Below the pieces are notes generated by a model, which made no database searches, had not been told where the DNA came from, and was given only the letters and a program-made list of their open reading frames with translations. From positions 1-24,615 of IMG/VR virus record IMGVR_UViG_3300050821_003760: a stretch of DNA of 24,615 nt; one strand, written 5' to 3'. The position numbers and the translations under genes are program-made. Each line of letters starts with the position of its first letter. Within the stretch, counting starts at the first letter, position 1. Origin of the DNA: a virus. Shown in pieces: positions 1 through 24,615 of the stretch.

Positions 1-1102
1 TGCCAGTCCCTACGACGGTCGCGTTGAGATTGGCGGCGGTAGTCTGAGTGACCACCACCGAGCCGCTGACCGTGCCGCTGGGCGCCGCGCCGGCAGAGAT
101 GCCCACCCGCGCATTGAGGGTGCCAGACGCCACGGCGGTCGAGCGGATACGGACGGAGTCGTTCCCCCCCACCGGGCAAGTCCACTGCCGGTTGGTGTTG
201 GTGAGACCGGTGTACCCGGTCTCGGAGGCCGAGCCGTCCGAGCGGGTGCAGATGATCGAATAGAAGGTAGTGCCCCCATCGTCGGACTCTTCGAACACCC
301 CCGAGGCCGTGCCATAGGTCCCGTTGACGCTGAGAAGCGCCGTGGCGTAGCCGTCCGCCGACGAATTCGTGATGCTGGTGGTCTGCGTGGCGTTGGTGAA
401 TGTCCCGGTGGTATCGTTCGCTTCCGCATTCGCGATCCACAGAGGATTGGTCAGGGAAGGAGCGGCGCCACCGACTTGCGCGAGATTGTCAGACGCTACG
501 CCCGAGACGATCTTCTGGACTGCGACAGCGCCCGTCGCGGTGCCGTCGATCGTGCCGCCTTGAAGGATCGGCGGATTGGCGGCGGCCGTTCCTACCGCGG
601 TCGGGCCGTATACGGCGCCCGATGATCCTCCGCCTCCCGACCCGCCGCCCCAGCAGTAGTTCCCGAGGCCTGTGCCTCCCACCGTGTTCAGGCTGGTCGT
701 AGACGACGCCGTGATCGCTGCGATGTTGGTGTTCGAGCCGACTGTAACGACGCAGCCGCCCCCAGCAGGCACCGCAATATCCGAGGTCGTGGCCGTGACG
801 GCGCTCGAGGTCCCCAGGTTCACGAACGCGACGTTCGCCCCGGTGTTGTGAATTGCGACGGATGTGCCGGTTGGAAGAGCGGTTTCGGAGGTGGTCCCCG
901 AAACGCTCAGCGGCGTGCCGTAGCTGCCGTTGGGAGTGAAACCCGAAAGGGTGGCGCTGAATGTGCCAGCGACATTCAGCGCGCCACCGCTTACGGTGGC
1001 CGCGTTTCCGTTTGCCGGATCGGTGATCGTGACCGGCTGCGCCGCCAGGGCGGCAGACGCGATCAGCGAAAGGGAGAGCCCGAGAGCGGCGGCGAACTTC
1101 AT
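1..1102 (-). CDS. Secreted-type Gly/Thr/Ala-rich phage protein, partial (runs off the left edge)
   Basis: The reading frame is open from ATG at 1102 to the window edge (367 residues, no stop), so the C-terminus is missing. A good Shine-Dalgarno (AGGGG, 7 bases upstream) fixes the start. The N-terminus is a textbook Sec signal peptide: MKF, a hydrophobic stretch to about residue 20, and an ALA-type cleavage site before AQP. The rest is low in charge and rich in Thr, Ser, Gly and Ala, with a glycine-rich hinge (WGGGSGGGG, about residues 163-171) and a CTR...WTCPVGG pair of cysteines near residues 280-310, suggesting beta-sandwich modules. It is the last visible gene of the late block, 10 bases after the preceding stop. 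It is probably a virion surface, fibre or adhesin-like protein, but no family is recognised. A signal peptide is unusual for a structural gene. Confidence 0.8.
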   Translation of the reverse strand, partial: MKFAAALGLSLSLIASAALAAQPVTITDPANGNAATVSGGALNVAGTFSATLSGFTPNGSYGTPLSVSGTTSETALPTGTSVAIHNTGANVAFVNLGTSSAVTATTSDIAVPAGGGCVVTVGSNTNIAAITASSTTSLNTVGGTGLGNYCWGGGSGGGGSSGAVYGPTAVGTAAANPPILQGGTIDGTATGAVAVQKIVSGVASDNLAQVGGAAPSLTNPLWIANAEANDTTGTFTNATQTTSITNSSADGYATALLSVNGTYGTASGVFEESDDGGTTFYSIICTRSDGSASETGYTGLTNTNRQWTCPVGGNDSVRIRSTAVASGTLNARVGISAGAAPSGTVSGSVVVTQTTAANLNATVVGTG

Positions 1103-1112
1103 GGTCTATCCC

Positions 1113-1769
1113 CTACCGCGGAGCGGCGCCGGTTTGCTGCAGCGTCATCGTCACCGAGCCTGTGCCGCTGTTGAGCACCAGGCGCACCCAGAGCGGTACG
1201 AAGGCCCATAGATCGAACTGGCTGGCTGTCGCGGCGACGAACTCGGTGTTCATGTCGTTGAACCACGTCATGGCGTTCGGATTGACCGGAGCGGTCGCCG
1301 AGTTCGGATCGTCGTTCGAATACTGGACCGTGTAGTTGACCGTCCCGCTGACCACGCACTGCTTGGACACCGACGGATTGGCCCAGCCGTCCAGGCGGAC
1401 CCACGAACTCGACGCCACGCCGTTCGTGCCGACCGTCAGAGCACCCGCAGCGGCCGCGCTGATGGTGATCGAGGTCACGGTAGCGTAACTCAGGACAGAG
1501 GCCTTGGCGGTCCCGCTGGGAATGCCTGAGACGGTCTCGCTGATCGTGCTCCCGGCCCAGTCAGTGCCGGTGATGACGAAGTTCTTCAGATGCTCGTCGC
1601 CGGCGGTCGTAATCAGGACCTGCCGCGGCTTGTCCAGCACCGCGACGCCGTTGACGACGGTCGAGCCGTTCAGCGTCAGCGCGCCGGCGCCCGCAGGCGT
1701 CTGGCTCAGAGCGATGTTGTTGGCGCTAGCTGCTCCGAGCGGGCCAACGACGACAGTGATTGGCTGCAC
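1113..1769 (-). CDS. Beta-rich virion-like hypothetical protein
   Basis: 218 residues from a GTG start. GGAGAG lies 7 bases upstream of that GTG, and no ATG in this frame fits better. The protein is rich in Val, Thr, Ser and Ala with few charges. It has a segment of the type ALTLNGS...VLDKPRQVLITTAGDE (about residues 29-59) that is common in small phage structural proteins encoded after the capsid gene, and an aromatic C-terminal half (SWVRLDGWANPS, LWAFVPLWVRLVLNSG). No membrane segment or signal peptide is visible. It lies between two similar Thr/Ala-rich genes, which supports a role as head-surface, neck or tail component, but the exact function is unknown. Confidence 0.75.
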   Translation of the reverse strand: MQPITVVVGPLGAASANNIALSQTPAGAGALTLNGSTVVNGVAVLDKPRQVLITTAGDEHLKNFVITGTDWAGSTISETVSGIPSGTAKASVLSYATVTSITISAAAAGALTVGTNGVASSSWVRLDGWANPSVSKQCVVSGTVNYTVQYSNDDPNSATAPVNPNAMTWFNDMNTEFVAATASQFDLWAFVPLWVRLVLNSGTGSVTMTLQQTGAAPR

Positions 1770-1788
1770 GGGTCATCTCTCCGCAGGG

Positions 1789-2433
1789 CTAGGCGATGCG
1801 GGTCAACGTCATCGTGGACCCGACATTGACCGACGAGTTGGAAGCGTTCGACACCGCCTGGCACATCTGGATCGTCAGGGTGCCCGGCGTGGTGACGGTG
1901 AACGTGCCCTCCACCTCGATCAGCAACGGAATCGCCGCGGCGCTGTAGAAGCTGATCGGCGAAGTGACCGATGTCGCAGCGGTCGTCGCCATCGTGGCCG
2001 CCAGGCCAGAGAAGGTCACGAAGTTGCCGACGCCCAGGACCGCCGTCGTCAGCAGGCCAGTGATCGCGATGCCGCCGGTGCCGGACGCGACGGTCGTGTA
2101 GAGCACCAGACGGATGGTGTAGGTCCCTACCGCCAGGGTGTTGGAGACCAGCCCCGTCACCGTAGCCGGCACCACATTGGCATTCGCGGTCTGGATCGTC
2201 GTCGAGCGGAACACATCCGCGATGAACAGGTTGGCGCCAGACGTCGAGGCGATAGTTCCGCTGACCGGAGGGAGCGTCTCGGTCGTTGATCCGGCGATGG
2301 CCGAGGCCGCCACGGTCGTGGTCCCCGACGTGGCCCCAGGAAACGCGATCCCGCCCACCCCCGGCGTGATCGTGCCGGAGATGCTGGTCGCCGTAAGGGC
2401 GCCTTCGACCGTGAGTGCGTCGGCGATCTGCAT
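1789..2433 (-). CDS. Thr/Ala-rich fibre-like hypothetical protein
   Basis: 214 residues, almost without charged residues after position 10. It opens with MQIADALTVEGALTATSISG, a pattern typical of phage fibre or spike proteins, in which short beta strands alternate with Gly/Ser/Thr turns (for example TPGVGGIAFPGATSGTTT). The start ATG lies three bases after the TAA of the upstream basic protein gene, so translation is probably coupled. No enzyme motif was found. A virion surface or fibre component is inferred from composition and from its place in the late structural block. It could equally be a decoration protein. Confidence 0.72.
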   Translation of the reverse strand: MQIADALTVEGALTATSISGTITPGVGGIAFPGATSGTTTVAASAIAGSTTETLPPVSGTIASTSGANLFIADVFRSTTIQTANANVVPATVTGLVSNTLAVGTYTIRLVLYTTVASGTGGIAITGLLTTAVLGVGNFVTFSGLAATMATTAATSVTSPISFYSAAAIPLLIEVEGTFTVTTPGTLTIQMCQAVSNASNSSVNVGSTMTLTRIA

Positions 2434-2436
2434 GGC

Positions 2437-2847
2437 TTAGTCGATGTCCATTTCTTTGCGGCCGGCGGGGTGCTCGCCCTTGCGAGCCGACGAGAACGGG
2501 TGCGAGTCGGCGCCCGTCTTGCCGCCGCTCGCCCGCGGCTTGCGGCCGGCGTGGTGCTTGGCATGCTCGCCGTGCACCGGGCCGACGTGGTGGGCGTGGG
2601 CGAGCTCTTCCATCCGTTCATGGTGGACGTGGCCGCCGCGCTTGCGCTCGGCACGGCCACCCATGCACTCCTTGCAGCGGCAGGTCTTCGCGTGCTCGAC
2701 CTTGCCGCCCTTCTTGCGCTCTTCCGCCTCGGAATCGATCTTCCTGGCGTCCGTGCGCGCTTCGGGCTTGTCCTTCAGGTCCGCCTCGGCGTCATCGCGG
2801 CCGCCGGTGGAGCGTTCCTTGCGTTCGTGGTCCTTGCGGCCCTTCAT
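2437..2847 (-). CDS. Small His/Lys/Arg-rich protein with a CxCxxC motif and basic Gly-Gly repeats
   Basis: 136 residues, strongly hydrophilic, with about 15 histidines. It has a C56-x-C58-xx-C61 cluster (CRCKEC) that could bind metal, followed by GG motifs after basic residues (KKGG, RKRGGH, RASGGK). The start at 2847 has an excellent ribosome site (AGGAGAG). The segment HHAGRKPRASGGK (about 98-110) closely matches HHAGKRPRRKAGGK in the 444-residue protein at 9183-10517, so the two share a module. Such basic Gly-Gly proteins occur next to capsid genes in other phages but have no established function. DNA or scaffold binding is only a guess. Confidence 0.7.
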   Translation of the reverse strand: MKGRKDHERKERSTGGRDDAEADLKDKPEARTDARKIDSEAEERKKGGKVEHAKTCRCKECMGGRAERKRGGHVHHERMEELAHAHHVGPVHGEHAKHHAGRKPRASGGKTGADSHPFSSARKGEHPAGRKEMDID

Positions 2848-2866
2848 GGTCTCTCTCCTAGGGCGC

Positions 2867-3415
2867 TTACGACGCCAGGTTCACGCCCTGCATGTACTCG
2901 ACGAAGATCGTCATCACGCCGTTGCCGGTGTTGGTCGAGGTGATCAGCAGCTGCACGTCGGTGTTCCCGACGTTGTCCCAGTGACCGATCGCCGTCGCGT
3001 TGGACCCGGGCGAAAACTCGATCAGGCCATCGGTGCCGCCGTTCGCAGCACCCGCCGCAGTGAAAAACGTCGCGTTGCCCGAGATGCCGATCCCGAAGGT
3101 CGCTGAGGCGCCGCTCCACGGCGTGGTCACCCGGCCGAAAATCCGGGTGATCGCGCTCTGCGCCGGGATCACGATGTTGGCCGACAGATAGACGCCCGCC
3201 GACTGGCCGGACGATGCGGCCTGCGTGACCACGTCGGCCTGCACCATGTTGGCATAGCCGGTGTTCGCCGTTCCCTGCGTGCCGCCCAGACCCGCGAGAT
3301 TCCCCGTGCCGTCCGAGTGCAGCACCCCGCCCGCAACCAGCGGACCAGTGAAGGTCGTGGCCGGCTGGACCGGGTTGCCTGCGGATTGAGTCAGCTGGCC
3401 GCCTTGGACGTCCAT
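2867..3415 (-). CDS. Conserved-type phage structural protein (putative)
   Basis: 182 residues. The ATG directly follows the TAG of the HNH endonuclease gene (TAGATG), with GGAG 6 bases upstream. The middle (about 75-130) reads like a beta-sandwich: a VIPAQSAITRIFGRVTTPWSG stretch, then TFGIGISGNATFF. Its end (VMTIFVEYMQGVNLAS) is the kind of hydrophobic C-terminal strand common in phage head-surface or neck proteins. No catalytic motif or transmembrane helix is visible. The position after the capsid gene, interrupted only by the HNH gene, argues for a virion component. Confidence 0.72.
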   Translation of the reverse strand: MDVQGGQLTQSAGNPVQPATTFTGPLVAGGVLHSDGTGNLAGLGGTQGTANTGYANMVQADVVTQAASSGQSAGVYLSANIVIPAQSAITRIFGRVTTPWSGASATFGIGISGNATFFTAAGAANGGTDGLIEFSPGSNATAIGHWDNVGNTDVQLLITSTNTGNGVMTIFVEYMQGVNLAS

Positions 3416-4105
3416 CTAGGTCTCCACAGCTTTCAGCGGCACGACCTTGGAGGCGTGCTTTTCGATGTAGTCGGCAGCGGCGCGGAGGGATGCGGCGTTA
3501 TCCTTGAAGGCGCCGAGACCGACGTTGCAGGCCGCGCAGAGGAGCCCGCGAATCTGGTCCGTCTCGTGGCAGTGATCGACGGCGAGCGCCTTCGTAACAC
3601 CATCACGCTTCTGGGTTTCCGACTCGCCGCAGATGCCGCATTTGTTGCCCTGAGCAGCGACCATGTCGCTGTACTCCGAGAGCGACAAACCGAACGAGCG
3701 CTGCAGGTCGCGGTCCTTCCAGAACATCTGGTGCTCTTCGCGGCTCTTGCGGACATAATCAGCTGAGTTCTTCTCGCTGGTCAGCGCGGTCTCGCGCTGC
3801 TCCAAGTTGGCGATAGCGAGGTTGAGCGGATCGCCGTCCGCGAAAGCGAGTCGGGCGAGCGGCCACTCACCGTAGTGCAGCAGCCACGCAATGCGTTGAG
3901 CGGGAATGACAACGCCCTGCAGGCGCACGTAGCGGTAGGAAACTTCCTTGCCGTCTTTGTCTTTGCGGGTGGCCTTCACCGACCCCGCTTCCGATCCGGC
4001 CAGCACATTGCGCGACGGCTTGATCTTCCACCAGATTTTGCCGGTGTCCGCATCGTAGGCCAGCGCTTCGCTGACGATTTCGTAGTCCAGACCCCATTCG
4101 GCCAT
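3416..4105 (-). CDS. HNH endonuclease, endonuclease VII-type, with a degenerate second HNH-like domain
   Basis: 229 residues from ATG 4105, chosen because GAGAGAGG sits 8 bases upstream; an in-frame ATG at 4177 has no well-placed ribosome site. Residues 156-194 hold a complete recombination endonuclease VII zinc/HNH motif: C156-x2-C159, then VDHCH (176-180) and LLCAACN (188-194), as in free-standing phage homing nucleases. Residues 55-103 resemble the HNH_3 type (RYVRLQGVVIPAQRIAWLLH, then GEWP), but the expected IDHxNGD is replaced by LAFADGDPLN, so that half has probably lost catalysis and may only bind DNA. The gene sits between the capsid gene and a structural gene, next to AT-rich DNA, as expected for a selfish homing gene. 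A role in resolving branched DNA is an alternative. Confidence 0.85.
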   Translation of the reverse strand: MAEWGLDYEIVSEALAYDADTGKIWWKIKPSRNVLAGSEAGSVKATRKDKDGKEVSYRYVRLQGVVIPAQRIAWLLHYGEWPLARLAFADGDPLNLAIANLEQRETALTSEKNSADYVRKSREEHQMFWKDRDLQRSFGLSLSEYSDMVAAQGNKCGICGESETQKRDGVTKALAVDHCHETDQIRGLLCAACNVGLGAFKDNAASLRAAADYIEKHASKVVPLKAVET

Positions 4106-4204
4106 AGCTCGATCCTCTCTCTGCCGTGATTGGCGAGGGAACCTTACCACAGTCTGGTTTTGGTCCGCAACCTTCATAACAAAGGATAACCTCTTAGAAC
4201 GTTA

Positions 4205-4228
4205 CTGATTTTTATCGTTCAAAATCAG
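4205..4228 (-). terminator. AT-rich hairpin overlapping the capsid gene stop codon
   Basis: Perfect 8-base inverted repeat CTGATTTT / AAAATCAG with an 8-base loop. On the minus strand the first arm contains the TGA stop of the capsid gene (4227-4225). There is no long T-run after it, so it is either a weak terminator, an mRNA 3'-end stabiliser that boosts capsid expression, or a remnant of the HNH insertion boundary. It lies in an AT-rich island (about 4140-4230) that contrasts with the GC-rich genome. Confidence 0.5.
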
Positions 4229-5139
4229 CTAGTTGGGAAAGATGCATAAGCGCAACGAGGGTTACTGTAGTTGAACGAATAGCGCTCGTACCCCTTGACA
4301 AGAAGGTTATCTGTGGTGAAGTCTACCTGCATATCCGTCTCGAACGCGATCCGGCTCATATAGTTGAGCCCGACGATGTTGGTGAGCAGGAACCACGCGA
4401 ACTGCGAGGTCAGGAAGTCCATCACCATGTAGCCTTCCGGCAGGCCGCCGGCGGTCGACAGGATGGCGTTCACGTCGTTGTCCGCGGTGCCGGGGCGCAG
4501 CTCGGTCTTGGTGAGCCGGATGGCGACCGGTTCCAGCTGCGGCGGGACGATCAGCTTGCGGGCGCGCGAGAACATGCGCAGGCCGGCCTGGTCCTTGAAG
4601 TTGGTCCGCACCGAGACCATCGCGTTCAGCAGCGTCGCCTCGTTGAGGTCGGTCTGCGTGGTCGGCGTGTTGGCGTAGGTGCCGCCGTCGATCGGGTGCG
4701 CCGTCGAGAACAGGGCCACGCCGTCGCCGCCCACCGCCGTCTGGTAGACGTTGCCGGTGTTCAGCACGTTGGCGGCGTAGATTTCCTTGGTCTGCTGGTA
4801 CGACTCGACCAGGCCCAGGTTCGAGGGATGGAATTGGGTCTTGTAGAGGTTGTCGTCGATCGCCTTGCGGGTGATCGCGTAGCCAAGGCCGAGCTCGGTG
4901 TGCTCCTGGTTGTAGATGAACCGTTCGCCCGAGTTGTTGTCGAAGGCAGTCTGGCCGCCTTCGTTCTTGATCTGCGCCAGCGGCAGGTAGCGCATCTCGG
5001 CGGTGCGCTCGAGGGCCATTTTCGACAGGAACTTGGTGAAGACCTTGTCGTGCTGGAAGGGAATTTGCTCGTATTTCCCCTCAACGCCGCGGAGGCCCGG
5101 CAGCAGGAGGTCCTTGATGGCGGAGAGTGCGATGGGCAT
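4225..5139 (-). CDS. Major capsid protein (HK97 fold, putative)
   Basis: 304 residues, the usual length for a compact HK97-fold coat protein. Visible features are an extended N-terminal arm, MALERTAEMRYLPLAQ (41-56), an acidic-polar loop (EHTELGLGYAITRKAIDD, 79-96), and the hallmark VALFSTAHPIDGG (141-153) followed by MFSRARKLIVPPQLEPVA (189-206) and GTADNDVNAI (217-226), as in Mu gpT-like coat proteins. The ATG overlaps the stop of the cement-like gene by one base (TGATG). The neighbours (cement-like protein, scaffold-like protein, portal, terminase) fit. Roughly the last 30 codons are lower in GC than the rest, next to the HNH gene. Self-assembles into the icosahedral head. Confidence 0.85.
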   Translation of the reverse strand: MPIALSAIKDLLLPGLRGVEGKYEQIPFQHDKVFTKFLSKMALERTAEMRYLPLAQIKNEGGQTAFDNNSGERFIYNQEHTELGLGYAITRKAIDDNLYKTQFHPSNLGLVESYQQTKEIYAANVLNTGNVYQTAVGGDGVALFSTAHPIDGGTYANTPTTQTDLNEATLLNAMVSVRTNFKDQAGLRMFSRARKLIVPPQLEPVAIRLTKTELRPGTADNDVNAILSTAGGLPEGYMVMDFLTSQFAWFLLTNIVGLNYMSRIAFETDMQVDFTTDNLLVKGYERYSFNYSNPRCAYASFPTS

Positions 5140-5750
5140 CAGAGCGCTCCCGTCAGGGTCTTGGTCTCGACGTTGTTGAACGCCGCGACAATGGAGTTGT
5201 ACTGGCCCGTGTTGGTGCCGTTGGCGCCCGGCGGCTCGGTGATCAGCGCGACGACGCGGAAGGGCAGGGTGGCGGTGTTGGCGCGGGCCACGCTCTCATC
5301 GGCGTAGGCGCCGGAGATGCCGTTGGCGGTCGAGCCGGTGCCGTAGGCGAACTGGAAGTTCTGCCCGATGTCGGCGAGGACGAAGCCGGTGGTGGTCGAG
5401 CCGCCGACCTGCACGGCAAATTGCGCGTTCGGGTCGGCGTCGATGTAGCCGTTGGCGAAGCCGTTGGCGACCACGTCCGAACCGGGCCAGTAGTTACCCC
5501 ACACGCGGCGCTTCTGGGCGACGCTGATGTAGTTGCAGCCGACGAAGATGCCGGCGAGGATGCCGGTGCCGGGACCTGGGCCCGTGGTGATGCCGGCGAT
5601 CGTGCCGTCGCTCAGCCGGAACACCGGGTCGTTCTGGAAGATGTTGACCGTCGCTGCGTCGATCTGCTCGATCTTCTGTTCGAAGGTCGGCGTCGAACCG
5701 GTGCCGCGGTAGCGGGAGAAGCCGTTCGGCGCGGAGGTGTTGGTCGCCAT
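5139..5750 (-). CDS. Capsid-associated cement/decoration-like structural protein
   Basis: 203 residues directly upstream of, and translationally coupled to, the capsid gene. It has the pattern of a family found beside phage coat genes: an N-terminal MATNTSAPNGFSRYRG, a FQNDPVFRLSDGTI region (38-51), a GILAGIFVGCNY strand (63-74), then ADPNAQFAVQVGG...FVLADIGQNF (about 105-132), and a C-terminal LPFRVVALITEPPG (162-175). It is mostly beta-type with few charges. Known relatives are annotated only as structural or decoration proteins. A head-stabilising role is inferred from this context. The Shine-Dalgarno (AGAGG) is rather distant (11 bases). Confidence 0.75.
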   Translation of the reverse strand: MATNTSAPNGFSRYRGTGSTPTFEQKIEQIDAATVNIFQNDPVFRLSDGTIAGITTGPGPGTGILAGIFVGCNYISVAQKRRVWGNYWPGSDVVANGFANGYIDADPNAQFAVQVGGSTTTGFVLADIGQNFQFAYGTGSTANGISGAYADESVARANTATLPFRVVALITEPPGANGTNTGQYNSIVAAFNNVETKTLTGAL

Positions 5751-5889
5751 GGAGACGTGGACCTCTGGAGGGAGGAGCCATCGTCTCGCGCCGGGCGGAC
5801 TACGGATCGGGAAAAGCGTCTGGCCGCGCCCCCGAGGGGCGGCATCGGCGGCAAACTACGCAGCGAAGTTGCGCGGTGTCAACAGACGG

Positions 5890-6075
5890 TCAGTTGAACC
5901 GCATGTTCAGCAGTTCGTGGCGGCCAGCCATCCGCTCGACGCGACGTAGTCTTTCTTCGATCCGCTCAAGGCGTTGAGCGGTTGCGTGATGAGCGTGCTG
6001 CGGCCGTGGGTCGTAGCCGCAACCCCTGCATATCCGGTTCTTCGGCGGGCTGGTGCACATGCAGAAGTCGGCCAT
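5890..6075 (-). CDS. Small zinc-ribbon-like protein with a coiled-coil tail
   Basis: 61 residues from ATG 6075, which overlaps the TGA of the upstream gene by one base (TGATG). C5-x-C7 and C16-xx-C19 (FCMCTSP...ICRGCGYD) form a likely metal-binding knuckle. Residues about 33-50 (AQRLERIEERLRRVERM) have a heptad pattern and should form a short coiled coil. Between this gene and the cement-like gene there are about 139 bases with no convincing gene. Function unknown; a small nucleic-acid or protein adaptor is plausible. Confidence 0.6.
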   Translation of the reverse strand: MADFCMCTSPPKNRICRGCGYDPRPQHAHHATAQRLERIEERLRRVERMAGRHELLNMRFN

Positions 6076-6407
6076 CACGCGGGCTCTGCGACCAAACGCC
6101 CCGTCTTGGCGTCGAACCTAGCCGCGCCCTCCGGCGTGCTGACGTCGATTCCGTAGGCGTGCGCCGTCCAGTTCATCGCAGGCGCTTCCTCGAACGTAGC
6201 GTAGTACTCGCGGCCGGGGACGAACTGAACGGACGCGGCCGGGTTGTCGATCGTCAGCCAACAGTCGCCGGATGGCGTCGCCTTGGTGAATCGCTTGTTC
6301 TCTTCATCCGGCCCAAGCGAGCCCTCGTAGACGACGCTGAGGTTGACCTTTTTGCTCTGGCCGTAGTCTTCGACCGAGCGACACGTGAACTTGCACCGGG
6401 TGGCCAT
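6075..6407 (-). CDS. Conserved-type phage hypothetical protein
   Basis: 110 residues with a strong ribosome site (GGAGG, 6 bases before the ATG). The pattern of a charged beta strand (VNLSVVYEG), ENKRFTKATPSGD (37-49), LTIDNPAASVQFVPGREYYATF (51-72) is familiar from small uncharacterised genes in head regions of many phages. No enzyme motif, signal peptide or membrane helix is present. It begins a transcription segment after a 286-base gap with hairpins and is coupled to the small Cys-rich gene downstream. Confidence 0.75.
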   Translation of the reverse strand: MATRCKFTCRSVEDYGQSKKVNLSVVYEGSLGPDEENKRFTKATPSGDCWLTIDNPAASVQFVPGREYYATFEEAPAMNWTAHAYGIDVSTPEGAARFDAKTGRLVAEPA

Positions 6408-6513
6408 TGGCCGCCTCCATAATCCTGATTTTGGGAAAGGCAGACCGGCCCCTTGGGCGCGCGGCTTAGCCAGTGCGACTTATGACACCGTCACGGCCGG
6501 ACTTCAATAACGA

Positions 6514-6545
6514 AGCGGCCAGCCCCCGGAGAGAGACTGGCCGCT
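6514..6545 (-). terminator. Strong GC-rich hairpin
   Basis: Perfect 9-base arms AGCGGCCAG (6514-6522) and CTGGCCGCT (6537-6545) with a 14-base loop. On the minus strand the stem is followed by TCGTTATTG rather than a run of T, so it would be a weak or factor-assisted terminator, or an mRNA processing/stability element ahead of the gene at 6407. Confidence 0.45.
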
Positions 6546-6634
6546 GGCTATCCGGCTTTACGGTGTGCCTTCGCGCTGTGTGGCCCCGAAGCCCACGCTC
6601 AATCCCCCTTCCGGCTCGGAGCGGACCAGCATGG

Positions 6635-6676
6635 AAGCCGCTCGGGATATGATTTGCTCCACCGCCGAAGCGGCTT
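6635..6676 (-). terminator. Inverted repeat just downstream of the gene ending at 6694
   Basis: Perfect 8-base arms AAGCCGCT (6635-6642) and AGCGGCTT (6669-6676) separated by 26 bases. On the minus strand the upstream arm can instead form a compact CCGC-TTCG-GCGG hairpin with a stable UUCG-type loop. Located 17 bases after the stop codon, where a terminator would be expected, but without a T-tract. Confidence 0.35.
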
Positions 6677-6693
6677 GGGGCCTCTGTGTGTTC

Positions 6694-7398
6694 CTATTCC
6701 GGGATCGGCGTCCCAACCTGTACGAACCCTTCGTTCTTGATCGCGGCCGGCGAGACGAACTCGCGCTCGATCTTGCTCACCGGCTGGCCCTGGCTGGTAT
6801 GGCGCTGCATCGTGTTCTTCGGCGCCACGCCGACGAGCTGCTCCTGGCCGCGGACTTGGTTGATCGCCCGCATGTAGTTGGCCTGCCGCTGGCGGTCGTT
6901 GACGATCTTCGGCCGCTCCATCAGGCGCATGCCTTCGCGCTCGATCGGGCCAGTGTAGCCGACCGGCATCATCTCTGGGTGCCGGGTGGCATCGACGTAC
7001 TCCCAGCCGGTCCGCGCGAGCTGAACCTCGTTGCCGGGGTTGGTCTTGCCGATGATCGTGTAGGTCTTCCACTCGTACTCCCAGCCCTCGGGAGCGAGGT
7101 CGGCAGGGAGCGCGAACTTGTCGTCCTCGAGGTCGAGGTCGACGGTCTCGAAGATCTGCTGGGCGCGAAGGGCGGCGCGGTCGGCGCTGCTCATCCGGAT
7201 GGGTTCGCGAATTGGGTCACGCGCGGGGCCGGCGGCGCGAGGCGGCGGCGCGGTCGGCGTCGGGTCGAGTTGACCGTCCAGTGCGTCGTCGAGCGCGCTG
7301 TCATCCAGCATGATGTGCGTGTCTGCGGCAGATGCGCGCGGCGCGGTCGGCTTGGGCGCCGGCTTGGCGGTGGCGCGCTTGGTGCGGCGAACGGTCAT
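6694..7398 (-). CDS. Conserved phage protein of the head-gene region, function unknown
   Basis: 234 residues. The first 60 or so are Pro/Ala/Arg-rich and probably disordered. The conserved-looking core starts near residue 90: EDDKFALPADLAPEGWEYEWKT (92-112), then LARTGWEYVDATRHPEMMP (127-145) and GMRLMERP (156-163). This Trp-rich pattern (W106, W110, W132) plus MERP recurs in uncharacterised proteins beside scaffold and coat genes of other phages. The ATG overlaps the stop of the scaffold-like gene by four bases (ATGA), so the two are co-translated. A head-assembly role is inferred from context only. Confidence 0.75.
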   Translation of the reverse strand: MTVRRTKRATAKPAPKPTAPRASAADTHIMLDDSALDDALDGQLDPTPTAPPPRAAGPARDPIREPIRMSSADRAALRAQQIFETVDLDLEDDKFALPADLAPEGWEYEWKTYTIIGKTNPGNEVQLARTGWEYVDATRHPEMMPVGYTGPIEREGMRLMERPKIVNDRQRQANYMRAINQVRGQEQLVGVAPKNTMQRHTSQGQPVSKIEREFVSPAAIKNEGFVQVGTPIPE

Positions 7399-8336
7399 TG
7401 GATTCTCCCCTCGCGGCGATCCTTCTCAAGCCGCTGGAGTTCGCGCGCATACTCCTGCGTCGTCATCCCCGAAATCGAGGCGGCCTCGACCTGCTCGCGC
7501 GTCAGGCGCACCACCTTGGTGGTCGAGGAGCCGTCACCATTTCCGCCGCGCGATGGCGGCAACGAGGCGGGTTGGGTCTCAGTGCGGCCGCCGGCCGGCT
7601 TCGAGGTGTCGGACAAAACTTGCTCCTGCCGCAGGCGCGGGGCCGGGGTGGGGTCTGGTCGGCCATCGGACGAGCCGATCTTGAGCGTCCGCTCGACCGC
7701 CGCGAAGTACTCGGCGCTGTCGAGGGCGTAACCATCGGTCTCGGCGAGATTGTGGGCGGCTAGCAGGCGCCGCTGCTTCACTGGGTCGCGGGCGAAATCT
7801 GGGTGCGCCCTGATCCAGGCGGCGGACGGGTCGGTCAACTGCCGCGCCATCTGCTCGACCGGGTCGTTTACAGGGGCCGGCGCTGTCGGCGTCGGCTTCG
7901 GTGCGGCCTTCAGGCTCTCCAGGCCGGTCTCGAGCTGCAGCTGCTCGGCGGCCTTGCGGGAGATCTGGCTCTGCAGCTTGGCTGCCGCGGAGAAATCTCC
8001 CGCAGCCCAGGCGTCGGCCAAGCCGGCCTCCATCGCCGCAATGTCCTGCTTGACCGCCGCGATGGTCGTTTCGACCATGGTGACGTTGGTGTCCTGCACC
8101 TCGCCGCGGGCGGCCGCCTCGGCTCTGGCTGCGGCATTGGCCCGAGCATTCGCCGCGGCGATCTCGGCATCCTTGGCGGCCAGTTGGGTGCGGAGCGCCT
8201 CGGCGCCCTCTTCCGGAGACACCGCGCGGCGCTGGGGCTCGGCGGCGGGAGCCTTGGCGCCCGTGTCGGCGAGGAACTCCTCGGTCCCCGGGATCGGGTC
8301 GTCCTCGATGATGATTTCGAGATCGTCGTCAGGCAT
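7395..8336 (-). CDS. Scaffolding-like protein (putative)
   Basis: 313 residues, acidic at the start (MPDDDLEIIIEDD), with a long Ala/Glu/Lys-rich helix predicted from about 45 to 145 (ALRTQLAAKDAEIAAANARA and following). A proline-rich linker follows, then a helical segment with DPSAAWIRAHPDFARDPVKQ (about 169-188). The short basic C-terminal helix (LTREQVEAASISGMTTQEYA then EL...EKDRREGR) is typical of scaffolds that contact coat subunits. Size, charge pattern and position between portal and coat genes fit a phage internal scaffold. No protease motif is visible. Confidence 0.7.
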   Translation of the reverse strand: MPDDDLEIIIEDDPIPGTEEFLADTGAKAPAAEPQRRAVSPEEGAEALRTQLAAKDAEIAAANARANAAARAEAAARGEVQDTNVTMVETTIAAVKQDIAAMEAGLADAWAAGDFSAAAKLQSQISRKAAEQLQLETGLESLKAAPKPTPTAPAPVNDPVEQMARQLTDPSAAWIRAHPDFARDPVKQRRLLAAHNLAETDGYALDSAEYFAAVERTLKIGSSDGRPDPTPAPRLRQEQVLSDTSKPAGGRTETQPASLPPSRGGNGDGSSTTKVVRLTREQVEAASISGMTTQEYARELQRLEKDRREGRIQ

Positions 8337-8348
8337 CGTGATCGCTCC

Positions 8349-8738
8349 CTACCACACCATGTCCGGATCAGGGACGCGCCCGTCGATGCGGTCGTCCCGA
8401 ATGACGCGGCAGATTTTGCCGTTGATCTTCAGCGGGAAGCTGTTCGAGGTGCGGAACCACACCCAGTCGCCGATCGCCGCCTTGTCGTCGAAGGCGTAGG
8501 CCTCGGTATCGACGAAGGCCTGGGGCCCAAGCTGGACAACGAGGCCGACCTTGCCCTGGAACTGGTCCTCGTCGCGGGTGCTGTCGGTGAGGATGATGCC
8601 GCCCTTCGTCTTCTCGGGGCGCTCATAGACCGCGACCAGCACCAGGTTGCGCCAGACGAGGCCCGAGGGAATGGACCCGAGCTTGTCGTAGATGACCTGC
8701 TTGGGGTCGATGTCGTGGATCATCTGCGCGGCTGGCAT
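8349..8738 (-). CDS. GroES-like co-chaperonin (phage Cpn10 homologue)
   Basis: 129 residues. The core aligns by eye with GroES: NLVLVAVYERPEKTKGGIIL (31-50) corresponds to the GroES beta strand plus mobile loop (…ETKSAGGIVLT), followed by FQGKVGLVVQLGP (60-72) for the RGEVLAVG strand and AIGDWVWFRTSNSFPLKING (88-107) for VGDIVIF. A roughly 28-residue N-terminal extension and a C-terminal RIDGRVPDPDMVW are extra. T4 gp31 and related phage proteins replace host GroES to fold a coat protein. The position two genes before the coat gene suggests the same here. The GGIIL tripod that binds GroEL is intact. Ribosome site AAGGG lies upstream; the preceding gene's stop is two bases away. Confidence 0.82.
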   Translation of the reverse strand: MPAAQMIHDIDPKQVIYDKLGSIPSGLVWRNLVLVAVYERPEKTKGGIILTDSTRDEDQFQGKVGLVVQLGPQAFVDTEAYAFDDKAAIGDWVWFRTSNSFPLKINGKICRVIRDDRIDGRVPDPDMVW

Positions 8739-8740
8739 TG

Positions 8741-8953
8741 TTATCCCTTGTTCAAATCCGTCTCTGCTTCGTCACACCATCCGCGCAAATCTGTCAATGC
8801 CCTGATGTAGCCGACCTTCTCGCGGTAGTCGGCGAAGTCGGCCACGCCGGCCCCTGTGCCGATCTGTGTGCAGAGGTCCTCGCGGATGGCCTCGACCCGC
8901 TTCATGAGGATTTCGGCGAAGCGGTTGTTGTAGGTGACGGAGACGCCGGCCAT
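8741..8953 (-). CDS. Small helical hypothetical protein
   Basis: 70 residues, mostly helical, with IREDLCTQIGTGAGVADFAD (23-42) and YREKVGYIRALTDLRGWCDE (43-62). The shape (amphipathic helices, paired cysteines C28 and C60) resembles short uncharacterised genes between portal and scaffold genes of phages. Its ATG overlaps the stop of the upstream gene by one base (TGATG), and the GroES-like gene begins two bases after its stop. Function unknown; perhaps a head-completion or adaptor protein. Confidence 0.7.
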   Translation of the reverse strand: MAGVSVTYNNRFAEILMKRVEAIREDLCTQIGTGAGVADFADYREKVGYIRALTDLRGWCDEAETDLNKG

Positions 8954-9183
8954 CAGGCGGAAGCCTCGGTGAAGGACGGCGGATCATCGTACGACACGCG
9001 GCGGTACTCCTGGATCGCTTTCGCCATCGCGAGCTCCCGGCGCCGTTCATCCTCTCGGTCCCAGAACTCTGGATCGCAGCCCAACTTCACGAGTTCGCAG
9101 CTGAAAGCGTATACCGCTCGCCGGATTCGGCTCTCCTCGGTCGCGAAAACGCGGCGCTCGTAGTCCTCGGGACCGACTAGCAT
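8953..9183 (-). CDS. Small charged hypothetical protein
   Basis: 76 residues rich in Glu and Arg (YERRVFATEESRIRRAVYAF at 8-27, then DPEFWDREDERRRELAMAKA at 37-56). It lies in a tight run: its start overlaps the stop of the large Pro/Gly-rich gene by one base, and its stop overlaps the next start by one base. No motif was recognised. Codon use matches its neighbours, which supports real coding. Confidence 0.68.
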   Translation of the reverse strand: MLVGPEDYERRVFATEESRIRRAVYAFSCELVKLGCDPEFWDREDERRRELAMAKAIQEYRRVSYDDPPSFTEASA

Positions 9184-10517
9184 CAGTAGTGCCCGTCAAG
9201 CTCCTCGGCGCGCTTGCCGTAGTCCTCGATCTTCTCAAGCCGGCCGAGGCCACCGCCTCCACCGCCCTGGGTGTCGATCCGGCCACCGCGCTTGCGGGGT
9301 GGGGGCATCATCGGGGGCGGGCCACCTGGGGGCATTCCGGGCGGAGGCATGCCTGGAGGGCCTGCCATGCCTGGAGGCGGCATCGGTGGACGCGGCGGGG
9401 GCATCGGAGGCGGCATCGGCCCACCAGGGGACGGCATGGCCGCAGCCGGGTCCTGATGGCCGCCACCGGGGGCGATGACGATGTTGACACTCATCTTGCC
9501 GGCCTTGCCGGCTGAGCCGCCGCGCTTGCGGGCCAGCGCTCGGTTCTGCTGCGATTTGCTGGCTAAACTGTTGGCATCGTACGTCGTCTCGCGAGGCGCG
9601 GCCATGCGGTTGGTGCGAGACTTACTAGCCAGCGAATTGGCGTCATAGGTGGTTTCACGCATGCCGCCGCCCTTGGCGCGGTGCAGCACCTTGTCAGCCT
9701 TGGCGTCGATCTTCTCTTCTTCGCCTTTCGAGAGGCGGCCCTTGTGCTCCATCTCGGAGGCGCGTGCCTTCGCGTTGGCCGCGTGGCTCTTGTCGGGCAT
9801 CGGGTACTTGCGGGAGCCGGGCTCGCCGAAGTCACCCTTCGGCAAGCGATCACGCTCCTTGGTGTCCAGCTTGCCGCCGCGGGCCCGGGGATCTCGCCCG
9901 CCGTCGTGCTTCGAGAACTGCTCCTTGTAGAGCCTACCACCTTCGGCCCGATGCGGCTTCAGCGCCGAGGGCTTCACTTCGCGGTGGATGAGTTCCTCGT
10001 CTTCGCGCTCGTCAGAATGCTCTGCGGCGCCGCCCTTCTTCAGGCCTGCAGCCTTCGAGGCCAGCGAAGGGCCGTTCTGGAAGTTGAAGCGGCTGGACGG
10101 GACGCCGCTCTGGTTCGTCAGGCCGCCCGGCAGTAGACCGGCGAGCGCTGTGCCGCCGACATCCCGCTTGGCGCGGCCGCCCTTCTTCATCCCGCCTTCG
10201 TGCTTGATGCCGTCGCGCTCTTCGTTGGCCGACTTCACGTCGGCGTTCTCCCAGTCGTTGATCAGCGCTTTGCCGCCAGCCTTGCGCCGCGGACGCTTGC
10301 CGGCGTGGTGCATCGCCTCCTTGCCCTCGACGTGGCCGCCTGACTTGTAGTTGCGCCGCTTGGAGACAGGACGCGGCCCAGTCTGCACGTCGGCATGCAT
10401 GGGGCCAGCTTCGGTCCATGAACTCGCGTCCACCTTCTGGTGAGGATCACCCGAGTCGCCGAGCCTGCGGGCCTTCGCCTTCATCTCGGAGCGGTAGCGC
10501 TTGGACTCTTCGCTCAT
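9183..10517 (-). CDS. Large basic low-complexity protein with Gly-Gly repeats, a duplicated 14-residue peptide and a Pro/Met-rich tract
   Basis: 444 residues, low complexity throughout. At least nine basic-GG motifs occur (KSGGH, RKAGGK, MKKGGR, LKKGGA, RAEGGR, RARGGK, RAKGGG, and RKRGG twice). Residues about 236-283 contain a PMPDKSHAANAKARASEMEH-type helix as seen in other phage proteins. The peptide RETTYDANSLASKS occurs twice (287-300, 309-322). Then comes VNIVIAPGGG (about 343-352), a Pro/Met/Gly tract (about 358-412), and a C-terminal LGRLEKIEDYGKRA. Similar chimeric basic/proline-rich proteins lie beside portal genes in other alphaproteobacterial phages, with no known function. It may bind DNA or act as a flexible internal virion protein. 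It shares a module with the protein at 2437-2847. Confidence 0.75.
   Translation of the reverse strand: MSEESKRYRSEMKAKARRLGDSGDPHQKVDASSWTEAGPMHADVQTGPRPVSKRRNYKSGGHVEGKEAMHHAGKRPRRKAGGKALINDWENADVKSANEERDGIKHEGGMKKGGRAKRDVGGTALAGLLPGGLTNQSGVPSSRFNFQNGPSLASKAAGLKKGGAAEHSDEREDEELIHREVKPSALKPHRAEGGRLYKEQFSKHDGGRDPRARGGKLDTKERDRLPKGDFGEPGSRKYPMPDKSHAANAKARASEMEHKGRLSKGEEEKIDAKADKVLHRAKGGGMRETTYDANSLASKSRTNRMAAPRETTYDANSLASKSQQNRALARKRGGSAGKAGKMSVNIVIAPGGGHQDPAAAMPSPGGPMPPPMPPPRPPMPPPGMAGPPGMPPPGMPPGGPPPMMPPPRKRGGRIDTQGGGGGGLGRLEKIEDYGKRAEELDGHY
9552..9659 (-). repeat. Peptide repeat with maximally diverged codons
   Basis: Two copies of the 14-codon unit encoding RETTYDANSLASKS at 9618-9659 and 9552-9593, separated by an 8-codon spacer. 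The peptides are identical, yet 13 of 14 codons differ, all synonymously (only the GCC alanine codon matches). Identity is therefore conserved at the protein level, not as a recent DNA duplication. Confidence 0.9.
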
Positions 10518-10711
10518 GGCGTCGGTTCCTGATGGAAGTTGAGGCCGGGGCGAAGCGCCTTGTCGGCGTAGACATCAGGCACCCGCTCGATCACCGCAAT
10601 CGCTTCGGTGATCTCAGCTGCGGCCCGCTTGGTATCCGGCGGTTCCTTGCTCAGCGCGTCAATCGCGCGGGCCAGGGCTTTGATTGCTTCTTCGGCGTCG
10701 TCTCGGGTCAT
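10514..10711 (-). CDS. Small helical hypothetical protein (MTRD start)
   Basis: 65 residues from ATG 10711, which overlaps the upstream TGA by four bases (ATGA). An upstream in-frame extension to 11086 exists but runs over two better genes and is rejected. The protein is Ala/Glu/Lys-rich and helical (AEEAIKALARAIDALSKEP at 6-24, AAAEITEAIAVIERVPDVYA at 30-49). Its stop overlaps the start of the 444-residue gene by four bases. Function unknown. Confidence 0.65.
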   Translation of the reverse strand: MTRDDAEEAIKALARAIDALSKEPPDTKRAAAEITEAIAVIERVPDVYADKALRPGLNFHQEPTP

Positions 10712-10980
10712 CCCAGAGCCTTCGTGAAGTCGATCGCGGCCTGCAAAATGGCGATGCGATGAGCGGCGCTCAGAAAAGGAACCTTGCCATCTAGCGTGAG
10801 CATGTTCCCCTTCATGTAGACCGGCGACGGTCCCAGACCGCCGATCGTGTAGCAGGAGACCTCTTCGGCCCAAGCTCGCATCTGCTCCGGCTTGATGTCT
10901 CCCTGCGCTTTCTCGACAGCGGCGGCATCCGTCGGCTGGCGGTAGTTGAGAATGGCGTAAGCGTCGGCGTCTCGGGTCAT
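10708..10980 (-). CDS. Small hypothetical protein (MTRD start)
   Basis: 90 residues. It begins MTRDADAYAILNYRQPTDAA, has a WAEEVSCYTIGGLGP segment (37-51), and ends in a helix, AHRIAILQAAIDFTKALG. Both ends overlap neighbouring genes by ATGA. It shares its first four residues and first 12 bases with the genes on each side. No family was recognised. Size and placement suggest a soluble accessory protein of the late operon. Confidence 0.68.
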   Translation of the reverse strand: MTRDADAYAILNYRQPTDAAAVEKAQGDIKPEQMRAWAEEVSCYTIGGLGPSPVYMKGNMLTLDGKVPFLSAAHRIAILQAAIDFTKALG

Positions 10981-11288
10981 CGGTCGGCGACCTCAATCTC
11001 GATGGTCTCAAGCGCGTCTTCGCTGATGTCGGCCTCAAGCAAGCCATCCATCCAAATGAGGATGTCGTCAGCGAGCCTTTGGGCAACGTAGGAGCGATGG
11101 CCGCTGATCCGGTGGTCGATCATCTCAAGAAGCTTCTCGCGCCGGCCGTCCGGGTGAGCCATGCTCGTGAGTGCAACGCCGTCGCCGAGCTCGGGGGTTC
11201 CAAACGTTCCGCGCGAGTCGGTGAAGCCGGTGTGGCGCCCTCCGTCTTTCACAAAGTCGTGGAAGATGAGGGGATTGTCTCGGGTCAT
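10977..11288 (-). CDS. Small hypothetical protein (MTRD start)
   Basis: 103 residues from ATG 11288, overlapping the stop of the Cys-rich gene by four bases; longer in-frame extensions would run over that gene. The sequence is polar in the first half (HDFVKDGGRHTGFTDSRG at 10-27) and helical and acidic in the second (VAQRLADDILIWMDGLLEAD at 73-92). No catalytic motif is visible. It belongs to a four-gene coupled string after the portal gene. Function unknown. Confidence 0.66.
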   Translation of the reverse strand: MTRDNPLIFHDFVKDGGRHTGFTDSRGTFGTPELGDGVALTSMAHPDGRREKLLEMIDHRISGHRSYVAQRLADDILIWMDGLLEADISEDALETIEIEVADR

Positions 11289-11506
11289 TCCTGCTTGTCC
11301 TCGTAGAACACCGTACCATCGGGCGCCGTGATCTTCACGCGGTAGCGACCGCCCCCGCAAGAGCAATCGCTGTCGTCGTCTCCAGCCGCCTTGGCGAAAA
11401 AGTTGCCGCGATTGCAGTCGCAGGCGAAGTTGCCCTCAGACCAGACAAACTCGTGGGCGAAGTTGCCCTCGTAGGTCCGTGTAACACGAAGAGGGACGGG
11501 ACGCAA
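11285..11506 (-). CDS. Small Cys-rich phage protein (CxC...CxC), TTG start
   Basis: 73 residues. The only possible start in this frame after the portal stop is TTG at 11506, six bases downstream of the portal TGA and in the same frame as the portal. Shine-Dalgarno support is poor, so reinitiation or stop readthrough is possible. The core FACDCNRGNFFAKA (27-40), with C29/C31 and C48/C50 (CSC), then GRYRVKITAPDGTVFYED (53-70), is a pattern I associate with short uncharacterised phage genes. It probably binds a metal. The gene is real by conservation pattern, but its start is uncertain. Confidence 0.65.
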   Translation of the reverse strand: MRPVPLRVTRTYEGNFAHEFVWSEGNFACDCNRGNFFAKAAGDDDSDCSCGGGRYRVKITAPDGTVFYEDKQE

Positions 11507-11512
11507 AAGGCG

Positions 11513-13864
11513 TCAAGAGTCTTTGCCCTCGGCCTCTTCCTCGACCTTCGGGACCTCGCGCGCGGCCATCTCGGCGTCGTGCGCGTGGCCCAGCACGGTC
11601 TCCGTGAGGTGCAGCAAATCACTCCGATGCTCAGCCGCGCGGTCGGCCGCTTGGTTCTGGTTCTCGCTGGACAGCTTGTGCATGTCGAGGTGGAGACCGG
11701 CCTTTTTGGTCTCGGCGTCCATGAGCGACGCCTTTGCCTTCATCTCCGCGGCCGGGTCGGGCGGCGGTTCTTGTCCGGCGCCCAGCCCGGCCTGCTTCAC
11801 CTCGGCCGCCTTAGCCTGCGCCATGATCAGCGCCGCGATGCTCTTGCGGTCGTCGGCGCCGGCCTTGGTGGCCTCGGCCTGGCTCTTGGCCTGCATCGCC
11901 ACCAGCTCCGGCGGCGGCTGGCCCATCGCGCTTGGCGGCACGAAGAACTGGCTCGGATCGCCAAAGCCCAGCACGTTCTCGATCAGGAACGTGTCGACCT
12001 TGATCGGGTCGTAGAGGCTCTGGCTCTGCATCTGCAGCTGCTTCAGCCCCATGCCCTTCAACATACGTTGGGTGTGGCTCGCCGTGTTCGGGTCGGCCTG
12101 GGGAACCAAGTCGTGGTCGTCGAGCGCTTTGACGAACATCTCTGTCGTCCACTGGACGTTCGAGGGCTTGTCGTTGCGCAGGAAGCTATCGGGGTGCTCG
12201 CGGAACACGTCGACCAGCAGCTGGAACTCCTGCGCCTGGCTGGCGTGCATCCGCTTGTGCACCGAGTTCATCAGCTTGGTCGCCTGCTCGACCATGGCCA
12301 GAGTCGTGCCCACCGGGGCGTCTGCCTTGCCCTCGCCGACCTGCAACTCGGACGTGCCGCCGATCCGCTGGCCGTTCGTCTCCATGGTCTGCGTCAGCGC
12401 CATCAACGCCGGCATGTGCTGCGTGTTGTAGGGCAGCGGCATGATCGCGTCGCCGATCGACATGCCGTTGGTCTTCACCGGAGCGCCAGCGCCAGGCGCC
12501 ACCCTCGTCAGGTTAGAGTTCTGCCGCGTGCCGAAGTCGGCGATCAGGTAGCCGGGGAAATTGGCGAACATCCCGTTGTCGAGCATCTCGCGGTTGGCCG
12601 CGGTCAGCGCGTTGGTGGTGTTGCCCAGGATGTGCAGCAGGCCGATGTCGTAGAAGCCGAACCCGGGCACGAAGCTGTACTTCACGAAGGTCTGCCGGGC
12701 CTGGGGCAACTCCTCCTTGGCTTGGTTGAAGTTGCGCACCACCGACAGGACCTGCCGCGAGGTGACGTCGATCGTCACCCGATAGGGCACCTCGAGGCCG
12801 CTCTCCTTGCCCTTCCACTTGTGCTCGTAGCCCTTGATGTCGAGTTCGCAGTAGCACTCGTAGAACTCGCGATCTCGGTCCTCAGGCAGGCCCGGCTCGA
12901 CCGAGACGCCTTGCTGGCTCGCCTCCTGGCGCTTCAGCGAATCGACGTTCTCGGGCTTCGGGATGTCGGTGAGGTCGACGTCGCGGTAGACGCCGAGGAT
13001 CTGCATCCGGCGCACCGTCGAGGGCTTCACCATCATCTTGTGCGTGACACGGCGGGCGTTGGCGAGGTCGGTGGCGTCGTTCGAGACGATCAGGTCGTTG
13101 GCGTCGACCGTCTCGGAGACCGGTCGCATACGGAGCGGGCAGAAGTAGACCTTCTTGAACGAGGTGCCGGCGAAGCCGAACTTGAACAGCATCCTGTCCG
13201 TGTCCGGATAGTACTCGGGCGCCTCGGCGGTCAGGTAGTGGTTGAGGTCCGTCTCCAGAGCATCCGCTAGCGCGCCTTGGGCAAGCGGTGGGCCACCGTT
13301 GTGACCGATGGCGGGCGGCCCATTGGCGTCGTCCCTGACCTTCACGGGCCCGTCCGTGGGCAGCAACTCCGAGCGCGCGTTGGCCTGGAAGCGCAGGCAG
13401 GCCTCAAGCAACAGCGGGTGGCGCACCTTGCTCATCTGGCCTTCGAGCGAGTCGGCGCCGCTCGTGCCCGGAATCTCGATCTCCAGGCCCAGCAGCTTCA
13501 CGCCCTGGGTGACCGCCTCGATCCAACCCTGCCGGCTCGTGATGTCCGAGTCGATCCCGCGCAGCAGGTCCTCGGCGATGCGCGACAGCTCCATGTTGTC
13601 GATGCGGTCGGCGAGATTGGCGAACCAGCCGGTGTCGCGCTTGGCCTCCTCGTGGTCGAAGATCGGCTTGCCATCGAGGCTGATCGTGACCGAACCATCG
13701 TCGTGGTCGATCTTCACAACCGCGCCCTTGTCGTCGAGCGTGAAGGCATCGCCCCCACCCTCTTCGATCTCGACCTGGATGTCGCCGTGGTCGTTCGCGG
13801 CTGGCGGCATGCCGAAGGCCGTTCCGCCGACTAAGCGCAGGTTGGGAGGGGCGAGGCCAGCCAT
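11513..13864 (-). CDS. Portal protein (P22/podovirus type)
   Basis: 783 residues, long like P22-type portals. The N-terminal 75 residues form an extra acidic extension with a short beta region (VVKIDHDDGSVTISLDGKPI). The core begins near residue 76 with DTGWFANLADRIDNMELSRI and carries MSKVRHPLLLEACLRFQANA (144-163) then RSELLPTDGPVK, the portal hallmark. The C-terminal 150 residues are Ala/Lys/Glu-rich coiled coil, as in the portal barrel. It forms the dodecameric DNA gate at one capsid vertex and docks TerL. It is preceded by a hairpin-containing gap and followed by the Cys-rich gene in the same frame. Confidence 0.88.
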   Translation of the reverse strand: MAGLAPPNLRLVGGTAFGMPPAANDHGDIQVEIEEGGGDAFTLDDKGAVVKIDHDDGSVTISLDGKPIFDHEEAKRDTGWFANLADRIDNMELSRIAEDLLRGIDSDITSRQGWIEAVTQGVKLLGLEIEIPGTSGADSLEGQMSKVRHPLLLEACLRFQANARSELLPTDGPVKVRDDANGPPAIGHNGGPPLAQGALADALETDLNHYLTAEAPEYYPDTDRMLFKFGFAGTSFKKVYFCPLRMRPVSETVDANDLIVSNDATDLANARRVTHKMMVKPSTVRRMQILGVYRDVDLTDIPKPENVDSLKRQEASQQGVSVEPGLPEDRDREFYECYCELDIKGYEHKWKGKESGLEVPYRVTIDVTSRQVLSVVRNFNQAKEELPQARQTFVKYSFVPGFGFYDIGLLHILGNTTNALTAANREMLDNGMFANFPGYLIADFGTRQNSNLTRVAPGAGAPVKTNGMSIGDAIMPLPYNTQHMPALMALTQTMETNGQRIGGTSELQVGEGKADAPVGTTLAMVEQATKLMNSVHKRMHASQAQEFQLLVDVFREHPDSFLRNDKPSNVQWTTEMFVKALDDHDLVPQADPNTASHTQRMLKGMGLKQLQMQSQSLYDPIKVDTFLIENVLGFGDPSQFFVPPSAMGQPPPELVAMQAKSQAEATKAGADDRKSIAALIMAQAKAAEVKQAGLGAGQEPPPDPAAEMKAKASLMDAETKKAGLHLDMHKLSSENQNQAADRAAEHRSDLLHLTETVLGHAHDAEMAAREVPKVEEEAEGKDS

Positions 13865-13921
13865 CAGACGGCCAAGTAGGTTGCGGGGACTTCCGATGCA
13901 TCACCCGCACGATGAGCCGGG

Positions 13922-14035
13922 TTACTGGCCCGACTGCGCAGGGAAGGTGGAGAAACGACCTGCATCAGCTTTATGTGGCTCGCGCCCCGCCGAACGAGCC
14001 GAGGAGTTCCCCGCGCCCACGATAGGCGGGAACAT
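13922..14035 (-). CDS. Possible 37-residue gene ahead of the portal (weak)
   Basis: ATG 14035 to TAA 13922 is the only open frame in the 204-base gap between the portal and the next gene (MFPPIVGAGNSSARSAGREP and following). It has no good ribosome site, and its start lies at the edge of a hairpin (14006-14033). Composition is unremarkable. I list it as a possibility only; the gap is more likely a regulatory spacer. Confidence 0.15.
   Translation of the reverse strand: MFPPIVGAGNSSARSAGREPHKADAGRFSTFPAQSGQ
14006..14033 (-). terminator. Hairpin upstream of the portal gene
   Basis: Arms GTTCCCCGC (14006-14014) and GCGGGAAC (14026-14033) pair over eight bases with a single bulged C. It lies 36 bases after the stop of the small-gene chain (14069) and 142 bases before the portal start. 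There is no T-tract. A partial terminator or mRNA-processing site is possible. Confidence 0.4.
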
Positions 14036-14068
14036 GAGGCTCTAGGGCTCAGCCGTCAATGAGAGGCC

Positions 14069-14458
14069 TCAGGCGTTCCGGATATTGCGTCGCTGCGACT
14101 CGGTCTGGAACTTCAGCGCCAGTTCTTGCTTGGGCGTCAAGCCCATACCTGCGGCCTTCGCAGCCGCCTTCGCTTCCAAGGCACGGTTGGTGGCCTCGTT
14201 GAGCGCCATGCCGGGATCATAGCGGCGCGCGAGCCGCTCGCTCAGGATGCGCGCCTCGCTGTCTTGGTAGTCGAAGTGCGCTACGATAGTTTCTCGGATG
14301 GCGTCAATCTCCCGCTCGGCAAGCGCGGCGAACTTGGCGCGATCCATCTCGGTCGGCTGCTCAGCAACCAGGGCCCACAGATAGACGCGTCGCGCTCGCC
14401 CCTTGATCCAGCCGAGCACTCCGAAGTGAACGTGGCTCCAAACTTCCTTGAGGTTCAA
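14069..14458 (-). CDS. Hypothetical protein with TTG start
   Basis: 129 residues. The TTG start at 14458 is chosen because AGGAGG lies exactly 8 bases upstream and the codon overlaps the previous stop by four bases (TTGA). A longer version from 14524 would run 70 bases into the upstream gene. The protein begins (M)NLKEVWSHVHFGVLGWIKG, then has helical segments (DRAKFAALAEREIDAIRETI, SERLARRYDPGMALNEATNR). It could be a small head-completion or maturation protein; no family was recognised. It is last in a chain of seven coupled genes. Confidence 0.62.
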   Translation of the reverse strand: MNLKEVWSHVHFGVLGWIKGRARRVYLWALVAEQPTEMDRAKFAALAEREIDAIRETIVAHFDYQDSEARILSERLARRYDPGMALNEATNRALEAKAAAKAAGMGLTPKQELALKFQTESQRRNIRNA

Positions 14459-14697
14459 TGGATCAGCCTCCTCGGGTTGACGACCGGCGGCGGGTCGAAC
14501 TCCCGCTGAAAGAGCTTGATGCACTCCCGGGCCGCTTGGTCCTGGTCGTTCGCCTCGACGTCGTAGACCCGCGTCGGCAGGATGCGGCCGAGCATGGTCT
14601 TGCCGATCACGGTCACGCGGTAGGCGCTGTAGCTGATCCCTGGGATGCCGCGGCGCTGGGTGTCGGTGATCGTGGCTTGGCAGAGGATGCGGCTCAT
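14455..14697 (-). CDS. Small beta-rich hypothetical protein
   Basis: 80 residues from ATG 14697, overlapping the previous stop by ATGA. It has alternating strands (SRILCQATITDTQRRGIPGI, YSAYRVTVIGKTML) followed by a helix (NDQDQAARECIKLFQREFDP), a compact alpha/beta shape. Four-base overlaps on both sides make it an integral member of the chain. Function unknown. Confidence 0.65.
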   Translation of the reverse strand: MSRILCQATITDTQRRGIPGISYSAYRVTVIGKTMLGRILPTRVYDVEANDQDQAARECIKLFQREFDPPPVVNPRRLIH

Positions 14698-14858
14698 CCT
14701 GTCGGGTCCGCTTCCTCGCACAGCGACACCACCACGCTCGCGAGGTTCGCCATCTCTAGAGCCAGGTGCTCAGGGTCGATGGGGAAGGTCTTGGCGAGTT
14801 GCAGGAGCCGGTCGTAGATGGCCTGGGCGTAGGCACGGCGGGTGCGGGGCTCGGTCAT
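14694..14858 (-). CDS. 54-residue helical protein (short gene)
   Basis: ATG 14858 to TGA 14694, overlapping both neighbours by ATGA, which is strong evidence that it is translated despite its size. The protein (MTEPRTRRAYAQAIYDRLLQ, then LAKTFPIDPEHLALEMANLA) looks like two amphipathic helices plus a short hydrophobic stretch (SVVVSLC). No family is recognised. Standard length cut-offs would miss this gene. Confidence 0.6.
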   Translation of the reverse strand: MTEPRTRRAYAQAIYDRLLQLAKTFPIDPEHLALEMANLASVVVSLCEEADPTG

Positions 14859-15040
14859 CGGCCCAGCAACTCCTCGACCGTGGGCATGGCGTAGGGATCA
14901 GAAACCCCGCCTGGGAGATAAGCTGCCGGCTCTCGCATGATGCGATAAGCGGCTTGTAGCAGGGTTTCGCCTCGCAGCGGGGTTATCCGAATCACAGCCC
15001 CGGGGCGCGCCGCGTCGGTGAGCGCGATGCCGTCGCTCAT
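14855..15040 (-). CDS. 61-residue hypothetical protein
   Basis: Begins MSDGIALTDAARPGAVIRIT, with a central helix (TLLQAAYRIMREPAAYL) and a C-terminal YAMPTVEELLGR. Coupled on both sides by ATGA overlaps. It is soluble, with no motif recognised. Codon use matches the rest of the late genes. Confidence 0.62.
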   Translation of the reverse strand: MSDGIALTDAARPGAVIRITPLRGETLLQAAYRIMREPAAYLPGGVSDPYAMPTVEELLGR

Positions 15041-15420
15041 CGCCTGTCCCTCGTGGTGGGTCCGTGGTGGCCGAGGTGCTCGTCGACTTCAGCGACCAGC
15101 TCGGCAGCAGCTCGCAGCGTCTCTTCGGTGGGTTCGTATGGCGCGCCGACCCGAAATGGATACTGCTCTTCGGTCAGGCCGTGCTCGTCGCGAGGCGCGC
15201 CGTACGAAGCGGCGTAAGCCTTGGCGCTCGCATCGGCGCACTCAAGGAAAGACTTGGCGAGGCGCACGGCCGCCCGAGCCGGCAAGTCGACCGACATCGC
15301 CACGCAGCCGTGCGTCAGCAGCAGCCTCACCGTCGGCTGACCGACCGGCGCCGACGTGATCACAGAAGGCGTGATCGCCGCGACGTCGATTCGCCAGTCT
15401 TCGGAGTTGTAGACGCTCAT
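15037..15420 (-). CDS. 127-residue hypothetical protein
   Basis: Starts MSVYNSEDWRIDVAAITPSV and carries a beta region (VRLLLTHGCVAMSVDLPARA, 31-50) followed by a long helix (VRLAKSFLECADASAKAYAA, 52-71) and an acidic C-terminal helix (LRAAAELVAEVDEHLGHHG). The layout suggests a small alpha/beta domain. No catalytic motif. ATGA overlaps link it to the 30-residue membrane peptide gene upstream. Confidence 0.65.
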   Translation of the reverse strand: MSVYNSEDWRIDVAAITPSVITSAPVGQPTVRLLLTHGCVAMSVDLPARAAVRLAKSFLECADASAKAYAASYGAPRDEHGLTEEQYPFRVGAPYEPTEETLRAAAELVAEVDEHLGHHGPTTRDRR

Positions 15421-15509
15421 CGCCCATCCCGCTCCTTAGCCGCAGCCCGCATCGCCATCACCAGACTGAACAGGCCGCCGAAGATGGCGCACTCGATGAT
15501 CTCTTTCAT
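15417..15509 (-). CDS. 30-residue membrane peptide
   Basis: ATG 15509 to TGA 15417, overlapping both the regulator gene stop and the next start by ATGA. The product is one hydrophobic helix (IIECAIFGGLFSLVMAM, 4-20) with a charged C-terminal tail (AAKERDGR). A single-span inner-membrane peptide is likely. Possible roles include a small holin-like, superinfection or regulatory peptide; none can be chosen from sequence. The double overlap is the main evidence that it is a gene. Confidence 0.55.
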   Translation of the reverse strand: MKEIIECAIFGGLFSLVMAMRAAAKERDGR

Positions 15510-15838
15510 GACTTCCGCTCCTCGTACTTCCAAACCTCGTGGCCCTCGCTGGTGTGCCGTTCGAGCACGTAGTGCCCGCGAAGGATGTTGGCGTTGCTCT
15601 TGGGGTCGCGCTCGTAGGATGGCTGGCGCGTGCCGACGGGATGAAGCTTGGCGAACTTGCGGCTTGCCGTTTCTTGGATCGCTTCGGCAGTTGCGACAGA
15701 AGATGTGCTGGTCCGAGGCTGGAGGGCCGCGTGGAGCATGAAGGCGGTGCGGGACATACCCGCAAGCTTCGCGGCGGCGTCGATCGCCTCCAGCGTCTTT
15801 ACCGGAACCTTCAAGCTGATCGGTTTCAGGTCTTCCAT
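15506..15838 (-). CDS. Ribbon-helix-helix (CopG/Arc-like) DNA-binding protein
   Basis: 110 residues. Residues 4-40 read as a ribbon-helix-helix domain: a strand LKPISLKVP, helix A KTLEAIDAAAKLAG, a turn at MSR and helix B TAFMLHAAL, as in CopG/DUF1778-type regulators and antitoxins. The C-terminal 70 residues are polar and end in a beta-like HYVLERHTSEGHEVWKYEER. Two GGTATATAC boxes 32 bases apart lie directly upstream, ideal for cooperative dimer binding, so autoregulation is likely. There is no toxin-like partner beside it, so a phage regulator of the late operon is favoured over a toxin-antitoxin system. Confidence 0.7.
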   Translation of the reverse strand: MEDLKPISLKVPVKTLEAIDAAAKLAGMSRTAFMLHAALQPRTSTSSVATAEAIQETASRKFAKLHPVGTRQPSYERDPKSNANILRGHYVLERHTSEGHEVWKYEERKS

Positions 15839-15846
15839 GGGCTGGC

Positions 15847-15888
15847 GGTATATACGCGAGGCCTCAGGCCGGCAAGCCGGTATATACC
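15847..15888. promoter_or_regulatory. Twin palindromic GGTATATAC operator boxes
   Basis: GGTATATACG (15847-15856) and the perfect palindrome GGTATATACC (15879-15888) are spaced 32 bases, close to three helical turns, in the 52-base gap between TerL and the regulator gene. Between them lie GAGGCCTC and a CCGGC-AA-GCCGG mini-hairpin (15869-15880). They are the only AT-rich elements here. Most likely the operator of the ribbon-helix-helix protein; the TATATA cores could also serve as -10 elements. Confidence 0.6.
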
Positions 15889-15890
15889 CG

Positions 15891-17717
15891 TTAGCCTGGA
15901 TAAAGAGGCTGAGGCCGCTTCACGTTGTCCAGCTGCTTGGCCTCCTCGACCTCGGCGAGCCGCTCGTTGGAAAGCTGCAGCATCCCCGTGTCGCGCAGGA
16001 AGCGCAGGGCCTGGCTCACGGTATCCACAAGGTCGTCGTGCTTGCCTCTGGGGAACATCCCCACTTGGGTGATGACCATGTCGGCCCACTGGCGGTCCGG
16101 CGCCCAGACGATGCCCTGGCGCACGATCACCTCCTGCACCTTGCCGCCGATCAGGCGCTTGGCCTTCTCCGGAGCAAACAGCGGCACCACCGAGTGCAGG
16201 CGGGCCAGCTTGTCCATCGACTTCGGGTCCTGCACCATCACCCCGAAGCGCTCGTGGCCGTAGAGCCGGCGCATCTCCTGCGCGACCGAGTGGCCGCTCG
16301 CTTTATTTTCGATGAGGAGCATGTCCACTTTGTTGCGCTTGCAGGTCTCGGCGACCTTGACGACGAGGTCGTGGAGCTCGAGCCGCTCCTGCCAGGCCAT
16401 CATCATCATGACCTTGGCCGTCTCCTCGGCGTAGGTTCCCGATAGCGCCACCTGAACCGGGTCTATGCCCGGCACCTGGTCGATCGCCCCGCTGCGCTGT
16501 TGCTGCCTCGTCGCCTGCTCCTGGGTGTTGACTGTGAAGACCCCCCAGATCGTCAACGCGCTGAAATCGTTCTCCGTCTTCTCGGTGAAGGCCGTGTCCA
16601 GCGAGCCGATGATGTAGTCGAACGGCGGGAAGGTCGTCAGGTCCCAGGTGTTCCACCAGTCGCGCTTGATGACGCCGCCGCCGCGGGGCTCGGGGCGTTG
16701 CTGGAGTTGGCCACTCGAGCCCCAAGGGCCAAGGGTTTGCTCTAGCAGTGCGACCTCTCGCTCACCGAAGCGCTCGGGCCAAAGTAAATCACCTTCCACT
16801 GTGCGCGGGTCTTTCCAAGTGATCGGCGCGCCGTCTTCTCCGTAGCCGAGCACAGTGACGAAGGAGCGATCAGCCTCATACCGCATCGGCATCATCACGT
16901 GGACCCATTCGCCGATGTTGCGCTCAAGGACGTGCCCGCTCAGATCGTCTTCAGCAAGCCTTTGTTGCTGAATGATAAATGCGCCTTGCTTCGGGTCGTT
17001 TAGACGAGTGCTGGCCGTCTGGTCCCACCATTCGTTGGTGGCTTCGATGGTGGCTTCACTGGCTGCGGCGTTCGCAGCATTGGGGTCGTCGCAAATAAAT
17101 AGGTCGCCGCCTTCGCCAGTTGCAGCTCCTTTCGGGATTGAGGTGATTAGACGCTCGCCACCTACATCGTTGACCAGCCTGATGGCGCTGTCCTGGAGAA
17201 GCGAAAACCGGTCTCCCCAAAGTGATTGGTACCATGGGCTCGTCAGGAGCCGAGCACAGCGCAGGGAGTCCCTCCGTGACAGGCGCTCCGCATACGAAGC
17301 GTACATGAACTTGACGCCGGCGCCAGAGGTCACTGAGCGGTCAGGCTGAGCCCAGCACCAAGCCGGAAACGCGATCGCCAGCAACGAACTCTTGCAGCAC
17401 CGCGGTGGAATGTGGATTAGCAGACGCTTGATGTGGCCATCAACAACAGCTTGAAGGTGCTCGGCAATCGCCTCAATGCACCAGCCATCTTGCCACGGTG
17501 CCGGATCGATATAGGGCCATGCGGCCTTCAGGAACTCATAGAGACTGTCTTCGTAGAGCGCCCGGCGTTCGTCTAACTGAGGGCGCTGGGCGAGACGCTG
17601 CTCCTCCTCACGCTGCTGCTCAGTGAGCCGTCTCCTGCGCTCCATCTCGGCGAGGATCAGGTGGTGGGGCGGTGGAGGCCGCTCCTGAAGCAATTGCGAT
17701 AGCTGCGATCTGTTCAT
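15891..17717 (-). CDS. terL: Terminase large subunit (packaging ATPase/nuclease)
   Basis: 608 residues, a full-length terminase large subunit. The ATPase part has an atypical Walker A, IPPRCCKSS (103-111), the conserved VKFMYASYAERLSRRDSLRC (135-154), WYQSLWGDRF, TGEGGDLFICDDP (200-212, Walker B at D210/D211) and WWDQTASTRLNDPKQGAFII (230-249). The RNase H-like nuclease has D374 (SLDTAF), E470 (LLIENKASG) and D561/D562 (KHDDLVD). It drives DNA into the head and cuts the genome. The start overlaps TerS by 98 bases; an in-frame ATG at 17645 would cut the overlap to 26, so the N-terminus is uncertain. Confidence 0.93.
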   Translation of the reverse strand: MNRSQLSQLLQERPPPPHHLILAEMERRRRLTEQQREEEQRLAQRPQLDERRALYEDSLYEFLKAAWPYIDPAPWQDGWCIEAIAEHLQAVVDGHIKRLLIHIPPRCCKSSLLAIAFPAWCWAQPDRSVTSGAGVKFMYASYAERLSRRDSLRCARLLTSPWYQSLWGDRFSLLQDSAIRLVNDVGGERLITSIPKGAATGEGGDLFICDDPNAANAAASEATIEATNEWWDQTASTRLNDPKQGAFIIQQQRLAEDDLSGHVLERNIGEWVHVMMPMRYEADRSFVTVLGYGEDGAPITWKDPRTVEGDLLWPERFGEREVALLEQTLGPWGSSGQLQQRPEPRGGGVIKRDWWNTWDLTTFPPFDYIIGSLDTAFTEKTENDFSALTIWGVFTVNTQEQATRQQQRSGAIDQVPGIDPVQVALSGTYAEETAKVMMMMAWQERLELHDLVVKVAETCKRNKVDMLLIENKASGHSVAQEMRRLYGHERFGVMVQDPKSMDKLARLHSVVPLFAPEKAKRLIGGKVQEVIVRQGIVWAPDRQWADMVITQVGMFPRGKHDDLVDTVSQALRFLRDTGMLQLSNERLAEVEEAKQLDNVKRPQPLYPG

Positions 17718-17958
17718 CCGTGAGCTTGGTCAAATCCCAGCCGTGGTCGACGGGTTGTCGCGCCTTGCCGTAGGCGCGGTCAAGGATGACGTTCCCCGCA
17801 GCTACCCGAGCGGTGTCGCTCTCGGACTTGGTGGCGATGCGGTGCATCTCTTTCATCACCGCAGGGACGTAGGAGCGGGCGAGCGCCTGAATCTCGGCTG
17901 TCGCTTTGTTGGGGCTACCCGTCCGAGGGCCTCCACCGGTCTTTCTGCCTTTTGCCAT
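17620..17958 (-). CDS. Terminase small subunit-like protein
   Basis: 112 residues directly before TerL. The N-terminus MAKGRKTGGGPRTGSPNKAT (1-20) is the basic/glycine DNA-binding arm seen in many small phage proteins at this position, followed by a helical region (AEIQALARSYVPAVMKEMHR, 21-40; SDTARVAAGNVILDRAYGKA, 47-66). This GRPKGSPNK...LDRAYGKPRQ layout is common in proteins annotated as terminase small subunit or of unknown function. It likely recognises the packaging site. The 3' end overlaps TerL. Confidence 0.7.
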   Translation of the reverse strand: MAKGRKTGGGPRTGSPNKATAEIQALARSYVPAVMKEMHRIATKSESDTARVAAGNVILDRAYGKARQPVDHGWDLTKLTDEQIAAIAIASGAASTAPPPDPRRDGAQETAH

Positions 17959-17984
17959 CTCAGTTTATCGCAATTCGCGAGGCG

Positions 17985-18626
17985 CTATTTGCGCATCATC
18001 GAGTCGCCGAACCGCGCAACCCACTGCTGGGTGAAGTCGGTGTCCGGATTCAGGCTGCCGTCGATCACGTCCTTGGCGACCAGCCGCATGCGCTCGCGGG
18101 CGTCCGCGTCGTCGCGGCAGATGATCTGGGCGGCGAAGTTGAGTGGGCGCAGCATGTGGGCCGAGGCTACTGCGTCACCGCGCAGGCATGCGTCTACGTC
18201 GGCGTTCGGATCCAGGGCGGCGAGCCAGAACTCGTGGGTGGCGCCAAGCTTGTAGACCATCGTCTTTGTGCCGGGGATCGGCTCGAGGCTGATCAAGACC
18301 AGCAGGTAGCTGTGCCATAGCGGGTGGGCGTAGGGCGCCTGCATGATCCAGATCGCCTTGGTCGAGTCGTGGTCTGCCTCGCGCTCGCCTCTGAGGGTGA
18401 TCACGCCGGTCTCGATGAGACGCGCCTTCGCCTTGGGCCAGTCAAGGCTCCAGGCCCTGCCGTGAATGCCGATCTCGTCGGCCGAGGTCTTCACCTTCGG
18501 GATGTTGTCGCGTCTGGCGCCGGCCATGGACGCGAGGGCGCGCATGTTCTCGCCGCCGGTGCCGACGATGGCCAAGGCGGCCACTTGGCTGGGTGGAGGA
18601 CCGGTGGGGAGCGTCTCGTCGGGCAT
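17985..18626 (-). CDS. Conserved-type phage protein of unknown function upstream of terminase
   Basis: 213 residues from ATG 18626; a start 40 codons upstream exists, but that extension lies over the next gene's tail and looks non-coding. The protein has SQVAALAIVGTGGENMRALA (about 13-32), then HPLWHSYLLVLISLEPIPGT with KTMVYKLGATHEFWLAALDP (from about 121), and LRPLNFAAQI (about 178-187). The LTPIPGTKTM...ATHEFWL pattern is one I associate with uncharacterised phage proteins next to terminase genes. No catalytic residues are evident. It ends 26 bases before TerS starts, so it probably shares the packaging operon. Confidence 0.7.
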   Translation of the reverse strand: MPDETLPTGPPPSQVAALAIVGTGGENMRALASMAGARRDNIPKVKTSADEIGIHGRAWSLDWPKAKARLIETGVITLRGEREADHDSTKAIWIMQAPYAHPLWHSYLLVLISLEPIPGTKTMVYKLGATHEFWLAALDPNADVDACLRGDAVASAHMLRPLNFAAQIICRDDADARERMRLVAKDVIDGSLNPDTDFTQQWVARFGDSMMRK

Positions 18627-18657
18627 GTGCGTCAGCCTAGCGTCGCATTGGCGCAGG

Positions 18658-19026
18658 TCAAGCGTCTGGTCCGATGTCGCTGAGCATGGGGCGTAGAGTA
18701 TCCCTGAGAGATAGCAATCCGTCGAACTCGCGCCAGCACAGGTCATAGACGGCGTCTAAGTCTTTGAACCTGCTACCTTCTACGGCGAGGATGGTGGGGC
18801 CTTTGGACACCTCCCACATCGGCTTGGCGCCTTCGGTCTGGGTGTGGAGCAGCTGTCCGCTTCCGTCACGCGAAGTGACCGGGAACAGCATCCACTTGTC
18901 GCTGTCGGCGTCGATGCAGACTGCGGCGAAGTCGTCTTCGTCCAGCGGGTGCGGGCCTTTCGCGCGGGCTGCGGCCTTGGCTTCCTCAACGGCGCGGCGG
19001 GTCTCGCCCTTGGTCAGGACGCTCAT
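18658..19026 (-). CDS. Hypothetical protein
   Basis: 122 residues from ATG 19026, overlapping the stop of the tiny membrane gene by ATGA. It starts with a charged helix (SVLTKGETRRAVEEAKAAAR), then a beta-type region (DKWMLFPVTSRDGSGQLLHT, 42-61), and ends in a Trp/Asp-rich helix (LDAVYDLCWREFDGLLSLRD). No family was recognised. It is an accessory gene between the packaging genes and the transposase remnant. Confidence 0.66.
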   Translation of the reverse strand: MSVLTKGETRRAVEEAKAAARAKGPHPLDEDDFAAVCIDADSDKWMLFPVTSRDGSGQLLHTQTEGAKPMWEVSKGPTILAVEGSRFKDLDAVYDLCWREFDGLLSLRDTLRPMLSDIGPDA

Positions 19027-19115
19027 AGCCACCAGCCCACAGCGCAGGCGCCGACGGCTAGGGCGATCACCATGAGAGTCGCAGCCCACTCAGGGAGGGT
19101 GAGGCGGCCCTTCAC
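19023..19115 (-). CDS. 30-residue single-span membrane peptide, GTG start
   Basis: GTG 19115 to TGA 19023. The start overlaps the previous stop (GTGA) and the stop overlaps the next start (ATGA), so it is embedded in a coupled string. The product has a basic N-terminus (MKGRLTLPEW) and one hydrophobic helix (AATLMVIALAVGACAVGWWL). It is a likely inner-membrane peptide of unknown role. It is the second 30-residue membrane peptide in this genome (compare 15417-15509). Confidence 0.5.
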   Translation of the reverse strand: MKGRLTLPEWAATLMVIALAVGACAVGWWL

Positions 19116-19537
19116 GGCGTTCCCCGAATCGTATCGCTCACCCAGAGGGTTTCCCACTCGCCGATCTCGTGGGCGCTGAGCTCGAAGCGAGCCATCGCGG
19201 TGGCGCGGTCGACCATCGCCATCTTGATCATGCGTAGCAGTTCCAGTTTGCGGGCCGGAACCCAGCGGCCCGCAGCTTCGATCTTGTGGCCGATTTCTTC
19301 AAGCCTTAGGTGGGTGTGGATGATCTCCTCGACCGTCTGGTGCGGCCAGGCGTAGAGGTGGCGGCCTGAGGGCAGGAGCGCCACGAGGCCAGCACTGTCG
19401 CGTCTGGAGCGGTATGCCAGCCAGTAGGCCGCCTCGCTGATCTCCATGCGCCGCGTCAGTTCGACGCGCTCGACGATCGGGGGCCAGCCGAGATCTGGGA
19501 GGCGGGCGGCGCGTGGCTGGTCGGGCTCGGAAAGCAT
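19112..19537 (-). CDS. Hypothetical protein
   Basis: 141 residues, helical and rich in Arg/Glu. Notable segments are LTRRMEISEAAYWLAYRSRR (27-46), a beta piece LVALLPSGRHLYAWP (51-65), and VEEIIHTHLRLEEIGHKIEA (69-88). No catalytic or DNA-binding motif can be named. It overlaps its upstream neighbour by one base (TGATG) and the downstream GTG by four. Confidence 0.66.
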   Translation of the reverse strand: MLSEPDQPRAARLPDLGWPPIVERVELTRRMEISEAAYWLAYRSRRDSAGLVALLPSGRHLYAWPHQTVEEIIHTHLRLEEIGHKIEAAGRWVPARKLELLRMIKMAMVDRATAMARFELSAHEIGEWETLWVSDTIRGTP

Positions 19538-19734
19538 CAGACCGCGATGCCTTTGCTGGTGCGCGTCTGGGCCATCAGAGTGAGCCGTCCCGCTATCTCA
19601 GCCTCAGAGCGAGAAGGGAGTGCCGATCCCAGGCGCTGCAGGGCGTGCAGGATCAGCTCGTCCTCGGCCTGGGTGAAGGCGCCCGGCTTCATGGGCCAGA
19701 CTGGTCGGTCTGTCGTCTGCCACTGGCTGTGCAT
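19537..19734 (-). CDS. Small SANT/Myb- or HTH-like protein
   Basis: 65 residues with a strong ribosome site (GGGAGG, 5 bases before the ATG). Residues 18-55 (GAFTQAEDELILHALQRLGS, then ALPSRSEAEIAGRLTLMAQT) resemble the Myb/SANT-like layout in which an acidic helix is followed by a recognition-type helix (EIAGRL). This suggests a small DNA-binding protein. It is the first complete gene after the transposase remnant and may have lost or gained its promoter by that insertion. Confidence 0.6.
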   Translation of the reverse strand: MHSQWQTTDRPVWPMKPGAFTQAEDELILHALQRLGSALPSRSEAEIAGRLTLMAQTRTSKGIAV

Positions 19735-19764
19735 CGCGCCCTCCCGGTGCGAATGGTTAATCCA

Positions 19765-20195
19765 TGCCTATCCGGTTATCACCCATGATCGCTAAATGTG
19801 GGATGGTCCCACTCTCCAGAATACAGGGTGGCGTAAGTCGGGGCTTCGTTGATCCCGGCCAGTCCGAGCAACGAGCGGAAGCTGTTGAACGGGTAGTGGC
19901 GGCGGTTGAAGCGGAAGGCAAACTCGTTGAGGTAGGCTTGCAGGTGCTTGCCGCTGACGCCGTGGTGCGTCCCCTTCAGCCACGTCTTCAGGTTCGAGAA
20001 GACCATGTGGACCATCGGCAAGTAGTCTTCGGCGACCTGCGGGTTATCGTTCTCAGCGGCGGCAAGGTGGTCGTAGCCGCGCTTGGCGAGGCTGGCGTAG
20101 GCGTTCCACCCGTCCGTCACAACCATCATTCCCGGCGCGACGGCGGCCTCCACGAAGCCGCAGAGCGACGCTGCGGTACGTGGCCGGCGGCTGAC
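19765..20195 (-). mobile_element. Remnant of an IS1595 (ISXO2-like) insertion sequence
   Basis: Only the 3' part of the transposase gene and one probable end survive. The sequence TATCCGGTTATCACCC (19769-19784), which contains the transposase stop, may be part of the terminal repeat. No inverted copy was found on the other side, up to 20471, so the left half has been deleted. The limits are approximate. Confidence 0.6.
19779..20195 (-). pseudogene. Truncated IS1595-family (DDE_Tnp_IS1595/ISXO2-like) transposase
   Basis: In-frame from 20195 to the stop at 19779, about 138 residues, roughly the C-terminal half of a 300-residue transposase. From the GTG at 20153: the second catalytic D in VVTDGWNAYASL (D14), the N of MVFSNLKTWLKGTHHGV (N54, the third residue of the DDN-type triad), and HLQAYLNEFAFRFNRRHYPF (70-89). 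The N-terminal zinc ribbon and first catalytic Asp are absent: upstream of 20195 there is a stop (20196-20198) and no transposase-like sequence in any frame. It cannot be active. Homology by eye starts at about TAASLCGF. Confidence 0.85.
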
Positions 20196-20471
20196 TTATC
20201 GGGGGCCTAGTGGCGGGCAATCGTCAGCGGACAATGGGCCGCAAGCGTCGGCGTCGTGGAGCGACTGGCTCACGGTCTGAGGCTGCCGATCCGCGTCAAT
20301 TGGAGTTGCCGCTCGGAGACATGAAGCACAAGTAATGGTGCGACTCAGTCTAGCGCGCCATCTCTGTCGGCGTCTTCCTCTGGCGGCATGTCCGGCATCC
20401 GGGGAACTCCTCATTAAGGAAGTTCCCACCTTAGCCACCCATCGCTGCGTTTGCAAAAGGCATAATCGCCC
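20196..20471. other. 276-base gap between the IS remnant and the next gene
   Basis: No convincing gene. An 86-codon minus-strand frame (20196-20456) is Arg/Ser-rich with no recognisable pattern. A 17-codon minus-strand frame (20345-20398, MPDMPPEEDADRDGALD) does have a good ribosome site, placed inside the hairpin at 20402-20427. The segment may be the remains of a gene destroyed when the IS was inserted and deleted. Confidence 0.4.
20402..20427 (-). promoter_or_regulatory. Hairpin that hides a ribosome binding site
   Basis: Arms GGGAACT(CCT) at 20402-20411 and (AGG)A-AGTTCCC at 20417-20427 form a 10-base stem with one bulge and a CATTA loop. On the minus strand the 3' arm contains GAGGAG, 8 bases before an ATG at 20398. 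The stem would sequester this ribosome site, resembling an attenuator or thermometer. It could also simply be a terminator of the gene ending at 20472. Confidence 0.4.
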
Positions 20472-20882
20472 TCAGAGACGCCCAGGGCGCACGTAGAGCG
20501 CCTCGTAGGTCTCGCTCGCCGATTGGCGGAGCTTCTGCGCGAAGACCAGGGCCGCGGCCTTCTGCTGGTGGGTCTTGATGCGCGCGTTCTCACCGAACGA
20601 CAGGTCGTCGACCACCGACCAGACCACACCCTCCAGCTTGTCCCAGGCCTTGATGACGGCCGAGAGGTTCTTGATCGTGCGGGGCATGATCTGCGGGATC
20701 AGAGACGTGATCGCGCGGCCAGTCTTGGTGTGGGTGATGGCCCAATCGGTGAATCCACTCGCGGCGATAGCGTCTTCGTGGCGGGTCAGCGCGAAGCGAC
20801 GCTGGTGCCCGACGTGGCGCACCTCGACCTTCGTCAATTTTATGCCGTCTCGCGTGGCGATCTGGACTTCGTTCAGGTTCAT
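20472..20882 (-). CDS. Hypothetical protein
   Basis: 136 residues from ATG 20882, chosen because GGAG is 6 bases upstream; the ATGs at 20903 and 20894 lack a site. Beginning MNLNEVQIATRDGIKLTKVE, it has a region (RRFALTRHEDAIAASGFTDW, 28-47) and a mid-section AWDKLEGVVWSVVDDLSFGE. No family was recognised. The segment WDKLEG...W is also in the first 15 residues of the next protein upstream (21049-21375). Confidence 0.65.
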   Translation of the reverse strand: MNLNEVQIATRDGIKLTKVEVRHVGHQRRFALTRHEDAIAASGFTDWAITHTKTGRAITSLIPQIMPRTIKNLSAVIKAWDKLEGVVWSVVDDLSFGENARIKTHQQKAAALVFAQKLRQSASETYEALYVRPGRL

Positions 20883-20908
20883 TGTGGTCTCCATTCTGGC
20901 CACCAGTC

Positions 20909-20946
20909 GGAGCGGCGCCTCTCAAGGCGGGGGTGCGCGCCGCTCC
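20909..20946 (-). terminator. GC-rich 10-base inverted repeat in the 5' leader
   Basis: Perfect arms GGAGCGGCGC (20909-20918) and GCGCCGCTCC (20937-20946) with an 18-base loop, 26 bases upstream of the ATG at 20882. Such a stable stem in a leader could act as terminator, protective 5' structure or protein-binding site. No T-tract on either side. Confidence 0.4.
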
Positions 20947-20989
20947 TAGATGGGGGTCAGTCTCCTTTTCTGGTTGGTCCTGCCCCAAA

Positions 20990-21016
20990 GGCTCCGCACG
21001 CTTTCGCGCCGGAGCC
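20990..21016 (-). terminator. Probable terminator after the gene ending at 21049
   Basis: On the minus strand GGCTCCG...CGGAGCC pairs, the stem continues through CGC/GCG and closes with a GAAA tetraloop (11 pairs, one bulge), followed by TTTGGGG. It lies 33 bases after the stop of 21049-21375, a normal spacing for a terminator. The T-run is short, so efficiency is uncertain. Confidence 0.55.
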
Positions 21017-21048
21017 AGATGGCGGGTTGATCCGCGATGGGGGAGGGC

Positions 21049-21375
21049 TCAGGCCGGAACAGCGCTCACCGTGCCGTCGGCGTTGACAGGAGCGCTTCCC
21101 CACCCCAAACCGAGGCGCAGTTCCCCCGGCTGACGGTCACGCCAGTGCGAGATATATTCGCTGGCGACGGGCTCTGGGCGGCCGTTGAAGATGTGGTACC
21201 AGACACCGCCTTCGCGCCACGCATCAGGAACGCCGAACTCATCAGACATGCCGAAGGAGCGCGGGCTTGCGGGGATGCGCATCCAAACATCGACCACGAC
21301 CTTCTCCGAAGGAAGAGTTTTGCGCGAAAGCGTCTTCCACCCGCCTCCTTCCAGCTTGTCCCAAATCACCTTCAT
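21049..21375 (-). CDS. Hypothetical protein
   Basis: 108 residues from ATG 21375 (AGGAAGG is 9 bases upstream; the ATG at 21384 sits directly on the ribosome site). Begins MKVIWDKLEGGGWKTLSRKT, then a beta region (VVVDVWMRIPASPR) and GVPDAWREGGVWYHIFNGRP (48-67). Trp-rich, single-domain size. A terminator-like hairpin follows its stop. Function unknown. Confidence 0.66.
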   Translation of the reverse strand: MKVIWDKLEGGGWKTLSRKTLPSEKVVVDVWMRIPASPRSFGMSDEFGVPDAWREGGVWYHIFNGRPEPVASEYISHWRDRQPGELRLGLGWGSAPVNADGTVSAVPA

Positions 21376-21402
21376 CGTTCTCATCCTTCCTGTTGGGGGG
21401 GG

Positions 21403-21546
21403 CTAGGCTAGTTCGCGTTCGAGCCGTTCGGCCGCCTCGCGGTAGCGAGCGACCAGCGCTGCGTGACGCGCCTTGCCGTCCGAAAGGAACTCGCGCAGCT
21501 TGGCGAGCATCTCGCGCTTGAACTTGGTTTCGAGCGGGTCGGCCAT
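21403..21546 (-). CDS. 47-residue coiled-coil peptide (short gene)
   Basis: ATG 21546 to TAG 21403 with an excellent AGGAGGG site 6 bases upstream. The product (MADPLETKFKREMLAKLREF, then RHAALVARYREAAERLEREL) is one long charged amphipathic helix, likely dimerising. It is the first gene on the minus side of the divergent control region at 21547-21702, so it may be an early regulator or anti-host peptide. No family recognised. Confidence 0.65.
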   Translation of the reverse strand: MADPLETKFKREMLAKLREFLSDGKARHAALVARYREAAERLERELA

Positions 21547-21614
21547 CTTCTTCCCTCCTGAAGCGCCAGAGCGCTTGCGTTCGATGACGTGAGACTACGC
21601 CGATCTCGCGCGTC

Positions 21615-21687
21615 GTCAACATAAAATCTATTGTAGTCGATAAATTGTTGACCATCCGCCGGGCCATGTGGCATAACTCAGTCAACA
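21615..21687. promoter_or_regulatory. Divergent control region with three GTCAACA boxes
   Basis: In the 156-base gap between the minus gene (start 21546) and the plus cassette (start 21703), an AT-rich island contains GTCAACA at 21615-21621, its inverted copy TGTTGAC at 21646-21652, and GTCAACA again at 21681-21687. Centres are spaced 31 and 35 bases. This is the typical layout of a repressor operator controlling two divergent promoters. Confidence 0.55.
21648..21677 (+). promoter_or_regulatory. Candidate sigma70-type promoter for the plus cassette
   Basis: TTGACC (21648-21653) as a -35 element, 18-base spacer, and CATAAC (21672-21677, 4 of 6 matches to TATAAT) as a -10 element. Transcription would start near 21684, inside the third GTCAACA box, so a protein bound there would block it. 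The -35 itself lies in the inverted box. Confidence 0.45.
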
Positions 21688-21702
21688 ACAGGAGCGACTC
21701 AG

Positions 21703-21882
21703 ATGCCCGACGCGATCCCCCTGACAACCTGGCAGAAGGCCCAGGCGATTTACGCGCAAGCCGAGGTCGATTGGAACACCGCTGGGCGCCCGTGTGCGCT
21801 GCATCAGGCGGTTGACGATTACTTCGGATCGGTCGACGCCTATCTGGCGTGGGTCGCCGAGCGCAAGCAGGAGCAAGTCTGA
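21703..21882 (+). CDS. 59-residue protein, first gene of the plus-strand cassette
   Basis: ATG 21703 with AGGAG 8 bases upstream; stop TGA at 21880-21882 overlaps the next start by one base (TGATG). The product is helical and acidic/aromatic (TTWQKAQAIYAQAEVDWNTA at 8-27, VDDYFGSVDAYLAWVAERKQ at 37-56). No family was recognised. Too short for many gene callers. As the leader gene of an isolated plus-strand operon under its own promoter, it may be an early protein. Confidence 0.68.
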   Translation: MPDAIPLTTWQKAQAIYAQAEVDWNTAGRPCALHQAVDDYFGSVDAYLAWVAERKQEQV

Positions 21883-22298
21883 TGATCCCGATCTACCGCG
21901 ACTACCGCATCGAACGCACCGACGGCATCGTCCCGGCTGATTCGCGCTGGTATGCCACGCAGGACGACGGCGAGCCCTGCCTGTTCGGCGCCACGCCCGA
22001 GGATTGCCGCGAGGCGATCGACGACCACATCGAGTGGATGGAAGACCGCTTCCTGCGTCGGCGTCTGGCCGCGGCTCCGGTCCTTTCCGGCATGCGCCGG
22101 GCCGATGGCACGATGGCGCTCTATCGCGGCTATCGTCAGGTCGGCCTGCTGCTGAGCGAGGCCGTCATCCAAGAAGCCCTCGCCTGCGGCTGGTACGTGA
22201 GCGACAGCTGGCAGGACCGGCTTTACCGCGTCATACCTACCGAAGACGCCCACAAGGCGCTCCTGAGCGCTCTGGCGGCTTCTGCGGGGGTATCCTGA
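21882..22298 (+). CDS. Hypothetical protein, second gene of the plus cassette
   Basis: 138 residues from ATG 21882 (coupled, TGATG); a start 33 bases earlier lies inside the previous gene. Two halves are visible. Residues 1-52 (YRDYRIERTDGIVPADSRWY, then DCREAIDDHIEWMED) resemble the small beta-beta-beta-alpha modules found in phage accessory proteins. The second half has GTMALYRGYRQVGLLLSEAV (75-94) and a mixed-helix C-terminus ending ALLSALAASAGVS. Function unknown. Confidence 0.7.
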   Translation: MIPIYRDYRIERTDGIVPADSRWYATQDDGEPCLFGATPEDCREAIDDHIEWMEDRFLRRRLAAAPVLSGMRRADGTMALYRGYRQVGLLLSEAVIQEALACGWYVSDSWQDRLYRVIPTEDAHKALLSALAASAGVS

Positions 22299-22483
22299 TG
22301 GAAGCTGAACCCCAACCCGTCTGCTGGGCCCTCCTGAACCCCAGGACCGGCAAGGTCGCCGAGGTCTGTTACGTCCGGGAGGAAGCAGCGAGGACCGGCG
22401 CTGAGAAGCCCACGAACCGCTGGAGCACCTACGTGGCTGTGCCGCTGTTCCTGCATCCCGCAGCCTACGAGGACAAGTCATGA
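22298..22483 (+). CDS. 61-residue hypothetical protein, third gene of the plus cassette
   Basis: ATG 22298 overlaps the previous stop (TGATG); the TGA at 22481-22483 overlaps the next ATG (ATGA). Beta-rich small domain: VCWALLNPRTGKVAEVCYVR (8-27) and RWSTYVAVPLFLHP (41-54). Two cysteines (C9, C24) may form a metal site or disulfide. Function unknown. Confidence 0.66.
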   Translation: MEAEPQPVCWALLNPRTGKVAEVCYVREEAARTGAEKPTNRWSTYVAVPLFLHPAAYEDKS

Positions 22484-22702
22484 CCGAAGCCACATCGCTC
22501 ACCGCTCGCTGGTATCGCGGCGGCCGATCCATCGAGGCCGCCGGCCACGACCATGAGGGCCGCCCATACTGGACAGTCGAGGGCGTCACCATCGAGGCCG
22601 ACGGTGATACCCTCGAGGTCCGGCAGTCTCGGCGGTTTCGGGGGCCTTGGAGGCCTGCTGCTGCTGATCCTCGTCGTGCTGTTTCTGATGGGGCGGCTCT
22701 AA
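22480..22702 (+). CDS. Small protein whose frame appears to change before a membrane segment
   Basis: Starts ATG 22480 (ATGA coupling): MTEATSLTARWYRGGRSIEA, then HDHEGRPYWTVEGVTIEADG, a plausible 45-50-residue domain. In the same frame it would run to 22947, but beyond about 22635 the sequence becomes Arg/Pro-rich and lies antisense to a well-supported minus gene (22699-22875). In the +1 frame the DNA instead encodes GGLGGLLLLILVVLFLMG and stops at 22702, at the convergent border. I infer a +1 frameshift (programmed, mutational or a sequencing error) or two overlapping genes; the end given here follows the frameshifted reading. Confidence 0.5.
22604..22702 (+). CDS. Possible 32-residue membrane peptide nested at the end of the plus cassette
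   Basis: GTG 22604 with GAGG 6 bases upstream, ending TAA 22702. The product is a Ser/Gly linker (SRSGSLGGFGGLGG) then one strongly hydrophobic helix (LLLLILVVLFLMG). This is the alternative to a frameshift in the preceding gene. If translated alone it would be a membrane-inserted peptide, perhaps holin-like, but no family can be named. Confidence 0.4.
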   Translation: MIPSRSGSLGGFGGLGGLLLLILVVLFLMGRL

Positions 22703-22875
22703 CCTTTAAGCACCGACTTTCCCTTGCTAGCCGCGCCGAGCTTTCCGAACTTGTGACGATTCCACTGTGCGGCGAGCCGTTTTTGCCTCTTGGTCATCGG
22801 CTTCGGCTTGAGTTTAATCGGCAACGGCTCAATCGCTCGGTGCTCTTCGGCCCACTTTTTGGTGACGTTGGCCAT
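22699..22875 (-). CDS. 58-residue very basic protein (short gene)
   Basis: ATG 22875 with GAGAGG 7 bases upstream; TAG at 22699-22701, so it meets the plus cassette tail to tail. The product is Lys/Arg-rich (PIKLKPKPMTKRQKRLAAQW, 19-38; HKFGKLGAASKGKSVLKG). A small nucleic-acid-binding peptide is likely; no family named. Its existence argues against the long plus-strand reading through this region. Confidence 0.65.
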   Translation of the reverse strand: MANVTKKWAEEHRAIEPLPIKLKPKPMTKRQKRLAAQWNRHKFGKLGAASKGKSVLKG

Positions 22876-23094
22876 CTAGAATCCTCTCTCCATAGCGTAG
22901 CCCTTTCCGCCTGCCGGCACGGGCTTAGGCCCCCCGACAGTCCCTGACCAAGGGAGAGACTCAAGAGCGAGCCTCGCGTACTCAATTCCCTTCCCCCGTG
23001 CCGGGGCCAGCGCATTGTCCCTGCGCCGTCGCCTGAGAGCATTTTGCGGCGCTCTCACGTCGCGGATTGGGCGGGGAGTCAATCCCGCTGACAA
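22876..23094 (-). CDS. Hypothetical protein, start uncertain
   Basis: Up to 72 residues if TTG 23094 is used; a GTG at about 23055 is an alternative. The C-terminal half (IEYARLALESLPWSGTVGGP, then KPVPAGGKGYAMERGF) looks like real protein, and its TAG directly abuts the ATG of the basic peptide gene (TAGATG). The N-terminal part is Arg-rich and may not be translated. The DNA also holds a 10-base inverted repeat (22914-22923 with 22995-23004). Confidence is low to moderate. Confidence 0.4.
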   Translation of the reverse strand: MSAGLTPRPIRDVRAPQNALRRRRRDNALAPARGKGIEYARLALESLPWSGTVGGPKPVPAGGKGYAMERGF

Positions 23095-23349
23095 GCCGCG
23101 CCGCTCCGTACCGTTCCCGGGGATGCCGGGCGCCGTTTAGGCCGCGGGAAGGAATGGGCGCACCTGAACCCGCGTTTTGTTCGTGGTTTTGAGGGAGCCA
23201 CGCGAACCTTGGGCGACACATCAAGCCCTAAGGTGTTGCGGGGAACGAGGCGGTGCTCTACGTTGTTTGAGCACCGTGTAGGGTTCCACCAAACCCAGGG
23301 TCGTTCGGGACTGCCACCACAGACCGGACGACCCACACGATGCTCCCGA
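23095..23349. other. 255-base hairpin-rich region without a convincing gene
   Basis: Frames on both strands are open in places but have no ribosome sites or recognisable pattern; a 26-codon GTG frame on the minus strand just after 23350 is too weak to call. Structure is prominent: CGTGG/CCACG (23182-23202) and the hairpin at 23251-23276. Next to replication genes, this could be a regulatory RNA or leader, but there is no direct evidence. Confidence 0.4.
23251..23276. terminator. 8-base hairpin downstream of the replication gene
   Basis: Perfect arms CGGTGCTC (23251-23258) and GAGCACCG (23269-23276) with a 10-base loop, about 75 bases after the stop of 23350-23838. No T-tract on either strand. 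A factor-dependent terminator or RNA structure is possible. Confidence 0.4.
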
Positions 23350-23838
23350 TCAGATGATGTCGTCAAGCGCCTCGGTTGGCCGATAGCCGCGACTGTCGAC
23401 ACGCCGGCTCGGCCAAAGGCGCATGCCCTGCTCGGCTCCTGTCTCGCCGGGCCGCCGCGACAGCTCGCGGAAATTGATGTGGCCAGCGCTGTCGAGTTGG
23501 CAGGCGAGGCGCTGCAGGCCTTGGCGCACGTAATCGCGCTCTTCCGCTGTCGGCTTCGGCCGGGGCGGCAGCGGCTCGATCACGGCGACAGCCTTCTCGG
23601 GCCGAAACACCTTGCGGCAATAGGCGAGCAGCTCGCCAGGCGTGGGCATCTTCTTCGCCTCGGACGTGCGCCAGTTGGTGCAGGCAATCCGCACATCGCA
23701 CTCACCGAACCCGGCGCCGGTTAGATCGCTCACGTAGTCGTCGAGCCACCTAGAGAAGTCGGCCTGACCCATTTGACGGCGCGGGTAGTGAGCGGCTAGC
23801 GCCTTGAGTTCCGCCAAGATCTCCACTTCGTCCGCCAT
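23350..23838 (-). CDS. Replication-region hypothetical protein
   Basis: 162 residues, start ATG 23838 with GAGG upstream; an in-frame ATG at 23772 is an alternative. The layout DFSRWLDDYVSDLTGAGFGE (27-46), VRIACTNWRTSEAKKMPTPG (49-68) and ELLAYCRKVF (69-78) resembles the helical region of phage helicase-loader or primosome-associated proteins (a helix pair then [F/M]PTPGELL). The remainder is Pro/Arg-rich. It overlaps the preceding replication gene by 89 bases. Helicase loading is inferred, not shown: there is no P-loop. Confidence 0.6.
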   Translation of the reverse strand: MADEVEILAELKALAAHYPRRQMGQADFSRWLDDYVSDLTGAGFGECDVRIACTNWRTSEAKKMPTPGELLAYCRKVFRPEKAVAVIEPLPPRPKPTAEERDYVRQGLQRLACQLDSAGHINFRELSRRPGETGAEQGMRLWPSRRVDSRGYRPTEALDDII

Positions 23839-24244
23839 GTTCGTATTTCCTCACCAGGGCTTGGTAGGCCATCTCGTCGCTCGCTGCGGCCATCATGCCT
23901 GGCGTGGCCAAGATGGCGCGCGGTGTCGGATTGTCGGCCCATCGGTCTCGGTTTAGCCACGTCGACGGGTGCGGCGGGTTCCCAAGGCTCTCCGACCAAC
24001 CGCGCTGGTTGGCCCGCTCGAGGCCCTCCATGATCGTCTGGTGCCGCGCTCGCTTGAGAGCCCGCTTGTAGGCCTTCTCGGCGTCGCCCTTGCCGACCTT
24101 GTTCGGGTACGCAGACCAGAAGGCCGGGAACAGCGAGACGTCGCCGAACAGGCCCCCAGTCTCGAACTGTTCGGCAGCGCTCAGAGCCGAATCGATGTCG
24201 GCGCCTTCCGCGATGCAGCGCCGGATGAATGCCACCACAGACAT
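23750..24244 (-). CDS. Phage replication protein-like (C-terminal replisome-type domain)
   Basis: 164 residues from ATG 24244 (AGGGGG 9 bases upstream); the longer reading to 24352 would overlap the next gene. It carries the FxAFWSAYPNKVGKGDAEKAYK pattern (39-60) followed by RALKRARHQTIMEGLERANQ and NPPHPSTWLNRDRWAD (89-104), well known at the C-terminus of many phage replication (O-type/primosomal) proteins. Here it stands without the usual N-terminal winged helix; instead it has SVVAFIRRCIAEGADIDSAL. Probably recruits the helicase or binds the origin. Its last 30 codons overlap the next gene. Confidence 0.7.
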   Translation of the reverse strand: MSVVAFIRRCIAEGADIDSALSAAEQFETGGLFGDVSLFPAFWSAYPNKVGKGDAEKAYKRALKRARHQTIMEGLERANQRGWSESLGNPPHPSTWLNRDRWADNPTPRAILATPGMMAAASDEMAYQALVRKYEHGGRSGDLGGTQGASRSLPAPSNGSGRLL

Positions 24245-24257
24245 CGACGCTTGCCCC

Positions 24258-24578
24258 CTACCGGCTTGTCGTGAGAGTTTCGGCGCTGGGCCGACCGCCC
24301 GTCTCCGGCGCGGTGACTGCCAAGAGCCGCTTGGGGTGCTGGCGCTGCCCAAGCGGCTCGTCGCGCTGCTCGTAGAGCATGACGGCGTTTCCCCAGGCGA
24401 CCACGTGCACCTCCGCCATGAACCAGCGGGCCTTCGTGGGGCCTACGGCGGCGATCAGATCCTCAGTGGCGTGCAGGTATGCGCCTCTTGCCTGGGACGC
24501 TAAATCAAGCGTCTCCACAGGTTCCGGCGTCAATGGGTTGTCTTCGGCCGCGGGCGCGGCTATTTTATGGGCTGTCAA
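24258..24578 (-). CDS. Hypothetical protein, TTG start
   Basis: 106 residues from TTG 24578, supported by GGGAG 7 bases upstream. The N-terminal 25 residues are Pro/Glu-rich and probably disordered; the core ASQARGAYLHATEDLIAAVG (28-47) and ARWFMAEVHVVAWGNAVMLY (50-69) is helical/beta mixed. It is 13 bases before the replication-like gene and likely in the same operon. No family named. Confidence 0.6.
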   Translation of the reverse strand: MTAHKIAAPAAEDNPLTPEPVETLDLASQARGAYLHATEDLIAAVGPTKARWFMAEVHVVAWGNAVMLYEQRDEPLGQRQHPKRLLAVTAPETGGRPSAETLTTSR

Positions 24579-24615
24579 CGCTGTTCTCCCTTTGCACGGA
24601 GTGTTGGCACAAGGC

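Follow-up and report, generated by a model that had tools for sequence, protein, structure and literature searches.

Two identical copies of a 14-residue peptide, RETTYDANSLASKS, lie close together in a basic phage protein of 444 residues and are encoded by almost entirely different codons, a pattern that we attribute, on balance, to the ancient, lineage-specific duplication of a linear motif located in a tract predicted to be disordered, the motif having been held under strong purifying selection while synonymous sites became saturated. The stretch analysed, which we call the window, comprises the 24,615 bases of a linear virus record, a single metagenomic contig (IMG/VR IMGVR_UViG_3300050821_003760). 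The gene occupies 9183..10517 on the minus strand. Translation and codon comparison place unit 1 at 9618..9659 (aa 287-300) and unit 2 at 9552..9593 (aa 309-322), both on the minus strand, forming direct repeats of 42 bp each, 66 bp apart. As the initial annotation had stated, the two peptides are identical and 13 of the 14 codons are changed: GCC (Ala7) is the sole codon common to both units, while the remaining 13 differ synonymously and none of the 14 residues is altered. Nucleotide identity between the units is 26/42 and their longest identical word is 5 nt. One serine is spelled TCG or AGT depending on the copy, two codons that no single synonymous base change can link.

The repeat-bearing protein is basic (82 K+R, 55 D+E), rich in glycine and proline, and built of cassettes. 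It is encoded between a gene for an SU10-type portal (11513..13864, minus strand), which served as the anchor for finding relatives, and its downstream neighbour, a gene for a GroES-like co-chaperonin (8349..8738, minus strand), both recognized by Pfam and PHROGs; the order portal, 444-residue protein, GroES is identical in MW202675.1. This position in the structural module makes the protein a candidate virion structural or internal protein. Alignments delimit a conserved N-terminal region (aa 1-121; 10155..10517, minus strand) and a conserved C-terminal region (9186..9539, minus strand) comprising KM/TNINIVI, a proline-rich tract, RKRGGR and GxGRLEK. An AlphaFold2 run on 34 sequences gave a helix at aa 2-20 and a mean pLDDT of 51.7 for the 444-residue protein, with values of ~40 in the tract that holds both repeat units. 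The protein therefore appears from the model to be mostly disordered, and because mean pLDDT is only 51.7 we speak throughout of predicted disorder.

To place the protein among relatives we assembled 80 viral loci from the portal anchor and 80 more from a profile search, which after removal of duplicates yielded a family of 95 basic and apparently disordered proteins including that of the window, some of them clipped by contig ends. The window protein lies, like the family, between portal and GroES-like genes and carries the N-terminal VKTGMRP-type motif and the C-terminal (K)TNINIVI and GxGRLEK motifs; tblastn matches to homologues extend over its aa 1-442. Family members keep the N-terminal ~120 residues and the C-terminal region, and vary in the middle, where short segments are strung on KxGG linkers (mean of 5.9 [KR]xGG[KRA] per protein across the 95 members) and some segments recur across members in differing combinations. 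Internal identical peptides are found in other members too, and short motifs have been duplicated repeatedly across the family. We found no description of this mosaic, KxGG-linked family of portal neighbours in the literature. Elsewhere in the window, a 136-aa ORF (2437-2847, minus strand) carries two family cassettes, CRCKECMGG and VHGEHAKHHAGRKPRASGGK, in the order opposite to that in the homologue of locus L048, which suggests cassette shuffling; a relative that it matches over its full length is at 15915-16388 of locus L018. The interval between portal and GroES in Pelagibacter phage HTVC027P (8445-10756 of its locus, L169) contains small basic ORFs resembling family segments, among them KFIQKAIKKPGSLRKSLG and a GG-linker protein, and one of these ORFs matches DUF6321.

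The peptide itself is confined to the window protein. It is absent from the other 94 of the 95 family members and, since absence from homologues was the result that the initial annotation itself had named as arguing against functional constraint, RETTYDANSLASKS is not a family-wide functional element. A search for the peptide among phage proteins, as had been proposed, found two copies in the window protein, none in relatives and, with the patterns used, none elsewhere. The exact pattern TYDANSLASK had no match in viral_contigs, and hence revealed no single-unit donor, and neither the whole protein nor the 53-aa repeat region, used as a query, had a match there, although near-identical records may escape the pattern scans and closer relatives could exist unseen. 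Looser patterns led elsewhere: ETTYDANxLA in genome_contigs hit a single planctomycete MAG, in two contigs whose glycine-rich, RTX-like repeats we judged unrelated, ETTYDxNxLA and TYDANxLAxK in viral_contigs retrieved four proteins, all unrelated, and the three matches of the repeat in a tblastn search of phages, with E values of about 1-2, were unrelated too. Within the window protein, a third SLASK pentapeptide (aa 151-155; 10053..10067, minus strand) lies outside the repeat pair in the NGPSLASKAAGLKKGG cassette, where homologues read SRMSK or similar; it is possibly a coincidence. Judged by its distribution, RETTYDANSLASKS seems to be a motif specific to one lineage and not a part conserved among these viruses.

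What argues for constraint is the contrast within the pair. Each unit has about 9.7 synonymous and 32.3 non-synonymous sites, and every net difference between the units is synonymous. The eight residues following unit 1, RTNRMAAP (aa 301-308; 9594..9617, minus strand), are its tail or a spacer and use ordinary preferred codons; compared by eye, they agree at 3/8 residues with QQNRALAR (aa 323-330; 9528..9551, minus strand), which follows unit 2 as its tail. Thus 5/8 tail residues differ against 0/14 in the core (Fisher P of about 0.002, calculated by hand and assuming that the tails are homologous). The strong selection on the peptide that was originally proposed is accordingly supported within the pair, by the unchanged residues, the synonymous saturation and the diverged tails, but does not extend to homologues, which lack the motif. 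As far as the sequence can speak to it, these comparisons support the view that purifying selection has preserved the 14-mer in the lineage of the window. Saturation is plausible because the portals of even the nearest relatives are only about 54-62% identical to that of the window, and with portal divergence ample for saturation the duplication can be lineage-specific yet old. Near-random codon sharing also occurs elsewhere in the family, as in AYRSYKDMDAGAGSGEGRLEK of locus L110 (8/20 codons in common against 9.1 expected).

We envisage that some 22 residues, comprising the motif and its 8-residue tail, would have been duplicated as a unit long ago in the lineage of the window, after which purifying selection would have held the 14-residue core exact while synonymous sites saturated and the tails drifted. 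Common origin of the units by duplication, and purifying selection as the cause of their identity, are what we infer from the pair. The two copies might then give an otherwise unstructured protein a bivalent site of attachment. Portal and capsid, suggested earlier as binding partners, are disfavoured; docking to either is unlikely because relatives that keep a similar portal lack RETTYDANSLASKS. The partner would rather be lineage-specific, either a host factor or a variable phage protein.

Saturation does not account for everything. Independent draws from local codon usage predict 6.6-6.7 of 14 codons in common, and the probability of one or none is 6.6e-4 with the pooled codon usage of the window and 2.3e-4 with the usage of the gene itself without the units. 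The observed 1/14 therefore lies below the saturation expectation of ~6.6 (P 2-7e-4), and plain saturation leaves this deficit unexplained. These P-values are post hoc, because the pair was picked for its odd look, and multiplying by the 21-40 repeats examined weakens them to about 0.01-0.03. Across the 1.42 Mb of fetched loci, mostly from related phages, there are 40 distinct cases of a peptide of at least 9 aa repeated identically within a protein; the RETTYDANSLASKS pair has the lowest nucleotide identity of the 40 (0.62), the next lowest being 0.73. It is also in the two units that the gene uses its rarest synonymous codons, the 8-codon spacer and the flanks being ordinary, but given distinctness this rarity has P = 0.19. 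Rarity is expected once the copies must differ, so there is one anomaly, distinctness, and not two. Likewise, the units need no foreign, low-GC source once distinctness is conditioned on. Nor does mRNA structure provide a reason for the codons, the minimum free energy being typical of synonymous resamplings (P 0.37-0.53; z -0.85), and an 8-bp complementarity between the units arises in 5-8% of such resamplings.

The alternative that survives best, albeit one that we consider rather unlikely, is genetic stability: close identical DNA repeats would be lost by slippage or recombination, and synonymous changes that break their identity would be favoured. Such selection can act on top of the duplication of a constrained motif. 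The initial annotation had raised selection against DNA repeats, and the pair favours it weakly, in that codon sharing is below independence, the identical words are short and rare codons are confined to the units, albeit with a rarity that distinctness alone explains. Selection for stability is known from other work on codon choice that avoids mononucleotide repeats (PMC1378130); this was the only related case that we found in the literature, where our searches turned up nothing equivalent to codon-diverged repeats. The family, however, follows no such rule. The 20 other internal family repeats have 117 codons in common against about 100 expected, that is at or above expectation, pairs with 38/39 and 32/33 identical nt are among them, and the K, G and G codons of linkers within a protein coincide more often than under permutation (z +6.2; 95 proteins), those of the window being mostly AAG-NNN-GGC-GGC; the post hoc nature of the P-value also counts against it. 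A local effect of stability on the very close RETTYDANSLASKS pair is possible. Similar linker DNA could in turn provide short homologies, or recombination seams, for cassette exchange. We regard as unlikely the reading in which the codons of the pair were scrambled naturally for stability, with a tandem functional motif recoded against slippage in a family that may exchange its cassettes through linker homologies.

A further alternative, which we hold to be quite unlikely, is that the units are orthologous copies of the motif from two diverged phages, stacked by recombination, and so were never identical DNA in this lineage. The family is visibly mosaic, the 136-aa ORF at 2437-2847 has its two cassettes in an order opposite to L048, and the GC3 of unit 1 (0.50) departs from that of the gene (0.81). 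Against this, the search for exact TYDANSLASK in viral_contigs and its looser variants uncovered no donor with a single unit, and the codons of the spacer that separates them are ordinary and high in GC3. An artefact or chance, whether an assembly join of two strain variants or convergence of unrelated peptides, is highly improbable: the junction is indeed seen in one sequence, from a single metagenomic contig, but chance identity at 14/14 residues is negligible, a purely synonymous nucleotide divergence of 38% far exceeds ordinary strain variation, and both the reading frame and the conserved C-terminus beside the units are unbroken. Old duplication with purifying selection on the core remains our preferred reading. 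Identical peptides with saturated codons can flag functional linear motifs that lie within disordered proteins and escape searches by structure or domain, and since many environmental phages carry the mosaic KxGG-linked family close to the portal, its repeats and cassettes offer concrete targets for the study of function.

Two other genes of the window were recognized in passing. A protein encoded at 3416-4177 (minus strand), beside the major head protein gene, combines recombination endonuclease VII and HNH_3, and 19779-20153 (minus strand) encodes a partial ISXO2/IS1595-type transposase domain (PF12762, profile positions 71-153) in this phage contig.

Comparison with known systems gave a single firm match within the 444-residue protein. 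Its aa 215-282 (9672..9875, minus strand), a segment adjoining the repeat, match positions 2-69 of the 69 of phrog_16160, a profile of unknown function, with an E value of 1.6e-22; this full-profile match assigns that one segment alone to phrog_16160, and PHROGs had no other match to the protein. No Pfam family exceeded its own cut-off: DUF6582 (PF20223), which the same cassette resembles, scored 14.8 bits against a gathering cut-off of 27.3, and the CaiF/GrlA regulators (PF07180) 16.6 bits against 25, over 31 residues. Stand-alone versions of phrog_16160 occur in Komagataeibacter phage phiKX1 and Tunturiibacter phage Tunturi_1, where the proteins stop before the position of the repeat and are without RETTYDANSLASKS. 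Among homologues encoded between portal and GroES genes, those of MW202675.1 (Manatee Spring) and of IMG/VR loci such as L005, L048 and L064 are, like the window protein, downstream of the portal and keep the N- and C-terminal regions and the KxGG linkers, but differ in having other middle cassettes and no RETTYDANSLASKS. Fusellovirus VP2 (PF25632) is a virion DNA-binding protein. It is matched weakly by the KWIQSAIKHPGAL... cassette of some relatives, such as that of locus L007 (E 5e-4; 20.8 bits, under the curated cut-off of 27 bits, and over 19 residues only), a cassette that is absent from the window protein.

A further parallel in overall build is to the polyvalent proteins, described as carrying several effector or enzymatic domains in one polypeptide that is delivered with the phage DNA (Iyer et al. 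2017, as cited in PMC7159879). The window protein differs from them in its small basic segments and, with no enzymatic domain detected in Pfam or PHROGs, is not itself a polyvalent protein; the window has no polyvalent-type genes between the portal and the 444-residue protein. In MW202675.1, three large GG-linker proteins (16244-23741 of locus L170) lie directly before the homologue, two of which carry ART-PolyVal, peptidase M15 or InPase domains of the polyvalent type. The likeness consists in a multi-segment architecture with similar GG linkers, which polyvalent proteins with ART-PolyVal and InPase domains display right beside the MW202675.1 homologue.
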